This document shows positions 1 through 64,000 of a stretch of 64,000 bases of DNA, piece after piece. The DNA comes from Gimesia maris. Lineage in GTDB: Bacteria > Planctomycetota > Planctomycetia > Planctomycetales > Planctomycetaceae. The translations under genes and the position numbers were made by a program. The notes under the pieces are model-generated. The model saw nothing but the letters and a program-made list of their open reading frames with translations. It was not told where the DNA came from and searched no databases. Numbering within the stretch: position 1 is the first letter of the stretch; every line of letters starts with the position of its first letter. The stretch covers positions 6,200,001 through 6,264,000 of the forward strand of contig NZ_CP042910.1 in assembly GCF_008298035.1 (NCBI RefSeq). The letters run 5' to 3'.

Positions 1-33
1 GATACACGCTGTAAATGATTTGAAACCTTGCCA

Positions 34-534
34 TCAAGTTCCGGAACGGAAAAAGAGCAGCCACGCTAAAGCTGTGATACCATAAATTACCAGCATCATT
101 ATCATTCTGACAAATGCCACACCGAGAGCACGTAAATAACTCGTGGGCAACAGAAACGAAAACACAGCAGAGGTTGTAAAAAAACTGACCACAGCACAGA
201 TAATGCGGATCTTTGGCAGAAATTCCACCAATGCTGATTCAGGAGATGTTTTTTGCGCAGTGGCCAGTATGGCGTAGATCCCCCCAATCACGAAATTTAT
301 GAAGGCAGCGACCAGCAGCATGCCCATGGCAGAGGTTGTGGTCGGTTCGGGAATCGGATGAATTTGCCGTTCAGCAGCTTCTGAAACTCTCTCTTTCGCA
401 AAAGCAAACCGATTCAGGAGGCTGACGGCAATTCGTAAGACCATGGCATTGATCCACAAACCAACCACCAGTAATATCACTAAAGCAACCAAAGCGATGC
501 CTGGGCCGCCCAATTCTTCTATCACGCCTGACAT
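34..534 (-). CDS. Four-helix membrane protein, copy A of a local three-member family
   Basis: Unknown function. The protein has about 166 residues and four hydrophobic segments: one near the N-terminus, two in the middle and one at the C-terminus. It shares with the genes at 831-1337 and 2992-3492 a motif after the first helix (LR-x-A-V/I-S-x-x-N). With copy B it also shares a PEP...MGMLL stretch and LPT...RA-x-GV near the third and fourth helices. I start it at the third candidate codon (534) because a GAGGA ribosome binding site sits 8 bases upstream and the length then matches the two relatives. An earlier TTG (549) or ATG (543) is possible. Integral inner-membrane protein by inference. 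Confidence 0.75.
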   Translation of the reverse strand: MSGVIEELGGPGIALVALVILLVVGLWINAMVLRIAVSLLNRFAFAKERVSEAAERQIHPIPEPTTTSAMGMLLVAAFINFVIGGIYAILATAQKTSPESALVEFLPKIRIICAVVSFFTTSAVFSFLLPTSYLRALGVAFVRMIMMLVIYGITALAWLLFFRSGT

Positions 535-830
535 TCGATGCATCCTCAAAATGGATTCCAGTTGACCACCAACAATCTAAATCTGCGGCGCAACACCCTG
601 AATGGCACATAACAAAAACTCACACGGAATTTCTTTGGCAGCTACTAATCCACAGGTCCTACAATGCTGCCCCAATTTCGTGAAATATAACTGAAACCTT
701 TGCTTAAAGATCAGGTATGTTCGTGATTTCCAACAGAATTAAAGTCTGGTCTCCACTGCTCTTCCTGTCAGTATAATGAAGAAATAAAGACAGCGGAACC
801 AACTCATTTCCCGATACTTCAATCACTTAT
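535..830. other. Intergenic region, nothing recognised
   Basis: About 296 bases between two same-strand membrane protein genes. No convincing open frame, hairpin terminator or RNA gene was seen; it should hold the promoter of copy A. Confidence 0.5.
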
Positions 831-1337
831 TTAAGCCGCTCCCGTTGCCATTACCACAAGTAAAAAAAGCAGACCAATCACAATGGCCAGAGCAAGAGCA
901 ATCAGATACTGACAGAGCACGACTCCCATCGCTCGCTTGAAAGTGGTGGGAAGCATTGAAGAAAGGATCGCTGAGAAAATTACAAACGAGACCGGCAAAG
1001 ACACCAGGTTTAAAAGCATCTCCCCCCCGCGATCAACGCCCTCTGGTCCGTCCTGAATCATACCAGTAGCGACACCAATCGCTCCAATCAGGAAGCTAAA
1101 GATGGCATTGGCAATCGTTGATAACAATAGCATTCCCATCCCATTCAGCATGCTTGGCTCTGGAACTCTGTAGCGACTGTCTTCGTCAAAGCCGGCAAAC
1201 TTGTTGAATAAGCTGACAGAAGCACGCAGAATCACCGCTCCGATCAGCAAACCGATGGGGAGTACAACCACCAGCAAACAGAGTATCACTGCCACTGGAT
1301 TCGCAGCCCCTAACACTAACATTGACGAATCAAACAT
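831..1337 (-). CDS. Four-helix membrane protein, copy B
   Basis: Second member of the local family, 168 residues, again with four hydrophobic segments. The motif after helix 1 reads ILRASVSLFNKFAG, followed by a short polar loop with VPEP and then MGMLLL. The ATG at 1337 is preceded by a clear AGGAGAGG ribosome binding site. It is separated from copy A by about 300 bases in which I see no gene. The family is not one I recognise; nothing in the sequence (no catalytic motif, no charged pore residues) suggests a reaction. Membrane location is inferred from hydrophobicity only. Confidence 0.8.
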   Translation of the reverse strand: MFDSSMLVLGAANPVAVILCLLVVVLPIGLLIGAVILRASVSLFNKFAGFDEDSRYRVPEPSMLNGMGMLLLSTIANAIFSFLIGAIGVATGMIQDGPEGVDRGGEMLLNLVSLPVSFVIFSAILSSMLPTTFKRAMGVVLCQYLIALALAIVIGLLFLLVVMATGAA

Positions 1338-1593
1338 CTACCTCTCCTGTATGCGCAGAAATATCCTCAGAAGCAGTCACAATTGTCTACATGACCCTTA
1401 AGTACACATACAAGATTACTAAGTCAACAATATAAATTGATTTACATACATTATTCCGTAATTGCTTTTCTTCTAATAGAAGCTATCACAAGTTATTTCC
1501 ACGCCGGGTTTTAGTTGTACTTCACCTTTTTCGTGCTAACATAAATAGAAATTGATACACTGCTCTGATTCATAAATCTAAGGGCATGGAAGA

Positions 1594-2970
1594 ATGAGGC
1601 GAATCTGGCCGCAGGGTGTATGCTCAGAATTCCAGAAGACACTGCGATTCAATCGACGCGGCTTTTTGAAAGCGGGTGGTTTAGGACTCACTGGTCTGTC
1701 ACTCCCGGAACTCCTGCGTCATGATGCGCACGCTGGTCCCGCCGCCAGAAAAGAGAATTCAGTCATCATTCTCTGGATGCGGGGCGGCCCCTCACAGCAT
1801 GAAACCTGGGACCCCAAACCTAACGCTCCTGCCGAATTTCGTGGCGATTTCGGAGCGATCAGAACCTCAGTACCCGGGATTGAAATTGTCGACCTGATGC
1901 CACGCTGTGCGCAGATCATGGAGAAATGGTCCATCATCCGCAGCCTGCATCACACCAACGCGGGACATTCCGCCGGCGATCAGATCCTGTTTACCGGCCA
2001 TCCCCCGGGAACGGATCCCACCATCAATGTGCACCCCAGCTGTGGCTCCATCGTTTCAGAGCAACTCGGCTATCTGACTCCTGAGCTTCCCCCGTATGTC
2101 ATGATTCCCCGTCAGGTCCCCGGCACCGATTCCGCTTACCTCGGCGTCGCCCACAAGCCATTCGAAACGTTAGCCGATCCGGCTAATGATGGTCCATTTA
2201 CCCTGCAGAACTTTTCGCTCGTCGAAGGCATCAACGACAATCGTTTTGCTCGGCGGAAAGACCTGCTCAAAGGCTTTGATCATTTTCGTAAGGACCTGGA
2301 TCGTTCCGGACAACTCACGGCAATCAGTCAGTTTCAACAACAGGCATTTGGAATCCTGAGTTCTGACAAGGCGCGAAAGGCATTCGACCTGGATGCTGAA
2401 CGAGAAAGCACAAGGGAACGATATGGCTTCATTCCCCGTTACGATCCTATGGATCCCACGCGCTGCAGTGCCAGCGCCTTTTCACAGCGGATGCTCTTAG
2501 GCCGCCGTCTGGTGGAAGCGGGCGTGAGACTCGTTACCGTCGACTGTCGCTGGTGGGATACCCACGTCAAAGGTTTCGACTCAATGCGAAACGGATTCCT
2601 GCCTCGCTGGGATCAGGCTTATTCCGCGTTGATCGAAGACCTCGATCAGCGTAGTCTGCTGGAAACGACACTCGTCGTGGCCTGGGGCGAATTTGGTCGC
2701 ACTCCCCGTGTCAATAAGAATGCAGGCCGCGACCATTACCCGAATGTGTTCAGCGCCGCAATTGCAGGGGGACCGTTAAAAGGAGGTCGGGTGGTGGGAT
2801 CATCGGATTCCAAAGGCGCATTCCCGAAAGATAATCCCAAAACGCCACAGGATGTGCTCGCTACAATTTACCAGCACCTGGGAATTGATACTGAGAAGCA
2901 TTATCTGGATCATTCGGGACGCCCGATTATCACACTCCCCTTTGGAGAACCATTACACGAGTTGGCATAA
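1594..2970 (+). CDS. DUF1501 family protein, Tat-exported
   Basis: 458-residue member of the DUF1501 family, which is abundant in planctomycetes and distantly related to alkaline phosphatase/sulfatase-fold enzymes. The N-terminus has a twin-arginine signal (RRGFLKAGG at residues 21-29 followed by a hydrophobic GLTGLSLPELL stretch), so export folded through Tat is expected. Family landmarks visible: WMRGGPSQHETWDPKP near residue 60, a GHSAGDQ segment, and the C-terminal VVAWGEFGRTPR...GRDHYP block, which carries likely metal ligands. Its substrate is unknown for the family; DUF1501 genes often sit beside DUF1549/DUF1553 cytochrome genes, but none is adjacent here. It lies inside, and opposite to, the three-copy membrane protein family. 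It ends 21 bases from the convergent copy C. Confidence 0.9.
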   Translation: MRRIWPQGVCSEFQKTLRFNRRGFLKAGGLGLTGLSLPELLRHDAHAGPAARKENSVIILWMRGGPSQHETWDPKPNAPAEFRGDFGAIRTSVPGIEIVDLMPRCAQIMEKWSIIRSLHHTNAGHSAGDQILFTGHPPGTDPTINVHPSCGSIVSEQLGYLTPELPPYVMIPRQVPGTDSAYLGVAHKPFETLADPANDGPFTLQNFSLVEGINDNRFARRKDLLKGFDHFRKDLDRSGQLTAISQFQQQAFGILSSDKARKAFDLDAERESTRERYGFIPRYDPMDPTRCSASAFSQRMLLGRRLVEAGVRLVTVDCRWWDTHVKGFDSMRNGFLPRWDQAYSALIEDLDQRSLLETTLVVAWGEFGRTPRVNKNAGRDHYPNVFSAAIAGGPLKGGRVVGSSDSKGAFPKDNPKTPQDVLATIYQHLGIDTEKHYLDHSGRPIITLPFGEPLHELA

Positions 2971-2991
2971 TAATCTCACCAGTTTCAACTT

Positions 2992-3492
2992 CTATTCATA
3001 CAAACTCTTCAAAACAAGCGCTATCACACCTAATATCAAGAGAAACATGAACCGAATCACAAAATCGATGGCAACAATTGAGTTGGCGTTAGCGGAATTA
3101 ATAGGCCAGCACATTGAGAGGACTTTGCTATATGTAAAGAATGCCAGCACGACACTCGAAACGGCCAGCAAAATGTAATACCCCTGACTATTTTTTCCAG
3201 AATAGAAAGTCATATCAGCTACGGGAATCAAAATGAACGCAGCTAATATGAGCACTGCTTGAATACTCAGTGTTACGATCAATGAGATCCAAATTGCATT
3301 GGGTAAAGTGGGAAACTTGATCTTTTGTGTTTCTTCAGCTGCTGCTTCATTAAACATGCTGATTGCTTTTCTCAATATCATCGCTGAGATCGGCACTGCA
3401 ATCAGGGACAAAAACAAATCCACGGCTATCAGTCCCGGGATTGATTCGAAATCTCCTAACGAAGCGATTTGATCTGCAAATACGATTTTCAT
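2992..3492 (-). CDS. Four-helix membrane protein, copy C
   Basis: Third and most diverged member of the local family, 166 residues. It keeps the signature after helix 1 (MILRKAISMFNEAA) and a proline-rich loop before helix 2, but has lost the PEP/MGMLL and LPT...RA blocks shared by copies A and B. Four hydrophobic segments are visible. The ATG at 3492 follows a GAGGG ribosome binding site. It is convergent with the DUF1501 gene. Function unknown. Confidence 0.75.
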   Translation of the reverse strand: MKIVFADQIASLGDFESIPGLIAVDLFLSLIAVPISAMILRKAISMFNEAAAEETQKIKFPTLPNAIWISLIVTLSIQAVLILAAFILIPVADMTFYSGKNSQGYYILLAVSSVVLAFFTYSKVLSMCWPINSANANSIVAIDFVIRFMFLLILGVIALVLKSLYE

Positions 3493-3687
3493 TTTTCCCT
3501 CACTATGAAGCCTGTTTTTTGACTGACGCCTTAGTGAAAAAGATTACACCAAACCAGCAGAAACCTCAACCAGGACGAGATAAATGAACACGCGGCAAGT
3601 ATGACGCATCATGAATTGTAAGATGTAGGGGCATCAGGATTACAGATGCTTGTAATTCCTAGAAAAAATCGCGGACTGCTACGAGTT

Positions 3688-6600
3688 CTACTCGTCGTCC
3701 ACACGATTGATCAGCGCGTTGTAATCTTTGAGGCAGCGTTCCACCAGTTCCTTCAGCTCTTTGAACTCGGCCTGATTGGCATGGGAAGAGGTGACGAGAG
3801 GCTGCATCCAACCCTGCATCAGATCGAACTGTGTTTCCAGTACATTCAGCAGAGAGCGGGGAATTTTATTCACGACCGTAATTCTGTCATCGGGTGTAGA
3901 AGCGGATGCCTCTCCCGCTTGAGCAGACTCAGACTGTGCCGATCGCGTTTTGATAGACTGCTCGAACATTGTAGTCACATCTTTGGTTCCGGTCGTCAAA
4001 GCCGCCTGAATTGCGTGCAGGCTTTCTGCCAGATGCTGGAACCGTTCTGCAAAATCTTTAGCATACAAATCCAGATTTGAATCCTTCTCAGCCGTGAGTC
4101 GACCGATGCCGGCATTCATACTTTCGCGTATGTCCTGCAGTCCCTCGACCACATTCGCCAGCTGCAGAATCGCCTGGGCCATGCGGTCCTCGCCACCGAC
4201 GCTCTTGAGCTGCTGATTTTTCCGGAATGACTTTTTGATTGCATTCCAGCGCTCTAACTCAGCCTCGGATAAGATGCCCATCAGTTCCTTGAACTTCAGC
4301 AGGTTGGCTTCTGCGTCCGAGGTTAAAGTCTGAACGTCATTTTCGTAGTTGGAGACAATCAATGTCTCCAGCTCTTTATCATTCATCACCGAAAATACTT
4401 TTTCGGCGATGCGGTTCATGTTACGGTATGAGCCCTGCAGCTTGAACGCCGGTTCCGTACGGTAATCATCCGACTGGGCCGCCGAGCGGATATACTCGCG
4501 GTTCACGCTCAAAATGACATCGCGCACGCGAATCAGTTTTTTCATGGTGGAAACCATCTCGTTGAGTTCTTCCACCGAGTAGTTCCCTTCCAGGTCACCC
4601 CGTTCGCCGGCCCCATCCTCGGCCATCTGGATGATCGTGTAGATATCTTTCTGGCTGCGTGAAGAAAGTTGATTGAGCACGGGATTCGAGGTAATGCAGT
4701 TCTCCAGGTAGCTCATTTCGAATGCATCCGCATGCTCGCCGATCACTTCACCCAGGTTATAGATGTCTGCACGGTTGGAGAGCATGTCCGGGATCTGAAA
4801 CTTTTCGCCACTCTCCGTATAGGGATTGCCTGCCATCACAACGGCGACTTTGCGTCCGCGTAAATCGTAGGTGCGGGTCTCTCCTTTATAAACACCTTCA
4901 ATTTTTCGCTGGGCATCACAGAGTGAAATAAACTTCTGCAGAAATTCCGGGTTACAGTGCTGAATGTCATCCAGATAGATCATGACGTTATCCCCCATCT
5001 CGAGCGACAGGTTTAACTTCTTGACCTCTTCCCGTGCCCCGGCATTCGGTGCCGCTGCCGGATCGAGTGATGTCACCTGATGTCCGAGTGCGGGCCCGTT
5101 GATCTTCATGAAGATGATCCCCAGACGATTGGCGATGTATTCCATCAATGTGGTTTTACCGTATCCGGGAGGAGAGACCAGCATCAACAGCCCCATCCGG
5201 TCGGTCCGTTTATTTTCGCCTGCTTCCCCCATCTGCTTGGCCAGGTTATCTCCAATCACGGGCAGATAGACTTCATCCAGCAGTCGATTCCGGACAAATG
5301 ATGTCAGTACACGGGGGCGAAATTCATCGAGCCGCATGGCATCTCGCGACTGGTCGACAATCTCTTTCTTGAGAGACAGGTACGATTCAAACCGTGGCAC
5401 ATTCACAGATTGAAACTCAGCCAGCCGCTTCGAGTAGCGATTAAAGTTCAGATGGTATTCGCCACTCCGGATGCGTGCATGTGATCCTGAAAGACCAGAG
5501 ATCTGTTCGGTCACAATCGCGTCAATCAGCCGGCTACGATCCAGTTTGGCATCAAGCAGCAGCAATGCGACTTCGTCCAGATAATCGAAATCTTCTTCGG
5601 AATCAAGATAATCCAGATAGGCCTGAACCCAATCGCGCGCCAGTAGAAACCAGTTGATCGGATTCTCCCTGGTGGAAGACAGGCTGTCTGTGAGCTGACT
5701 GGCGGCGTTGTTGTGTTTCAGATATTTTTCGAAATCCTGATACAGATCAGCAGCCCGTTTGCTGATCACAAATGTAGAGCCATGTACCAGTTCCTGAAAC
5801 AGATACTCGGCTGCTTCGCTGACCAGTGTCTGATCGAGGCAGGAAACCTGCAATACAAACTGGGAAAGCTGCTGCCTGAGTTCGTTGATATAATACTGCT
5901 GCTGGCCGGTGCGAGGAAAAACCTGCATCACACTGCCAAATCCGGACAATTTCGTTGCAAACAGTGTCTTTATTTCCGGATCACAAAAGTAGCTCCAGTA
6001 CAGACCGGCCAGTGCCCGGGCAGCAGACTGGTATCGCAGGAGTCCCAATGCAGGTTTGATTTTCAACAGAGATTTCAGAAGCAGCAATGCATCCTGATCG
6101 TGGACCCCCTTGATGTAGCCTTCGGTATAGCGAGGTCCCATAAACTTCTGAATGCAGGCCAGCAATTCTTCATCGGATAATTTGGACAGCGATAGCAGGG
6201 ACTGATCAGGATCGGCTTCTACCGATTTCAGCAGGCAGTAGGTTAAATATTCAACGCGGTATACATCCTTGTTCTCTGAGACCACTTCCTGATCCCAGAC
6301 TTCCCTGGTAGCCAGCAGACGCTCGTCTTCGATTTCTTCGAAGAAATTGGTACCCGTTAAATGTAACTGTAGGCTGTCATCACGAAAAACGGTAGTTAAA
6401 TCAAGCGCCTGGCGATTCACCGTAAACTGACGGTTCCCCAGCTTGATGATATTTTCGCCGTCGACGAACAGTTCCTGCTTGTCTTTCAGCTGCCGAACGG
6501 TGTCTTCGCGAATACTTTTCAGGCGGCCCTGAATATCATCAACCTTGACAGTATCCTGCAGCTCACCCAGCTGGCGTACAATGTCCCGAACTTTATCGAT

Positions 6601-9018
6601 CATCAGGTCCGAAGCAAAATAGCCGTTGATCTCATTGATCGTTTTCAGCTGTTCCGCGCGACTGCGAATACCAGTCAGTATGCGATCGGCTGATTTTGCC
6701 AGTGAATTGGCCCGCTTATTCCGGCTTTCCACAATCGCCAGCTTGCGTGATTCAAAAGCAGCGTAGATTTCTTCCCGTTTTTCAGTCAGCTGTTCAACAA
6801 ATTCATCGAACTCAGCAAAACGACCTTCCAGTTCCTCCACCTGAATCATCAGTTTGGTAAGGAAGTCATCACATTTTTCGGGTGAGTCACAGACATCAAG
6901 ATAGTTCACCACGCCCTGATTCAGCAGCTTCATCTGCGCATTGAATTCGGCCACACCTTCGACCGACATCAGATCTTTAATGCGACGTTTGAGGGCAGCA
7001 CGGGACTGGTTGATTTTAGAAAAATTCGTGGAAATATTATCAATAATCGCGGTGCGTTGAGTAGTATCTTCGACTTTCAGATTACTGACAATCTCAATCA
7101 GCATCTCCAGCTCTTTTGAACTGGCTTCGATCTCTTCTTCCACCTTCCGCGCATCGGCTACTTTCTCGACCAGATCTATCTGTTCGGTCGCAGCCACTAT
7201 CCGTTCTGCATACGGTTTGAGCGCGTCTTCCCGCATCAGGAAAGAAACGCAGCGAGTTGCCAGCTTCTCGTTCTTCTCACTGACACTTTTTTCCAGCTTG
7301 TCGACCAGGCCCTGATCAACATACCGCAGATCGCGCAGCGAGATAACATCGCCTCGCAGACTCCTCAAACTGGCCAGGCTCTGCACAAAGTCATCGATTT
7401 TGTCAAATCGACGATGGTCAATGTCTGTTAAAGTTTTTTTAGTCTGCTTTTCAACTTCAACTGTTTTCTGTTTTGTGTTCTGACGAAGCTGCAGAACCTT
7501 TTCGTACTCGGTGACAGCAGCTTCAGCGGCGCGTTTGATCTCGAGTACGACCTCACCCAGTGCAAAAGTGTCTTCCTGATTGATCCAGAAGTAGGAATCG
7601 AGGACATCGCTGGTGACTTTTACCAGATCCACATACAGATTTTCGTAAGCGTCTTTACGATTAATTAAGCCCAGCAGTTCATGGCATTCCGCCATGCCCC
7701 GCACGATATCTTTATTCCCGATTTTATTGAGGTAAGAATCCTGCTTATGGGGAACCTGAAATGAATCGCTGATATAAGGCGTCTGCCAGAGCTGCAGTGT
7801 ATGGTGTTTTTGTGGTTCATCCTGACCGGAAAAACAGATCAGCTCTCCCCCCTCGAACCGGGTAAATCCATGACAGATCATAGGTGTGTCGAGTTTCTGT
7901 TCGATCAGATTGTATTGCAGCAAGACATAGGCCCCCTGCTCTGGCTGACAAAACACATACAGAAAATCTTCACCGTTGGGAGACGCAATTCGTTCCTGGT
8001 AGAGCATGTCCTGCAGATCAGTTTCGAATGTTTTCGATTCACCATTCTGCAGATAATAACCATTTGAAAACACCAGACCATGATCATCGGGAAGCAGAAT
8101 ACAGGCATCTTTAATGGAATCGAGACGTTGCGCTTTCTGCAGCTTTTCGTTGTAAATGAAGTAGCGGTACTTTGTTTCTTTATAGGGTTTGATTTTTAAC
8201 AGAATCAGGGAACCGATGAGGGCATAAAAGATTTCCGCATCATCCAAAATCTGGTCCGGATCGTCGACCGGTTCTGAATAAATGCCTTCACCGGTTTCGG
8301 TGTTATTTTCAATCTTGATGGTCAGATCGCCGCCCACGGTTTCGACGAATAATCGGTCATCGATTGAGATATGTGGATGCAGTCCCGCGAAGTGCAGATC
8401 ACGATGGGTACGCGTCCATTCAAATTCCTGCTGCGCGGGATACTGAACTTCATGATCACTGCGGTTATCAACATAAACCAGTTGATCGCCCTGGAAAGCC
8501 CACTTGAAAGATTTGAAATCCTTAGGACCATCTCCCACTTTAAACAGCATATACAAAAAAGGGCCCTTCACGAAAAACTTCGCAAAAGTGGCCTTTTTGT
8601 AGTAGCGGTAGATGTCTTTGAAATCTTTTTCGAACGCAGCATTACGAATCAGATCCAGAGGCAGCGCGTGATAGGTACCTTCTTTGAATTCATAAACGGC
8701 GAAGACATCGCCGAGACTGATTTCGGTCTTCAGACCAAAATTGACATTATAGCCGAACAGGAAACGAGTCCCGACAGCCAGCATGTCGCGGGGAACACAG
8801 TTATGTTCGGTTGTAATGCGATCACTGCCGATCAACCGGGTTTCAATTGAACCAAAAACTTCTTTGCGAAGCTCGTTCAGTTTTCCCAGGCGGGTCTGCA
8901 GTTCTTTCCCGTGTCCTTTGAGTCGATTTTGAATAATTTCGTAGGTACTGCTCTCCAGGGCAATGCTATCCGCATTACTTTCTGCAGTCTCTTCTGAATT
9001 ATTTTTCGTATCGGCCAT
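3688..9018 (-). CDS. Giant AAA+ ATPase with DUF3686-type N-terminal region and central coiled coil
   Basis: 1776-residue protein. The N-terminal ~500 residues resemble the DUF3686 family (often annotated 'ATPase involved in DNA repair', without proof). Residues ~509-850 are strongly heptad-like coiled coil. The AAA+ module has Walker A SPPGYGKTT starting at residue 1282 (Lys1288) and Walker B MIYLDD with acidic residues at 1350-1351. A NPYTES sensor-like segment follows, and then a long helical C-terminus. The gene is the last of a minus-strand series OB-fold membrane protein, flotillin, ATPase; such trios occur in several phyla and are linked in comparative work to envelope stress and PspA-like systems. 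I infer a role in remodelling or guarding a flotillin membrane scaffold rather than in DNA repair. No signal peptide or helix spanning the membrane was seen. The ribosome binding site is weak, and a dispersed repeat abuts the start codon. Confidence 0.88.
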   Translation of the reverse strand: MADTKNNSEETAESNADSIALESSTYEIIQNRLKGHGKELQTRLGKLNELRKEVFGSIETRLIGSDRITTEHNCVPRDMLAVGTRFLFGYNVNFGLKTEISLGDVFAVYEFKEGTYHALPLDLIRNAAFEKDFKDIYRYYKKATFAKFFVKGPFLYMLFKVGDGPKDFKSFKWAFQGDQLVYVDNRSDHEVQYPAQQEFEWTRTHRDLHFAGLHPHISIDDRLFVETVGGDLTIKIENNTETGEGIYSEPVDDPDQILDDAEIFYALIGSLILLKIKPYKETKYRYFIYNEKLQKAQRLDSIKDACILLPDDHGLVFSNGYYLQNGESKTFETDLQDMLYQERIASPNGEDFLYVFCQPEQGAYVLLQYNLIEQKLDTPMICHGFTRFEGGELICFSGQDEPQKHHTLQLWQTPYISDSFQVPHKQDSYLNKIGNKDIVRGMAECHELLGLINRKDAYENLYVDLVKVTSDVLDSYFWINQEDTFALGEVVLEIKRAAEAAVTEYEKVLQLRQNTKQKTVEVEKQTKKTLTDIDHRRFDKIDDFVQSLASLRSLRGDVISLRDLRYVDQGLVDKLEKSVSEKNEKLATRCVSFLMREDALKPYAERIVAATEQIDLVEKVADARKVEEEIEASSKELEMLIEIVSNLKVEDTTQRTAIIDNISTNFSKINQSRAALKRRIKDLMSVEGVAEFNAQMKLLNQGVVNYLDVCDSPEKCDDFLTKLMIQVEELEGRFAEFDEFVEQLTEKREEIYAAFESRKLAIVESRNKRANSLAKSADRILTGIRSRAEQLKTINEINGYFASDLMIDKVRDIVRQLGELQDTVKVDDIQGRLKSIREDTVRQLKDKQELFVDGENIIKLGNRQFTVNRQALDLTTVFRDDSLQLHLTGTNFFEEIEDERLLATREVWDQEVVSENKDVYRVEYLTYCLLKSVEADPDQSLLSLSKLSDEELLACIQKFMGPRYTEGYIKGVHDQDALLLLKSLLKIKPALGLLRYQSAARALAGLYWSYFCDPEIKTLFATKLSGFGSVMQVFPRTGQQQYYINELRQQLSQFVLQVSCLDQTLVSEAAEYLFQELVHGSTFVISKRAADLYQDFEKYLKHNNAASQLTDSLSSTRENPINWFLLARDWVQAYLDYLDSEEDFDYLDEVALLLLDAKLDRSRLIDAIVTEQISGLSGSHARIRSGEYHLNFNRYSKRLAEFQSVNVPRFESYLSLKKEIVDQSRDAMRLDEFRPRVLTSFVRNRLLDEVYLPVIGDNLAKQMGEAGENKRTDRMGLLMLVSPPGYGKTTLMEYIANRLGIIFMKINGPALGHQVTSLDPAAAPNAGAREEVKKLNLSLEMGDNVMIYLDDIQHCNPEFLQKFISLCDAQRKIEGVYKGETRTYDLRGRKVAVVMAGNPYTESGEKFQIPDMLSNRADIYNLGEVIGEHADAFEMSYLENCITSNPVLNQLSSRSQKDIYTIIQMAEDGAGERGDLEGNYSVEELNEMVSTMKKLIRVRDVILSVNREYIRSAAQSDDYRTEPAFKLQGSYRNMNRIAEKVFSVMNDKELETLIVSNYENDVQTLTSDAEANLLKFKELMGILSEAELERWNAIKKSFRKNQQLKSVGGEDRMAQAILQLANVVEGLQDIRESMNAGIGRLTAEKDSNLDLYAKDFAERFQHLAESLHAIQAALTTGTKDVTTMFEQSIKTRSAQSESAQAGEASASTPDDRITVVNKIPRSLLNVLETQFDLMQGWMQPLVTSSHANQAEFKELKELVERCLKDYNALINRVDDE

Positions 9019-9094
9019 TAGACGGTGTCCAGTTTTACTACAGCGTCTCCAGATCCTTTTGGACCGAGCAGAATAGATTGAGAGACGCTATGGT
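9019..9094 (+). repeat. 76-bp dispersed repeat, copy 1
   Basis: By eye this segment matches 61183-61258 at all but about 12 of 76 positions, without gaps. It contains a perfect 7-bp inverted repeat (GCGTCTC at 9043-9049, GAGACGC at 9082-9088) that is conserved in both copies. The core CCTTTTGGACCG between the arms is also conserved. This copy begins immediately upstream of the ATPase start codon, so it forms the 5' untranslated leader of that gene, on the opposite strand. Confidence 0.8.
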
Positions 9095-9120
9095 GAAATA
9101 CGAGGCGCTCTAGAACCTAT

Positions 9121-9210
9121 TTTCCGGGAAACACGCTTTACGGATAATTTTTGCAGACGAAAGAACCGACTTCAATCGGCGTTCTCTCCAGAACGTTTAT
9201 TTCCCGGAAA
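9121..9210. promoter_or_regulatory. Long-range inverted repeat between flotillin and ATPase genes
   Basis: TTTCCGGGAAA (9121-9131) and its exact reverse complement TTTCCCGGAAA (9200-9210) bracket 68 bases. Between them lies a second small stem (CCGA...TCGG near 9150-9165). The element fits either a folded mRNA segment separating the flotillin and ATPase cistrons or paired operator half-sites. There is no U-run directly after the stem, so it is not a standard terminator. Confidence 0.4.
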
Positions 9211-9254
9211 GAGACAGCCGACTGAACGACGTTTCTGATGCAGAAAGTGAAGTA

Positions 9255-11354
9255 TTACTTCTCGACTTTCGCTTTCATGAAGGAAGACACTTTTTTATCC
9301 GCAATCCCGAGGTTTTTCACAGTCGCGAGCAGACGATTCAGCGTCGACCGATCTTCTTCCCCTTCAGCCTGAACCAGCATCTGGGAAATCAGAGCGGCTA
9401 TTGAGAGGTTCTTGACATCTTCGAATGACATGCCAAACCGGGTAATAAAGGTCTGCAGCTGATCTTCGAAGTAGTCAGGGTTCCCGTTAAAAAACGTATT
9501 CTTAATGTCCGTCAGAGTTTCACTGTTGTGAACAAAACGATCGATCGACTTACCACTCTTGATAGAGTCCACAATCTTATCGAAGAATGTTGTTTCGCCT
9601 CCCACGATATCGATGCGGGCTGATTTCAACGCTTCACCCACGATACCAGCCTGAGCCTCTGCGATCTCCTGCTGTGCAGCGATGGCAGCCAGTTCGATTT
9701 CCTTGTCTTTGTTGAGGCGGATTTTGAATTCTTCGTGATCTCGTCCCACACCATCGAAGAGTTTCATTGCCTTGGCTTTGTCGACAATTCCAGTTGCTTC
9801 CGAGCTGTACTTGAGCTGCATGACCTTGGCTTCCGCAGTTCCGGTCTTTTCAGTGGCTTCCGCCTTGGCGATCATAACGTTGGCTTCGGCCTGACCTGTC
9901 TTTTCGGTCGCAGTGGCTTTGGCAATCATGACCTGGGCATCAGCCAATCCAATGGCAGCGCCGTCGGCCGTCTTGGCTTCCGCCATGACTTTGATGGCAT
10001 CCGATTTCTTCTCTGTGGCTGTTTTCTCTGCTTCCGCTTCAATGACCACTTTTTCAGCCAGCAGCTCAGCAGACGATTTCTGAGCTTCTGCAGCTTTGAC
10101 TTCTTTGACCAGATTTTCCTGGGCTTCCATCTCCGCTTTGGTGACGGTGACCTGCTTCAGACGATCTGCGGTTGCAAATTCGTGAGTATCCTTGATCCGT
10201 TCTTCCTCTTCGACAACGGCTCGTTCCACGATGACACGTTCCCGAATCACTTCCTGGATATTGCGTTTTTCAACTTCGATAGCTTTATCTTTGTCAATCT
10301 CAGCCAGTCCGACAACGCGGGCACGTTCGGTGACTTCAAGCAGTCGGTCTTTTTCGACCCGTTCATTTTCGACCGCTTCCGTTCGTTGTTTGCTCTTTTC
10401 GGCAACAATGACCTGACGCAGCTTATTCTCTTCCGCGATGGCCAGTTCCTCATCGGTGCGAATCCGGGCGGTCTCTGCTTTCAACCGCTCTTCGTGTTCC
10501 ACGCGACGTGCTTCCGCATGTTCACGGGCAGTTAACGAAGCGATTTCACGTGTCTGTTTCTCGACTGCTTCCACACGCTGACGTTCCAGTTCCAGAATGG
10601 TTTCCTGAGCTTCCACGTCCTGCTTCTTAATCGTTTTTTCTTTTTCCCGGGTAATATGGTTCGACAGGACGTGCTCGCGGGCCGTCAGATCGGTGATCTT
10701 CTTGATCCCCTCGGCGTCGAGAATGTTCGTGGGACTCAGTTTTTCCAGAGGTGTCTGTTCCAGGTAATCAATGGCACAGTCGTCCAGCACGTAGCCGTTC
10801 AGGTCGGTCCCGATGATCTTCAGAATCTCTTCTTTGAACTTATCCCGTTCGTTATACAGTTCGACGAAGTCGAAATGCTTCCCGACGGTCTTCAAAGCTT
10901 CGGAAAACTTGGCATCAAATAACTCAATGAGTGCATCACGGCTGGATGCTCTTTTACACCCCAGAGACTGGGCGACATTTCGGATATCGTTCGCTGTATT
11001 ATTAACACGAACAAAAAAAGCAACTTCGATATCCGCACGGATATTGTCCCGGCAGATCAGTCCGACTTCGCCTTTGCGGGCAATTTCAATTCGCTTGACC
11101 GAGAGATCCATCTGGTCGGCTCGATGCAGAACCGGGATCACAAAAATCCCTTCGCCGTTAGCCACCTTTAAATTACCCACACCTGTCCGCACCAGGGCTT
11201 CTTCCGGGCCTACTTTGCGGTAAAAGCGGGAAACCGCGACAGCAAAACCGACAACAAAGACTCCGATAATGAGGCCCGCGACAACCACTGACTCACTGAG
11301 AAAGTCGACCCCCAACAGAAATGCTGCGGGAAGTTGAAATGCCGATATGGACAT
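9255..11354 (-). CDS. Flotillin-like SPFH/band 7 protein (YqiK type)
   Basis: 699-residue flotillin. A single hydrophobic segment at about residues 22-42 anchors it in the membrane. It is followed by an SPFH/band 7 domain (KVGPEEALVRTG onward) and a very long Glu/Ala/Lys-rich coiled coil. Within the coiled coil a 17-18-residue unit (VMIAKAxATEKTGxAEA) is repeated in tandem near residues 465-515. The C-terminal ~150 residues are globular. Flotillins oligomerise at the inner membrane and organise membrane microdomains. The upstream OB-fold gene ends 4 bases before this start, so they are co-transcribed and probably translationally coupled. The AAA+ gene follows after 236 bases. In Escherichia coli the equivalent pair is yqiJ-yqiK; I do not assign those symbols because the C-terminal part differs. 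Confidence 0.92.
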   Translation of the reverse strand: MSISAFQLPAAFLLGVDFLSESVVVAGLIIGVFVVGFAVAVSRFYRKVGPEEALVRTGVGNLKVANGEGIFVIPVLHRADQMDLSVKRIEIARKGEVGLICRDNIRADIEVAFFVRVNNTANDIRNVAQSLGCKRASSRDALIELFDAKFSEALKTVGKHFDFVELYNERDKFKEEILKIIGTDLNGYVLDDCAIDYLEQTPLEKLSPTNILDAEGIKKITDLTAREHVLSNHITREKEKTIKKQDVEAQETILELERQRVEAVEKQTREIASLTAREHAEARRVEHEERLKAETARIRTDEELAIAEENKLRQVIVAEKSKQRTEAVENERVEKDRLLEVTERARVVGLAEIDKDKAIEVEKRNIQEVIRERVIVERAVVEEEERIKDTHEFATADRLKQVTVTKAEMEAQENLVKEVKAAEAQKSSAELLAEKVVIEAEAEKTATEKKSDAIKVMAEAKTADGAAIGLADAQVMIAKATATEKTGQAEANVMIAKAEATEKTGTAEAKVMQLKYSSEATGIVDKAKAMKLFDGVGRDHEEFKIRLNKDKEIELAAIAAQQEIAEAQAGIVGEALKSARIDIVGGETTFFDKIVDSIKSGKSIDRFVHNSETLTDIKNTFFNGNPDYFEDQLQTFITRFGMSFEDVKNLSIAALISQMLVQAEGEEDRSTLNRLLATVKNLGIADKKVSSFMKAKVEK

Positions 11355-11358
11355 GATG

Positions 11359-11979
11359 TTATGACTCCTGGCTAATTTTTACGACGTAAAATACCTGTTT
11401 TTCCGAGTTATAGTCTGCTAGCCGAACCAGATCTCCCTTCTGGATCGTTTCGTCTTCCGCACGTATATGTAGTTTTAACGGGGCTCCCTCAGTTTCCAGC
11501 TCTCCCTGGCCAAAGCGGTCAGTCACCGTGGTACTGGTAACGACACACGACTTCCCTAACAAAGTCTCAACCTGGTTAGGGGGTGTAAACTGGAAATATC
11601 CTTTAAACGGTTGAGTGACCAGTTTAGTGACTACCAGGCTGATCCCCAGATTTCGCAGTAATAATGGCAGATAGTCCAGCCATGTATTGATCTCTACTTT
11701 GGAATCGAAATTCACTGAGAGCATCCACATACTCAGTGAAAATATACTCAACCAGAGCATTACCGGTACTTCACCAATATTCAAAAAACGTAAACCGATA
11801 AACCCAAAATCAAGAAAAGAAGTGCCCTCTGTACCGATTTCAAAATCCAGATCAAAATCTAAAAAATCTAATTCCATGAATCCCAGTATGACACAGATCC
11901 AGTACAGCAGGCAGACTGCCAGCAGAACCGTTGCCGGCAGGGTGGGCCATTCCAGACTGACTTTGATAATTTCAGGCAC
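11359..11979 (-). CDS. Membrane protein with C-terminal OB fold (YqiJ/NfeD-like)
   Basis: 206 residues. There are three hydrophobic stretches (about residues 14-34, 60-85 and 100-125), then a soluble C-terminal domain beginning LLGKSCVVTSTTVTDRFGQG that has the length and Gly/Thr pattern of the NfeD/YqiJ OB fold. Proteins of this type are usually encoded next to a flotillin and are thought to act as its membrane partner. The start is GTG at 11979, supported by a GGGAG ribosome binding site 6 bases upstream. First gene of the OB-flotillin-ATPase series. Confidence 0.85.
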   Translation of the reverse strand: MPEIIKVSLEWPTLPATVLLAVCLLYWICVILGFMELDFLDFDLDFEIGTEGTSFLDFGFIGLRFLNIGEVPVMLWLSIFSLSMWMLSVNFDSKVEINTWLDYLPLLLRNLGISLVVTKLVTQPFKGYFQFTPPNQVETLLGKSCVVTSTTVTDRFGQGELETEGAPLKLHIRAEDETIQKGDLVRLADYNSEKQVFYVVKISQES

Positions 11980-12315
11980 CGAATACTCCCGGACCTCGGG
12001 ATGATGGAAAAAATTGAAAGGTTACAAGTGACTCAAGCAGCGATGAAAACAATTCAACGTGTACGGTTCATCAAGTATGTACCTTGAAAATCAACCTGCA
12101 GCTATAAGAACGGGAATTTGATTCACAGGATCAAGAAAACCTGCGAAACCGGCAGATTTTTTCCCGATATCGTAATCGTTAGCAAAAAGGGAATTGTGCA
12201 GAGAGCATTCAATATGCGGCAATCGGCTGAGCAAAACGGGAAATATATCCTCGTGAGGCAATATTTTCTCAAGATTCCGATTACAGCCGACTGGGATTTC
12301 TGGAAGAGCAGACGT
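11980..12315. other. Intergenic region upstream of the flotillin operon
   Basis: Roughly 335 bases between the OB-fold gene and the fabI terminator. Several short open frames on both strands lack ribosome binding sites and any recognisable composition, so I call none. The operon promoter should be here, but no clear -35/-10 pair stood out. Confidence 0.5.
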
Positions 12316-12356
12316 AAAAAAACCACCTGTTGTAACGATTATGTTCAACAGGTGGC
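12316..12356 (-). terminator. Rho-independent terminator of fabI
   Basis: A perfect 10-bp stem (CCACCTGTTG at 12323-12332 with CAACAGGTGG at 12346-12355) is followed on the minus strand by a run of seven U. It starts 31 bases beyond the fabI stop codon. Confidence 0.9.
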
Positions 12357-12386
12357 TTCGTTTGAATATAGGGTTTGCAGTCGGAG

Positions 12387-13208
12387 TTAAGCCTGAGCCT
12401 GCTCCTGCTGAAGTTCAATTGGAGGAGCTGCCATCACGTGGTAACCGGAATCCACGTGATGATTCTCACCGGAGACTCCGCTGGACAGATCGCTGAGCAG
12501 ATACATGCCGGCTTTGCCAACATCGTCCGGCGTGATGTTTTTGCGGAGTGGCGACATCGTCTGATACAGTTTCATCATCAGATCGAATTCACCGACAGCC
12601 GAGGAACTGAGTGTCTTCAACGGACCGGCACTCAGGCTGTTGACGCGGATACCCTGTGGTCCCAGCTCGTTTGCCAGGTACATCACCGAGTTCTCCAGAG
12701 CCGACTTGCAGATCCCCATTACATTGTAACCGGGGATCACTTTTTCGCCGCCGAGATAACTCAGAGTCAGAATGCTGCCACCTGGCTTCAAAATATCTTT
12801 GGCGCGATTGGCGACCGCCAGCAGACTGTAGACGCTGATTTCCATCGAGAGCTTGAAGCCATCGCGGCTCACATTATAAACGGGGCCTTTCAGGTCATCC
12901 ATCGGGGCATAGGCAATCGAGTGTAACACGAAATCGATCTCACCATATTCCGCTTTGACAGTTTCAAAAACCTTATCCAGGTCTTCGTCCTTGGTCACAT
13001 CACAGGGAATCATGATCTTGGCGCCCTTTGGCTCGACCAGCTTTCGCAGACGACGCTCCATACGAGGACGCTCAGGATCTTTATCCGGAAGGTGAGTGAA
13101 AGCAATTTCAGCGCCTTCGTCATAAAGCTTTTCAGTGATGGCCCATGCAATTGAATGGTCATTCGCGATGCCCAAAACCAGACCTTTTTTGCCTTCAAAA
13201 AGACCCAT
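12387..13208 (-). CDS. fabI: Enoyl-[acyl-carrier-protein] reductase (NADH), FabI
   Basis: 273 residues, the usual FabI length. It catalyses the last reduction of each fatty acid elongation cycle, enoyl-ACP to acyl-ACP with NADH, in the cytoplasm. The Rossmann nucleotide-binding start [16 protein letters not shown] is at residues 9-24. The active-site tyrosines and lysine typical of FabI are at Tyr151, Tyr161 and Lys168 (Y-x6-K), within a block closely matching the classical FabI signature. The C-terminus has the [13 protein letters not shown] segment. ATG at 13208 with a purine-rich site upstream. It is a single-gene unit with its own terminator, downstream of the sigma factor on the same strand but not obviously co-transcribed. 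Confidence 0.95.
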
Positions 13209-13362
13209 GTGTGTTACTCCGTAAATATGATGAAATCCAGGAGGATTGAAGTTACCGGAACCTTCAATCCAGGGCGCATCCCATTGAATTATCGCGCCTT
13301 CGCTCTATTATGCTCGCTCCAGATGCGTATAAACTATTCGAATTGAGCGAAATAGAAAAGTC

Positions 13363-13401
13363 AAAGGCGGTCTGTTGTTCGTGAAAACAGCAAACCGCCT
13401 T
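13363..13401 (-). terminator. Probable terminator of the sigma factor gene
   Basis: AAGGCGGT (13363-13370) pairs with ACCGCCTT (13394-13401), with an inner CTGTT/AACAG stem. It begins about 33 bases after the sigma factor stop. The U-tract on the minus strand is short and interrupted, so efficiency is uncertain. Confidence 0.6.
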
Positions 13402-13433
13402 GAATCTGGTGCAATATGGTAAGAATTCAGGAC

Positions 13434-15200
13434 CTACTCAAGTGCCCCCACCATGGTGGAAGACTCCTGATCTGTCTGCACGCCCTCTTCACCTTCGTTT
13501 TCCTCATCTTCCTTGTTCGGGAAGATGGCATCGACAAAGCCTCGCAGATGGGCACTGCGTGTCTGATGCTGCAGTTTTCGCAGCGCCTTGGATTCGATCT
13601 GGCGAATTCGCTCGCGGGTTACTTTGAAGATACGACCGGTTTCTTCCAATGTATAACTGTAGCCATCACCTAAGCCATATCGCAGACGGATGATTTCACG
13701 TTCACGGTATGTCAGGCTTTTGAGAACATGCTCAATTTTGTCTTTCAGCATTTCACGCATGGCAGCGTCTGCAGGAGAGGATTCGTGTCCATCTTCCAGG
13801 AAATCACCGAAGCTGCTGTCTTCACTTTCTCCCACAGGCGTATCCAGGCTGATGGGATGTTTCCAGGTCTTCATGATCCGTTCGGTCTCTTCCACACCAA
13901 GACCAACGGAATCGGCCAGTTCTTCCATCGTCGGTTCACGACCGGTTTCCTGGCGAATCTGTTCGCTGCGCGCTTTCAGAGTAGAGATACTCTGGAACAT
14001 GTGCACGGGAATTCGAATGGTCCGGGCATGGTCGGCGACAGCGCGGGTAATGGCCTGACGTATCCACCAGGTAGCATAGGTTGAAAACTTATAACCACGG
14101 CGATATTCATATTTTTCCACACCACGCATCAGGCCGGCGTTTCCTTCCTGAATCAGGTCCAGGAAGCTTAAGCCACGATTTCGGTATTTTTTAGCAATCG
14201 AGACAACCAGACGCAGGTTTCCGCCAGAGAGTTGCTGCTTGGCTTCGGTCCAGTCATCAAAACGACGTTTGATTTCCCGGGAACGGGTCTGAAAATCTTC
14301 TGATGTTTCGACCACCATGATGGTCAACTCAGACAGTTCGCGTTCCAGCAGACGGTGATCGGTGGCCTTATGACGCAGCTGCTTATAATCTTCAAGCTGT
14401 TCCTGAACCTCACGCATCCGACCGGCAATCTGATGAATTCGTTTCAGAACCGGCTGCAGACGTTGCGTACGCAGACAGAGTTCTTCACAGAGGGTTGCCA
14501 TTTTCTGGCGACGTACCACCATCCGCTTTTGAACTTCACGCTGCTCAACCTTACCAAGTTCACCAGACTGAATCAGCTCAAAATCCTCATTGTTTTTCTG
14601 GAGGAGTGCCTTTAAGGTTGCGATATTATAAGGCATCCGCCCCATAATCTGATCTTTGGTGGCATCTTCGGTATCAGAGGTGCGTAAGGTTCGCTCAAAA
14701 GGAAGCTCTCCTGCGAACACTTTCTCCAGAGTGTCGATGGCAATCTTGAGTGCGAAATCAGATTCCAGCACAGTGCGGCGAAATCGTTTACGCGTGATTT
14801 CAATCTTCTTGGCCAGAAAAATTTCGCGAGAACGACTCAACAGTGGGATATTTCCCATCTGACTGAGATACATGCGAATGGGATCACGCGAAGAGAGCGA
14901 TGTTTCGGGTTCAACAATGGAGGAAGAAGCATCATCTGAATCTTCATCTGCCCCCTGAGCTACATCCGAGTGGGTGTTCGCTGAGGAGTCGACGGAAGCA
15001 ACTTCCTCATCATCAATATCCGCATTCGGATCATCAATCAGATCAAGGCCACGCTCTTCCAGTCCCACGACAATATATTCAATCAGCGAGGGATCGCCTC
15101 CTTCGTCTGGGAGGAACGTATGAACCTGTTGAAATGTTAAAAAACCTTGTTTTTCCGCTTCCTGAAATAGTAAGTTCAGATTTGCATCGAAACGGTGCAC
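13434..15200 (-). CDS. rpoD: Primary RNA polymerase sigma factor (RpoD/SigA)
   Basis: 588-residue group 1 sigma-70 factor directing RNA polymerase to housekeeping promoters. Regions seen in order: an N-terminal region 1.1-like domain (residues ~1-75), an acidic linker, region 1.2 ([18 protein letters not shown]), a ~200-residue non-conserved helical insert, region 2 ([16 protein letters not shown] through the [16 protein letters not shown] segment), region 3, and region 4 with the helix-turn-helix [18 protein letters not shown] near residues 517-535. The tail ends in a short acidic extension. The start is GTG at 15200 with AGGGAG 7 bases upstream. A long, possibly structured leader region precedes it. 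Group 1 assignment rests on the presence of region 1.1 and the near-perfect 2.3-2.4 segment. Confidence 0.93.
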
Positions 15201-15400
15201 GGGTCACTCCCTTAATTTGTATTATCAAAAAAATTACGGCCACACGTCCGTGTGTAACCACGGCGTTTCTGTTTATGAGAATAAAAGGACAGTGTGATCA
15301 GCAGGCGTCAGAATTGATCTTTTCACTATACTTTTCCAATTTTTCTACTATATCAACTCAATACTTTATTACTGTCACTCTACTCATCACTAGCTGATTC

Positions 15401-15709
15401 CTATAGCGATAGAGCTATGAAATAATTGCAAAAAACTCCAAAACACGTTGGTGTTATTAATACCTGCCGTAAAACCGTTCTCCCTGCCGGGAGCAAGGTG
15501 TAAGCTAGACCCGAAGCACAAAAGGATCGCTAGAGGTAAGTGGGGCACTGCGTAGAGCATCTGAAGAACTAAGTTGCTCAAATACGCTTTTACGCGCTTC
15601 GTCGGAGCATCCGATTCGCCAACTAAATTAGTCAAGAGGGTTCTCTCCCAAGACATCCTTACTTCTCCCGAGAACCTGAAAAAAGCTAATAAGCCTCCAG
15701 CTCATATAG
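15401..15709 (-). ncRNA. Possible structured RNA or sigma factor leader
   Basis: The ends can pair: CTATA (15401-15405) with TATAG (15705-15709), and GAGCT (15412-15416) with AGCTC (15699-15703). Inside are four local hairpins: CTCCC/GGGAG with a TGCC loop (15480-15493), GAGCA/TGCTC (15555-15579), TCGGA/TCCGA with a 3-base loop (15602-15614), and GGTTCTC/GAGAACC (15639-15676). A TAGGAT hexamer at 15714-15719 on the minus strand would place a transcription start at the outer stem. I found none of the hallmarks of tmRNA, RNase P RNA, SRP RNA or a tRNA. A 6S-like regulator or a leader of the sigma factor mRNA would fit, but neither is proven. Strand is inferred. Confidence 0.25.
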
Positions 15710-16085
15710 CCCCATCCTACCACAACTTTTCGTAACGTCTACGGAAATCCACAATGACGATTTAAAAAAAAATAAAAAACCTCAGCAACCTTACCAGATA
15801 ACAACTTACGTGCGCTAAAAAGATCCCTCCCCTGACGGGGAAACACCAAAATTCAAAAAACAGCTCAAGTCTCTGAAACGGGGTACCGCACCCGGGTTCT
15901 CTATAAACCCATTACAAACGAGCAACCGGATGTAACCTGATTCACTACAGACATTTTCACACTACAGACTGAATAGTCAATCCCCTGATTTCAAACCGGT
16001 AATGAACAAATAGTGAAGTTATTCCGAAAAGTGAGCCCGGATTATCATGATTCCTGAAGACACCGCTGGAAAAGAATTCGCTTGA
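15710..16085. other. Intergenic region between the possible RNA and citrate synthase
   Basis: About 375 bases with A-rich tracts and one small GC hairpin (CCCC-TGAC-GGGG near 15828-15840). No gene recognised. Confidence 0.5.
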
Positions 16086-16113
16086 TTGAACTTATGAAAG
16101 GGCTTGATATACT
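16086..16113 (+). promoter_or_regulatory. Candidate sigma-70 promoter of citrate synthase
   Basis: TTGAAC (16086-16091) and TATACT (16108-16113) are separated by 16 bases, a good sigma-70 match, 70-135 bases before the candidate starts of the citrate synthase gene. Confidence 0.5.
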
Positions 16114-16248
16114 GGGATGATACGAGTTTTCCATAGTTTGTTTAATTAAAGTCAGGCGGCGATTACTGTCTCACCAGAGCCCCTGGTGCGTGATCCTTCA
16201 CCTTACTGGAATTTATTGGCTGTAGTTGAGAAAGTGGAACCAGTTCAA

Positions 16249-17397
16249 ATGAGCGCAGAAGACGTAGAGAAATCATCGAGCGAAGCTGTCAAAGGGCTAA
16301 AAGGGATCATAGCAGCTGACAGTTCTATCTGTTTAGTAAATGGAACCATTGGGAAACTGCTGTATCGTGGATATAACATCGACGATCTGGCAGAGAATGC
16401 GACATTTGAGGACGTTTCTTTTCTGTTGTTAAACGGAGAGCTTCCTACCGCCACTCAACTCGCTGCCTACCAGGCTGAACTGAAACAGTACCGCAGTATC
16501 CCCCCGGAACTGATCGACGCCCTGAAAAAGCTTCCTGTTTCAGCACCACCGATGGCACTGCTGAGATCGATTACATCTCTGGCAGGTGTTTATGACCCTA
16601 ATGCGGAAATTGAAACGTTTGAGAATCGGTTACAGATTTCGATCAAACTGATCTCTCAGATCCCGACCATTGTGGCCGCCATTCACCGCGTTCGCCAGGG
16701 ACTGGAACCGGTTGAACCGGATCCCGAACTGTGCCATGCCGGGAACTTCATGTATATGATCAATGGCGAGAAACCAAGTGAAGATGCAACCCGTGCCATG
16801 GATCTCATCCTCACACTCCATGCAGAACATGGATTAAATGCCAGTACGTTTACCGGTCGAGTCATTATCGCGACTCTACCTGATATTTATTCTGCAGTCA
16901 CAGGTGCTATTGGCGCACTGAAAGGGAAACTGCATGGCGGAGCGAACACCGAAGTTCTGAAAACACTCTTCGAAATCGGTTCCGTCGAAAATGTTGCCCC
17001 CTATGTGAAAAAAGTCCGCGAAGCCAAAGGCAAGTTTATGGGCTTTGGGCATGCCGTTTACCAGGTAGAAGATCCACGTGCAAAACATTTAAAAGAACTT
17101 TCACGGCGACTCGGAGAAGAGACCGGCGAACCCAAGTGGTATGAGATGTCCATCGAGATGGAAAAACTCGTCTACGAGGAAATCAAGCGAAACTGCAATG
17201 TGGACTTTTACTCAGCCAGTCTTCAGCATTACATGGGCATCCCGGGCGATCTGTTTACCTGTATCTTTGCAGCCAGCCGCATCGCTGGCTGGTGTGCTCA
17301 TATCCTGGAACAACTGGACGGAAATAAAATCATCCGCCCCAAAGCAAACTATATCGGGTACGACGAACGCCCCGTCATTCCGGTAACCGAACGTTAA
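16249..17397 (+). CDS. gltA: Citrate synthase
   Basis: 382 residues from the ATG at 16249; an in-frame GTG at 16186 would add 21 residues that do not look like the family, and neither start has a strong ribosome binding site. The enzyme condenses acetyl-CoA and oxaloacetate to citrate, the entry step of the TCA cycle. Conserved active-site blocks are present: the HAEHGLNASTFTGRV segment with the first catalytic histidine, GALKGKLHGGAN with the second, and GFGHAVYQVEDPRAKHL with His and the following aspartate-containing loop. The length is that of the short bacterial type I dimeric enzymes. A related methylcitrate synthase activity cannot be excluded from sequence alone, but no prp genes lie nearby. 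It has its own promoter candidate and a strong terminator. Confidence 0.93.
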   Translation: MSAEDVEKSSSEAVKGLKGIIAADSSICLVNGTIGKLLYRGYNIDDLAENATFEDVSFLLLNGELPTATQLAAYQAELKQYRSIPPELIDALKKLPVSAPPMALLRSITSLAGVYDPNAEIETFENRLQISIKLISQIPTIVAAIHRVRQGLEPVEPDPELCHAGNFMYMINGEKPSEDATRAMDLILTLHAEHGLNASTFTGRVIIATLPDIYSAVTGAIGALKGKLHGGANTEVLKTLFEIGSVENVAPYVKKVREAKGKFMGFGHAVYQVEDPRAKHLKELSRRLGEETGEPKWYEMSIEMEKLVYEEIKRNCNVDFYSASLQHYMGIPGDLFTCIFAASRIAGWCAHILEQLDGNKIIRPKANYIGYDERPVIPVTER

Positions 17398-17423
17398 CAG
17401 TTTTTGAATTGATCCAGTTCACA

Positions 17424-17450
17424 AACCCCGGTTTTCAACCGGGGTTTTTT
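17424..17450 (+). terminator. Rho-independent terminator of citrate synthase
   Basis: Perfect 10-bp stem AACCCCGGTT / AACCGGGGTT (17424-17433 and 17437-17446) with a 3-base loop, then a U-run, 27 bases after the stop codon. Confidence 0.93.
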
Positions 17451-17524
17451 CTGCTGGGAGAAACATCTTCTCTCTGGCCTAGATACACACTCAAAACACT
17501 GAATCAGACAGAAAGCCGCCAACC

Positions 17525-18412
17525 ATGCGAAACGTGCTTCGTTTTGTAGATTTACAATCCGGGTTACTCTGTTTTCTCTTTCTAGTCTGCCTGGCACATT
17601 CAGCAGCAGAATGCGGTGTGATCTATGTCGATAACCGGGCAGGAAACAATGCATTAAACGGCATTGCCCCCAAAATTGTATCCGGCAAAAACGGCCCGGT
17701 AAAAACAATTAAAAGAGCCCTGGAGTATGCCCGCCCCGGTGACAAAATCATCCTGATCAACAACGAGATCCCCTACCATGAATCGATCGCCCTCTCAGGT
17801 AAACGCTTCAGTGGAATCGGCCAGGAAATGTTTACCATTCTGGGAAATGGCGCAACAATCAGCGGTGCCATCCCTGTCCCCCAGAATGGCTGGAAACCAT
17901 TAAAGGACGGACTGTGGAAGGTCACCCCCTTCAGAAAAGGATACTTTAATCTGTACCTGGATGGGAAAACCCTGCCGGAATACCGTCCTGAAACAGATCA
18001 GGAGGTTAAGTTAACTGACATTCCATCGGGAAACTGGGCTGTATATAAAGGGTCGATTTATTACCGGGAACTGAAAAATCAGTTCCCCCCCAATGAGGTA
18101 TTCTCACTCGCCGGCATGTCTGTCGGACTGTCGCTGGTCGATGTAGAGGGGGTTCAAATATCGGATGTGACGTTTGAGAACTTTCGCATCGACGGCATTA
18201 ACGTTCATGACCGCTGTAAGAATATTATCCTGGAAAACGTCACCAGCACCGGGAACGGGCGCTGTGGGCTGGCTGTCAACGGAACTTCCCAGGTAGAAGT
18301 AATCGATTCAAAACTCATTGACAATCGGATCGAAGACCTGCTGATCACAGAACAGGGTGTAGCAAATCTTAAGCAGACCAAACTGGGTAAAAAAGCTACC
18401 CTGTCTCCCTGA
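17525..18412 (+). CDS. Secreted right-handed beta-helix protein
   Basis: 295 residues. A hydrophobic signal peptide (about residues 12-28, ending HSAAEC) is followed by IYVDNRAGNNALNG and a GPVKTIKRALEYARPGDKIIL block. That block is typical of the start of pectate-lyase-like parallel beta-helix proteins with a DUF1565-like N-terminus. The C-terminal third has repeated N/D-x-I-I/V-L-E-N-V-type coils (VEGVQISDVTFEN, CKNIILENVTSTGN, VEVIDSKLIDN). No catalytic residues of a named polysaccharide lyase could be assigned, so function is open; polysaccharide binding or cleavage outside the cell is a reasonable inference. The cysteine at the signal end has no clear lipobox. Convergent with the next gene at a distance of 8 bases. 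Confidence 0.75.
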   Translation: MRNVLRFVDLQSGLLCFLFLVCLAHSAAECGVIYVDNRAGNNALNGIAPKIVSGKNGPVKTIKRALEYARPGDKIILINNEIPYHESIALSGKRFSGIGQEMFTILGNGATISGAIPVPQNGWKPLKDGLWKVTPFRKGYFNLYLDGKTLPEYRPETDQEVKLTDIPSGNWAVYKGSIYYRELKNQFPPNEVFSLAGMSVGLSLVDVEGVQISDVTFENFRIDGINVHDRCKNIILENVTSTGNGRCGLAVNGTSQVEVIDSKLIDNRIEDLLITEQGVANLKQTKLGKKATLSP

Positions 18413-18420
18413 ACGAGTGA

Positions 18421-19449
18421 TTAACAGCTTTCTGAATCGGCCCCTGATTCATGCCCCCCCTCCAGTTCTTCCAGCTCATTCTCGGCTTCCTGCTCTGCTT
18501 CACTGAATTTTAAACCTTCCCGGTTCGAATAGTACAAGCCAATAATTGTAACGGGAAAATACTGTGAGAGCTGATAGTATATCGAGGCAGAAAAAGCATC
18601 TGCACTGGCAACGCCGAATGCCTTAAGACTCACGGAAAAGCAAAGCTGAACCACCCCAAAAAATCCAGGTGTTGAAGGGACAATGACCCCGAACGCCGTG
18701 ACACCCAGTACAACAAAAGCTGCCAGGGGCGAGACCTGAATATTAAAACTCCAGAGTGCAATATAGATACTCAGACCATTGAAAAGCCATTGCGCAAATG
18801 AGGTCCAGATGATCCCGAAGCAGAGTCGCTTACTTTTCAATGATGTCATCCCCAAAGCGCCTGCCCGCATCATTTCCAGTACAAGATGGGTCAGTTTCTC
18901 TGGTAAAAAAGGGAGATAGCTGAAAATACTGCGAAACAGACGAATCACAGCCTCGGTCCAGATAATATATGCCGCTACCGCAATGATCATGACCACAATC
19001 CCGGATGCGACAATGAGGCTGATCGTATGATATCTTTCCGGGAGATTGGGGGCAAAATAGATCCCGATACCCAGATAACAGAGAATTGCAATCACATCAA
19101 ACAACCGTTCCAGAACCAGGGTGGACAGGACCGTTGTTTTCGGGATTTGAAACTGGCGACTCAATACATAGACACGCAAAAACTCTCCCAGGTGGGCAGG
19201 CAGGATGTTATTTCCCATAAAACCAATCATCATTGCCGGCGTAACCTGGGCAACGGTCAGTTTTTTGATGGGTTCCAGCAGCATTTGCCAGCGCACTGCT
19301 TTCAGCCAGTAAAACATAAACAGCGCCCCCAGCATCAAAGGCAGCGTCCAGTAATTGGCGCGTTTGAAACTGGTGTAGATCTGCTCAAAGTCAATTCCCC
19401 AGACGGCTGCCACCAGGCAGACAATTGTGACAATTAAACCGAGTAGCAA
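18421..19449 (-). CDS. LPG-synthase-type flippase-like membrane protein (UPF0104)
   Basis: About 342 residues with seven or eight hydrophobic segments, matching the lysylphosphatidylglycerol synthase transmembrane / UPF0104 family. Members without the C-terminal aminoacyltransferase are thought to move or shield lipids or glycolipids. Seen: WLKAVRWQMLLEP, the conserved GFMGNNILPAHLGEFLRVYVL block and PGFFGVVQLCFS near the end. The tail is very acidic (a run of Glu and Asp in the last 30 residues). The start is a problem. The TTG at 19449 has no ribosome binding site. The same frame continues upstream through a Lys-rich segment to an ATC codon at 19473 that lies 8 bases after AGGAG, giving an N-terminus much more typical of the family. 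Confidence 0.85.
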   Translation of the reverse strand: MLLGLIVTIVCLVAAVWGIDFEQIYTSFKRANYWTLPLMLGALFMFYWLKAVRWQMLLEPIKKLTVAQVTPAMMIGFMGNNILPAHLGEFLRVYVLSRQFQIPKTTVLSTLVLERLFDVIAILCYLGIGIYFAPNLPERYHTISLIVASGIVVMIIAVAAYIIWTEAVIRLFRSIFSYLPFLPEKLTHLVLEMMRAGALGMTSLKSKRLCFGIIWTSFAQWLFNGLSIYIALWSFNIQVSPLAAFVVLGVTAFGVIVPSTPGFFGVVQLCFSVSLKAFGVASADAFSASIYYQLSQYFPVTIIGLYYSNREGLKFSEAEQEAENELEELEGGHESGADSESC

Positions 19450-19473
19450 CTTGATGAACTTTGACTTGTTGAT

Positions 19474-19847
19474 CGGAACAACTCCTGAAATAACCTGCGT
19501 GTTTTAAAACTCCCAGCATCGCTGGAGTGGAATCGTTTTTGACGAACCATCCGCAAAAATCATACAGCATTCTATTTAGTGCTGCTATCTGAATATCATC
19601 GCCATACCGCTAACTCTTCCCATTTTCACACATTCTGTCAATTTGCAGCAGGAATTTTTTACAATATTGATACCTTTGAGTTAAAACCTCTTGCCAACTT
19701 AATCAGAGAATTTTATCCTGCTCACCTCTTCGTATGTTTCTCCGAACCTTTCCTGTTTCACCAGACATGCGAAGCCTACCCCGGAAACATTCCCGTCCGG
19801 ATTGACTGGAATATTTAATCAAGGGACTGAACGCAAGGAGCTCATGG
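19474..19847. other. Divergent intergenic region
   Basis: About 375 bases between the membrane protein gene (minus) and the zinc-ribbon gene (plus). No RNA gene, repeat or credible small gene seen. It should contain both promoters. Confidence 0.5.
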
Positions 19848-20165
19848 ATGAGCATTTTAAAAGTCTATTACCCGGATGAACCCCAGACCGAGCCGGTCGT
19901 CTCTCTGGAAGAAACCACCCCCATGATTCTGCCGTTTCGGCGAGCGAGTGTGAAGAAATCACATAACCGCAATCAGGAAGACTGGGTTCTGAAACGCGCC
20001 CGTACCATTTTCCTGAATCAGCAATGCACCGACTGTGGCAGCTCGGCTGTAGAAAAGCTGGAACTCCGAGACGGTCTGCTGAACCAGAAAAATCGTCTGA
20101 TTCCCGGTACTGCAACAGTCGTCGGGTTTCGCTGTCATTCCTGTGATTCGGAATGGCCTGCGTAA
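19848..20165 (+). CDS. Small zinc-ribbon protein
   Basis: 105 residues of unknown function. Two Cys-x-x-Cys pairs (CTDC near residue 61 and CHSC near residue 97), about 32 residues apart, form a likely zinc ribbon. The N-terminal half is polar with a basic stretch (RRASVKKSHNRNQEDWVLKRAR). The start ATG at 19848 has AAGGAG 7 bases upstream. I prefer this frame to the overlapping minus-strand frame because of the ribosome binding site and the cysteine pattern. It is convergent with the AAA ATPase gene (21-base gap). It may bind nucleic acid or protein; no partner is evident. Confidence 0.75.
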   Translation: MSILKVYYPDEPQTEPVVSLEETTPMILPFRRASVKKSHNRNQEDWVLKRARTIFLNQQCTDCGSSAVEKLELRDGLLNQKNRLIPGTATVVGFRCHSCDSEWPA

Positions 20166-20186
20166 TCAGGCAGCAGACTGCCGATT

Positions 20187-21770
20187 TCACATCACGGAAA
20201 AATAGTTTTCGACAGCAAAATCAAAGGCGCCCGGCGTCAGTTTTCGCGGGACTTCTTTGTAGACGCAGAAGTTCTTGACCTGCAGCAGCAGGTCGCGGGG
20301 CTGACAGGCACGAAACGGTCGATTGACGGCCTTATAATGAGTATCGATCAGATACTGAAATGCCTGTTCGTCGAACTGAAAACCCATCATCGGTGCCATC
20401 AATTCGAAGAGAGCCCGAAATTCTTCTTCTGAAGGATCCAGGGCTTCAATCTTGTAGGGAATCCGGCGCAGAAACGCTGCATCCACCAGATCCTTCGGCT
20501 CAAGGTTTGTCGAAAAGATAATCAGCTGGTCAAAGGGAACCTGAATCTTCTTACCGCTGGGCAGATTCAAAAAGTCATACCGTTTTTCCAGGGGTACAAT
20601 CCAGCGGTTGAGCAGTTCATCGACAGGCATGCGCTGACGTCCAAAGTCGTCAATCACAAACGTCCCGCAGTTACTTTTTAACTGCAGTGGTGCCTCGCAG
20701 ATCTTTGTCTGCGGGTTTTGAGTGATTTCCAGCTCTTTCATGGTTAACTCACCACCGGCAATCACTGTCGGGCGGACAATCTGTACCCAGCGCGGATCGA
20801 TGCCTGACAAATCAAACAGTCCCTCCGAATGATCCTCCTGAATCACCTCTTCATGCAAGCCGGGATCGAATATACGTATAATATCTCCATCGATACCCAG
20901 GCAACGGGGAATCCAGATCGTCGAACCGAAGGCTTTTGTAATCCGTTCGGCAATACTGGTTTTTCCATTGCCGGCTTCACCAAATAGAAACATCCCGCGG
21001 CCCGAATTCACGGCAGGCCCCAGCCGATCCAGCATCTTGGGATTGATAATCAGATCAGAAAAAGCCGCTTTTAAATCCGCCTCGGTCGCTTCCTGCTTGG
21101 CAATGCTCTGCATTTCCATCGCCTTCAGATAATCCTTGAAGCTCACCGGAGCAGAACCAAAGTAAGTACACTCCTGCGTGTATCGACGGGCACGTTCCCG
21201 GCCCAGTTCCGTAATGGTAAACTCGTAGTCCCCCATCTCCGCTGTACCACCGAAGGCGACCAGTTGATCCTGCTTGGCCCGCTTCAGAATGGTATCCACG
21301 ATTCCAAAGGGAAGCTTGATCTGCGCACAGATCTGACGACCGGTCTGCGTTCCTTTCGCGAGCAGATACTTCAGGATCAGACGCTCAATTTCGTCCTGGG
21401 TTAATCCGGTATCTTCCAGAGTTTCCGGACAATGCGGGATAAATTTCCCTTCGGCCTCTTCGCTGTCTCCTTTCAACAGAGACTGAACCCGGTTGAATAA
21501 CTGGCTGAGATGCTGATCTTTTCCAATGACCCGCATGGGTTCACTCACTCCCTTTGACAGGGGTAAGTGAGCAGCAACAATACTGCTTTTTGATGTTTTT
21601 TCTGTCCCTGACTCGCCGGAATCCTCATCCGAATTGAGATTCAACATACTGAGTGAAGCGAGCAGCTCTTCTGTATTGACCGCATTGGAAGCGGTACGAC
21701 CCGGTTTTCCGGAGTCACTGTTTTCCGATTTGGAATTCACTGCCACAGATTCGGAATCATTCGCTGACAT
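20187..21770 (-). CDS. AAA ATPase with N-terminal winged-helix-like domain
   Basis: 527 residues. Residues ~1-90 are Ser/Asp/Glu-rich and probably disordered. Residues ~110-190 look like a winged helix ([18 protein letters not shown] through the [22 protein letters not shown] wing). The ATPase domain has Walker [10 protein letters not shown] near residues 270-278 and a Walker B-like [10 protein letters not shown] sensor segment IIFSTNLEP follows, then FLRRIPYKI containing a likely arginine finger. The layout resembles 'predicted ATPases with chaperone activity' common in planctomycetes and near pilus or secretion genes. The substrate is unknown and no partner gene lies adjacent, since the zinc-ribbon gene is convergent. 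No signal peptide. No clear ribosome binding site at the ATG. Confidence 0.85.
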
Positions 21771-22128
21771 ATTCGGTTCACAATCAATTATCTGCGCTGA
21801 ATTAATAATGAGAGGGTCATCTGATTTCAGAATTTCCAGATGAGTCAGATGTGTCTGTTAGAAAATGCGGCCCGAAATGCAATATGCAAATTAAGCATAG
21901 TACTCAAAACCAAAGAGTCAAACGCTTTCTCTCAACCCGGGTGCCGATTGTATCGTGCATAGTGATTAAGCATCGGAAGTCGAGTGGAACGGTTGTTTTT
22001 TATAAACATTACTACGCTCAGTCACTTCCTGTTTGACTTGATATCCGTGTGACCTAGATTCCTTCTGTGGGAGTATTTACTCACCCCATTTCAGATCTGA
22101 TCTTTCTCTTTATCGTACTGGCTCATCT
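21771..22128. promoter_or_regulatory. Divergent promoter region ahead of the amide/carrier operon
   Basis: About 358 bases without a credible gene. TTGACT (22033-22038) and TAGATT (22055-22060), 16 bases apart, form a candidate promoter for the five-gene operon starting at 22129. The opposite promoter for the AAA ATPase gene was not resolved. Confidence 0.35.
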
Positions 22129-24102
22129 ATGTGTGGAATTGCAGGCATCATTCGTTCTGACCAGGCTTCGGTCCTTAAGTCAGAATTAAATGCCATGATT
22201 GAAACGCTGAACCATCGGGGACCTGATGCATCAGGAGTCTCGACGTGTGGGCCAGTCGGTTTCGCACACAGCCGACTAAGTATTGTCGATCTCGCCGGGG
22301 GACTGCAGCCTATGCAGACACCTGATGGCCTGCTGACAGTTACTTTTAATGGTGAGATTTTTAACCATATCGAATTGCGTGCTCAGCTCAAAAGCAAAGG
22401 ATATGAGTTTCGCACCCATTCCGATACGGAAGTCATATTGCACATGTACGCGGAATACGGCCCGGAATGTGTTCAGCACTTTAACGGGCAATGGGCCTTT
22501 GCCATCCATGACCGTAAACGCCAGGAAGTCTTCCTCTCCCGCGATCGTATGGGAATCCGCCCGCTGGTTTATACTCAGACTCAGGGTCGACTGTGTTTCG
22601 CTTCCGAAGTCAAAGCATTATTTGCACTGACTGATGTCAAACGGGAAGTGGATCTGACCGCTTTAAACGAGCTGTTCACATTCTGGTCACCCCTCCCCCC
22701 CCGAACATTTTTTGCGGGTATCAATGAACTGCCTCCGGCACACTCGATGATTGTGAAGAATGGCCAGGTCAAAATCTGGCAATACTGGCATCTCGACTAC
22801 CAGCCCAATGAAGAGAATCGGTCGCTGGATGACTGGGCAGATGAACTGCGCGATCTGTTGATCAACGCGACTCAACTCCGATTACGTGCCGATGTATCTG
22901 TCGGCGCTTACCTCAGTGGTGGACTCGATTCCTCTGTCACCGCGGCAATCATTCGCAATTACACGAATGCCCCCCTGAATACTTTTTCGCTGAATTTCAA
23001 CGACAAAGATTATGACGAAAGCAGTTACCAGCAGGAAATGATTCGCGAACTGGGAACAGATCACCAGACGGTCTGCTGCTCTTACGAAGATATCGGGCGA
23101 ATTTTCCCCACTGTCATTCAACACACAGAAAAACCGGTTCTGCGAACTGCCCCCGCTCCCATGTACCTGCTGTCCAAACTCGTTCGGGACAGTCAATTCA
23201 AGGTCGTCATGACCGGCGAAGGTGCCGACGAAGTTCTGGGGGGATACGATATTTTTAAAGAGACCAAAATCCGCCGCTTCTGGAGCCGTCAACCTGATTC
23301 GGCAATCAGGCCGCTGTTGCTGAAACGACTCTATCCATATATGAAAAATCTGCAGGCACAGTCCCCTGCTTATCTCAAGGCATTTTTCAAGATCCGTCAG
23401 GATGAAATCGACAGCCCGTTCTTTTCACATCTGCCACGCTGGGATTTGACATCGAAACTGAAAACATTCTTCAGTGATGATGTCAAACAACAACTGGTCA
23501 ATCAGAATCCCTTCACTGACTTTGAAAGCCAACTACCTGGTCAGTTCTCCGAATGGCCATCTTTCTGTCAGGCACAATACCTGGAGTCAATCAACCTGAT
23601 GCCAGGCTATATTCTCTCCTCACAGGGAGACCGTATGGCAATGGGAAATTCGATTGAAGGCCGCTTCCCGTTCCTTGATTATCGCGTTGTCGAGTTCGCA
23701 TCCCGTATCCCCGTGCGATTTAAAATGAACGGCTTGGACGAAAAATATCTGCTGAAATACGCCATGCGGGATCTGATTCCCGACAGTATCCGCAAACGCC
23801 CCAAGCAACCTTACCGCGCTCCCGATGCCCATAGTTTCATTGATACAGAGAAACAATCGGCCCGATTTGAATACGTGAACCACTTATTGTCAGCAGAGAA
23901 ACTTCAGGCAAATGGATTGTTCCAGCCAGAGGCAGTTCAACGTCTCGTCAAAAAAATCGAACAGGGACGTGCGATTGGCACGCGAGACAATATGGCATTG
24001 GTGGGAATTCTTTCAACACAGTTACTGGTCGAACAGATGATCCACGGACAGACCGTTTCTTCAAATCAGACCAGTACGGTAAATGCAACATCACTTGCAT
24101 AA
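22129..24102 (+). CDS. Glutamine-dependent asparagine synthase-like amidotransferase
   Basis: 657 residues. The N-terminal Ntn glutaminase domain starts with MCGIAGI, so Cys2 is the nucleophile after Met removal. It contains NHRGPDASG, HSRLSIVD and FNGEIFNH, all expected of class II glutaminases. The C-terminal ATP-pyrophosphatase domain carries LSGGLDSS at about residues 262-269 and TGEGADEVLGGYD further on. Glutamine supplies ammonia to an AMP-activated carboxylate. Relatives with this length and setting occur in exopolysaccharide/exosortase-type clusters rather than in asparagine biosynthesis. First gene of a five-gene series with gaps of 50, 19, 76 and 13 bases, so the acceptor is probably the acid handled by the downstream carrier protein and ligase. 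I do not assign asnB because of that context. Confidence 0.9.
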   Translation: MCGIAGIIRSDQASVLKSELNAMIETLNHRGPDASGVSTCGPVGFAHSRLSIVDLAGGLQPMQTPDGLLTVTFNGEIFNHIELRAQLKSKGYEFRTHSDTEVILHMYAEYGPECVQHFNGQWAFAIHDRKRQEVFLSRDRMGIRPLVYTQTQGRLCFASEVKALFALTDVKREVDLTALNELFTFWSPLPPRTFFAGINELPPAHSMIVKNGQVKIWQYWHLDYQPNEENRSLDDWADELRDLLINATQLRLRADVSVGAYLSGGLDSSVTAAIIRNYTNAPLNTFSLNFNDKDYDESSYQQEMIRELGTDHQTVCCSYEDIGRIFPTVIQHTEKPVLRTAPAPMYLLSKLVRDSQFKVVMTGEGADEVLGGYDIFKETKIRRFWSRQPDSAIRPLLLKRLYPYMKNLQAQSPAYLKAFFKIRQDEIDSPFFSHLPRWDLTSKLKTFFSDDVKQQLVNQNPFTDFESQLPGQFSEWPSFCQAQYLESINLMPGYILSSQGDRMAMGNSIEGRFPFLDYRVVEFASRIPVRFKMNGLDEKYLLKYAMRDLIPDSIRKRPKQPYRAPDAHSFIDTEKQSARFEYVNHLLSAEKLQANGLFQPEAVQRLVKKIEQGRAIGTRDNMALVGILSTQLLVEQMIHGQTVSSNQTSTVNATSLA

Positions 24103-24152
24103 TACAAACAGTCTTTAGATTTACTTAAAAAGATAATTTCAAAGGTAGCAAA

Positions 24153-24410
24153 ATGAACTCGATCCAAAATGACGTACGAAACTTTGTCGCGGAAAACTTC
24201 CTGTTCGGCGAAGATCCGGCTTCACTTCACAATGACGACTCGTTCCTGGAGACAGGCATCATCGATTCTACGGGCGTACTGGAACTGGTCGCTTTCATTG
24301 AAGATCACTATTCCGTCGCAGTAGATGATGATGAACTGGTCCCGGAAAATCTGGACTCCATCGACCGACTGATTACTTTTATTGAATCCAAACTCAAAGA
24401 ACTGGCTTAA
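24153..24410 (+). CDS. Acyl carrier protein
   Basis: 85 residues, acidic, with the four-helix carrier pattern. The phosphopantetheine attachment serine is Ser39 in GIIDSTGVLEL, where the motif is D-S-T instead of the fatty-acid D-S-L. It is clearly distinct from a housekeeping AcpP, being without fatty acid synthesis neighbours and sitting between an amidotransferase and an AMP-forming ligase. Expected to carry the acid activated by the next gene as a thioester in the cytoplasm. Stop codon 19 bases before the ligase start, suggesting coupled translation. Confidence 0.9.
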   Translation: MNSIQNDVRNFVAENFLFGEDPASLHNDDSFLETGIIDSTGVLELVAFIEDHYSVAVDDDELVPENLDSIDRLITFIESKLKELA

Positions 24411-24429
24411 TTTCCTGAGGAGCAGGCCC

Positions 24430-25986
24430 TTGTTGCTGCAATCATTTTTAGAAAACAGTGCGCGCGAGTATCCGGACAAAGTTGCCTTGGTCGTTGATCA
24501 GCAGCGATATACCTATCAGGATCTTGAACTGCAGAGTAATCGCCTGGCACAGGCACTCCTCCAGCGAGGACTGCAGCGCGGCGAACGTGTTGCCATTCAT
24601 CTCGATAATTCACTGGAAGCGACGGTCGCGATCTTCGCCGTATTAAAAGCGGGTGGCGTCTTTGTGATGGTCAACCCCACTACAAAGATTGATAAACTGA
24701 CCTACGTCCTGAACAACTGCAGAGCCACGACGCTGATCATTCCGAACAAAAAACAGAACCTGATCCTCGAACATGCTGCTTTGCTGCCTCATTTGAAAAC
24801 CGTCATCGCAACCGGGGCTGACTGTGATCAGCCGGAAAGTACCGAATGGCAGCTTCTGCGATATGATTCTTGGGATCAGTTGCAGAAGGAATACGCAGAT
24901 CAACTGACACCACCGGCGATTAAAACCATCAGCATCGATCTTGCTGCCCTGGTCTACACGTCGGGATCGACGGGAAATCCCAAAGGCGTTATGCTCACTC
25001 ACTTGAACATGACCTCGGCTGCCCGTTCGATAACCACTTATCTGATGAATGAACCAGCGGACATTATCTTAAATGTCCTGCCACTCTCATTCGATTATGG
25101 CCTGTACCAGTTACTGATGGCCTTCCGGGTCGGAGCAACGCTGGCGCTCGAAAAATCGTTCACGTATCCACATGCAGTACTGCAGAAAATCATCGACGAG
25201 CAGGTCACGGGATTTCCTCTCGTGCCCACCATGTCGGCGATCCTGCTCAAGATGGATCTCTCAAAGTACGATTTTTCCAACCTGCGTTACATTACTAACA
25301 CGGGAGCCGCATTACCAACCGAACATATTCTCACCTTCCGCAAACGTCTGCCACACGTTCAGATTTTCTCAATGTATGGTCTGACCGAATGCAAACGTGT
25401 TTCCTACCTTCCCCTGGATCAGGTTGATATCAGAACCGGTTCGGTCGGGATCGCCATGCCTGACTCAGAAGTCTTTATCGTTGATGATGCAGGTCACCGC
25501 CTGCCAGCGGAACAGACAGGCGAACTGGTCGTCCGCGGTGCTAATGTCATGCTTGGCTACTGGGAAGCACCTGAACGCACAGCAGAACGATTAAAGCCAG
25601 GCGAACTGCCGGGCGAAATGTATCTCTATACCGGCGACCTGTTTCGCATGGACAGGGAAGGTTACCTGTACTTTGTCGGAAGACGTGACGACATCATTAA
25701 AAGTCGAGGGGAGAAAGTCAGTCCCAAGGAAGTGGAAAACGTCCTGTTCGCACACCCGGCAATTTCCGAAGCGGCCATTATAGGAGATCCTGACCCGATT
25801 CTCGGCCAGTCGATTCGCGCCATTGTAACTGTGATGCCCGAACAGGAACTCACAGAGAAAGCAGTCATCGCTTACTGTCGCAAACACCTGGAGGATTTCA
25901 TGGTACCCCAGAAGGTGGAATTCAGGGATGAACTGCCAAAATCCCCCAATGGGAAAGTCGATAAAAAACAGCTGGTTCTTCCCTGA
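24430..25986 (+). CDS. AMP-forming acyl/aminoacyl ligase paired with a carrier protein
   Basis: 518 residues of the ANL superfamily. Core motifs: the phosphate loop VYTSGSTGNPKGVMLTH, MYGLTECKR (A5), YTGDLFRMDREGYL (A7), FVGRRDDIIKSRGEKVSP (A8) and the catalytic lysine in SPNGKVDKKQLV near the C-terminus. It adenylates a carboxylic acid and most likely transfers it to the neighbouring carrier protein. The overall pattern resembles the exosortase-A-associated ligases (TIGR03098 type), though no exosortase is present in this window. The start is TTG at 24430, or the adjacent TTG at 24433, following AGGAG at 24418-24422. The upstream in-frame ATG at 24382 lies inside the carrier gene and has no ribosome binding site. 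Confidence 0.9.
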   Translation: MLLQSFLENSAREYPDKVALVVDQQRYTYQDLELQSNRLAQALLQRGLQRGERVAIHLDNSLEATVAIFAVLKAGGVFVMVNPTTKIDKLTYVLNNCRATTLIIPNKKQNLILEHAALLPHLKTVIATGADCDQPESTEWQLLRYDSWDQLQKEYADQLTPPAIKTISIDLAALVYTSGSTGNPKGVMLTHLNMTSAARSITTYLMNEPADIILNVLPLSFDYGLYQLLMAFRVGATLALEKSFTYPHAVLQKIIDEQVTGFPLVPTMSAILLKMDLSKYDFSNLRYITNTGAALPTEHILTFRKRLPHVQIFSMYGLTECKRVSYLPLDQVDIRTGSVGIAMPDSEVFIVDDAGHRLPAEQTGELVVRGANVMLGYWEAPERTAERLKPGELPGEMYLYTGDLFRMDREGYLYFVGRRDDIIKSRGEKVSPKEVENVLFAHPAISEAAIIGDPDPILGQSIRAIVTVMPEQELTEKAVIAYCRKHLEDFMVPQKVEFRDELPKSPNGKVDKKQLVLP

Positions 25987-26062
25987 AACAGAGCTCACAA
26001 CCCACACGGAAACTTTGAATCGCACTCACGCGATAAGCATTACTCACGAGGATCGCAACACT

Positions 26063-27046
26063 ATGATTACACAAACCAGAACCTTCAAACCGGAATTACT
26101 GAATCTGGACTGCGCAGCGGAAACAGAGCGTATTGTCAGCTGGATGCAGGAAACCGTTCGCAAGACAATGCGAAAAAAAGGTGCCGTGCTGGGACTCTCT
26201 GGAGGTATCGACAGCAGCGTTGTAACGGCGCTCTGTGTGCGGGCCTTTGGTGCAGATCGTGTTCTGGGAATCATGATGCCCGAACACGATACGAAGGACG
26301 AAAGTTTAACCTTCGGCCAGTTGCTGGCAGATCATTTCAATGTGGAAGCCATCGTGGAGAACATCTCTCCCATGTTGCAGGGCGCGGGTTGCTATGAACG
26401 CCGCGACGTCGCTATCAAGCAGGTGATCCCGGAATACGAGCCTCACTGGAAATCGAAAATTGTACTGCCCAACCTGCTGAAAGAGGGGGGGTACCGTGTC
26501 TTTTCAGTCGTCGTGCAGACCCCTGAAGGCGAATTCATCAAAAAACGTCTGCCTCTCTCTGCCTACCAGACGATTGTCGCAGCGACAAACTTTAAACAAC
26601 GCTGTCGTAAGATGATGGAATACTACCACGCCGACCGATTGAACTACGCGGTTCCCGGCACTCCCAATCGCCTCGAATACGATCAGGGATTCTTCGTTAA
26701 AAACGGCGATGGTGCAGCAGACCTGAAACCGATCGCCCACCTGTATAAATCGCAGGTCTATCAACTCGCTGAGTATCTCGATGTACCGGAAGTCATTCGG
26801 ATGCGTCCACCAACCACAGACACTTATTCGCTGGAACAGTCCCAGGAAGAATTCTTCTTTGCAGTTTCATACGACAAACTCGACTGCTGCCTGTACGGTT
26901 TGAATAACGGTTATACTGCAGAGGAGACCGCCGCAGGTACCGGTCTGCCAGCCGAACAGGTTGCTCTGGTCTACGGCGATATCGAATCGAAACGCAAAGC
27001 AGGCCATTACCTGCATCTGCCGCCCCAGCTGATTGAATCCGTCTGA
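26063..27046 (+). CDS. NAD-synthase-like ATP-dependent amidase (NadE family, variant)
   Basis: 327 residues. The N-terminal ATP-pyrophosphatase loop LSGGIDSS is at residues ~45-52, and NadE-like blocks follow (FVKNGDGAADLKPIAHLYKSQVYQLAEYL, a PPTTDTY segment and SYDKLD). Two departures from classical NadE are visible. The GTGNKSE substrate loop is replaced by GTPNRLEYDQG. An insertion of roughly 40-50 residues rich in aromatic and basic residues sits between the second and third blocks (GCYERRD through GEFIKKRLP). It therefore may amidate a substrate other than deamido-NAD. There is no glutaminase domain, so ammonia could come from the operon's own amidotransferase. ATG at 26063 with ACGAGGA upstream. 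A longer reading from 25928 would overlap the ligase and is not supported. Confidence 0.85.
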   Translation: MITQTRTFKPELLNLDCAAETERIVSWMQETVRKTMRKKGAVLGLSGGIDSSVVTALCVRAFGADRVLGIMMPEHDTKDESLTFGQLLADHFNVEAIVENISPMLQGAGCYERRDVAIKQVIPEYEPHWKSKIVLPNLLKEGGYRVFSVVVQTPEGEFIKKRLPLSAYQTIVAATNFKQRCRKMMEYYHADRLNYAVPGTPNRLEYDQGFFVKNGDGAADLKPIAHLYKSQVYQLAEYLDVPEVIRMRPPTTDTYSLEQSQEEFFFAVSYDKLDCCLYGLNNGYTAEETAAGTGLPAEQVALVYGDIESKRKAGHYLHLPPQLIESV

Positions 27047-27059
27047 GTGACACTTGAAA

Positions 27060-28121
27060 ATGAAGCTGTATCGCCAGATTAGAAATCGTCTGAAAGGAAC
27101 CCGCCTTGTGAGTAAAAAAGAACTGCTGGCCAAAGCGCTCGACTGGACCGGAATGAATCTGCTGGCTCGTAACGTCTCCGTCTGGAATGGTTTGCTGGTG
27201 TTGAATTACCACCGCGTTGGTGACATCAACAACTCAGTGTTCGATCATGATCTATGGAGTGCCTCTGCAGAAGATTTCGAAAAGCAGATTCGATTTCTCA
27301 GCCTGAATTTCGACATGATCCGTATCCGGGATCTGGATCATATCTGGAATCAGCCACGAGGACGGTATGTGCTGGTGACCTTCGATGATGGTTACCTTGA
27401 TAATTATGAATGGGCTTTCCCCATAATCAAATCTTACAACGCTCCTGCGACGTTCTTCCTCACAACTGCTTTTCTGGATGATCGAAAAGTAGCCTGGTGG
27501 GATGAAATTTCCTGGATGGTCCGCAGCGCCACGCGACAGCTGATTCAGACCAATGAATTGACGGGGGACAGTCTGTCTCTTCATCCGGATGAGTGCGAGC
27601 AATCGATTAAAATCCTCTTGAGCAGATTCAAAAAACTGAGCGGAGATCAGACAGAGAATTTTCTGAACTTTCTGGCCGAAGCGACCGGCGCAGGTCGCTG
27701 TCCGCAGGAAATCGCCGATTACGTCTGGATGACCTGGGATATGATTCGCGAAATGAGCACAGCCGGCATGGACATCGGCGGCCATACAGTCACCCACCCG
27801 ATTCTGTCACGGCACTCTCCTGAGATTCAACAGTTTGAAATCGAACACTGTAAACAACGGATCGAAACTGAAATCGGACAGGAGATTACCAGTTTCAGCT
27901 ACCCGGTCGGCGGTAAAGACTGCTTTAACCAGCATACCCGGGACTGTCTGAAGCAGGCCGGATTCCGTTGGGGCTTCAGCTACTACGGCGGATTTGCTCC
28001 TCTCGAAAAACCCGATCCGTGGGACCTGCCTCGAATCGCTGTGGAATCCGAAGAACCTGCCTCACTGTTTCGATCTTCGGTTTCAATCCCACAGGTCTTC
28101 AGCAGCAAAAAGTGTACATAA
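27060..28121 (+). CDS. Polysaccharide deacetylase (NodB homology domain)
   Basis: About 353 residues. NodB catalytic motifs are present: motif 1 TFDDGY (about residues 107-112, with the paired aspartates), motif 2 GGHTVTHP (about residues 240-247, the zinc-binding histidines) and a later FSYPVGG (motif 3-like). Such enzymes remove N- or O-acetyl groups from glycans. No signal peptide or transmembrane segment is evident, so it may act on a cytoplasmic, lipid-linked or carrier-linked intermediate rather than on a mature polymer. It is the last gene of the amide/carrier operon, 13 bases after the NAD-synthase-like gene. A TTG two codons upstream (27054) is an alternative start. Confidence 0.88.
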   Translation: MKLYRQIRNRLKGTRLVSKKELLAKALDWTGMNLLARNVSVWNGLLVLNYHRVGDINNSVFDHDLWSASAEDFEKQIRFLSLNFDMIRIRDLDHIWNQPRGRYVLVTFDDGYLDNYEWAFPIIKSYNAPATFFLTTAFLDDRKVAWWDEISWMVRSATRQLIQTNELTGDSLSLHPDECEQSIKILLSRFKKLSGDQTENFLNFLAEATGAGRCPQEIADYVWMTWDMIREMSTAGMDIGGHTVTHPILSRHSPEIQQFEIEHCKQRIETEIGQEITSFSYPVGGKDCFNQHTRDCLKQAGFRWGFSYYGGFAPLEKPDPWDLPRIAVESEEPASLFRSSVSIPQVFSSKKCT

Positions 28122-28454
28122 GAACCTGCCTCTTTCCAGAATTCCAGCAGATTTGAATCCATTTCCCGATTTGAAGACCTGATATTTTCTGAGTTTTTCC
28201 GATCCTGCTGCCCAGTTGGTTGACGATTCTTATTGAATTTGCGATAACAGCGGACCGCTTTAAAGGTTGTGTTACGCGCTGTTAAGCTATGTAACTCAAG
28301 ACCCTGACTGCTCAAACCGGTCTGATCCTCTAGGCATTTGAATGTAAGCTATTATGTGAAAATAGTTTACTTCGATCAGACCTTAAGTATATTTCTTTGC
28401 CGTTCAACAAGTTAAGTGTTCGGCAGCTTGTGATTAATCTGGGAGAAACTCTGA
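28122..28454 (+). promoter_or_regulatory. Region upstream of the S4 gene with candidate promoter
   Basis: TTGACG (28220-28225) and GATAAC (28243-28248) are 17 bases apart, a good sigma-70 layout. A leader of about 200 bases would follow, long enough for autoregulatory RNA structure, but no S4-binding fold could be demonstrated. No terminator was found for the preceding operon. Confidence 0.4.
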
Positions 28455-29060
28455 ATGGGTCGTTACACAGGACCAAAAGGACGGGTCAACCGTCGTCTGG
28501 GAGCTTTGGTTTTTGAAGACGCAGGTGCAACACGTGCATTGGACCAGCGGAACCTTCCACCTGGAATGTCACAACGCCGCCGCAAATCATCTAACTTCGG
28601 TCTGGCTTTAATTGAAAAGCAGAAGATCAAATTCTATTACGGTCTCCGCGAACGTCAGCTGCGTCGCTACTTCGACAAAGCCCGTCGCATCAAAGGGAAC
28701 ACCGGGGAAGCCCTGCTGATTCTCTGCGAACGCCGACTCGATAACGTTATCTGCCGGGCTGGCTTTGCCCAGACTCGTCCTCAGGCGCGTCAGGGAATCG
28801 TACACTCCCACTTCCAGCTCAATGGTCGGACTGTAAACAAACCATCGATCTGGGTAAAACCCGGCGATGTCATCACAGTCCGTAATCGCCCTAACCTCAA
28901 AAAGCTCTATGCAGAGCTGATTGAATCAGGTCGCCCCGGATGTGCCTGGCTGACACTTGAGAAAAAAGAACTCTCAGCCACTGTTGTCACTGCCCCCACC
29001 ATGGAAGATGTCAGCCTCCCGGTTGACGTCGGTCAGGTTGTGGCTCTGATCTCACGCTAA
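28455..29060 (+). CDS. rpsD: 30S ribosomal protein S4, zinc-free form
   Basis: 201 residues, standard S4 length. S4 binds 16S rRNA early in 30S assembly. The N-terminus MGRYTGPKGRVNRRLG lacks the CxxC zinc-binding cysteines found in C+ S4 proteins, so this is a C- variant. The S4 RNA-binding domain is clear (RRLDNVICRAGFAQTRPQARQGIVH, followed by NGRTVNKPS). The gene stands alone with a terminator immediately after, not in the usual alpha operon with rpsM/rpsK/rpoA, a common arrangement for planctomycetes and for C- paralogues. Whether a second rpsD exists elsewhere cannot be judged here. Confidence 0.95.
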   Translation: MGRYTGPKGRVNRRLGALVFEDAGATRALDQRNLPPGMSQRRRKSSNFGLALIEKQKIKFYYGLRERQLRRYFDKARRIKGNTGEALLILCERRLDNVICRAGFAQTRPQARQGIVHSHFQLNGRTVNKPSIWVKPGDVITVRNRPNLKKLYAELIESGRPGCAWLTLEKKELSATVVTAPTMEDVSLPVDVGQVVALISR

Positions 29061-29081
29061 AAGTTACCAGCAAATTAATTC

Positions 29082-29120
29082 AACACTCCGAAAAACTATC
29101 TGGTTTTTCGGAGTGTTTTT
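29082..29120 (+). terminator. Strong Rho-independent terminator of rpsD
   Basis: Perfect 15-bp stem (29082-29096 with 29103-29117) and 6-base loop followed by a U-run, 21 bases after the stop codon. Confidence 0.95.
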
Positions 29121-29277
29121 TATTTACATTCATTAATAACTACCCTGCTAGGGTGAGAATTGTCTGCTGAAACGTTATTGTAATAAACTGAATTCGGGCG
29201 GCCTGTCTGGATACAAAAAGCAGTAACCACTGTGGCTACTGAAACCATGATTGACCTTGATACATAGAGGCATAACT

Positions 29278-29892
29278 ATGGCGACGGAACGTAGAAAAGC
29301 CGTCCTGCTGTTTGGTGCTCCCGGCGTTGGTAAAGGAACCCAGGGACGAATCCTTGGACAGATTCCCGGATTCTTTCACCTCTCCAGTGGCGACGTTTTC
29401 CGCTCGATTGATATTGAGTCGCCCGAAGGTCAGGAGATCTACAAATACAGCTCGCGTGGCGAACTCGTTCCCGATGACCTCAGTATTCGTATCTGGAAGC
29501 AGGGACTCGATGCCCGCGCCACCCTCTCGATGTATAAACCCCGCAAAGACATTCTCATCCTCGATGGAATTCCCCGGAATATCCAGCAGGCCAAAATCCT
29601 GGAACAGCACATTGATGTCCTCAAAGTCCTGCACCTGACCTGTAGCGATGAAGAAGAAATGATTCACCGCATCCGTCACCGCGCGATCCGTGAAAACCGT
29701 GCCGACGATGCCAACGAAACAGTCATCCGTCGTCGTTTTGAAATCTACCGCGAAGAATCGGCACTCGTTCTCAGCTGTTATCCTGAAGAAATCGTCGCCC
29801 ACATTGACGCCATCGGCTCACCAGCCGGCGTTTTGCTCGCCTGCCTGGAACAGCTCGTTCCCGTGCAGGATGCCCACTTCCGCGGTGAGTAA
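29278..29892 (+). CDS. Adenylate kinase-like nucleoside monophosphate kinase
   Basis: 204 residues. P-loop GAPGVGKGT at residues 13-21, LSSGDVFR (NMP-binding region) and LDGIPRN (the D-G-x-P-R motif) identify the adenylate kinase family, which exchanges phosphate between ATP and a nucleoside monophosphate. The LID region is short and has no zinc cysteines (RIRHRAIREN-RADDANETVIRRRFEIY). The sequence is more diverged than housekeeping Adk, and the expected secY/rpm neighbours are absent, so it could be a paralogue with a different NMP preference. ATG at 29278 with AGAGG upstream; a TTG 27 bases earlier is less likely. Confidence 0.85.
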   Translation: MATERRKAVLLFGAPGVGKGTQGRILGQIPGFFHLSSGDVFRSIDIESPEGQEIYKYSSRGELVPDDLSIRIWKQGLDARATLSMYKPRKDILILDGIPRNIQQAKILEQHIDVLKVLHLTCSDEEEMIHRIRHRAIRENRADDANETVIRRRFEIYREESALVLSCYPEEIVAHIDAIGSPAGVLLACLEQLVPVQDAHFRGE

Positions 29893-29979
29893 ACTCCACA
29901 AGCATTGAAATGAATCTCCTTTCCGGTAAGCTGGTTGTAAACATGACACAACCCGATTGCTCTCCGGAAAGGTAATTTC

Positions 29980-31455
29980 ATGGCCGATACTGAAACACAA
30001 TCTTCCTTGCAGCGCGTTAAAAAACGGTTCCCTGGTATCAGCTTTCTTGTGATCTGCCTGGTATTCCTGTCACTGCTGTCAAACGTGGCAGACGCCCGAC
30101 CGGCCCGTCAGCATCCCAACTTCGTCATCATCTTCACCGACGATCAAGGCTACCAGGATGTCGGCGTCTTCGGCTCACCCAATATCAAAACCCCCAATCT
30201 CGACCAGATGGCAAAAGAAGGCATCCGCTTCACCGACTTCTACGCGGCTCAAGCCGTCTGTTCTGCTTCGCGTGTCGCGCTGCTCACCGGCTGCTATCCC
30301 AATCGTGTTGGTATTCGCGGTGCACTCGGCCCCCAATCCAAAATCGGGATCAATGCTGAAGAAACCACCATCGCCGAAGTCGTCAAACCCCAGGGTTATG
30401 CCACCGCCATCTACGGTAAATGGCATCTGGGACACCTCCCCGAATTCCTTCCCACACGACATGGCTTCGATGAATACTTCGGGCTCCCCTACTCCAACGA
30501 TATGTGGCCCTTCCATCCCACTGCCGGCAAACGCTTCCCCGATCTCCCGCTGATCGAAAACGAAACCGTCATCAACCCCAAAGTCACCGGCAAGGAACAG
30601 GCCCAACTCTCTACCTGGTATACCGAGCGTGCGGTCTCCTTCATCAATAAAAACCATGACAAACCTTTCTTCCTGTATGTTCCACACTCGATGCCACACG
30701 TCCCCCTGTTTGTCAGCGATAAATTCAAAGGCAAATCCGAACAGGGGCTTTACGGCGATGTCATTATGGAAATCGACTGGTCCGTCGGCCAGATTCGACA
30801 GGCGCTGAAAGAAAACGGTATCGAAGAAAATACCCTGGTCATCTTCACCTCCGATAATGGCCCCTGGCTCTCCTACGGCGATCACGCCGGCTCTGCACTC
30901 CCGCTGCGTGAAGGCAAAGGAACCGCCTGGGATGGCGGACAACGCGAACCCTGTATCATGGCCTGGCCCGGTCAGATTCCAGCGGGCTCCGTCTGCCACC
31001 AGATGGCAATGACCATCGACATACTTCCCACCATCGCCTACCTCTCCGGCGGCAAAGTTCCCCAGGATCGCATCATCGATGGCAAGAACATCTGGCCTCT
31101 GATGAGTGGCGAACAGGGAGCCCAATCCCCCCACGATGTCCTCTACTTCTACTGGGGCGATCATCTCAACGCCGTCCGCAGCGGAAAATGGAAACTGCAT
31201 TTTCCTCATCCTTATCGCAGCCTGAAAAACAAACCCGGTTCAGGTGGAACTCCCGGCCCCTACATTCAGAAGAAAACCGGCCTGGCCCTTTACAACCTGG
31301 ATGACGACGTCAGTGAAAGTAAAAACGTCGCCAACCAGCATCCCGATGTCGTCAAACGCCTGACCGCGCTGGCAGAACAGGCCCGCGAAGACCTCGGCGA
31401 TACCGGCACCAAACGCAAAGGCAAAAACAACCGCCAGCCCGGTCGTGTGGATTGA
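29980..31455 (+). CDS. Type I (formylglycine-dependent) sulfatase
   Basis: 491 residues. Signal anchor at about residues 20-40 ([18 protein letters not shown]), then the sulfatase domain beginning [14 protein letters not shown] with the metal-binding Asp pair. The activation site is [11 protein letters not shown]: the Cys to be converted to formylglycine is followed by Ala at the +2 position instead of the usual Pro, a variant known among planctomycete sulfatases. YGKWHLG, SDNGP and GKGTAWDGG supply the remaining catalytic residues. Expected to release sulfate from sulfated glycans in the periplasm or outside. The C-terminus ends in a Lys/Arg-rich tail. Strong use of C-ending codons gives long mirror-image frames on the other strand, which are not genes. 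Confidence 0.93.
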
Positions 31456-31482
31456 AACCCTGTCACAGCCATCGCTGCTGAC

Positions 31483-32523
31483 TTACTTCGCGAGAAGCTT
31501 TGCCTTCCTCTGCTCAAGCTGTTTCCTTTCCTGTTCTAACTGGTTCCGTTTCTCGTTGATTGAAATCTCTCTGGGAAGTTCGATAAACAGAATCTCGGTC
31601 CCCTCAATGGTAATCCTTCCCGGTTTAATCCCGGCTGAAGCGTTGGGGAAATACTTCTCCAGCGTCGCGATGGGAACCGTGGGCTGGCCTTCGTGTGTCG
31701 CAATGTAAAGGATGTGCCCCTTCGCCAGCGGCAGATAGGTGTCGTAGCCGGTATTGAACGACTTGGCTACAGTCAAACCCTGCTGTTGAGCCAGCTTCGT
31801 CAGCCTCTGATAGTAGGGAGAATTACCGATCACAAAACAGGTTTTCCCCAGCACGACTGACGCTACAGTATCAACGGGCAGCAGCCTCGGGTCCAGTTTC
31901 GAAAAATACGCTCTGGTCTGCAGTTTCCAATCTTCCCACTGCAAAGACATGATCATTGTTTTGGGATCATTGCCTTTATGATAGGCGAAGCGATTGCCCG
32001 GCAGGATTCGCATCTCGGGTGAATAATTCGGATAGACACGTTTTGCCCCCGGATCCAGCAGCACCCATTTCCCGTCGAGATAAACCTCCAGAAACACATG
32101 CCCCGACCAGGTCTGAAACGCGTCGCCTCGTTTCAAAGTCCAGATCCAGGGCACATCCATCGTTTTCACCCAGACGGTCGGGATGCCGGCACTTTTCAGC
32201 AGAACACCACAGGCAATCGCATAATCAGCACAGCCACCATAGCAGCCATCCCCGATCACCGTATCATAGTTGCGCCACTGGTATGCCAGATCAGCCTGAT
32301 ACTTCAAACTGGCATTCATCCAGTCCAGTACATTGGAAACCGTTTTCTGATCGCTGTCTGCCTTCAAAGTCAGCGCCTGCGCCTTGATCTTTGCCTGATC
32401 TCCCAGGCTGGCAGGAGCGGTCAGATATTTCTCGGGAGTAGCATAATCAATGGCATCAAACACGGGCTCTGCAGCCAGCAGACTCGAGCCAGATAATAGA
32501 AAAGGAATCAAAAACCGCCACAT
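31483..32523 (-). CDS. Secreted transglutaminase-like protein
   Basis: 346 residues. Signal peptide MWRFLIPFLLSGSSLLAAEP. The central domain shows the transglutaminase/papain-like triad pattern: GDGCYGGCADYAIACGVLLKSAGIPT (Cys), SGHVFLEVYLDGKWVLLDP (His and Asp). It may therefore cleave or cross-link peptides or act as a peptidase, but no substrate can be named. The C-terminal third is unrelated and ends in a Lys/Glu-rich helix. I start at 32523 because AGGAGA lies just upstream; a longer frame to 32622 would precede the signal peptide with an unlikely polar segment. It follows the HEAT lipoprotein gene on the same strand (31 bases), so a two- or three-gene unit is plausible. Confidence 0.82.
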   Translation of the reverse strand: MWRFLIPFLLSGSSLLAAEPVFDAIDYATPEKYLTAPASLGDQAKIKAQALTLKADSDQKTVSNVLDWMNASLKYQADLAYQWRNYDTVIGDGCYGGCADYAIACGVLLKSAGIPTVWVKTMDVPWIWTLKRGDAFQTWSGHVFLEVYLDGKWVLLDPGAKRVYPNYSPEMRILPGNRFAYHKGNDPKTMIMSLQWEDWKLQTRAYFSKLDPRLLPVDTVASVVLGKTCFVIGNSPYYQRLTKLAQQQGLTVAKSFNTGYDTYLPLAKGHILYIATHEGQPTVPIATLEKYFPNASAGIKPGRITIEGTEILFIELPREISINEKRNQLEQERKQLEQRKAKLLAK

Positions 32524-32554
32524 CGAATCTCTCCTGTGAAAGTCATTCCAGGTT

Positions 32555-32950
32555 TCATTTTTGTTTTGCTTCCACAATCCCCAGTGCAATTCGCACACCG
32601 GACTGAACCACCTCATCAGCATCCTGATTATTCTTCAACACCATGATTGCCTGTTTTAGATCTTTCGAATAGGGTGGCTTCGCCTCCATAAAAATCCCAG
32701 CGAATGCCTGGGTAGTCACGCGTCTCACTTCCACATTCTTATCATCCAGCAGGGCCGTCAGTTCTTTCACAGCCTGTATCCCTCCTCCCTCGCGGCGTTC
32801 CAGTTCAAATACAGACTGCCAGCGGACATTGGGATCAGAATCGGTCAACCTGCTCCGTAACTGATCGACGGTCAGCGTGGTATAATCAATTTGTGGATCA
32901 GAATTACAGCCAACGAGCAATAACAGGAGAAAGCAGTAACGATACATCAT
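32555..32950 (-). CDS. HEAT-repeat lipoprotein
   Basis: 131 residues. The N-terminus MMYRYCFLLLLLVGC is a lipoprotein signal with a VGC lipobox, followed by about 110 residues with two to three HEAT-like helical pairs (LRSRLTDSDPNVRWQSVFELE, LTALLDDKNVEVRRVTTQAFA). Probably a periplasmic, lipid-anchored scaffold. It may act with the transglutaminase-like protein downstream. The start was taken at the first of two adjacent ATG codons; a longer frame to 33034 would place polar residues before the signal. Confidence 0.78.
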   Translation of the reverse strand: MMYRYCFLLLLLVGCNSDPQIDYTTLTVDQLRSRLTDSDPNVRWQSVFELERREGGGIQAVKELTALLDDKNVEVRRVTTQAFAGIFMEAKPPYSKDLKQAIMVLKNNQDADEVVQSGVRIALGIVEAKQK

Positions 32951-33030
32951 GGCCCTTAAATCGAGTGATAGAGTTTCCGATTCTGATTTCAATTCTTGAC
33001 CTTTCTGAACTGGAACGGTCTCTCCTGCTT

Positions 33031-33774
33031 TCAACCTTCCGCCATCTCCGCTTCGATCACATTTTCAGCGAAGCTGTGATAAGCGGCTCCCACATCCTTC
33101 GCCATCGAATCGGGGAAGACATGGAATTCGCCCGCTTTCAAGGCAGCCACGATTCCCTCAGCGACTAACTCTGGCGACTCTGCGATCTCATCAAAGCCTG
33201 CGTCGTGACCCATATCCGTCGCAATCGGGCCGGGATGCACGCTGACCACCAGGGTACCCTGTCCCTTAAGCTGCTCCTTCAAGGCCTGTGTCACAGCATA
33301 TGAGGCCGCTTTGGAAGCACAGTAGGTAGTGAAATCGGGAAACGTTTTCAGCGAAGCCACCGAATTCAACTGCACCAGCGCCCCGCCACCATTGGCTTTG
33401 AGCACGGGAGCGAAGGCCTGCGCCACTCGAATCAGGCCATACACGTTCGCAGTCATCTCGAATTCCAGCGATTCAACAGCGTCTTCAGATAAAGCAGTTG
33501 CCGGCTTGAGAACCCCTGCATTATTCACCACCAGCGAGACATCACTGGCCACTTCCGCAGCATTTTTGATCAAGGCCGGCTTCGTCAGATCAAATTCTAC
33601 AGGCACCACCTTGTCCCCATATTCGTCGATCAATCCAGCCACCGAAGACGTATCACGGACAGCCGCATACACTTTGGTTGCCCCCGCTTTCAGCAAGCCT
33701 TCCAGAATCACTTTCCCAATCCCGCGGTTGGCTCCCGTGACCAACGCCACCTGCCCCTGAATCTCATAGCCCAT
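33031..33774 (-). CDS. Short-chain dehydrogenase/reductase
   Basis: 247 residues. Classical SDR with the TGANRGIG nucleotide-binding motif near residues 15-22, NNAG, and the Y-x-x-x-K active site in TYCASKAAS preceded by an SVAS serine. NAD(P)-dependent oxidoreductase of unknown substrate. The C-terminus ([31 protein letters not shown]) matches a subgroup of SDRs used on small carbonyl compounds. ATG at 33774 with AAAGGA upstream; a longer frame exists but is not needed. Located 80 bases upstream of the HEAT lipoprotein gene. Confidence 0.9.
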
Positions 33775-34011
33775 TTCAGAATCCTTTATTAGATATCCGA
33801 CGCTAATATACCCCGCAATCAATTCGCAGGAACCATATTTAAACGTTAGAGACATTCTACGCCGCGGCGCGAGTGAGACAATCCCTGAGTTTGATTCGTC
33901 ACCGATCTGCTCTCATTTTGGGATTTATTTCTCTCAAATTTCAATCGAATTATGATAAACTGTCTGAAGACAGTAACATGCACCAGTTTTATTTTAATTG
34001 AAAAGTAGAAT

Positions 34012-34794
34012 ATGAATCATATTGTTTCTGAGAATTCTAATTTAGAAAAGAAAAAGAAACATCTCCCGCGATTAGTCGAATTCCTGATCGTCATTTTGAT
34101 TATTTGTGTTCTGCTCCTGCTTTTATACCCTGCAGTTCAACAGGCTCGTGAAATTGCCAAATATAAATCACCAAGTCGTCGTCACTTAAAATATCTGGGA
34201 TTAGCGATTTCCAATTTTGACTACGTTCAAACCGAGAACTCATCCTGGGAACGTCCGGTGGATTCATCTGGTGCCCCCTTACATAGTTGGATGACAGACC
34301 TGTTGCCTTACATTGATGAATCAGCGATGGCGGCTGAGATTGATTACTCCCAAGCCTGGGACACTTCCGAAAATAAAAATGTCTTCACGATTACAATTCC
34401 GAAATTCTTCAATCCTGATTTGTCTGACGTTCCACATCAGAATGTGCAAGGTTATGGGCTTTCCCATTACAGTGCGAATTCTCACCTGATCCCGTTCAAC
34501 AAAACACGCAACCTGACCACAGTGAAAATGCACGATGGCCAATCAAATACACTTTTGATCGGTGAAATTGATTCTTCATTTCCAGCCTGGGGTGATCCCA
34601 CCAATTTACGAGATCCCATCCGTGGACTCAAAGGTGGCCCCAACGCCTACGGCAGACCCGGGGGAGAGGGCGTGTTCTTCCTGTTTGCTGACGGCAGCGT
34701 TCATTTATTGAATAAAGACACAGACCCGGCTGTACTCAAGGCACTCAGTACTCCCGCTGGGGGAGAAACTTTTCCATTACAGCAGGCCCGATAG
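34012..34794 (+). CDS. DUF1559 protein with degenerate prepilin-like N-terminus
   Basis: 260 residues. DUF1559 proteins are hugely expanded in planctomycetes and normally begin with a type II/IV prepilin signal (GFTLIELLVVIAIIA). Here the equivalent segment is PRLVEFLIVILIICVLLLLLYP: the Glu at +5 remains, but the Gly-Phe cleavage site is lost, so cleavage by prepilin peptidase is doubtful and it may stay as a membrane anchor. The family hallmarks follow: PAVQQAREIAK, LKYLGLAISNF, LLPYIDE, MHDGQSNTLLIGEID and the C-terminal GGEGVFFLFADGSVHLLN. Role unknown; pseudopilin-like or surface display is inferred. Confidence 0.88.
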   Translation: MNHIVSENSNLEKKKKHLPRLVEFLIVILIICVLLLLLYPAVQQAREIAKYKSPSRRHLKYLGLAISNFDYVQTENSSWERPVDSSGAPLHSWMTDLLPYIDESAMAAEIDYSQAWDTSENKNVFTITIPKFFNPDLSDVPHQNVQGYGLSHYSANSHLIPFNKTRNLTTVKMHDGQSNTLLIGEIDSSFPAWGDPTNLRDPIRGLKGGPNAYGRPGGEGVFFLFADGSVHLLNKDTDPAVLKALSTPAGGETFPLQQAR

Positions 34795-34801
34795 TCGCGC
34801 A

Positions 34802-35668
34802 TCATAAGTTGATCCCGAAAGAGCGCATTCGCGGAGCCGTCTTTTCTTTCAACTGAGTCACCAGTTCGGGATCCAGTGGAGCCGGCAATTCGACACACGT
34901 GCCATCCTCTTTAAAATCCCAGATATGCGTCCCTCCATTTAAAGTCCATACACCAAACCGGTTCTCACTTAACCAACCGGCGGACCAGTTTTTCCGACTG
35001 TAAATATCTTCCATTGAAATGATCTCATTTTCCTCTCCCCTCAGCTCGTGGAGAATTTCCCCCTGTTGATTGATCACACGTACGTTTAATTCCGCGTGAT
35101 ACTCCTTTTTATCCCAAAACTGAAGCACAATCCTTTGACCATCGGGAGACGGAAGATAAGACGACAGATATGATTGCACTGCAGTGCAGTAAAGCTCCTG
35201 ACCTTCGCTTTTGAACCGCTCCAACAATTCTTTTGCTAACAGATAATCATTCAGTTGGAATTCTCCATACTGGCGAGGCCAGGTTCGATTCGACTTGAAG
35301 TCATGCAGGATTATTACATCAAAATTCCGCCGTATCGCGACCGTATCACCGTCCCCAGTCATGACCATTTCGACTCGACCAGAGGGAACTCGTTCCGCGC
35401 CAATACTGCAAAAGCGATGCTTAGGCACCAGGACCTTTCCATTCTGTCTCACGCTATAAGAAACGTACCCCGGCGGTTCATAAAAGAATTCACCTTCGCA
35501 GTAGATATCCAGGGACCGGCCTTTTCCCAGTTCAAAATGAAAATCACCTTCTGCAGGTTTCGATACAAGGAAAGACAGACCAGCCCAGATCGCTCCTACC
35601 CCGATCAAAAACACCAGAATAGTAGTTCGAGCGAAAATAGAAGCGTTCCTGTCTGCTATGATTCTCAT
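34802..35668 (-). CDS. Membrane-anchored or secreted protein of unknown function
   Basis: 288 residues, not recognised. A hydrophobic segment at about residues 14-34 (ILVFLIGVGAIWAGLSFLV) is either an uncleaved anchor or a signal. The remainder is beta-rich, with several repeats of a D-x-x-W/Y-type strand pattern (RSLDIYCEGEFFYEPPGY, HIWDFKEDGTCVELP) that would suit a small propeller or beta-sandwich. It is convergent with the DUF1559 gene (7 bases) and is the last of three minus-strand unknown genes (34802-37086). No catalytic motif was found. Confidence 0.7.
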   Translation of the reverse strand: MRIIADRNASIFARTTILVFLIGVGAIWAGLSFLVSKPAEGDFHFELGKGRSLDIYCEGEFFYEPPGYVSYSVRQNGKVLVPKHRFCSIGAERVPSGRVEMVMTGDGDTVAIRRNFDVIILHDFKSNRTWPRQYGEFQLNDYLLAKELLERFKSEGQELYCTAVQSYLSSYLPSPDGQRIVLQFWDKKEYHAELNVRVINQQGEILHELRGEENEIISMEDIYSRKNWSAGWLSENRFGVWTLNGGTHIWDFKEDGTCVELPAPLDPELVTQLKEKTAPRMRSFGINL

Positions 35669-35744
35669 TCGGTGGTTTCACTTACCTGACGGTTTGTATT
35701 TTCCGTATCTAAACGATAGTTTAATAGAATTATTTTTCCACAAA

Positions 35745-36239
35745 TCATCTGGACTGGTCTCCGTCGCCAGGACAATCAATCCGCAACGCTTTGTCCCGGC
35801 TTCTATAAAATTCCCCCAGCATTCGTTCTCCTCTTTCTTCATCAGAAAATCGAACCGTTAGTTGAACCGATTGACCGGGCAGAATGGAGTAATCAGCCTT
35901 TCCTGTACCACACCAGTCCCAATTCGCTTTCCGCCAGAGCCCCCGCCTGAATATTTCCTGATATACCTGAATGGACTCCGGTCCTGCGGAACGATAGACC
36001 AGGGTTGTGTTGCCAGTATTTTTCACAACGACATGTACCTCGTCCTGCACCTTCTTTCTCGAAATGATCTGGGGACGATTCTTTAACGGCAAAGTTCCCT
36101 CAAAATACTCACGCCTCCAGGCGGGATCTGGAATCTGCTCGGGAGGTAACGTCAAGCGGACCCGTTGATCCTCCGCGGTAACTCCTGTTACAAAGCAGAA
36201 AGTAAACATCAGGATCAGAAGCCAAGCGCTTGATTTCAT
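35745..36239 (-). CDS. Secreted protein of unknown function
   Basis: 164 residues. Clear signal peptide MKSSAWLLILMFTFCFVTGVTAED with a predicted cut after VTA, then a small beta-rich domain of about 140 residues with a VVVKNTGNTTLVYRS strand pair typical of immunoglobulin-like folds. The ATG at 36239 has GGGAGG upstream; a longer frame to 36314 overlaps the preceding gene and lacks support. Located 28 bases downstream of the next gene on the same strand. Confidence 0.7.
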   Translation of the reverse strand: MKSSAWLLILMFTFCFVTGVTAEDQRVRLTLPPEQIPDPAWRREYFEGTLPLKNRPQIISRKKVQDEVHVVVKNTGNTTLVYRSAGPESIQVYQEIFRRGLWRKANWDWCGTGKADYSILPGQSVQLTVRFSDEERGERMLGEFYRSRDKALRIDCPGDGDQSR

Positions 36240-36267
36240 AATTAACCTCCCGCAATCACCAATAAAG

Positions 36268-37086
36268 TTATCCTTCCACGGATTGATGTACTGCTTCACT
36301 GTCATGTTCGGCAATCCACACCGCCAGATCGCGAAACGTCTGCAGATCAGCTGGCAGGGGATCAGAATAATGAGTAAAGACAGAATCCGTTAACCAGATT
36401 GTAATCACATACAGGACTGCTCCAAGCAAGATATAAAAGTTCTCCGTAAAGACTACCGCGGGGAAGGCGATCAACAGCACCCAGAAGGCAATCATGTAGC
36501 CCCAGTTTGTGAGAAAATCCCAGCGTCGCGTAAGACGAGGCAGACGCGTTTCCGACCTCCAGCTGAGTTCACTCCAGAACGAATTCAATTGATAACCACG
36601 AAACGCGTCCAGAATTTTTGTACTCGGCGTCACCTGATATTTCGCTGAAACCAGCTGCTTCGAAATCTGCTCAATGCCATAAAACACACCCGCCGATCGG
36701 CACTCTTTATTGATCACCATCACGGGCTCAAACGAAACCGTATTCACAGCTCGCTTCTGAATAAACCGCGCCAGTGCACCAAAAGTAAATTGAGGCGCAA
36801 TCTCGTTTTCCCACACTTCCACACTGGGCACATTCGCAATCCCCAGTTCTTCAGTCCATTCTTCCAGAGTGCTTTGAAATTTAAAATGCCTCTCCAGACG
36901 ATAGAAGATATCCGCCAGATCGGTGTCTGCCCAATCATTGTGCGCTTTCATGTGTAGATCAATGCGAGTTTCGGCACTAAAGGGAGGATCCATTTCCATT
37001 TCATCTTCATCATACCCCATCGCATCACACCAGCATTCAAAAATACCGGCCAGAATCTGCTTTTCAGTATATCGCGTTTCCTGCAT
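36268..37086 (-). CDS. Acidic N-terminal domain plus two-helix membrane protein, unknown
   Basis: 272 residues, not recognised. The N-terminal ~100 residues are acidic and helical (MGYDEDEMEMDPPFSAE, DLADIFYRLERHFKFQ), with a faint resemblance to carrier-protein-like helical bundles, which I do not consider proven. A basic linker is followed by two transmembrane helices (WGYMIAFWVLLIAFPAVVF and YILLGAVLYVITIWL). The soluble C-terminal end is short. ATG at 37086 has AAGGGGA upstream; a further ATG pair at 37146 is weaker. First of three same-strand unknown genes. Confidence 0.65.
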   Translation of the reverse strand: MQETRYTEKQILAGIFECWCDAMGYDEDEMEMDPPFSAETRIDLHMKAHNDWADTDLADIFYRLERHFKFQSTLEEWTEELGIANVPSVEVWENEIAPQFTFGALARFIQKRAVNTVSFEPVMVINKECRSAGVFYGIEQISKQLVSAKYQVTPSTKILDAFRGYQLNSFWSELSWRSETRLPRLTRRWDFLTNWGYMIAFWVLLIAFPAVVFTENFYILLGAVLYVITIWLTDSVFTHYSDPLPADLQTFRDLAVWIAEHDSEAVHQSVEG

Positions 37087-37391
37087 CAGAGTCCCCTTTC
37101 TGAATACATGTAAATCGGGATGAACGCATTCGCTGTTCGCCATCACTCAGCATAAAACATCTGCCCCGCCAGTTATAGATTTTCTTTGACCATCTGCCCT
37201 GAATCTGAAATTTTTTATTTCCCCTGCAAATTAATCTATCGCACAATATGAAGATTTGATGCAGGTTTGATGAACCCGCTTTTTGACACTTGAGTGAATC
37301 GTGAACCAAACTCAAAATGTTTCAACCATTTAGAAGTTTTCTTCCTGTGAAGATTCGAACCGTTTAACTCCCTCCAAAGGATGCACCGATT
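37087..37391. other. Divergent intergenic region
   Basis: About 305 A+T-rich bases between a minus-strand unknown gene and the Ntn-hydrolase gene. No feature recognised. Confidence 0.5.
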
Positions 37392-38681
37392 ATGTACGCG
37401 AACCGGGCCTCGCTGATTCGGATGCTGATGCTGCTGCTGATCTGGAAAAGTTCTCCTCTCCCGCTCGATGCCTGTACCACCGCTGTCATCAGCGGCAGAG
37501 CGACAGTCGACGGTCGGCCGCTGCTCTGGAAGAACCGCGATGCCCCTGCCCGGCACAATGAAGTCGCGCTGCTTACAGAAGGTCCGTTGCGGGCTGTTGC
37601 CGTCGTCAATGCGGGCAGTCGCAGGTCCGCCTGGATGGGCATGAACGAAGCCGGCTTCTGTATCGAAAACTCTCTCAGTACCGACCTCCGTCAGCCTGGT
37701 AAAAAGACCGGCCCCGCCAATGGCCTGCTCATCAAACGCGCCCTGCTGACCTGCCACACGGTCGCAGATTTCAAACGACTGCTCGAAGAAACCAACCAGA
37801 GCGGTCGACGCACGGTCGCCAACTTCGGCGTCATCGATGCCCAGGGGGGCGCGGCCCTGTTCGAAACCGGTCCCACCAGCTTTACGATGTTCGACGCCAA
37901 CGATCCGGCGGTCGCTCCCCACGGTTACATTGTCCGTTCTAATTTCTCCACCACGGCCCGCGATTTTCCGGCCAACCCCACGCCAGAGCAACTCGGTAAG
38001 ATCTATTCTGCAGAACGCTATTCCCAGGCCTGTTCCCGGCTCGACCTGCAAAAAGACAAAGGCATCACCGTCGATTACCTCATTCGCAATCTGACGCGTG
38101 ATCTTTCCGACCCCAAAGGCACTCCCTGGCCCGGCACCGTCAATGGTGTCAAACAGAAACTCCCGGCAGTCATCAAAACAGACAACACCATCAGCCGCTC
38201 CACCTCCGTTTCCGCTGCCGTCTTTCAAGGCGTGAAACCGGGGGAAGATCCTCGGCTGGCGACGATGTGGACCATCCTGGGTAATCCCAGTTTTTCCATC
38301 GCCGTCCCCTGCTGGGTCGAAGTGCAGGAAATCGCCGATCCGCTTGCGGACGACAAAGGAGCTGAGCTTGGCGAAATTGCGATCTCCCTGCGTGCCTGGA
38401 GTAAATCCGACGACGGAAAAGGCATCAACACCGAATACCTGCCCGACATCTGGTCTGATCTCTGGTCCGTGGAAGACAAGATCCTCTCGCTGACCAGCAA
38501 ATTCCAGGCGGCACGCGTGGAGCATGGCTACTCGCCTGGAGCAGTCACCCGGTTCCATCAGAAAATGGCACAGCTCGCGATGACCGCCATGCAGCAGGAA
38601 CTTCGCGAAATGAAACAGGCGGCGATCACACTCCCGGCCCCTCCGCCACCCGCGTTTGCTCCTGTCAAAAAAAAATTGTGA
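37392..38681 (+). CDS. Secreted Ntn-hydrolase, C45/choloylglycine hydrolase-like
   Basis: 429 residues. Signal-like N-terminus (LIRMLMLLLIWKSSPLPLDA) directly followed by CTTAVISGRATVDGRPLLWKNRD. The Cys at residue 28, with T-T-x-x and the W-K-N-R-D strand, is the pattern of N-terminal-nucleophile amidases (peptidase C45, linear amide C-N hydrolases, C69-type). GMNEAGFCIEN and GYIVRSNFS are further family landmarks. If cut after Ala27 the Cys becomes the free N-terminal nucleophile, so export and activation would be one step. The substrate is probably an acyl-amide or peptide bond. The C-terminus is Lys-rich. Codon use is strongly GC3-biased compared with the A+T-rich genes just before it. 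The extensive minus-strand frame opposite is a shadow. Confidence 0.8.
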   Translation: MYANRASLIRMLMLLLIWKSSPLPLDACTTAVISGRATVDGRPLLWKNRDAPARHNEVALLTEGPLRAVAVVNAGSRRSAWMGMNEAGFCIENSLSTDLRQPGKKTGPANGLLIKRALLTCHTVADFKRLLEETNQSGRRTVANFGVIDAQGGAALFETGPTSFTMFDANDPAVAPHGYIVRSNFSTTARDFPANPTPEQLGKIYSAERYSQACSRLDLQKDKGITVDYLIRNLTRDLSDPKGTPWPGTVNGVKQKLPAVIKTDNTISRSTSVSAAVFQGVKPGEDPRLATMWTILGNPSFSIAVPCWVEVQEIADPLADDKGAELGEIAISLRAWSKSDDGKGINTEYLPDIWSDLWSVEDKILSLTSKFQAARVEHGYSPGAVTRFHQKMAQLAMTAMQQELREMKQAAITLPAPPPPAFAPVKKKL

Positions 38682-38717
38682 TTCCCTGAATTCTTATTTA
38701 ACTTGAAGGCTCTTCTC

Positions 38718-39485
38718 ATGCGACCTGTTTCACAATTTCTGTTGATCGTATTATTCGTATCAGTTTGCTCATCTCTCCAATCCGCGGTAATTGCAGACGA
38801 GGAAACACCGGTTCGCGTCGCCATCTTTAATTTCCCCAAATCCGGTTCTAAAGGTCATGAAAATCTGCAGCGGTTCCTGATTCCTGAAAACGGCTTCCAG
38901 TCCACAATCATTTCTCCTGAAGAAATTCAAGACGGTCAGCTCAAGAACTTCGACGTCGTCATCATGCCGGGCGGCAGTGGCAGTGGTCAGGCCAAAGCAC
39001 TCAAACCGGAAGGTCGTGCCGCAGTCCGCACGTTCGTGAAAAATGGAGGCGGTTACGTCGGCATCTGTGCTGGCGCTTATCTGGCTTCTTCGCATTACAG
39101 TTGGTCGCTCGATATTATCAACGCCCGTGTCTGGGATCGTGCTCACTGGAAACGGGGCAAAAGCAACGTCACCATCCAGTTGACGCCCGCCGGCTCAGAA
39201 GTTCTCGGTAAAACAAAATCGAAATACAACATCTATTATTCCAACGGCCCCTTACTCGTCCCTGACAATCAACCCGACCTCCCCGGCTACCAGGTCCTCG
39301 CTTCTTTCGAATCCGAAGTCGCCAATAACGGTGCCCCGGCTGAAGCCATGACTGGCACTCACGCCATCATCCGCTCCCGCTTCGGCTCTGGTCGTGTGAT
39401 CTGCTTCAGTCCGCACGCCGAAACCAAAAACGGACCACATTCCCTCATCGCCATCGGCGTTTACTGGGCCGCGAATCAGGAATGA
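38718..39485 (+). CDS. Secreted BPL_N-type glutamine amidotransferase-like protein
   Basis: 255 residues. Signal peptide MRPVSQFLLIVLFVSVCSSLQSAVIAD. The mature part is a class I glutamine-amidotransferase-like flavodoxin fold of the BPL_N family: VAIFNFP at the start, VVIMPGGSGSGQ, then GYVGICAGAYLAS with the nucleophile-elbow cysteine. The catalytic His-Glu pair of true amidotransferases was not evident at the C-terminus. Exported BPL_N proteins are common in planctomycetes, function unknown. ATG at 38718 with GAAGG upstream (a TTG at 38703 precedes it). It lies 36 bases after the Ntn-hydrolase gene, so they may be co-transcribed. Confidence 0.82.
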   Translation: MRPVSQFLLIVLFVSVCSSLQSAVIADEETPVRVAIFNFPKSGSKGHENLQRFLIPENGFQSTIISPEEIQDGQLKNFDVVIMPGGSGSGQAKALKPEGRAAVRTFVKNGGGYVGICAGAYLASSHYSWSLDIINARVWDRAHWKRGKSNVTIQLTPAGSEVLGKTKSKYNIYYSNGPLLVPDNQPDLPGYQVLASFESEVANNGAPAEAMTGTHAIIRSRFGSGRVICFSPHAETKNGPHSLIAIGVYWAANQE

Positions 39486-39946
39486 ACCAACTTCTGTTGC
39501 TGCAGATTTCATCACTATTCGACCAAGAAAATTCCAGACCAGTTCGCCATGATCAGCTTGACAGGCTCCCGCATCGGGACATGATGCGTTATCTGCGTCG
39601 CGCGCGGGGCAAATTATTGCTTGCACGCTTTTGCTGTCCCTGACTCGACTTAGCGAAATCTGATGAAATAGCCCCCGAGCCACCGAATTAGGAATTCCCT
39701 AAACTATAGAAGCTCATTTAACGCTACAGAGACAGATTATACTCGATATCACCCGCCCGATTTAGTTCAGTCTGAGCACCGACAAAAAAAGTGCGGGTCG
39801 ACACTACCTCGGACCGCTATCGGCCCCCTATCAGACACCCTTCACACTCCTGTCGCGGCTGTTCGGCACCGGATCGCCCCAGTTCGGCATACGGTACACC
39901 CCGAAGCCAGCAAAAGAGCAGTTGAACTCTGGAAAAAATGAGACTC
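39486..39946. other. Intergenic region, nothing recognised
   Basis: About 460 bases between two convergent genes. No gene, hairpin terminator, repeat or RNA was seen. Composition is mixed and could be the remnant of a decayed gene, but no homology was recognisable. Confidence 0.45.
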
Positions 39947-40495
39947 TCAGTAATCCCAACGGGAAAACCAGACGCGATTGTGTTCCAGGTCCAGAATCAG
40001 AATCTGACCATGTTGCCAACCTGCTCCACGGTCTTGAGCCACATACCAGGTCTGCTTTGACTCGTACACACTCTGATACTCGACTTCGCTGATTTTGTGA
40101 TCGGGGCCTCCCCCGGCTGGGTCAGCGCTCATCCCTTTGACACCAAAACCAGCTTGCCAACTGATTTCATCAGGGACCGGTCCACCTTTCCATTTCAGTT
40201 GTTCCCACGACGGTGGTTCTGCCAGCCATTGTTCCAGCGTCGCATGATCTAAGTCAAATACCAGATGGAATTCACCGTCTCCCACAAAGTCCAACCAGAT
40301 ATCACCGGCAGAAACTACCTGCGCCGCAGCAGGCCAGGCCAGCCCCGTGTAATGCGTGAAGTCAGCCCCGGGTTCCGTCACGACACGACGTTGCGGCCCT
40401 TCTGGCCCTCCGCAGCCAGCGAGCCAGATCCCGCCACACAAAACAAATAAGACCAGCACGATTCGACGGCATTGCGGGGGAGTGTATTCACTCAT
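39947..40495 (-). CDS. Lipoprotein of unknown function
   Basis: 182 residues. Lipoprotein signal with basic n-region, hydrophobic core VLVLFVLCGGIWLAGC and an LAGC lipobox. The mature domain of ~150 residues is Trp-rich (W at many positions such as EPPSWEQLKWKGG) and ends ILDLEHNRVWFSRWDY. The start ATG overlaps the upstream SUKH-like gene's stop (4-base overlap) and has GAAGG upstream, so the two are translationally coupled. Not recognised; possibly a partner of the SUKH-like protein. Confidence 0.72.
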   Translation of the reverse strand: MSEYTPPQCRRIVLVLFVLCGGIWLAGCGGPEGPQRRVVTEPGADFTHYTGLAWPAAAQVVSAGDIWLDFVGDGEFHLVFDLDHATLEQWLAEPPSWEQLKWKGGPVPDEISWQAGFGVKGMSADPAGGGPDHKISEVEYQSVYESKQTWYVAQDRGAGWQHGQILILDLEHNRVWFSRWDY

Positions 40496-41055
40496 GAATC
40501 GCCTTCACGAAGCCGTTCCAGTTCCATAGACCAGAAACAACCTGGTGATATGCCAGTACTATCGATGCGCGTTAAATCATGATTGAGACGTACCAGAAGC
40601 GCTTCTGAAATATCACAATCTAACCAGGCATCCTCACCGTTTTGTTCCTGGCAATCACGAACAAACTGTCGATAGATCAAAAGAGACTCTGCCAGTGCCG
40701 TGATGGATGAATTGATCAGCACAGGTTTAAAATTGAGATCATGATTCAGATAAACCACCCGTCCATTTTCAGCCTCATCCAGACAGACCGGATCGCCCGA
40801 ACCATTATTACCTATAATCCGGTAACGCTGGAATGATGGATCCTGATTCCATTTTTCTGAGACATCGGGAAGCACCCCTGATTCAGGAGCCTGAAAATCC
40901 AGAAAAGGAGCTGCGGAATCCGGCAGGCCAGCAGACTTCAAAAACTCGCGAGACGTTTCAGGGATAGAAAGCCCCGCAACGGATTGCGCTGGAAATGCAA
41001 TTAGAACTTCATCTTCATCATCACACCAGCGCTCACAAAATGATTCAGGCGACAT
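40492..41055 (-). CDS. SUKH-like (SMI1/KNR4 superfamily) protein
   Basis: 187 residues. The pattern (LPDSAAPFLDF; YRIIGNNGSGDPVCLDEAENGRVVYLNHD; SITALAESLLIYRQF) resembles the SUKH-4 branch of the SUKH superfamily: a strand-G-D-P-V/I-C-L-D motif, a strand pair, and a final helix. SUKH proteins commonly act as immunity proteins against contact-dependent or polymorphic toxins, but many are chromosomal orphans. No toxin gene is adjacent. The only partner is the overlapping downstream lipoprotein. The start at ATG 41055 (9th codon of the longest frame) is backed by a GAGAGA site. Function by inference only. Confidence 0.6.
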   Translation of the reverse strand: MSPESFCERWCDDEDEVLIAFPAQSVAGLSIPETSREFLKSAGLPDSAAPFLDFQAPESGVLPDVSEKWNQDPSFQRYRIIGNNGSGDPVCLDEAENGRVVYLNHDLNFKPVLINSSITALAESLLIYRQFVRDCQEQNGEDAWLDCDISEALLVRLNHDLTRIDSTGISPGCFWSMELERLREGDS

Positions 41056-41095
41056 GAATTCTCTCTCATCAGAAGGCAACGGTCTACCTGGTGGC

Positions 41096-42100
41096 TTATT
41101 TCACCCGGACCAGTTTCATCAAACGTCCAGAAACGTTCCAGTCCTGGACATACAGGTTGCCATCTTTGTCCCAGTAGGAACCATGGGTGCCGCTGAAGAT
41201 GCCTTCGCGCCACTGATCCTGGGGCACATTGAAATTGCGATGCGTTTTAGGATCTTCATTGTTGCCCAGCACCGCGACGATGGTGTTGGTTTTGTCCAGA
41301 ATCACCAGGCGTCCGTGCAGATCGGGCACCGAAACATAATCTCCCTGGATCGAAACAGATGTCGGCATCCCCAGACCGGTAATCACTTCTTCAATGAAGT
41401 TACCATCCAGATCGTAATGCAGCAGTCGTCCTTTGGGCATATGATTGCGGTCACAGATCAGCAGCCGCGGGGGATCGTAACGCGTATCCAGCGTCATGCC
41501 ATGCGCGGTATTGAATTCCTTCAACCCGTTCCCCTTTTTACCAAAGTGGGACTTGTATTTGCCATTTTTGTCAAACTTGAAAATGTGATTGCTGGCATAA
41601 CCGTCCGAGAGAATGATGTCGCCATTGGGAGCCACGGTAATTGCCGTCGGAGCGAATTTCTTCAGATCGAGCCCGGATTCTTTCGGGAACGGCATTTTCA
41701 GGATCATCTCACCCGTCTCTGCATTGAACTTGATACCCTCCGCGTTCGCATTGCGGGCGCCGTAAATGAATTCGCCATCTTCCTCTTCGCGAATTTCCAT
41801 GTCATGAATGTTGGAATATTCGTCCCCTAGAAAACGCCGCACGACTTTTCCATCAGGTGAAAAGACAACCACACCGATTTTGGCGCTCGTGTAGATGTTA
41901 CCCGCTTTATCAATCACAACGCCGCCGTGGGTTGGTCCCAGTACCGAGCGCCCCTGCTCGTCAAATCCCCAGCCGGGCACTGTATCGAAGGTCATGATCC
42001 CGCTGCCCATCCGCACTGGTTCGACTTTCTCCGCCGCCGACAGCGAGACAGTTACGCTGAATAGCACAGCCACCGCAATATAATTCAAGCACTTTTTCAT
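41096..42100 (-). CDS. Secreted NHL-type six-bladed beta-propeller
   Basis: 334 residues. Signal peptide MKKCLNYIAVAVLFSVTVSLSAAE, then NHL-like blades with repeated VVFSPDGKVVRRF, ITVAPNGDIILSDGYASNHIFKFDKNGKY, GMTLDTRYDPPRLLICDRNHMPKGRLLHYDLDGN and LYVQDWNVSGRLMKL strands. NHL propellers bind ligands or act in carbohydrate or lactone metabolism; this subgroup (peptidyl-alpha-hydroxyglycine-lyase-like NHL) is common in planctomycetes. No catalytic set was assigned. Start taken at MKKC; a second ATG 15 bases upstream is possible. It lies 40 bases upstream of the SUKH-like gene on the same strand. Confidence 0.82.
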   Translation of the reverse strand: MKKCLNYIAVAVLFSVTVSLSAAEKVEPVRMGSGIMTFDTVPGWGFDEQGRSVLGPTHGGVVIDKAGNIYTSAKIGVVVFSPDGKVVRRFLGDEYSNIHDMEIREEEDGEFIYGARNANAEGIKFNAETGEMILKMPFPKESGLDLKKFAPTAITVAPNGDIILSDGYASNHIFKFDKNGKYKSHFGKKGNGLKEFNTAHGMTLDTRYDPPRLLICDRNHMPKGRLLHYDLDGNFIEEVITGLGMPTSVSIQGDYVSVPDLHGRLVILDKTNTIVAVLGNNEDPKTHRNFNVPQDQWREGIFSGTHGSYWDKDGNLYVQDWNVSGRLMKLVRVK

Positions 42101-42421
42101 AGTCGAATTTCCCATTGATTGAATGTCGGAGTGGAATGGCGGGCCATTCTCAAAAGTTGTAAGTAATGACAGACAGCAACCATACAACGCCGGTTGCCAT
42201 CCCTTCCAGTATCCCTCTCCGCTCCCCGGTTTGCAACTAATCCCGCCCAAATCGGCATTTTCGGGGCATTTCTGTTTTTTTCTCAAACAGCCTGTAACAC
42301 ATTTCGCAGGCCCTCGCTTGGTAGTACATGCAGGGGGGATGACAACCTGCCACACAACGGTGAATCAATCGTGGAACAGATTCACTTCACCATAACTGAA
42401 GCAAATTCAGGAGACAGAACA
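42101..42421. other. Divergent intergenic region
   Basis: About 320 bases separating the NHL gene (minus) from the PDZ protein gene (plus). The frame that continues upstream of the plus-strand gene is not protein-like and has no ribosome binding site. No feature recognised. Confidence 0.5.
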
Positions 42422-43720
42422 ATGAAACGTATCGCACTCAGCCTGATGATCATCACCATGGTTTTCAGCACCAGCCTGTTGGATGTCGAAGCCGGTAATC
42501 GCGGCCGCTCCGGTGGTTCAAAACGCTCAGGCGGATCCAGCTTTTCCCGCTCATCACGATCCAGTAATTTTTCTCGCGGCAGGACGCAAAGCCGGTCACC
42601 GAGAATGCAATCGTCGCAGCGATCAACCCGGAACTTTTCCAATGTCCGAAAAAGCCCGACGACCAATAACCGTAAACCAACAATGAACACAATTCGTGAT
42701 CATCGCACCCCGACAACACGTAACATTCGTGATCACCGAGCAGGCAACACGAATTTCACACGCGACCATCGCCAGATGAGCGTCAGACCCAAAACAGTGA
42801 ATTCAGCACCACGTCCACGCCAGACATTCAAGCCCATTGATCCGGGTATTGGTAACGGTAAACCAGGTAATGGCGTGATTCGTCCTCGTCCCGGTAACGG
42901 CGCACCCAAACCACGACCTTCAATTAAACCCATCGATCCGGGTATTGGTAACGGTAAACCAGGCAATGGCGGAATTCGGCCTCGTCCCGGTAACGGCGTG
43001 CCCAAACCACGACCTTCAATCAAACCCCTTGACCCGGGTATTGGAAACGGCAAACCAGGTACAGGCGTGATTAAACCTCGTCCTAATCCCGGAATGGGAG
43101 CACCAAAACCGCGACCTCGGCCCCAACCTCCCGTTGGTAACGGTCCTCCCAAACCACGTCCGCCAAAACCCAATCCCGGCCAGGGTCACAACGGACACGG
43201 TCATCAGGGTGGCGGACATCATGGCGGAAACAATGGCGGGCACCACGCTGGTGGTCATCACAACGGCGGTCATCATAACGGACACCATGGACACCACTGG
43301 CACAATCATCGTCCCCGGTTTTCCTGGTGGTGGTACAACTACTGCACGCCTCTGCAAAACTATCGACCAGGCAACTACCAGTATTGCAACTACGTGTACC
43401 CGACCTGCGACTATGTCGCTCCCGGCGGTCAGATCATCGAAGACGTTCGCTGGTACCTGGGAATGAAAGGATTGATGTTACCCGGTAAAGGCATCGGCAT
43501 CGAATCGGTTGAAGCCAATTCTCCCGCTGATCTGACCGGACTCAAACCTGGTATGGTCATCACGAAATGTAACGGCGTCGTCATCACCGACGACACCACC
43601 TTCGGACAGGTGATTGCAGAATCCGGCGGTGTCCTGGAACTGGAACTGCTCGAATCGATCGACGGTCCTCAGCTCGAAGCAAGCGTGCAGATGACGCGTC
43701 TGCCAACTGCAAACTTCTAG
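42422..43720 (+). CDS. Secreted Arg/Pro/Gly/His-rich repeat protein with C-terminal PDZ domain
   Basis: 432 residues. Signal peptide MKRIALSLMIITMVFSTSLLDVEA; ATG at 42422 follows GGAGA. The mature protein has five zones: a Ser/Arg/Gly-rich stretch; three NIRDHR/TRDHR-type repeats; three 32-residue Pro/Gly/Lys repeats (42836-43131); a Gly/His-rich segment with about twenty histidines (HHGGNN, HHNGHHGHH), a plausible metal-binding zone; and a C-terminal PDZ-like domain (GIGIESVEANSPADLTGLKPGMVITKCNGVV). A WWWYNYC aromatic/Cys patch precedes the PDZ part. Probably a cell-envelope or surface protein. Nothing indicates an enzyme. Confidence 0.85.
   Translation: MKRIALSLMIITMVFSTSLLDVEAGNRGRSGGSKRSGGSSFSRSSRSSNFSRGRTQSRSPRMQSSQRSTRNFSNVRKSPTTNNRKPTMNTIRDHRTPTTRNIRDHRAGNTNFTRDHRQMSVRPKTVNSAPRPRQTFKPIDPGIGNGKPGNGVIRPRPGNGAPKPRPSIKPIDPGIGNGKPGNGGIRPRPGNGVPKPRPSIKPLDPGIGNGKPGTGVIKPRPNPGMGAPKPRPRPQPPVGNGPPKPRPPKPNPGQGHNGHGHQGGGHHGGNNGGHHAGGHHNGGHHNGHHGHHWHNHRPRFSWWWYNYCTPLQNYRPGNYQYCNYVYPTCDYVAPGGQIIEDVRWYLGMKGLMLPGKGIGIESVEANSPADLTGLKPGMVITKCNGVVITDDTTFGQVIAESGGVLELELLESIDGPQLEASVQMTRLPTANF
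42836..43131 (+). repeat. Three tandem 96-bp coding repeats
   Basis: The unit encodes IDPGIGNGKPGNGVIRPRPG plus a 12-residue Pro/Lys-rich linker (32 residues). Unit starts are spaced exactly 96 bases (42839, 42935, 43031); units 1 and 2 are nearly identical in DNA, unit 3 has diverged. It is inside the PDZ protein gene and in frame, so it is not a CRISPR array. Confidence 0.9.
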
Positions 43721-43743
43721 GGAGCAGACAACGCATGATGCAA

Positions 43744-43796
43744 GCAACCCCGTGAAAACGTCTGATGAGGTGCAAACCTTGTCGGGCGTTTTTTTG
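43744..43796 (+). terminator. Terminator, copy 1 of a repeated element
   Basis: A 12-bp hairpin (stem arms CGTCTGATGAGG and CCTTGTCGGGCG, loop TGCAAA) followed by seven U, 24 bases after the PDZ gene stop. The 50-base block, including the leading GCAACCCCGT, recurs at 46397-46447. Confidence 0.9.
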
Positions 43797-44076
43797 TTGG
43801 GGAGAGAGTCAACTTACAATTCATCCACTCGTTCACCGATCATTTTGATTTTTCTGAAGATATTTCTGTCGAATTCGGTGGATTACTGCGGTGGGCTTCC
43901 GTTTTAAATCATTGAGACTCTCTTAGGATAACCCGCTGTCTTGGGAAATCCGGTTGATCAACTCTTTTGTAGGGCGGGCCTTCGTCATTACAAAATCAAC
44001 CACGCGTCTGGTGGCTTATGTCGCTCAGTTCGAAAGAACTGCGCGCCAGCAACTGCACGCTTCAGGAGAACACATC

Positions 44077-46362
44077 ATGCTATTCCCAAAATCACATCGC
44101 CGTCAGGCATCACATAAAGCATCTCATTCTTCCGCCATTGAACATCTGGAATACCGACAACTGCTGTCAGCCATGAATTCCCTCCCCACTGAGATGGCAG
44201 ACACAAACGTTCCCCAGACAGAGTCCGGGACCACACCCGAATATGCGTCGATCGACGGGACCGGAAATAACGTCGACAACCCGGAATACGGCAGTACTGA
44301 TACAGAACTGTTGCGTCTGGCTGACGCAGACTACGGCGACGGCCAGTACACACCAGCCGGGGAAGACCGACCCAGTGCTCGCGAAATCAGCAATGTCATC
44401 GCTGCCGCGGACACATCACAAACTAATGACCGTTACCTGACTGATATCTTCTGGGTCTGGGGCCAGTTTATCGATCATGATATCACTCTCACCGAGTCCG
44501 CGCACGATGAATTCGGTAATCCACTCCAATCATATCCGATCGAAGTCCCGACCGGTGACATCTATTTCGATCCAGACGGCTCAGGCGATGACGTAATCGA
44601 CTTGAACCGTTCCAACTACGAGGTAGACGAAAACGGCGTTCGGCAGCAGATCAATCAGATTACGGCGTTCATCGATGGTTCGGTGATCTATGGTTCGGAT
44701 GCGGAACTGGCCGCCAGTTTGAGAACATTTCAGGGAGGACTGCTGGCAACCAGCGATGGGAACCTGCTCCCCTATGGAGATGACGGTTTCTTTCTGGCCG
44801 GCGACATTCGCGCCAACGAAAACGCCGCATTGACGTCGATGCAGACCATCTGGATGCGGGAGCATAATCGTGTTGCCACCGAACTGGCGCTGGAAGATCC
44901 AAGTCTGACTGACGAACAACTCTATCAACAGGCGCGGCAGATCGTTTCGGCTGAAATACAGGCGATTACCTTCAATGAATTCCTGCCTGCCTTGTTCGGC
45001 TCCAATATCATCAGCAGCTACCAGGGCTACGATTCCACCGTCGATCCGAGTATCGCCAATGAGTTCTCTACCGCCGCCTATCGCTTCGGGCATACCATGC
45101 TGTCGTCCGAACTCCTGCGGCTCGATGAGAACGGGAACACCGCTGACGAAGGTAATCTTGCGCTCTTAGATGCCTTCTTCAACCCGAGCGAAGTCGAAAA
45201 CAATGGCGTCGATTCCCTGTTACGCGGGCTCACCGTCAACCTGGCCCAGGAAATCGATAACCAGGTCGTCGACGATGTACGCAACTTCCTGTTTGGCCCT
45301 CCCGGATCAGGCGGCTTTGATCTGGCCTCGCTCAATATCCAGCGGGGTCGCGACCATGGCCTCTCGGATTACAACTCAACACGGGTTGCCCTGGGTCTGA
45401 ATGCCGTGGAGAACTTCTCCGACATCACTTCCGATCCGGACGTCGCTGCTCGTCTGGAACAACTTTACGGCACCGTTGACAACATCGATCTCTGGGTGGG
45501 CGGCCTCGCTGAAGATCATATGCCGGGATCGAGCATGGGTGTGACTTTTTCAATGATCATTATCGATCAGTTCCAGCGACTCCGCGATGGAGATCGCTTC
45601 TGGTATGAAAACGTGTTTTCCGGTGAAGCATTGAATGAAATCAACAATACGACACTCGCAGATGTCATCGAACGTAACTCGGATGTCTCCGGGCTGCAGG
45701 AAAACGTCTTCTTTGCCCCAACGGTGATGCAAATTGACCTGGCAGAGACTGGTACCACGAACGTCACCATTAGTGCAAAAAAAGGGATTCTGCAAGTTGT
45801 CGACCAAAGAACAAAGCAGGTACTCGGCAGTCAGCCTCTGGACAACGTCGAACGTTTGATGCTGACGAGCCCCAGCCCCGGTTCGCTGCACATCAACTTC
45901 AAAGGCATTAAGCCGGCAGATCTGCCCGGTGGCCTGATCGTTGAAGCAGGCAAAGGACGCGACGACGCATTGGTCATCCACGGCACACAGCAGAGTGATA
46001 CGATCGTCGTGAATGAAAATGTGGTTGAAGTCAACAATCTGCCAGTCGATTTCACAGGCGTCGAACGGATTGTGATTCAGCACACGGACGCGAATGACAC
46101 GGTTTCCGTCGCTGACGATGTCGACATCGATGTCAACGTGCTGGACATGGTACGACGCGACTCCAGGCATGATGGACCTCCCGGCAGAGAGCAGCCACCA
46201 CACCAGAACAATCATCGCCCGTCGCAAGGACCAGACCGGCAGAGAGCAAACGAGCGAGATGCCGGAAAAGACCGCGACGACTTCGGCATGCTGGACGCGG
46301 TCTTTGCCTCTTCCGACCTGGGAAAAGTGTTAGATATGTCACCCGGGAAACGCCGTCGGTAG
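44077..46362 (+). CDS. Animal-type haem peroxidase with LEPR-XLL-like N-terminal motif
   Basis: 761 residues. ATG at 44077 with AGGAGA upstream. The N-terminus ends in IEHLEYRQLLSA, a degenerate LEPR-XLL motif typical of large exported planctomycete proteins. The peroxidase domain follows: distal histidine in WGQFIDHDITLT (about residue 134), MQTIWMREHNRVATELA, proximal histidine in AYRFGHTMLSSELL (about residue 338) and the NIQRGRDHGLSDYN block. These are landmarks of the peroxidasin/LPO superfamily, which oxidises halides or phenolics with H2O2. The last ~200 residues are a beta-rich region with repeated SADDRVxV-like strands and a disordered His/Arg/Pro-rich tail. Extracellular or surface location inferred. 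A longer frame upstream has no ribosome binding site. Confidence 0.9.
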   Translation: MLFPKSHRRQASHKASHSSAIEHLEYRQLLSAMNSLPTEMADTNVPQTESGTTPEYASIDGTGNNVDNPEYGSTDTELLRLADADYGDGQYTPAGEDRPSAREISNVIAAADTSQTNDRYLTDIFWVWGQFIDHDITLTESAHDEFGNPLQSYPIEVPTGDIYFDPDGSGDDVIDLNRSNYEVDENGVRQQINQITAFIDGSVIYGSDAELAASLRTFQGGLLATSDGNLLPYGDDGFFLAGDIRANENAALTSMQTIWMREHNRVATELALEDPSLTDEQLYQQARQIVSAEIQAITFNEFLPALFGSNIISSYQGYDSTVDPSIANEFSTAAYRFGHTMLSSELLRLDENGNTADEGNLALLDAFFNPSEVENNGVDSLLRGLTVNLAQEIDNQVVDDVRNFLFGPPGSGGFDLASLNIQRGRDHGLSDYNSTRVALGLNAVENFSDITSDPDVAARLEQLYGTVDNIDLWVGGLAEDHMPGSSMGVTFSMIIIDQFQRLRDGDRFWYENVFSGEALNEINNTTLADVIERNSDVSGLQENVFFAPTVMQIDLAETGTTNVTISAKKGILQVVDQRTKQVLGSQPLDNVERLMLTSPSPGSLHINFKGIKPADLPGGLIVEAGKGRDDALVIHGTQQSDTIVVNENVVEVNNLPVDFTGVERIVIQHTDANDTVSVADDVDIDVNVLDMVRRDSRHDGPPGREQPPHQNNHRPSQGPDRQRANERDAGKDRDDFGMLDAVFASSDLGKVLDMSPGKRRR

Positions 46363-46396
46363 CAGCCTTAGATTCACTTCAGAAAACCACAGACAG

Positions 46397-46453
46397 GCAA
46401 CCCCGTAAGAACGTCCGGCAAGGTGCAAACCTTGTCGGGCGTTTCTCATTTTT
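46397..46453 (+). terminator. Terminator, copy 2 of a repeated element
   Basis: Same block as 43744-43796 with about six differences, 34 bases after the peroxidase stop. The hairpin arms CGTCCGGCAAGG and CCTTGTCGGGCG still pair throughout, G-U pairs included. The U-tract is interrupted (TTTCTCATTTTT). Confidence 0.8.
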
Positions 46454-46477
46454 GCATACTCGGAACAAAGCCTGTCA

Positions 46478-47311
46478 CTACACGAATTGTGCCGTCACGA
46501 AACAGATAATAAAGACAATGGTACTCAGTCCGAACAACAAGGCCAGTCGTACACCAAAAACTGATTTCGTGCCTGATAGATGCAGCAGCTTTCTCCCTGC
46601 GGGGTCCTTTACAAAGTAATCTCCAGGCATCAGCAGAAAGCTGGTGAAAAAGACGATGGCAAAGACCGTGATTCCGCTGACTAAGCCGGCGATCCCGGAA
46701 GTGATAAGCTTACTGAGCTGCGAGACGTCAGGGTTCGCCGAGTCTCCGCCAATAAACAGCATATAGAAAAACACACTCAAAGCTGACAGAATTGCCAGAC
46801 TCCAGCAGAGAGCGTAGATGCGTTTTGTGGTCGGGGCTTGAGGACGCCCCACTCTTTGATCCAGGGCAATCAATACTTGATGGGTGATATCTGCGATGCT
46901 CACTTTCACTTTGGGATGATCACCCGCCAGATCATAATTATTCGCGTAGGTGGAATATAAATCCCACCCTTCTGTGAGCATCCTGTGGAGGGAGATCAGA
47001 CCGATCTTTCTGACATTGAATTCATTCTTGAGATATACCGGAAACTTGAACTCTTTTCCATTCACCGTCCCGGTGACGTAAGCCTCGATTTCCCAGCGCA
47101 GAGAATACCACATCACGCCTCTGCCATACCTTCGCGCCGTGAAGTCCTTCATCGTGATATTCAAATCGGCCGCTCTGAAGAACTCCGGGGACTGCTGAAA
47201 GTGATCCAGAATCTGCATCCGAAAATGTTCCAGATACTCATCCACACTGTTCTGATCTTCAACATATCCTTCGGGACCGGTTACGGTGATCTGGAAATCA
47301 TCTTGCAGCAT
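46478..47311 (-). CDS. Three-helix membrane protein of unknown function
   Basis: 277 residues. The N-terminal ~170 residues are soluble (DFQITVTGPEGYVED at the start, with a WYSLRWEIEAYVTGTVNGKEFKFPVYLKN beta segment). Three or four hydrophobic segments follow (ALCWSLAILSALSVFFYML, ITSGIAGLVSGITVFAIVFFTSFLL, ALLFGLSTIVFIICFVTAQFV). Not recognised. Start taken at 47311 with a GAAGG-like site 8 bases upstream; a GTG at 47329 is an alternative. It is convergent with the peroxidase terminator. Confidence 0.7.
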   Translation of the reverse strand: MLQDDFQITVTGPEGYVEDQNSVDEYLEHFRMQILDHFQQSPEFFRAADLNITMKDFTARRYGRGVMWYSLRWEIEAYVTGTVNGKEFKFPVYLKNEFNVRKIGLISLHRMLTEGWDLYSTYANNYDLAGDHPKVKVSIADITHQVLIALDQRVGRPQAPTTKRIYALCWSLAILSALSVFFYMLFIGGDSANPDVSQLSKLITSGIAGLVSGITVFAIVFFTSFLLMPGDYFVKDPAGRKLLHLSGTKSVFGVRLALLFGLSTIVFIICFVTAQFV

Positions 47312-47548
47312 GCTGACACCTTCTTTCACTCGATTGAACTTTGTTCACATCACAAGCATAGAAGACCAGAAATGACTCTCTTCAGCAACCCAAAAATGTA
47401 TATTTGATCAATTCAGATGCCCCGGCAAAACAGATCCGGTAAAATATTCTCACATAGCCGAACCTCATTGATTGCATCATCTGTCCTACCCAGACAGGAG
47501 TCCTGTTCCCAGTCAGTTTGACACATATCAAATACAGGATCACAAACC

Positions 47549-48352
47549 ATGCTTCGCGAACTCACACCCGACGATCAACAGTTAATCCTGGATTTCGCGT
47601 ATCAGCGGGAAATCGAAAACATGTTTGTCATCGGCAGCTTTGAGTTTTCTCTAAACCCGTTTGAATTCAACACGTATCTGGGTTACTTCGAGAACAATAT
47701 CCTGCTCGGTCTGGGCACCTACTTCGGCCTCTGGAGTGACATCCAGATCAATGCGCAAAGCCCCTCTGTGATCAATGCATTTGTCGATGAATTCATGCAG
47801 AGAAAATTGCCCGTCAAATATGTCGTGGCTATCAGACGCTATGCCTTACCGACCATTGATCGGCTGAAATCCCATGGCATCGAACCTCAGACGATCACCG
47901 AACAAACACTGCAGCTGCTCACGCAGGACAGATTCAATGACCATGCAACCGGACAAGAAATCAATGCAACACCCCACGACATTGAAGACATCATTCGTCT
48001 CGGAAATATCGTGGAGGAGGATGACGCGGACAAAGAAATCCCTGAAATCGAACGCGCACGTATTTTTCCCGACAATGAATGGCTGCTGCACAAAGAGGGA
48101 CAGCTGGTCTCCAAAGCCAACCTTCACGGCGTTTCTAAAAACTATGCCCAGATTGGTGGCGTCATGACGCATCCCGCCCATCAGGGAAAAGGCTACGCGA
48201 AACAGATCGTCAGCGCGATCAGCCGCCATTGGCTGGACCAGGGAAAACAGATCACGCTCGTCGTATCCAATGACAACATACCTGCGATCAAAGTCTATCA
48301 CTCACTGGGATTCCAGCCCGTCGAAGAATTCAACCACGCCGAATATCCGTGA
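47549..48352 (+). CDS. GNAT family N-acetyltransferase
   Basis: 267 residues. The C-terminal half is a GNAT domain: IGGVMTHPAHQGKGYAKQIVSAI contains the acetyl-CoA pyrophosphate-binding Q-x-x-G-x-A loop, and VVSNDNIPAIKVYHSLGFQPVEEF is the typical last motif. The N-terminal half (residues 1-130, MLRELTPDDQQLILDFAYQ...) is a second, weaker GNAT-like or unrelated domain, so a tandem-GNAT arrangement is possible. Acetyl acceptor unknown; cytoplasmic. Convergent with the following gene (17 bases). Confidence 0.82.
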   Translation: MLRELTPDDQQLILDFAYQREIENMFVIGSFEFSLNPFEFNTYLGYFENNILLGLGTYFGLWSDIQINAQSPSVINAFVDEFMQRKLPVKYVVAIRRYALPTIDRLKSHGIEPQTITEQTLQLLTQDRFNDHATGQEINATPHDIEDIIRLGNIVEEDDADKEIPEIERARIFPDNEWLLHKEGQLVSKANLHGVSKNYAQIGGVMTHPAHQGKGYAKQIVSAISRHWLDQGKQITLVVSNDNIPAIKVYHSLGFQPVEEFNHAEYP

Positions 48353-48369
48353 TTCAGTTTTGAGTAAGA

Positions 48370-49983
48370 TCATTTCACTCGTACATACAGCGCACTGAAC
48401 CGGATCTTCGTTTTCTGTTCCCCCTCAAACGTCACCCGCAGCCGATACCGTTCCGGCAAGCCCGTGACCTCGGTCTGACCATTCCATACGATCGGCGTCT
48501 GAAACCCGCTCGTCGTCACGACCGCTACCTGCTTTCCTGAATAGTCGGGCAGCGGGACCGCGTTCGCACTCAACAGTTCGACCTTCAGCCGTGCCTCGGG
48601 TCCCAGCCCCTCCGCATTCATGAAAAACTGCTGAGGCCCGTCTCCCTTCCGGGAAATCGCGGACGTCAGAAGTTCACTCGTCGTGACCGGCATCTGGTAG
48701 TCACCCTTGCCCGTCGTTGTTTCATCCACCCGCAAATCCGCAAACCGGTCGCGCGGCAGCGTGACAATCCCCACTCCCCCCCGAGGCGGAGAGCCCTTCC
48801 AGTGCCGCGGATCCCAGGCACCGTAATACACAAACGTCTGCCCACCGATGTTTTCAAAGCCCTGCCCCTGCAGTAAGCCTCCCTGGTCCCACTCGCCGTC
48901 AGCCCCCCGTTTCAGAAAAGTCCATTCATACGCAGGCTGACGAAACTGCACGCCATCATTGCTGACCACAAACCCCAGGTCGATGGTCACATCTTTCCAT
49001 TCCCTGGCCCCGTGCCAGATCCCGGAAATGCCCAGCAGCACATTTCCCCGGTTCCACACGCTCACCCCTTCATGATTCTGTTCTCCCTCGCGGCTCCGCC
49101 CCGGTCCCAGCAGGTGATACTGTTGCGGCCGGACGAAACCGACCGTGCTCGCGTGCGACCAGGTCTCGAAGTCAGGCGAAATAAACTGCCGCACCACCCG
49201 ACCATGATAGGGTCGCGACGCCGCAATCGCATTCTGACCATTCACATAATACAGGCCGTCCCATTTATAGAGCCCGCCGACCGGCTCAAAATGCAGTGGA
49301 GGCAGCAGCATCTCTTCCACCTGCAGCTCCGCCTGAACCGGTTTCGCAGCATGCAGTGTTTTCCACCGCAGACCGTCGGCACTCGCGTAGGTCGCCAGCG
49401 TTCCCAGCCGGACCTTGTTTTTAGGGAACCAGACATGCGCTCCCATTTTATACCGCCGCGACGGATCGGGATCGTCCGGCTCGTAGAGCACCTTGACGTT
49501 TAAGATCCCCATGTGCGGCTCAATCTGCACCAGGTTGTTCTTGCGATTCCCCGCGTACTCCACCAGCCCCAGGTCCGGTTTGGTCCAGTGCACGCCATCG
49601 CGGCTCTCGGCATAAGCCACCCGCCACGGCGCCGAGCGAGGCACACGCTTATCCAGCCGATCCTCCCCCGCCGCCACATACCACATCCGATACACATCGC
49701 CCACGCGAATGACCGAACCATAAAACTGCACGGCCCACGAATCCGGCGTCCCGGCTCCCCCGCGCTGCACAACCGGATTTGCCGGATGCCGTTCAGGCGA
49801 CCGCATCACCAGTTTCAGATTCTGTGAAAAAGGGAGCGAAACCTCATCAAAGGCAAACAGCGTCGTCGCCTGCGCCTCATCGAAATAACGACCGTGTGCA
49901 TCACCGCTCTTTTCTTCAGCGACGATCACACCAGCCAGACCAGTCCAGACAATCCCCGCCACCAGCAACAGACTCCAGCGCAT
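48370..49983 (-). CDS. Secreted glycosidase-like five-bladed beta-propeller protein
   Basis: 537 residues. Signal peptide MRWSLLLVAGIVWTGLAGVIVAEE. The body has repeated propeller strands (VIRVGDVYRMWYVAAGE, AYAESRDGVHWTKPDLGLVEY, YADGLRWKTL-type and LLGISGIWHGAREWKDVTIDLGFVVSNDGVQF) of the GH32/GH43/GH130-like fold. The last ~100 residues form a beta-sandwich. Such 'glycosyl hydrolase family 32-like' proteins are frequent in planctomycetes beside sulfatases, but the catalytic acids could not be placed, so activity is unproven. Markedly GC-rich at third positions. Start at ATG 49983 rather than the GTG at 49986. Confidence 0.8.
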   Translation of the reverse strand: MRWSLLLVAGIVWTGLAGVIVAEEKSGDAHGRYFDEAQATTLFAFDEVSLPFSQNLKLVMRSPERHPANPVVQRGGAGTPDSWAVQFYGSVIRVGDVYRMWYVAAGEDRLDKRVPRSAPWRVAYAESRDGVHWTKPDLGLVEYAGNRKNNLVQIEPHMGILNVKVLYEPDDPDPSRRYKMGAHVWFPKNKVRLGTLATYASADGLRWKTLHAAKPVQAELQVEEMLLPPLHFEPVGGLYKWDGLYYVNGQNAIAASRPYHGRVVRQFISPDFETWSHASTVGFVRPQQYHLLGPGRSREGEQNHEGVSVWNRGNVLLGISGIWHGAREWKDVTIDLGFVVSNDGVQFRQPAYEWTFLKRGADGEWDQGGLLQGQGFENIGGQTFVYYGAWDPRHWKGSPPRGGVGIVTLPRDRFADLRVDETTTGKGDYQMPVTTSELLTSAISRKGDGPQQFFMNAEGLGPEARLKVELLSANAVPLPDYSGKQVAVVTTSGFQTPIVWNGQTEVTGLPERYRLRVTFEGEQKTKIRFSALYVRVK

Positions 49984-50161
49984 CACCCTGCCCCCCGGAA
50001 GAAAGAAAGATTAATGAGATGTGTTTCAGTGTAGAAGATTGAACCAGGGAAGCAATGAAATTCGTGAGGAAATGAGCCTGAGATCTCAATCTGAAGTACC
50101 GACTGATTTGCGAATAAATCTATGTCACACATGCCTAATGAGGCTGGTGAAGAGTATTTCA

Positions 50162-50806
50162 CTAACTGTCAGGGAACTCGTCTGTTTTCAGCATGCGCAA
50201 ATGATAACACGCTTCGTTGAACTGCGCCCCTTCCAGACGCGCGTCCTGAAAAGAAGTGAAACCCAATACACTCCCGTGAAACTGGGCTCCCCGCAAATCG
50301 GCGTTTGAAAAATCAGAGCCCTTCAACTCAGCATCCCAGAAATCAGCGCCCCGTAACGACGCCCCATGAAATGAAAGCTTCACATAAGCATTTCGGAGCA
50401 CCAGACCATCCAGTTTGCATCCTGACAAAACCTTGTGATCGTCAGTCTCAATACGACTGCCGTTGAAAACTCGTTCTCCTGCCTGGTAACGTGCCAGCAA
50501 CTCTTCCGCTGAGCGGGCTGGTCGAATACCCCTCTGGGCAATCTCATATGCAGCAAGCAGTCGCGAGGCAATCACCCGATCCCCTTCCGGATCAGGCGGG
50601 CTGATCCCCAGCGCGGTCTCCTGTAGTTGAAGCAGATGCAATAACAGCTTCCGTTCATCCGCTCCCCGCTTGAGTAATCCGAGAATGCCGACGATGTAGC
50701 TGGAATACTCTCGGGCTGCTGCTTCATCGGCATTGACGCCTAAAGGATCCCACTCGCGAAACAGAATGTGATGCACCAGCCGTAACAGATGAGAATCAAG
50801 GTTCAT
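50162..50806 (-). CDS. Pentapeptide-repeat protein
   Basis: 214 residues. The C-terminal ~90 residues contain tandem A(D/N)LxG-type pentapeptides (SLRGADFWDAELKGSDFSNADLRGAQFHGS, DARLEGAQFNEA), which fold as a right-handed quadrilateral beta-helix. The first ~110 residues are helical (LRLVHHILFREWDPLGVNADEAAAREYSSYIVGILGLLKRG) and resemble small contractile-system or DUF-type domains that I cannot name. Cytoplasmic, no signal. Role open: some relatives mimic DNA and inhibit gyrase, but most have unknown functions. Confidence 0.8.
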   Translation of the reverse strand: MNLDSHLLRLVHHILFREWDPLGVNADEAAAREYSSYIVGILGLLKRGADERKLLLHLLQLQETALGISPPDPEGDRVIASRLLAAYEIAQRGIRPARSAEELLARYQAGERVFNGSRIETDDHKVLSGCKLDGLVLRNAYVKLSFHGASLRGADFWDAELKGSDFSNADLRGAQFHGSVLGFTSFQDARLEGAQFNEACYHLRMLKTDEFPDS

Positions 50807-51056
50807 AATTCTTCTCGCAGAAATGACTGGTACCAGTTGCCTTCAAACAATACCGTTCATGATGCAGTTCATAAAATTGCATTCAGCTTGTTTCCTACGA
50901 AGAAATTCCTGGTATCCTATGCTCGAAGTTCTTTGAATCAGGATTGTTAGAGTATCATAAACCGAAAAATAACAAACTCCAGTCAAATATAATGACTCAA
51001 ACGAATCGGCTAGATCTTTTCAACCATTTCTAATAAAGCATTCTTTTTGAATAATT

Positions 51057-51593
51057 ATGCAATATCTCACCATCAATACCCCTCTGGGTGAAATCAATTT
51101 CTTCGTATTCGGCGTCACGAAAGCTGTTTCGATTCATCTCGATTCGATACCGCTGTCCCCCGTACTTCCGCCTGGGATGTCAGTCTCTGGTTGCATTGGT
51201 ATCCTGCTAAGGGTTCACTGCCATGAACCGATTGACAATCTGATCTTCGAATGCCGATTGCTCGAACATAAATTTACCGATCATGCGATCGACTGCGGAG
51301 AGCATCTCTACGCGCACTCCTGGGAAAACGTTCGATCTATTCTGATGATTGGCACTGAAGATGAAGAATGCCTCAACGCACGCTTGCCCGTAGACCAGCA
51401 GGTTTATCCCGAATCAGTCGGAATCAGTGAAAAAGGCGTGTCGATTGAGCTGCCCGAGTTAGCGAAAGGCAGCGAAAACACATTCCAGATGATCGTCGCC
51501 TGGAATGATCTCCCCGAACCGATAGAGAGTTCCTGTTGGAATGCTGTTGATTTCAAGCATGCGGAACTGTTGAAAGAGTTCAAAAGCTACTGA
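51057..51593 (+). CDS. Hypothetical protein
   Basis: 178 residues, not recognised. No signal or membrane segment. The composition is ordinary and beta-rich (INTPLGEINFFVFGVTKAVSIHLDSIPLSP; ECRLLEHKFTDHAIDCGEHLYAHSWENV). It could belong to an immunity-protein-like fold, which is common for small lone genes in such accessory stretches, but no signature supports this. Weak ribosome binding site. Lower confidence that it is expressed, though codon use is normal. Confidence 0.55.
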   Translation: MQYLTINTPLGEINFFVFGVTKAVSIHLDSIPLSPVLPPGMSVSGCIGILLRVHCHEPIDNLIFECRLLEHKFTDHAIDCGEHLYAHSWENVRSILMIGTEDEECLNARLPVDQQVYPESVGISEKGVSIELPELAKGSENTFQMIVAWNDLPEPIESSCWNAVDFKHAELLKEFKSY

Positions 51594-51632
51594 ATCCGAA
51601 GTGGAATCGCGCTCTAGGAAATGGCTGACTGT

Positions 51633-53015
51633 TTACTCTCCAACCCTTTCCTCAGCTTCAAACACATCCAGCACAACCTGCATCCGCTCCTTCTGTTCGG
51701 GAGTCACTTCGAATTTCTGTTCCGGAGTACTTTCGTGATGCACGGTCGCGCTGGGGGCGGCGATGATCGCGCGGAGCATGGGGATTTGCGCGGGCGTCAG
51801 CGGTGCATCTACCCAGAGCCAGCCTAGTTTCTCTTGCTTTCGTCTGATTTCCTGTTCGGCCAGACCGGTTTCTTCTAATTGAAGCAGTTCCGCTTCTTTA
51901 AAACCAAGTGAGATTCCAGACCGAAACGCGCGAGTGACTATGTCTTTCTGCTCAGAAGTTAAGGCAGTAAAATGAGACTTGATTGCTTCGCGGGCTTCGT
52001 CAGTCAGTCTGAACGGATTTCGTGACAGCACAGTTCTCGGGTTCGCCAGCCGTTCTTTTCGCTGCAATAAAATTTGGTAATTTCTTTCCGCTGTCTGGAT
52101 TTTCTGATTGATTCGCTCCATGTCGGTGATCAGAGACAACCGCCGTTGATTGAGTTCCTGATAGGCTTTGTCCCGGCGACTCTGATCAAACTGAAACTCT
52201 TTGAATTCCTGTTTATGTGTTGCTTCGACCTGTTGAAACTCCTGTCGTTTTTCGTTGAGCCAGTCCTCAGCCAAAATCAGTAATATTTCGGTCTTGACCG
52301 GTTCCCATTCAGGACTGCGTAGAGACCCCGCAAAGAACAGTCCCCGCTGATGGGGTTGTACAACTTCAGACTGGAACACGAAACGGTCGTCAGCGGTCGT
52401 CACGATAAATGAACCGGGTCCGGGGTGACCGGGAAGGAGCTGGGCGATTTGCAAATAAAGTTTTTCGGGGCGGTTTACTCTCTCGGTAAAATACAATTGA
52501 AAATTGTTGGGAGCATAGCGGGTTGCTGGCGCGTGCTTGTGGCTGATGCGATAGTAAGGTAGAAAAGCACCATCCAGGCGAGGGAGTTTCCTGAGCTTCA
52601 GCTTGAGAGCCGCTGCATCAGAAATGGGTTCCAGAGTAATCGCAATCTGATCCCACTTGTCCTCCACACGACGAATGATGCCCAGTTTCAACTGATCCCG
52701 ATTGGTAATCACGCTCAGTTTCTGATCGGCTGCGTTGGGGGACCGCAGATAGCTGCCGTTAATCACGCGTATCAGATCATTTTCTTTGAGACCAGCCAGG
52801 GAAGCACGCGAGTTCGATTCGACCGATCTCACGATTACCGCAGTCTCTGTGCGAGGGGGAAAATCCGGAATCGCTGCATTCGCTTCGCGGAGCGTTTTTT
52901 TATATTCAAAAACGGTAACAGTCTCAAAACCCATCTCATAGTTCTTAGACGGAAACTCTGCCTGAACCGGAAGTGAACCAAACAGCAACACGGCAACCGT
53001 AATCAATACTCTCAT
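51633..53015 (-). CDS. Secreted PDZ-like protein, paralogue A
   Basis: 460 residues. Signal peptide MRVLITVAVLLFGSLPVQAE; ATG at 53015 has AGAGG upstream. The N-terminal ~130 residues contain a PDZ-like core (RASLAGLKENDLIRVINGSYLRSP). Next comes a beta-rich middle, then a long coiled coil (KRQEFQQVEATHKQEFKEFQF through AERNYQILLQRKERL). The C-terminal domain ends VHHESTPEQKFEVTPEQKERMQVVLDVFEAE. The C-terminal segment and the N-terminal third are clearly homologous to the gene at 53309-54436, from which it differs mainly by the coiled-coil insertion. Envelope location by inference; function unknown. Confidence 0.8.
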   Translation of the reverse strand: MRVLITVAVLLFGSLPVQAEFPSKNYEMGFETVTVFEYKKTLREANAAIPDFPPRTETAVIVRSVESNSRASLAGLKENDLIRVINGSYLRSPNAADQKLSVITNRDQLKLGIIRRVEDKWDQIAITLEPISDAAALKLKLRKLPRLDGAFLPYYRISHKHAPATRYAPNNFQLYFTERVNRPEKLYLQIAQLLPGHPGPGSFIVTTADDRFVFQSEVVQPHQRGLFFAGSLRSPEWEPVKTEILLILAEDWLNEKRQEFQQVEATHKQEFKEFQFDQSRRDKAYQELNQRRLSLITDMERINQKIQTAERNYQILLQRKERLANPRTVLSRNPFRLTDEAREAIKSHFTALTSEQKDIVTRAFRSGISLGFKEAELLQLEETGLAEQEIRRKQEKLGWLWVDAPLTPAQIPMLRAIIAAPSATVHHESTPEQKFEVTPEQKERMQVVLDVFEAEERVGE

Positions 53016-53111
53016 CAAACTGGCCTCTAATCGACTATCACATGCCCGCCAACAACACGAGTTCACCATATAAACAACCGGCCACACATTCAAGTTGACC
53101 CATAAAAAAAG

Positions 53112-53133
53112 ACAGCCCCGAAGGGCTGCCTGT
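53112..53133 (-). terminator. Duplicated copy of the glgC terminator
   Basis: GC-rich hairpin (GCCCCGAAGGGC core) preceded on the plus strand by an A-run, i.e. followed by a U-run on the minus strand. It corresponds to the glgC terminator at 54537-54560 in sequence and in position relative to the glgC-like tail, and sits just upstream of paralogue A. Confidence 0.75.
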
Positions 53134-53162
53134 CTGATTGATCTTTAAAGTTGATTGAGCTT

Positions 53163-53261
53163 TTACAGCTTCCACCCATCCGCGAGTACGGTGCCTTTCG
53201 GGACCACGATGATTCCATCGCGGATTAAGACCTCGGTATGATCGAAGTCCTGTTCGCTCTG
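53163..53261 (-). pseudogene. Duplicated 3' tail of glgC
   Basis: The minus strand reads QSEQDFDHTEVLIRDGIIVV then PKGTVLADGWKL and a stop, i.e. the last 32 codons of glgC with only one or two amino acid changes. About 88-90% of the bases agree with 54591-54690. It has no start and no ribosome binding site. It is followed by its own copy of the glgC terminator and then by PDZ-like paralogue A, mirroring the real glgC end, terminator and paralogue B. It marks the junction of a tandem duplication. Confidence 0.85.
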
Positions 53262-53308
53262 ATCAAAGAATTCCAGCAGGAGTTCATTCTGAACGCGCAG
53301 GCTCCTGA

Positions 53309-54436
53309 CTACTTCCCTACCTCCCCTCCTTCGACATCGAAGACAGCCAGGATGTCTTTCATATGTTGCTTTTGTTCTGAAGTGACTTCAAAAGGTTTGT
53401 TGGGAACAGATTCATGGTAGACCATCACTTTATTTGAAGCGATGATATCCTCAATCATTTTTCGTTGATCTTTCTTCAAAGGCAGATCGTACAATTGCCA
53501 ACCTTCAAACATTCTGGCAAGTGCGACTTGTGATCTGGCGAGGCCTCGACGCTCCAAAGAAATCAGAATTTTATCAGGGACTGTTTCCAGATTACCAATT
53601 TTTTCTCCCAGTTCATCCAGCATCTCACGTGTTTGGTCTGTAGTGCGACGATATAAACGAGAAAAATTTGCTATTGATTTCTGCCTCCTCTGCTCTTCTT
53701 CCTGTTGATCGACTTTCTCTTCTTTGTCTATGGCAACTCGATATTTTGCATGATCCGTTTTGATGATAAATCCATCAACTTTTGTCGAGTCCTTTTGAAG
53801 TGGAGCATCAGGCAGGAACATCGACAACTGCAGGTAGAGATGTAATGGTTCATCACTTCTATGCTTGATATACAACTGAAAGTTGCCATCGGTGAATCTG
53901 GAATGAGCCTTGCGATGAATCCAAAATCGACAGAGGGAAAAGTCATCATCGTGAGACTGATCGGTAGTAATCTTCGTATGATAATATTCCAGATCTGAAA
54001 ATGGTTTTATCGGAACATCGATCCGCTCCCAGTTATTCCCGCTACGACGAATCACCCTTAATTCAAGCTTATCCTTGTAAGTGATTTGCTGCAGGAGCTT
54101 TTCTCCTTCATCAGATGAGCGAAGTAATTTCCCATTGACGACTATTATTAAATCATCGTCCTTAAGCTCAGAGTTTGAAGCTCGTGTATGTTCTACAACA
54201 GTGATTGAACTGTCGATCCGGGTTCTATAGCGATTCATTTTCACGATGAGTGCATTGGCAGTACGAGGTGGAAATCGGGGGATCTCTTCCCCCTGTTCTC
54301 GGAGTGCTTTCTTGTAATCTAACACCTTCACCGTATCAAAACCCAAATCTGGGTATTTTTGTGATGGCAACACTTCTGCCCTGGTAAGGGGCAGGGAAAG
54401 ACATGACAAAATAGTGAGAAGTATCAAAGTACGCAT
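53309..54436 (-). CDS. Secreted PDZ-like protein, paralogue B
   Basis: 375 residues. Signal peptide MRTLILLTILSCLSLPLTRAE. Same layout as paralogue A: an N-terminal segment LGFDTVKVLDYKKALREQGEEIPRFPPRTANALIV, a PDZ-like core (LKDDDLIIVVNGKLLRSS), NFQLYIKHRSDEPLHLYLQLS, and a C-terminal YHESVPNKPFEVTSEQKQHMKDILAVFD. It lacks most of the long coiled coil and is about 85 residues shorter. Located directly downstream of the glgC terminator. Expected in the envelope; function unknown. Confidence 0.8.
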   Translation of the reverse strand: MRTLILLTILSCLSLPLTRAEVLPSQKYPDLGFDTVKVLDYKKALREQGEEIPRFPPRTANALIVKMNRYRTRIDSSITVVEHTRASNSELKDDDLIIVVNGKLLRSSDEGEKLLQQITYKDKLELRVIRRSGNNWERIDVPIKPFSDLEYYHTKITTDQSHDDDFSLCRFWIHRKAHSRFTDGNFQLYIKHRSDEPLHLYLQLSMFLPDAPLQKDSTKVDGFIIKTDHAKYRVAIDKEEKVDQQEEEQRRQKSIANFSRLYRRTTDQTREMLDELGEKIGNLETVPDKILISLERRGLARSQVALARMFEGWQLYDLPLKKDQRKMIEDIIASNKVMVYHESVPNKPFEVTSEQKQHMKDILAVFDVEGGEVGK

Positions 54437-54536
54437 GAATCTGTTCCCGAAAAAATTTAATTCATCTTACGAATACAATAATATCCACAAAGCCATTATG
54501 TACACGCGAATACATTTTTCAAGTGAAAAATAAAAA

Positions 54537-54560
54537 AAGGCAGCCCCGAAGGACTGCCTT
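54537..54560 (-). terminator. Rho-independent terminator of glgC
   Basis: AAGGCAG/CTGCCTT stem with the intervening CCCCGAAGGA loop region, followed on the minus strand by a seven-U run, about 30 bases after the glgC stop codon. Confidence 0.9.
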
Positions 54561-54590
54561 TCTGATTGATCTATTTAGTCACCCAGTGTT

Positions 54591-55874
54591 CTACAGCTTC
54601 CACCCATCCGCCAGGACGGTGCCTCTCGGGACCACGATAATGCCGTCGCGAATTAAGACCTCAGTATGATCAAAATCCTGTTCGCTGTGGCCGTTGGGTT
54701 CGATGCGGGCGTTTTTGCCGACGCGGCAGTTTTTGTCGACGATCGCGCCGTCAATAAAAGCACCGTCGCCGATGCCGATCGCCGGGCGGTCGTCGTTTTC
54801 CAGTGTCTCTTTGCATTCGTCCTGGTAGTAGTCGGCTCCCATGATCACCGAATTGCGAATCGTCACGTTCTTGCCGATCCGGCATCGCAGGCCGATCACA
54901 CTGTTTTCAATCACGGCTCCTTCGTCGATTTCACAGCCATCGGCAATCAGGCTGCGTTTGATCGTCACGCCTTCACAGCGCGTCGGCGGTAAAAAACGGG
55001 GACGCGAATAGATGGGGGACTTCTCAACCACAAAATCGAAAGGCGGATTGGGATGCGCCAGCGCCAGGTTCGCATCATAGAATGATCGAATCGTGCCGAT
55101 ATCTTCCCAGTAACCGTCGAATAGATGCGCGTGCACTTTGTGTGTGCGAATTGACATCGGGAAGATTTCTTTACCGAAATCTTCATAGTCGGTCTTCTTC
55201 AACAGATCGACGAGCAGATCGCGGTTGAACAGGTAGATCCCCATGCTGGCCAGGCAGTCGCGGCCGCGGCTTTCGATCCCCTGCTGGTCGATCCATTCGG
55301 GAGGCGTGCGGACCATTTTCAGCTCTTCTTCAGTCTGCGGTTTTTCCAGGAAGCCTTTGACGCGGCCGGAGTCATCCACGCGCATGATCCCGAATGCAGC
55401 CGCCTGCTCGCTGGAGAGTGGCACGGTCGCAATGGAGACGTCGGCATTCGACTCGATATGGTTGGTCAGCATTTCTGCATAATCCATGCGATACAGCTGA
55501 TCGCCGGAAAGGATCAGTACATAGTCGATGTCCGACTGTTCGATGCAGCGAATGTTCTTACGGACGGCGTCCGCAGTTCCCTGGTACCAGTCGGTCCCTT
55601 CCATCGTCTGTTGGGCCGCCAGGATTTCCACAAAGCCACCCCCGAAGGAATCAAACTTGTAGGTCTGACGAATATGGCGATGCAGACTGACCGAGTTGAA
55701 CTGCGTCAGCAGATAGATACGGCTCAGTTCACTGTTGATACAGTTGGAAATCGGAATGTCAATCAGCCGATATTTTCCCGCCAGCGGAACGGCCGGCTTG
55801 GAGCGAAACTGGGTGAGTGGAAACAGGCGGGTTCCCTTGCCTCCGCCAAGGATAAGGCTGACGACATTTTTCAT
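54591..55874 (-). CDS. glgC: Glucose-1-phosphate adenylyltransferase (ADP-glucose pyrophosphorylase)
   Basis: 427 residues from the ATG at 55874, whose protein begins MKNVVSLILGGGKGTRLFPLT as in the family; the ten extra residues of the longer frame are unlikely. It makes ADP-glucose from ATP and glucose-1-phosphate, the committed step of glycogen synthesis. Seen: the nucleotide-binding GGGKGTRLFPLT (residues 10-21), the KPAVPLAGKYRLIDIPISNC block, LSGDQLYRMDY, the substrate-binding FLEKPQ, and the GYWEDIGTIRSFYDANLAL region. The C-terminal part carries the left-handed beta-helix (repeated IENSVIGLRC / IRNSVIMGADY). Allosterically regulated in most bacteria. No other glg genes are in this window. 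Confidence 0.95.
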   Translation of the reverse strand: MKNVVSLILGGGKGTRLFPLTQFRSKPAVPLAGKYRLIDIPISNCINSELSRIYLLTQFNSVSLHRHIRQTYKFDSFGGGFVEILAAQQTMEGTDWYQGTADAVRKNIRCIEQSDIDYVLILSGDQLYRMDYAEMLTNHIESNADVSIATVPLSSEQAAAFGIMRVDDSGRVKGFLEKPQTEEELKMVRTPPEWIDQQGIESRGRDCLASMGIYLFNRDLLVDLLKKTDYEDFGKEIFPMSIRTHKVHAHLFDGYWEDIGTIRSFYDANLALAHPNPPFDFVVEKSPIYSRPRFLPPTRCEGVTIKRSLIADGCEIDEGAVIENSVIGLRCRIGKNVTIRNSVIMGADYYQDECKETLENDDRPAIGIGDGAFIDGAIVDKNCRVGKNARIEPNGHSEQDFDHTEVLIRDGIIVVPRGTVLADGWKL

Positions 55875-56193
55875 AGAGCGATCCGATTCTAGTGCAAAAA
55901 GCACCTTATAGCGTGAGTTCGTACACTTTTGTTAGCAACATTAATGAACAGATTGATGTAGAACAACAGTATTGCTTAGATACTGCATGTTACTCAGATT
56001 GCGGCACGTAAGCCAGTTGATTCAGCAGTGTACTCCACGGGTCGGACAAATTTTCCGACCAATTTCAAATCTGTATTGATCAGGCAGATTAGGAGAAACT
56101 CAGGCTGTGATCTGCTTAAACAAACCCTTAAGATAGTATCAATTCTTCTTCATTTATTACTTCCCGCCAACGGTCTCGCCGAGGAGTGTCATC
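55875..56193. other. Divergent intergenic region between glgC and the cytochrome fusion
   Basis: About 320 A+T-rich bases. It should hold promoters for both genes. A short plus-strand frame (56028 onward) overlaps the next gene's start and is not credible. Confidence 0.5.
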
Positions 56194-59100
56194 TTGTCGC
56201 ACGTATTCTGTCCGAAATTGTCTCTGTATCCTCGTTCTGTATTGCTGACCGCTGTTGCCTGCATCATCTCGATACTACCTCGACTGGCGTTTAGTGAAAC
56301 ACCCTATACGCCTGCCATCGCGGAGGCTTCGAAAGAAGGCGAACAGGCGATCCAGGGTTTCCGTGTTCCCGAGGGAATGCAGGTGAGTCTGTTTGCCGCC
56401 GAGCCCCTGCTGGCCAATCCGGTCGCCTTCTGCATTGATGAACAGGGTCGGTTCTACGTCGCTGAAACCTTCCGCCAGGGAAAAGGAGTTGAGGACAACC
56501 GCGGACACATGGACTGGCTGCACGACGATCTGGCAGCAGAAACAATCGAAGATCGGCTGGCTTATTTCAGGAAACACCTCAAAGACAAGATCAAAGATTA
56601 CGCACGGGAGCACGACCGGATTCGTCTGGTCGAAGACCGCGATGGCGACGGCACAGCCGACCATGCGAGTGTCTTTGCCGATGGATTCAATAATATCGAA
56701 GACGGAACCGGCGCAGGTGTGCTGGCCCGGGGCGGTTATGTCTATTACACCTGCATCCCGCACGTCTGGAAACTGAGCGACACCGCCCACGAAGGCAAAG
56801 CAACACTGCGGGAAAAACTGAGCAGCGGTTACGGTATTCGCGTCGCGTTTCGCGGTCACGACCTGCACGGCCTGAGACTGGGGCCTGACGGACGCCTCTA
56901 CTTCAGCATCGGCGACCGCGGATATAACGTGACCACCAAAGAAGGCAAACACCTGTTCCGCCCGGATACAGGCGCCGTCTTTCGCTGCAACCTGGACGGT
57001 ACTGAACTCGAGGAATTCGCCTACGGCCTGCGCAATCCGCAGGAACTGGCGTTCGACAATTATGGCAATCTCTTCACAGGCGATAATAATTCCGACAGCA
57101 GTGACAAAGCCCGCTGGGTCTACGTCGTCGAAGGGGGCGACACCGGCTGGCGAATGTATTACCAGTACCTCAGCGACCGCGGGCCCTTCAACCGGGAAAA
57201 GATCTGGCATCCTGCCCACGAGGGTCAGCCCGCCTACATGGTTCCCCCCGTGATCAATCTTGCCGATGGTCCTTCCGGACTGACCCATTACCCCGGCGTC
57301 GGTCTCTCGGATCGCTACAAGGACCACTTTTTCCTGGCCGACTTTCGGGGCACACCTTCGAAAAGCGGTATCCGCTCCTTTGCAGTGAAGCCCAAAGGGG
57401 CGTCATTTGAACTGACCGACTCGCATGAATTCATCTGGCAGATCCTGGCCACCGATCTCGACTTCGGTTATGACGGCAGCCTGTATGTCAGCGACTGGGT
57501 CAACGGCTGGAGCGGTCTGGGCAAAGGTCGTATCTACAAATTCACCGACACTGAACATGTCAAAGCCGCGAAAGAGTCGCATTCAGCAGAAATCATGAAA
57601 CAGGGTTTTGCCGAACGCTCCCCGGAAGAACTGACAAAGCTGCTGGCCCACGTTGATCAGCGGATCCGCATGGAAGCCCAGTTCGCGCTCGTCAACCAGA
57701 ATGCTTTAGAGGCTTTACAGAGTGTTGCCTTCAAGTCTAACGATCAACTCGCCCGCCTGCATGCGATCTGGGGCATCGGTCAACTGGGCCGCAAAACCAG
57801 CTCAGCGGTTGCCGGCATTCAGAGTCTGCTGCACGACAGTGACAGTGAAGTGCAAAGCCAGACCGCCAAAGTCATCGGCGAAGCCGGGTTCACCGCTGCA
57901 GCACCTGCGTTAATCGAATTACTCAAAAACACGAATGCCCGCGTGCAGTACTTCGCTGCAGTCGCGCTGGGGAAACTGCAGGAACCAACGGCACTCGCCG
58001 GGCTGTTCGAGCTGCTCAAGCAAAACAACAACGCGGACCCCATGCTGCGTCACGCGGCGATCCTGGCCTTGACCCGCATCGGAAACACCGACGCGCTGAT
58101 CGCTGCTGCGAATCATGACTCCGCCGCAGTACGACTGGGAGCCGTCGTGGCACTGCGACGGCTGCAACGTAAAGAAGTGGGTCTGTTTCTGCAAGACGCA
58201 GATCCGCTGGTCGTGCTGGAGGCGGCTCGGGCAATCAACGATGAACCGATTACGGATGCGGTGGCTGATCTGGCCGCCGTTTCGATCACCGCCGATATGT
58301 CCGATGCCCTGCTGCGACGCGTACTGAATGCCAATTTCCGCATGGGAACTGCAGAAAGTGCTGCTGTTGTCGCCAGGATCGCCGCCAACAGCAAAGTGCC
58401 CGAAGCATTGCGACTGGAAGCGATTGAAGAACTCCAACAGTGGAACGATCCTGCGCCATTAGATCGCGTGCTGGGACGCTGGCAGCCGATTGAGAATCGT
58501 TCGCCGATTGAACTGACGGGCATCGTTGGTCCCATCGTCCCCGACCTGTTCCAGAGTTCTGAAAAGATCAAGGAAGCGGGAACGGGATTGGCAGCGAAGT
58601 ACGGTATCAAAGAAGCCGCCCCCATGCTGGCGGAAATGGTCGTTGACACCAAACGACCGGTGGATGTACGGGTCGCTTCGCTGAAGGCCCTTGATAAACT
58701 CGGCTACGCCACAATTGCAGATGTCGCCAGGACCGCCATCAAAGATTCCAGGCCGGCGCTCCGTGTGACCGGTCTGAATGTCCTGGCGAAACACGATCCC
58801 CAGGCAGCATTACCCGCGCTTGAGCAGGCGCTTCAGCATGGAACCATCATCGAAAAACAGGGAGCCCTCGCAACGCTGGCGGAGATGAAGTTGCCAGCCG
58901 CGACCGATCTACTGGCGCGCTGGATGCAGAAACTGGTTCAGCAGCAGGTTCCCGCGGAGATTCAGCTCGACCTGCTCAAAGCGGCGAAAGTGAAACAGTC
59001 TTCCGAACTCGACCAGCTGATTGCCGCCTTTGATGCAAAACGTCCGCAGGATGACCCGATTGGCGGTTACCTGGAAACGCTGTCTGGCGGGAACGCGTCG

Positions 59101-59541
59101 CGGGGGCGCGAAATCTTTTTTGGTCGCAGCGATACGTCGTGCCGTCGCTGTCACATGATTAAGAATAACGGAGGCGAAGTGGGGCCCGACCTGTCTGGTA
59201 TCGGCATCGACAAAGACCGCCGCTATCTGCTGGAAGCGATCGTCGCGCCCAATAAAGCGATCGCCAAAGGATTTGAAACCGCCGTGCTGGCGATGCTGGA
59301 TGGAAAAGTAATTGTCGGCATTATTCGTAAAGAGACCGACTCCGAGCTGGAGCTGATGGACGCTAAAGGAACGGTCATCCGGGTCGCCAAAGAGGACATT
59401 GACGAACGGGCCTCGGGAAAATCAGCGATGCCTGAAGAAATCGTCAAACAGCTCAGTAAAGACGATCTGCGGGACCTGGTCGAATTTCTCAGTCAGCAAA
59501 AACAGAAACAGAAAGCCACGTCTACCAAACATGAAGGATAA
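56194..59541 (+). CDS. PVC-type membrane-bound dehydrogenase/HEAT/cytochrome c fusion protein
   Basis: 1115 residues, start TTG at 56194 with GAGGAG 7 bases upstream. Signal peptide at about residues 10-35. Domains in order: an N-terminal seven-bladed dehydrogenase-like propeller (FRVPEGMQVSLFAAEPLLANPVAFC; GLRLGPDGRLYFSIGDRGYNV; EEFAYGLRNPQELAFDNYGNL; LYVSDWVNGW), then a long HEAT-repeat solenoid (about residues 470-930), then a single c-type haem domain with CRRCH at residues 983-987 followed by GGEVGPDLSGIG. This fusion is characteristic of planctomycetes. The propeller probably oxidises a sugar or alcohol and passes electrons to the haem in the periplasm; the substrate is unknown. Third-position GC bias produces long minus-strand mirror frames that are not genes. 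Confidence 0.93.
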   Translation: MSHVFCPKLSLYPRSVLLTAVACIISILPRLAFSETPYTPAIAEASKEGEQAIQGFRVPEGMQVSLFAAEPLLANPVAFCIDEQGRFYVAETFRQGKGVEDNRGHMDWLHDDLAAETIEDRLAYFRKHLKDKIKDYAREHDRIRLVEDRDGDGTADHASVFADGFNNIEDGTGAGVLARGGYVYYTCIPHVWKLSDTAHEGKATLREKLSSGYGIRVAFRGHDLHGLRLGPDGRLYFSIGDRGYNVTTKEGKHLFRPDTGAVFRCNLDGTELEEFAYGLRNPQELAFDNYGNLFTGDNNSDSSDKARWVYVVEGGDTGWRMYYQYLSDRGPFNREKIWHPAHEGQPAYMVPPVINLADGPSGLTHYPGVGLSDRYKDHFFLADFRGTPSKSGIRSFAVKPKGASFELTDSHEFIWQILATDLDFGYDGSLYVSDWVNGWSGLGKGRIYKFTDTEHVKAAKESHSAEIMKQGFAERSPEELTKLLAHVDQRIRMEAQFALVNQNALEALQSVAFKSNDQLARLHAIWGIGQLGRKTSSAVAGIQSLLHDSDSEVQSQTAKVIGEAGFTAAAPALIELLKNTNARVQYFAAVALGKLQEPTALAGLFELLKQNNNADPMLRHAAILALTRIGNTDALIAAANHDSAAVRLGAVVALRRLQRKEVGLFLQDADPLVVLEAARAINDEPITDAVADLAAVSITADMSDALLRRVLNANFRMGTAESAAVVARIAANSKVPEALRLEAIEELQQWNDPAPLDRVLGRWQPIENRSPIELTGIVGPIVPDLFQSSEKIKEAGTGLAAKYGIKEAAPMLAEMVVDTKRPVDVRVASLKALDKLGYATIADVARTAIKDSRPALRVTGLNVLAKHDPQAALPALEQALQHGTIIEKQGALATLAEMKLPAATDLLARWMQKLVQQQVPAEIQLDLLKAAKVKQSSELDQLIAAFDAKRPQDDPIGGYLETLSGGNASRGREIFFGRSDTSCRRCHMIKNNGGEVGPDLSGIGIDKDRRYLLEAIVAPNKAIAKGFETAVLAMLDGKVIVGIIRKETDSELELMDAKGTVIRVAKEDIDERASGKSAMPEEIVKQLSKDDLRDLVEFLSQQKQKQKATSTKHEG

Positions 59542-59821
59542 GTGACCGTTGTTGAAACGGCGCATTAATTATAGAATCGCCTCCTTGTTTTGGGTGGACG
59601 TGTCGACTAAAATGAGAGCATAACGAAACAGAGAAACAACCTCTGTCATGTTGATTCAAAATCGTGAGTTGACCCTACAAATATTAAACTGGGGACCAAC
59701 GAGATTCGGCCGCGTGTATATCCGGTATATCCGGCTCACACAACCCGGGTTATCAGGTTCCCACTTTGCAATCACGGGTTCTAATAACACCCGCGTATGA
59801 ATCACTTGGCGGAGGTTTTTT
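59542..59821 (+). promoter_or_regulatory. Upstream region of rarA
   Basis: About 280 bases. It contains a tandem 9-base direct repeat (TATATCCGG twice, 59716-59733). Near the gene, GGCGGAGG forms the rarA ribosome binding site. No gene seen. Confidence 0.4.
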
Positions 59822-61159
59822 ATGGGCTTGTTCGACCGGCAGGAATCCGGGAATCTGGAAAAAGCCAAGCCGCTGGCCGCCCGCATGCGACCCCGCTCCC
59901 TGGAAGAATTTGTCGGGCAGTCGCACTTTCTGGGCGAAGGTAAACTGCTGCGTCGCATTCTGGCCGCCGACCGCATCGGATCGCTGATCTTTTATGGATC
60001 TCCCGGCACAGGCAAGACATCGCTGGCTGAACTCATTGCCCGCCAGTCCAACCGCCGTTTTGAAGCCTTGAATGCGGCCTCCGCCGGCATCAAAGAAGTG
60101 CGTGCGGCGCTCGACCGGGCCCGTGACGAGCTGGCGACCGGCGGCAAACAGACGATTCTGTTCATCGACGAACTGCATCACTTCAGCAAAGTCCAGCAGG
60201 ATGTCCTGCTGCCCGATGTCGAATCGGGCGTAGTCGCTCTGATTGGCGCGACGACATCAAATCCGTTTTTCTCACTGGTTTCCGCCCTCATCAGCCGCAG
60301 CCAGATTTTTGAATTCCAACCGCTCACCCCCGAAGAAATTCAAACACTGATGCAGCGGGCACTGCAGGATGAAAAGCGGGGACTGGCCCGCTACAACGTG
60401 ACTGTCGAACAGGATGCCCTCGACTTTCTGATTGAAGTCTGCGATGGCGATGCACGACGCTCTTTGAATGCGCTGGAAATCGGGGTCCTATCGCTGCATG
60501 GATCAGAACGAGTGTTTGATCTGGACGTCGCGCAGGAATCGATTCAGAAAAAGGCGATTCAGTACGACCAGGATGGGGACGCGCATTACGATTCCGCCTC
60601 CGCATTGATCAAAAGCATGCGCGGCAGTGATCCGGATGCCGCGTTGTACTGGCTGGCACGGATGATTGAAGCCGGTGAAGACCCGCGATTCCTGGCCCGC
60701 CGCATCGTGATTGCCGCCTCGGAAGATGTGGGCAACGCGGACCCGACCGCACTGACTTTGGCCATGTCCGTGTTTAATGCCGTCGAAAAAATCGGTATGC
60801 CCGAAGGGCGGATTCTGCTCTCACAGGCAGTCACATATATCGCTACGGCTCCAAAATCGAACGCGTCTTACGTTGCCATCGATGAAGCCCTGCATGACGT
60901 GCGCAACAAATCACTGTTGCCGGTTCCCATCCATCTGAAAGACTCGCATTACAAAGGGGCCTCGCAGCTGGGACACGGAGAAGGCTACCAGTATGCCCAC
61001 GCTGCGGAAGAAGGCTGGGTGGATCAGGATTACCTGGGAGTCGAAAAAGAATACTATCGCCCCGTGGAGCGGGGTTATGAAGCGACGATCCGTAAACGAC
61101 TGGATGTCTTCAAACAACGGCGCAAAAAAACAGGAACGGATGATGACATCCGTTCCTGA
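59822..61159 (+). CDS. rarA: Replication-associated recombination protein A (RarA/MgsA)
   Basis: 445 residues. AAA+ ATPase that acts at stalled replication forks and interacts with SSB. Starts MGLFDRQESGNLEKAKPLAARMRP, with the family's R-P-x-x-L-E-E-F-V-G-Q block. Walker A GSPGTGKTS at residues 59-67, Walker B ILFIDELHHFSK, sensor 1 IGATTSNP and the arginine-finger region SRSQIFEF follow. The C-terminal tetramerisation/MgsA domain is complete (KGASQLGHGEGYQYAHAAEEGWVDQDYL is its typical block). GGCGGAGG lies upstream of the ATG. The two-domain layout and length match bacterial RarA. Confidence 0.94.
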   Translation: MGLFDRQESGNLEKAKPLAARMRPRSLEEFVGQSHFLGEGKLLRRILAADRIGSLIFYGSPGTGKTSLAELIARQSNRRFEALNAASAGIKEVRAALDRARDELATGGKQTILFIDELHHFSKVQQDVLLPDVESGVVALIGATTSNPFFSLVSALISRSQIFEFQPLTPEEIQTLMQRALQDEKRGLARYNVTVEQDALDFLIEVCDGDARRSLNALEIGVLSLHGSERVFDLDVAQESIQKKAIQYDQDGDAHYDSASALIKSMRGSDPDAALYWLARMIEAGEDPRFLARRIVIAASEDVGNADPTALTLAMSVFNAVEKIGMPEGRILLSQAVTYIATAPKSNASYVAIDEALHDVRNKSLLPVPIHLKDSHYKGASQLGHGEGYQYAHAAEEGWVDQDYLGVEKEYYRPVERGYEATIRKRLDVFKQRRKKTGTDDDIRS

Positions 61160-61182
61160 CCCCCTCAGTGCATCTCGTCGGC

Positions 61183-61258
61183 TAGACTGTGTCTAGTTTT
61201 ACTGTTGCGTCTCCAGGGCCTTTTGGACCGTGTATCATAGATTGAGAGACGCTAAGGT
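61183..61258 (+). repeat. 76-bp dispersed repeat, copy 2
   Basis: Same element as 9019-9094 (about 84% identical, no gaps) with both GCGTCTC/GAGACGC arms intact (61207-61213 and 61246-61252). It lies between the convergent rarA and 61278-61982 genes, starting 24 bases after the rarA stop. Confidence 0.8.
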
Positions 61259-61277
61259 AACTGTGATACGATCTAGA

Positions 61278-61982
61278 TCAGCAGAGTGGTTGCTGTTTCA
61301 AACCGACGATTGTGATCGCCTTGGCAACTTCGCGTTCCTGCAGCAACCCTTCCAGGTTGGGCATGAAGTCCACCGACATATACCACTGCATCAGAACATC
61401 GAACATGGGCTCGAGAGATTCTTCATCGATCCCGAATTCTTCTTTCATCGGCAGTGCTTCTTCGGGTGACATGTCCTGAAACTGACTGATCAGCAGGAAG
61501 TCACCCTCGTTGGACAGATTCAAATGCAGGTTGCGGATTTCTGATGAAAGGAAATGATCCACGGAAATGTGCACGTCCAGTGGCCCCCCCGCCAGATGAC
61601 GGCGTGCTTCTTCCGGTTGTTCATCGATGATGCGTGCTGCTGATTCGCAGACAGCATACACGACACTTTCATCAACCAGGTCGCCTTCGACGTTCTCACT
61701 GGCCAGATGCTTGGCCCAGGTGACAGAGAGCAGATCCAGTTGCACGTGTGGAGGGACACTACGCAGAAACGGAACTTCGGTCAGAAAACCGAATGAATCA
61801 AATGGATCATCGCCCACCTGCTTTGCCAGGGCGATTCGCTCCAGAGTATCCATGAACGCAATCCGGAATGCGATGTAGCTTAGAAATGTTTGAGGCAGGA
61901 CGTCTTTGGAAATTGTAAGCATGATGATAATCGCTTGGCAAAAGTTGTAAATCTCAGATGCTTCAGGCAGTGCGTCATTCAC
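61278..61982 (-). CDS. Hypothetical cytoplasmic protein
   Basis: 234 residues (or 214 from the ATG at 61922). Not recognised. Predicted mostly helical and acidic, with no signal peptide or transmembrane segment (the stretch FLSYIAFRIAFMDTLERIAL is amphipathic). It contains blocks such as DPFDSFGFLTEVPFLRSVPPHVQLDLL and DMSPEEALPMKEEFGIDEESLEPMFDVLMQWYMSVDFMP. Both candidate starts have only weak ribosome binding sites. The 76-bp repeat lies 20 bases beyond its stop. Probably a lineage-restricted planctomycete protein. Confidence 0.65.
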   Translation of the reverse strand: MNDALPEASEIYNFCQAIIIMLTISKDVLPQTFLSYIAFRIAFMDTLERIALAKQVGDDPFDSFGFLTEVPFLRSVPPHVQLDLLSVTWAKHLASENVEGDLVDESVVYAVCESAARIIDEQPEEARRHLAGGPLDVHISVDHFLSSEIRNLHLNLSNEGDFLLISQFQDMSPEEALPMKEEFGIDEESLEPMFDVLMQWYMSVDFMPNLEGLLQEREVAKAITIVGLKQQPLC

Positions 61983-62328
61983 GCTTCTGGCACTGTCCTG
62001 AAATCAGTTACACTTGGTAAGTGACAGGTATTACTTTGCCAGACAGGTATCCCAAACACAATAAAAAAGTTTTGAAATTACTTTGAAAAACAGTGGATTG
62101 ATTAAAGTGCATGACTCTCTGTCAACACTGTAAAACAGGGCCTAATTTACTCATCAAACCACATTTCGCTTAAAATGTGTAACCGGTAAACTGGCTCTGA
62201 CTGTCATAATCGATACAGCGATACCGGCGGTGATCACATTGTAGGAATCAGCACCATTCTAAATCCACTCAGTCCCTTTGATCGCTACGTTTTACAGCGG
62301 ATTCCACCAACCGGCATTTCACCAAAAC
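61983..62328. other. Intergenic region, nothing recognised
   Basis: About 346 A+T-rich bases between two minus-strand genes. No terminator hairpin or RNA gene was seen. Confidence 0.5.
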
Positions 62329-63444
62329 TCAGCGATGGCACCGGTTATGACATTGATCCAGGCCAGCATCCAGTTCCCGCGCGATCTGCTCCCAGTGATA
62401 GCGAGCTGTAATTTTTTTGAGTCTGCCGCGCAGATCCGAAACAGTTGATTCCAATTCTACCGATTTGTCAAGCTGCTGCATTAAAGAGACCAGTGATTCT
62501 GTGCTCCCGTCGTAAAAACATTCCGGCGTTTCAGCAAAGATTTCGGGATAGGCCAGGCGTCGCGGCAGCACAGGCAGGCAGCCTGCCTCTACCGCTTCCA
62601 GAATAGAAATCCCGAAGAACTCATGGATCGCAGTCGAGACCACCAGGTCTGCGTTCTGCAATACGCTATGGAATTCTGCACGGTCTTCCACAAAGCCCCA
62701 GTGATCAATACGGTCTGCAAATTGTGCATTCAGACTGACAAAACATTCGGGAGTTTCGGGGGTTGACTGCCCCAGGACACTCAACCGAAAATCGACTCCT
62801 GCCTGATCCAGCAGTTGGATCGCTTCACAAAACTGCTCCGGGTTTTTGTCATATTCCCAGCGGGCCACCCAGAGAATCTGCAGAGTTCCTGATTGCTGTT
62901 CACGCGGTGCTGCATCTGTTTTCTGAATTCCCGGTGAGATCACCGCTGCGTTCTGCTCACAATCTTCCAGGGCATCAGTGAATGCGAAATCGGGCATGCG
63001 CCGCAGAAAGTTCCGGGACGCCTGGAAAAATTCCTGACGATGAAAGCTGGAATTGAACCAGAGAGAATCTGCAGCCAGCGCTGATTTCAGATTGATGAAT
63101 CCATACGTCAGATCGCGTGTTTCTCCTTGTGGAATTGGATAGGTCCATTGATTCTCATGGAAGTAAACGATGCGAGGCAACGCCGCGATTTCCGCTGGTA
63201 CCAGCCCGAGAAAAGCTGTCAGATCAAACATGTCGGTAACAAGTAAGACATCCCAGCGTTCACCCGCAATCAAACGGTTTCGAACTTCTGCGGCCAGCGT
63301 CACCGCTGCATGCTGCATCCGCCATTTCCAGTGACGGGCCGGGAGTGTGAGCGAAGTGAACTCATGCTCGCTGTGATCAATCCACTGCGTCAGGAATTCA
63401 CGATGACTCCCGCCATGATAGGCATTGATTGCCAGAACTCGCAT
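62329..63444 (-). CDS. DUF3524-type glycosyltransferase (tRNA-queuosine mannosyltransferase-like)
   Basis: 371 residues. The N-terminal MRVLAINAYHGGSHREFLTQWIDHSEHEF, with the HGGSH loop and ARHWKWRM, is the signature of the DUF3524/GTDC1 family, whose animal members add mannose to queuosine in tRNA(Asp) and are GT-B glycosyltransferases. Further landmarks: FHENQWTYP, YGFINLKSALAADSLWFNSSFHR and the C-terminal donor-binding STAIHEFFGISILEAVEAGC. Cytoplasmic. ATG at 63444 follows an AAGAGA-type site; a TTG just upstream is an alternative. Function in bacteria rests on homology only. Confidence 0.88.
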   Translation of the reverse strand: MRVLAINAYHGGSHREFLTQWIDHSEHEFTSLTLPARHWKWRMQHAAVTLAAEVRNRLIAGERWDVLLVTDMFDLTAFLGLVPAEIAALPRIVYFHENQWTYPIPQGETRDLTYGFINLKSALAADSLWFNSSFHRQEFFQASRNFLRRMPDFAFTDALEDCEQNAAVISPGIQKTDAAPREQQSGTLQILWVARWEYDKNPEQFCEAIQLLDQAGVDFRLSVLGQSTPETPECFVSLNAQFADRIDHWGFVEDRAEFHSVLQNADLVVSTAIHEFFGISILEAVEAGCLPVLPRRLAYPEIFAETPECFYDGSTESLVSLMQQLDKSVELESTVSDLRGRLKKITARYHWEQIARELDAGLDQCHNRCHR

Positions 63445-63486
63445 CAATCCATTCTCTTCCCGAATCCAGGCTTAAAACACCTGTAG

Positions 63487-63535
63487 AAAAAATGCCTGCA
63501 GAAACAGACTCCGATGAGACGCAACTGCAGGCATT
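63487..63535 (-). terminator. Rho-independent terminator of the STAS/SulP gene
   Basis: AATGCCTGCAG (63491-63501) pairs perfectly with CTGCAGGCATT (63525-63535); a minus-strand U-run follows. It begins 10 bases after the stop codon of the last gene. Confidence 0.9.
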
Positions 63536-63544
63536 CTGGTTTGA

Positions 63545-64000
63545 TTAAACGCGTTCCAGAGAGTCCTTTGCAACAGGTCCTGCATGTGAATCCTGCTCCT
63601 GTTCGAGGTGCTGGATTCGCAGAATCGCATCATTAAAGGTCGCCAAACAGTTTTCTTCGGTTACTTTTTCAATGATTTTCAGACGAGTCAGGGTGCGTTT
63701 GACCTGTGGTCTTGTACCTGTGAAAAAGACCGTCGCTCCCTGATGATGTGCTTTTTCGATGATATCGTCAAGCAGGTAAGCGCCTGACATATCAACCATG
63801 GGCACCCGCGCCATGCGGATAATCAGATATTTGTAATCAACCAGCGCGGAAGAAGCCCGGTAAATCGTATCAGAAACACCAAAGAACAGCGGTCCTTCCA
63901 GCCGCAGCTTGAGGACTTTCTCTTTGAGTTCTTCCGGCATGGAAACATCTGCGGGCAGTGTGCGGCTCATCTGATTCAGGCTGACCACGTTTTGTTCGTA
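63545..64000 (-). CDS. C-terminal STAS domain of a SulP-type transporter, partial
   Basis: At least 151 residues; the frame is still open at the window edge (it reads YEQNVVSLNQMSR), so the N-terminal part, presumably the SulP anion-permease membrane domain, lies outside. The visible part is a STAS domain: VLKLRLEGPLFFGVSDTIYRASSAL, then VDMSGAYLLDDIIEKAHHQGATVFFTGTRPQVKRTL. The D-M-S-G segment is where anti-sigma antagonists carry the phospho-acceptor serine. A stand-alone STAS regulator is possible, but the upstream continuation favours a transporter tail. Confidence 0.7.
   Translation of the reverse strand, partial: YEQNVVSLNQMSRTLPADVSMPEELKEKVLKLRLEGPLFFGVSDTIYRASSALVDYKYLIIRMARVPMVDMSGAYLLDDIIEKAHHQGATVFFTGTRPQVKRTLTRLKIIEKVTEENCLATFNDAILRIQHLEQEQDSHAGPVAKDSLERV

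Follow-up and report, generated by a model that had tools for sequence, protein, structure and literature searches.

Organization of the operon in Gimesia maris

The window analysed here, by which we mean the whole stretch of 64,000 nucleotides from Gimesia maris, contains a single tight run of five genes on the forward strand. In order, these encode an AsnB-type glutamine-dependent amidotransferase, an acyl carrier protein (ACP), an AMP-forming ligase, a NadE-like enzyme and a NodB-type deacetylase, with starts at positions 22129, 24153, 24430, 26063 and 27060 and intergenic gaps of 50, 19, 76 and 13 bases. A preliminary description had named these genes, their common strand and their spacing, all of which we reproduced from the open reading frames and the sequence, and its family assignments for the five proteins were borne out by Pfam and curated profile matches. 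The AsnB protein (22129..24102, 657 aa) matches Asn_synthase (300 bits) and GATase_7 (156 bits), and both its Cys2 nucleophile and its SGGLDSS ATP loop are intact. The 85 aa ACP (24153..24410) scores 25 bits against PP-binding, for which the cut-off is 20.8, and its phosphopantetheine serine (codon 24267-24269) lies within GIIDSTG. The ligase (24430..25986, 518 aa) begins at a TTG behind GAGGAG, in a frame that is open to 24382, and matches AMP-binding (314 bits) and AMP-binding_C (77 bits). The putative NadE-like amide synthetase (26063..27046, 327 aa; open frame extending upstream to 25928) matches NAD_synthase (171 bits) and belongs to the PRK00876 subfamily (499 bits versus a cut-off of 313). 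The NodB/CE4-type polysaccharide deacetylase (27060..28121) starts with ATG at 27060, in a frame open to 27054, carries TFDDG and HTVTH motifs and matches Polysacc_deac_1 with 90 bits. A promoter scan gave a weak signal (11, versus 6.8 with an sd of 2.1 after shuffling), and a terminator scan was at shuffle level (6 versus 6.2).

No glycosyltransferase or acyl transferase lies alongside the operon. Our Pfam scan covered 19 window proteins (nine that included the operon's five, and ten more) in a window with 37 ORFs of at least 260 aa, and for those 19 proteins the previously noted absence of any glycosyltransferase or thioesterase holds.

Conservation of the gene set

Using the NadE-like protein alone as query, we located 70 loci from about ten phyla, judged by record titles, whose hosts include planctomycetes, myxobacteria, actinobacteria, Bacteroidota and nodulating rhizobia. 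Longest-ORF gene calling was unreliable in GC-rich loci, and a homology-weighted heuristic was used instead. AsnB, ACP and ligase all lie within 6 kb of the NadE-like gene in 50 of the 70 loci and at least one of them does in 66, whereas none of 20 neighbourhoods of ordinary (canonical) NadE genes, our control, carries the three partners. The genes are therefore not scattered in relatives, and the earlier proposal that they serve one pathway is supported. Gene order is scrambled among the loci, with all four genes on one strand in 40 of the 50 full loci. The four genes are also present on replicons of Sinorhizobium, Mesorhizobium, Shinella and Azospirillum, and were adjacent in all five annotated plasmid regions opened. 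The laboratory strain S. meliloti 1021 has a match to the NadE-like protein on NC_003078. The fifth gene behaves differently. All five genes were found in each of the 12 Gimesia neighbourhoods fetched; elsewhere the widely kept unit has four genes rather than the five originally described, the deacetylase being the least conserved part outside Gimesia (10 of 70 loci, judged by similarity to the window's deacetylase). It joins the module in planctomycetes, and only sometimes in other bacteria. We found no description of the four-gene unit in the literature searched.

Within the unit, the NadE-like and AsnB genes are the most closely bound. They share a strand in all 60 stretches that have both (window included), lie within 25 bp of each other in 20 of these, and show the tightest correlation of distances (rho 0.63, reached by none of 500 permutations). 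Co-variation is weakest for the ligase (rho 0.37 with the NadE-like protein and 0.32 with the ACP), which is encoded on the opposite strand in several loci. An ACP of one family is present in 52 of 71 stretches (window included), and its phosphopantetheine serine is kept in 60 of 60 ACP rows, which supports the carrier-based logic first put forward for the operon. We dropped the idea that the ligase is amino-acid specific because just 31 of the 65 module ligases have the amino-acid-type Asp in the FDxG motif; given this, the low co-variation and the changes of strand, the acid loaded may differ between bacteria. The set is incomplete in places: four Acidobacteria loci (L047, L057, L058 and L059) gave no ACP match, in L046 the ligase went undetected along with the ACP, the NadE-like gene has no partner in L109 and L067, and one genome of the genus (G044) is without the module. 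We are highly confident that the four genes form one pathway.

The ligase and AsnB had also been likened to exosortase-associated versions. The resemblance stands, since TIGR03098 is the nearest named family of the ligase (498 of 592 bits) and TIGR03108 the nearest special family of AsnB (420 of 817 bits), but membership of these families does not, as both scores are below the curated cut-offs and none of four AsnB proteins and four ligases tested reached the XrtA cut-offs. The reported absence of exosortase was confirmed genome-wide, PF09721 being found nowhere in the Gimesia genome, and we reject an exosortase system for this genome. The genes might instead be left over from, or related to, the XrtA/PEP-CTERM gene set, making a sugar that sorted proteins join. 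This would accord with the profile resemblance, with an exosortase that adjoins the ligase in one locus (L056), and with a speculation on such a linking sugar for exosortases in a Porphyromonas paper (PMC7468200). However, a single-sequence search, which may overlook some cases, detected an exosortase-like protein in just 2 of the 70 loci, and one of the two matches was weak. Given this, the sub-threshold scores and the lack of exosortase in its own genome, such a relationship is already disfavoured for Gimesia, and we consider it very unlikely.

Comparison of the NadE-like protein with NAD synthase

The NadE-like protein exceeds the TIGR00552 cut-off (160 bits versus 63.65) and is named NAD(+) synthase by NCBI, plasmid regions included, as expected if it were an ordinary NAD synthase whose grouping with the other genes reflects shared ammonia metabolism. 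It has the fold and ATP loop of NadE: the best Foldseek match is NadE 2e18 (TM 0.67 by query and 0.84 by target), and the ATP motif SGG[IV]DS is kept as S.G.DS in all 68 rows that reach it, the second residue being S in one. It differs from NadE in two other regions. A family-specific insert (26384..26554, forward strand, residues about 108-164) is absent from 2e18, the matched stretches flanking it being 69 residues apart in the NadE-like protein and 16 in 2e18. These roughly 50 extra residues, comprising a helix (110-119) and three strands (130-134, 147-152 and 158-163), are conserved in 22 relatives. The substrate-side motif (26810..26860, forward strand, residues 250-266) is altered to PTTDT...Q.Q[ED]EF, whereas the two solved NadE compared have PSAGLW..QTDEDE[LM]G; PTTDT..Q.Q[ED]EF is near-invariant across 70 NadE-like rows, in place of the canonical motif.

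The possibility had been raised that this protein is the genome's only NadE. Two other NadE genes are in fact present in its own genome. Of 32 genomes selected among the 70 loci, 31 have another NadE, as do all six additional genomes examined that carry the NadE-like gene, so we disfavour NAD synthesis as its role. The NadE-like gene is thus an extra copy beside a canonical NadE, with fixed partners that canonical NadE neighbourhoods lack, and together with the insert and altered motif this makes an ordinary NAD synthase extremely improbable. A conserved NadE paralogue labelled NAD(+) synthase, including on Sinorhizobium megaplasmids, would thereby gain a testable function, and reconstructions of NAD pathways may be counting the wrong gene.

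Polysaccharide, GNAT and PrmC-type neighbours

Some rhizobial and Azospirillum modules are embedded in polysaccharide gene clusters that also encode a GNAT acyltransferase, a PrmC-type enzyme or a deacetylase. In S. chiapasense the module shares its region with genes for a GNAT-like protein, a methyltransferase, Wzx, Wzz, Wzy_C, a deacetylase and a glycosyltransferase, and in Azospirillum thermophilum a sugar transferase, an O-antigen ligase, glycosyltransferases and a deacetylase are followed by the module and a GNAT gene. Glycosyltransferases also occur near the module in Shinella and Roseateles. In 16 of the 70 loci, versus 1 of 20 controls, the 6 kb around the NadE-like gene hold a homologue of Wzx, of an EpsZ-type or of a family-2 glycosyltransferase; these counts are lower bounds as they come from single-sequence searches. 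Such surroundings are not general: none of the three families was found within 6 kb in the other 54 loci, the Mesorhizobium region has no annotated polysaccharide gene, and the S. meliloti stretch has only one lipopolysaccharide gene, about 12 kb off. The link to a glycan suggested for the Gimesia operon is supported in other bacteria by the polysaccharide neighbours of the module, and we think it probable that the module serves a surface glycan.

The 54 loci also fit a different product, namely a secreted small molecule or amino lipid rather than a polymer, with incidental polysaccharide neighbours. The nearest named family of the ACP is the ornithine-lipid ACP (68 of 130 bits), the nearest solved relative of AsnB is the hydroxyamidotransferase 7ylz, and the PDB entries most similar to the ligase are A domains of peptide synthetases. 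Planctomycetes are moreover described in PMC7293339 as making N-acyl tyrosines, and a connection with exopolysaccharide genes is proposed for the cluster involved. We nevertheless judge a small molecule unlikely, since Wzx, Wzy, Wzz or EpsZ-type neighbours occur in unrelated phyla and glycan neighbours are commoner than in the controls.

In 11 planctomycete loci the next gene after that for the NadE-like protein encodes a GNAT with a double-GNAT fold; no GNAT neighbour was seen in the 20 control neighbourhoods. GNAT is linked to the module in Azospirillum as well and unlinked in Gimesia, where, on our reading of the ORFs, the homologue stands alone among unrelated genes elsewhere in the genome; a homologue is present in all 17 genus genomes, including module-less G044. 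The planctomycete GNAT profile did not match the one rhizobial protein compared, and the connection rests on the Azospirillum protein. A methyltransferase of the HemK/PrmC family with an NPPY motif was found in 9 of 95 stretches scanned and in none of the 20 controls, and lies between the ligase and ACP genes in four loci (L025, L027, L050 and L069); all five of the proteins tested exceed TIGR00536 and one exceeds TIGR03534. Known HemK/PrmC members methylate glutamine side-chain amides, and for this reason we count these neighbours as support for a carboxamide product.

Proposed pathway and comparison with known systems

We tentatively propose an undescribed, mobile module, spread horizontally, in which a NadE recruited alongside an AsnB-type amidase makes a carboxamide on a carrier-bound acid that decorates surface polysaccharides, the carboxamide possibly being N-methylated by the PrmC-type enzyme in some bacteria. 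The ligase would adenylate a carboxylic acid, perhaps an amino or dicarboxylic one, and load it onto the ACP. AsnB, with glutamine as its source of ammonia, and the NadE-like enzyme, as an ATP-dependent amide synthetase co-opted from NAD synthesis, would then form the amide bond or bonds. The NodB-type enzyme would strip the N-acetyl group from an amino sugar, exposing an amine to which a transferase of GNAT type would pass the completed acyl group carried by the ACP. We infer the substrates, the order of the steps, the transfer step and the transferase that acts in Gimesia; the gene set, the conservation of the unit, the intact catalytic motifs, the presence of other NadE genes and, for some of the relatives, a polysaccharide setting are observed. 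The proposal predicts amide chemistry on bacterial surface sugars, open to direct search because tractable laboratory bacteria carry the four genes.

The natural substrate of NadE is a nucleotide-linked carboxylate. In a division of labour closer to the Wbp/Vim pathway, AsnB and the NadE-like enzyme would amidate nucleotide-sugar uronic acids, and the ligase and ACP would separately supply the (amino)acyl group destined for the amine of the same sugar. The AsnB homologues WbpS/PGN_1234 make uronamides (PMC7468200, PMC3684757), and in Porphyromonas the putative deacetylase VimE and the putative N-acetyltransferase VimA, which adds Ser/Gly to the sugar amine, accompany such an AsnB homologue (PMC7468200), a precedent for our preferred pathway as well. 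The deacetylase and GNAT-type transferase fit this scheme, as does the tightest co-variation lying between the NadE-like protein and AsnB rather than between ligase and ACP. Two amidases would be redundant for uronamides, however, no uronic-acid or Wbp genes were found among the 19 window proteins scanned, and the frequent company of a one-family ACP also argues against it. We regard this alternative as doubtful.

Several known systems share parts of the module. D-alanylation (DltA/DltC) likewise feeds a surface polymer through a ligase and a small carrier protein, but no DltB/DltD counterpart was found among the 19 window proteins scanned, and the module has two amide synthetases. The N-acetylglutaminylglutamine amide pathway also employs an AsnB-type amidase on a small molecule; it has other partner genes, and the window's AsnB is below the cut-off of TIGR03104, its N-acetylglutaminylglutamine amidotransferase (401 of 570 bits). 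With the XrtA/PEP-CTERM set the module shares its nearest ligase and AsnB families and, in part of the relatives, a polysaccharide context, but it adds the NadE-like enzyme. For the Wbp/Vim pathway of Porphyromonas/Tannerella, the available part of PMC7468200 mentions neither an ACP with a ligase to load it nor a NadE-like enzyme. Even so, it is this pathway that our preferred reading, a carboxamide-bearing acyl group made on a carrier, appears to resemble, in its AsnB-type amidase and NodB/CE4-type deacetylase (matched by family) and in the predicted step by which a GNAT-type enzyme would attach a small acyl group to a freed sugar amine.

Conservation of the four genes as a unit

The five genes encoding an AsnB amidotransferase, an acyl carrier protein (ACP), an AMP-forming ligase, a NadE-like protein of the PRK00876 subfamily and a NodB/CE4-type deacetylase run in one direction at 22129-28121 of the window (G000:C1:6200001-6264000 of the 7.8 Mb genome), with intergenic gaps of 50, 19, 76 and 13 bases, and Pfam and NCBIfam return the same names for them as the preliminary description. 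Upstream and divergent lies an ATPase-like gene (20187-21770, minus strand) with a weak match to the anti-phage ATPase IteA (25.5 bits versus a cut-off of 510); an animal-type haem peroxidase (PF03098, 566 bits) is encoded at 43954-46362, plus strand.

Using the NadE-like protein alone as query against a contig collection of 84,980 species we obtained 70 loci, assigned by record titles to the Planctomycetota, Verrucomicrobia, Acidobacteria, Myxococcota, other 'Deltaproteobacteria', Gemmatimonadota, Actinobacteria, Pseudomonadota, Bacteroidota and Spirochaetes. The majority are metagenome bins, isolates including Tessaracoccus, Catellatospora, Sorangium, Anaeromyxobacter and Citreicoccus, and the nearest named locus by this protein is a Gimesia bin (97%). 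The survey of conservation that the preliminary description had called for found AsnB, ACP and ligase homologues (at least 300, 50 and 190 bits, respectively) all within 6 kb of the NadE-like gene in 50 of the 70 loci, versus none of 20 canonical NadE neighbourhoods, not one of which had any of the three partners. These controls comprised two neighbourhoods from the G. maris genome and one from each of 18 other genomes with a NadE-like gene, with flanks of ∼5-6 kb per side and four stretches of 8 kb or less. Two partners were present in 13 of the incomplete loci, one in 3 and none in 4; several of these loci stop at a contig edge, but L046, L047, L057-L059 and L067 do not.

All four genes share a strand in 40 of the 50 complete loci, and the NadE-like gene and AsnB are co-stranded in all 60 stretches with both (window included), lying no more than 25 bp apart in 20. 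Gene order is scrambled between phyla, which argues that the linkage reflects more than recent descent. Distance correlations (rho), calculated after exclusion of five near-identical Gimesia loci, were 0.63 for NadE-AsnB, 0.47 for NadE-ACP, 0.43 for AsnB-ACP, 0.37 for NadE-ligase, 0.32 for ligase-ACP and 0.30 for AsnB-ligase; each of the six exceeded its counterpart in all 500 permutations, a statistic that still contains host relatedness. Catalytic residues are intact in the proteins of the window as well as in relatives. Of 61 aligned AsnB rows, 59 keep Cys2 (one of the others has Ser, the other a gap) and all 61 keep the ATP loop, S-G-G-x-D-S; the ACP serine is kept in 60/60 rows and the NadE-like ATP loop in all 68 rows reaching that site, two further rows being gapped. 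The deacetylase of the window carries TFDDG and HTVTH. Two tandem ligase genes adjoin the NadE-like gene at L018:6589-9829 and L026:6783-10034.

Distribution in the genus and phylum

The PRK00876 cut-off was exceeded in 14 of 17 genus genomes, G. maris included, with fragments in two more; G044 (99% complete) has no NadE-like gene of this type. All five genes were found in each of the 12 neighbourhoods fetched from the 13 other genomes over the cut-off (in L123 the contig start truncates AsnB; L123 and L124 share their contigs with L007 and L006, respectively). Across the phylum, 11 of 244 genomes had the NadE-like gene at E 1e-70 or better, six of them from this genus; of the five other carriers, three have four genes, one has three and one the NadE-like gene alone. 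Such patchy occurrence would be expected if the unit had been transferred.

NadE-like genes without the other three module genes were seen at L109:7587-8573, beside what reads as an IF2-like gene, and L067:3555-4550, beside a PpiC-type rotamase and a nucleotidyltransferase; both genomes have a canonical NadE. Among 14 control genomes only that of the archaeon Methanosarcina acetivorans passed the PRK00876 cut-off.

The NadE-like protein

The database name of this protein is NAD(+) synthase. It is not the genome's only NadE, a condition under which the preliminary description would have been refuted: G. maris has two further NadE genes (frames of 567 and 665 aa). A second NadE accompanies that of the module in 31 of 32 genomes chosen from those of the 70 loci, the exception being a metagenome bin (G015, locus L036), and in 6/6 additional genomes. 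The AlphaFold2 model (pLDDT 89.5) keeps the NadE fold, its best solved match being 2e18 (TM 0.67 by query, 0.84 by target). An insert of ∼50 residues, conserved in 22 relatives, lies between the two matched halves, and PTTDT..Q.Q[ED]EF replaces the PSAGLW..QTDEDE[LM]G of the two solved NadE compared. From the insert and altered motif we infer that the second substrate may have changed.

An ornithine/aspartate carbamoyltransferase-like protein is encoded near the NadE-like gene in L039, L040, L053, L044 and L020, the family being established for L053 and assigned by similarity for the others; the gene is upstream in L039, L040 and L053, and immediately so in Sorangium loci.

Candidate transferase and methyltransferase neighbours

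In 11 planctomycete loci the gene next after the NadE-like gene encodes a double-GNAT protein of 337-408 aa (weak PF13527 match), whose AlphaFold2 model (pLDDT 83) matches Eis-like and N-myristoyltransferase structures. Its planctomycete profile finds an Azospirillum GNAT at 4e-27, and rhizobial proteins score together with the latter in a profile that includes it. The G. maris homologue stands alone at C1:6763436-6764491, unlinked to the module, and homologues occur in 17/17 genus genomes, the module-less one among them. This weakens the case that the protein serves the module in Gimesia.

A HemK/PrmC-type methyltransferase with an NPPY motif occurs in 9 of 95 scanned stretches (L025, L027, L050, L069, L072 and L125-L128) and in 0/20 canonical NadE control neighbourhoods. 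The gene sits between ligase and ACP in L025, L027, L050 and L069, and 10-12 kb off in L125 and L127, both S. meliloti. All five proteins tested exceed the TIGR00536 cut-off and one that of TIGR03534. Known HemK/PrmC members methylate glutamine side-chain amides, an indirect hint that the module product bears a carboxamide.

Glycan-related neighbours

Single-sequence searches of the whole stretches of the 70 loci revealed, as recurrent neighbours, hexapeptide acyltransferases (18), Wzx flippases (8), EpsZ-type sugar transferases (8), holo-ACP synthases (5) and SGNH hydrolase-like proteins (13; Pfam match under its cut-off). At least one homologue of Wzx, of an EpsZ-type transferase or of a family-2 glycosyltransferase lies within 6 kb in 16 of 70 loci versus 1 of 20 controls. 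L033, L038, L043, L045 and L071 have a holo-ACP synthase-like gene close to the module, as if the carrier had its own activating enzyme.

A plasmid collection gave 116 matching records, mostly from Sinorhizobium (76), Azospirillum (12), Ensifer (9), Shinella (8) and Mesorhizobium (7). We examined seven regions, two of them (S. chiapasense and one S. meliloti) without annotation. AsnB, ACP, ligase and NadE-like genes are adjacent in all five annotated regions, four with the order of the window; in the unannotated S. meliloti region the ORF search missed the ACP. In S. chiapasense the four genes are accompanied by GNAT-like, methyltransferase, Wzx, Wzz, Wzy_C, polysaccharide deacetylase and glycosyltransferase genes, and in A. 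thermophilum by a sugar transferase, O-antigen ligase, glycosyltransferases, polysaccharide deacetylase and GNAT; the Shinella and Roseateles regions have glycosyltransferases near the module. However, the 25 kb inspected in Mesorhizobium ciceri hold no annotated polysaccharide gene, and the annotated S. meliloti region has just one lipopolysaccharide gene, ∼12 kb away. The glycan link proposed in the preliminary description is therefore borne out by direct neighbours in some relatives, though not in all; for the window it is a guess.

Comparison with known systems

The preliminary description saw no exosortase in the window, and we found none in the entire genome. When four AsnB and four ligases were scored against the exosortase-linked families (TIGR03108 and TIGR03098, respectively), all fell under the cut-offs, so the module resembles such systems without being counted as a member; at a single locus, L056, an exosortase directly follows the ligase. 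In the literature searched, mainly open-access papers, we found no description of the module.

Among systems studied by experiment, the Wbp/Vim pathway is the closest analogue. According to PMC7468200, deletion of the AsnB homologue abolishes the uronamide, the putative deacetylase is a NodB/CE4-type protein, and exchange of VimA places glycine instead of serine on the sugar; the same paper raises the speculation that sugars of this type are made by exosortase bacteria that have TIGR03108 amidotransferases. We regard the decoration of surface glycans by means of carrier proteins and amidases as a known kind of system, to which the module would add a recruited NadE-like enzyme as its new element.
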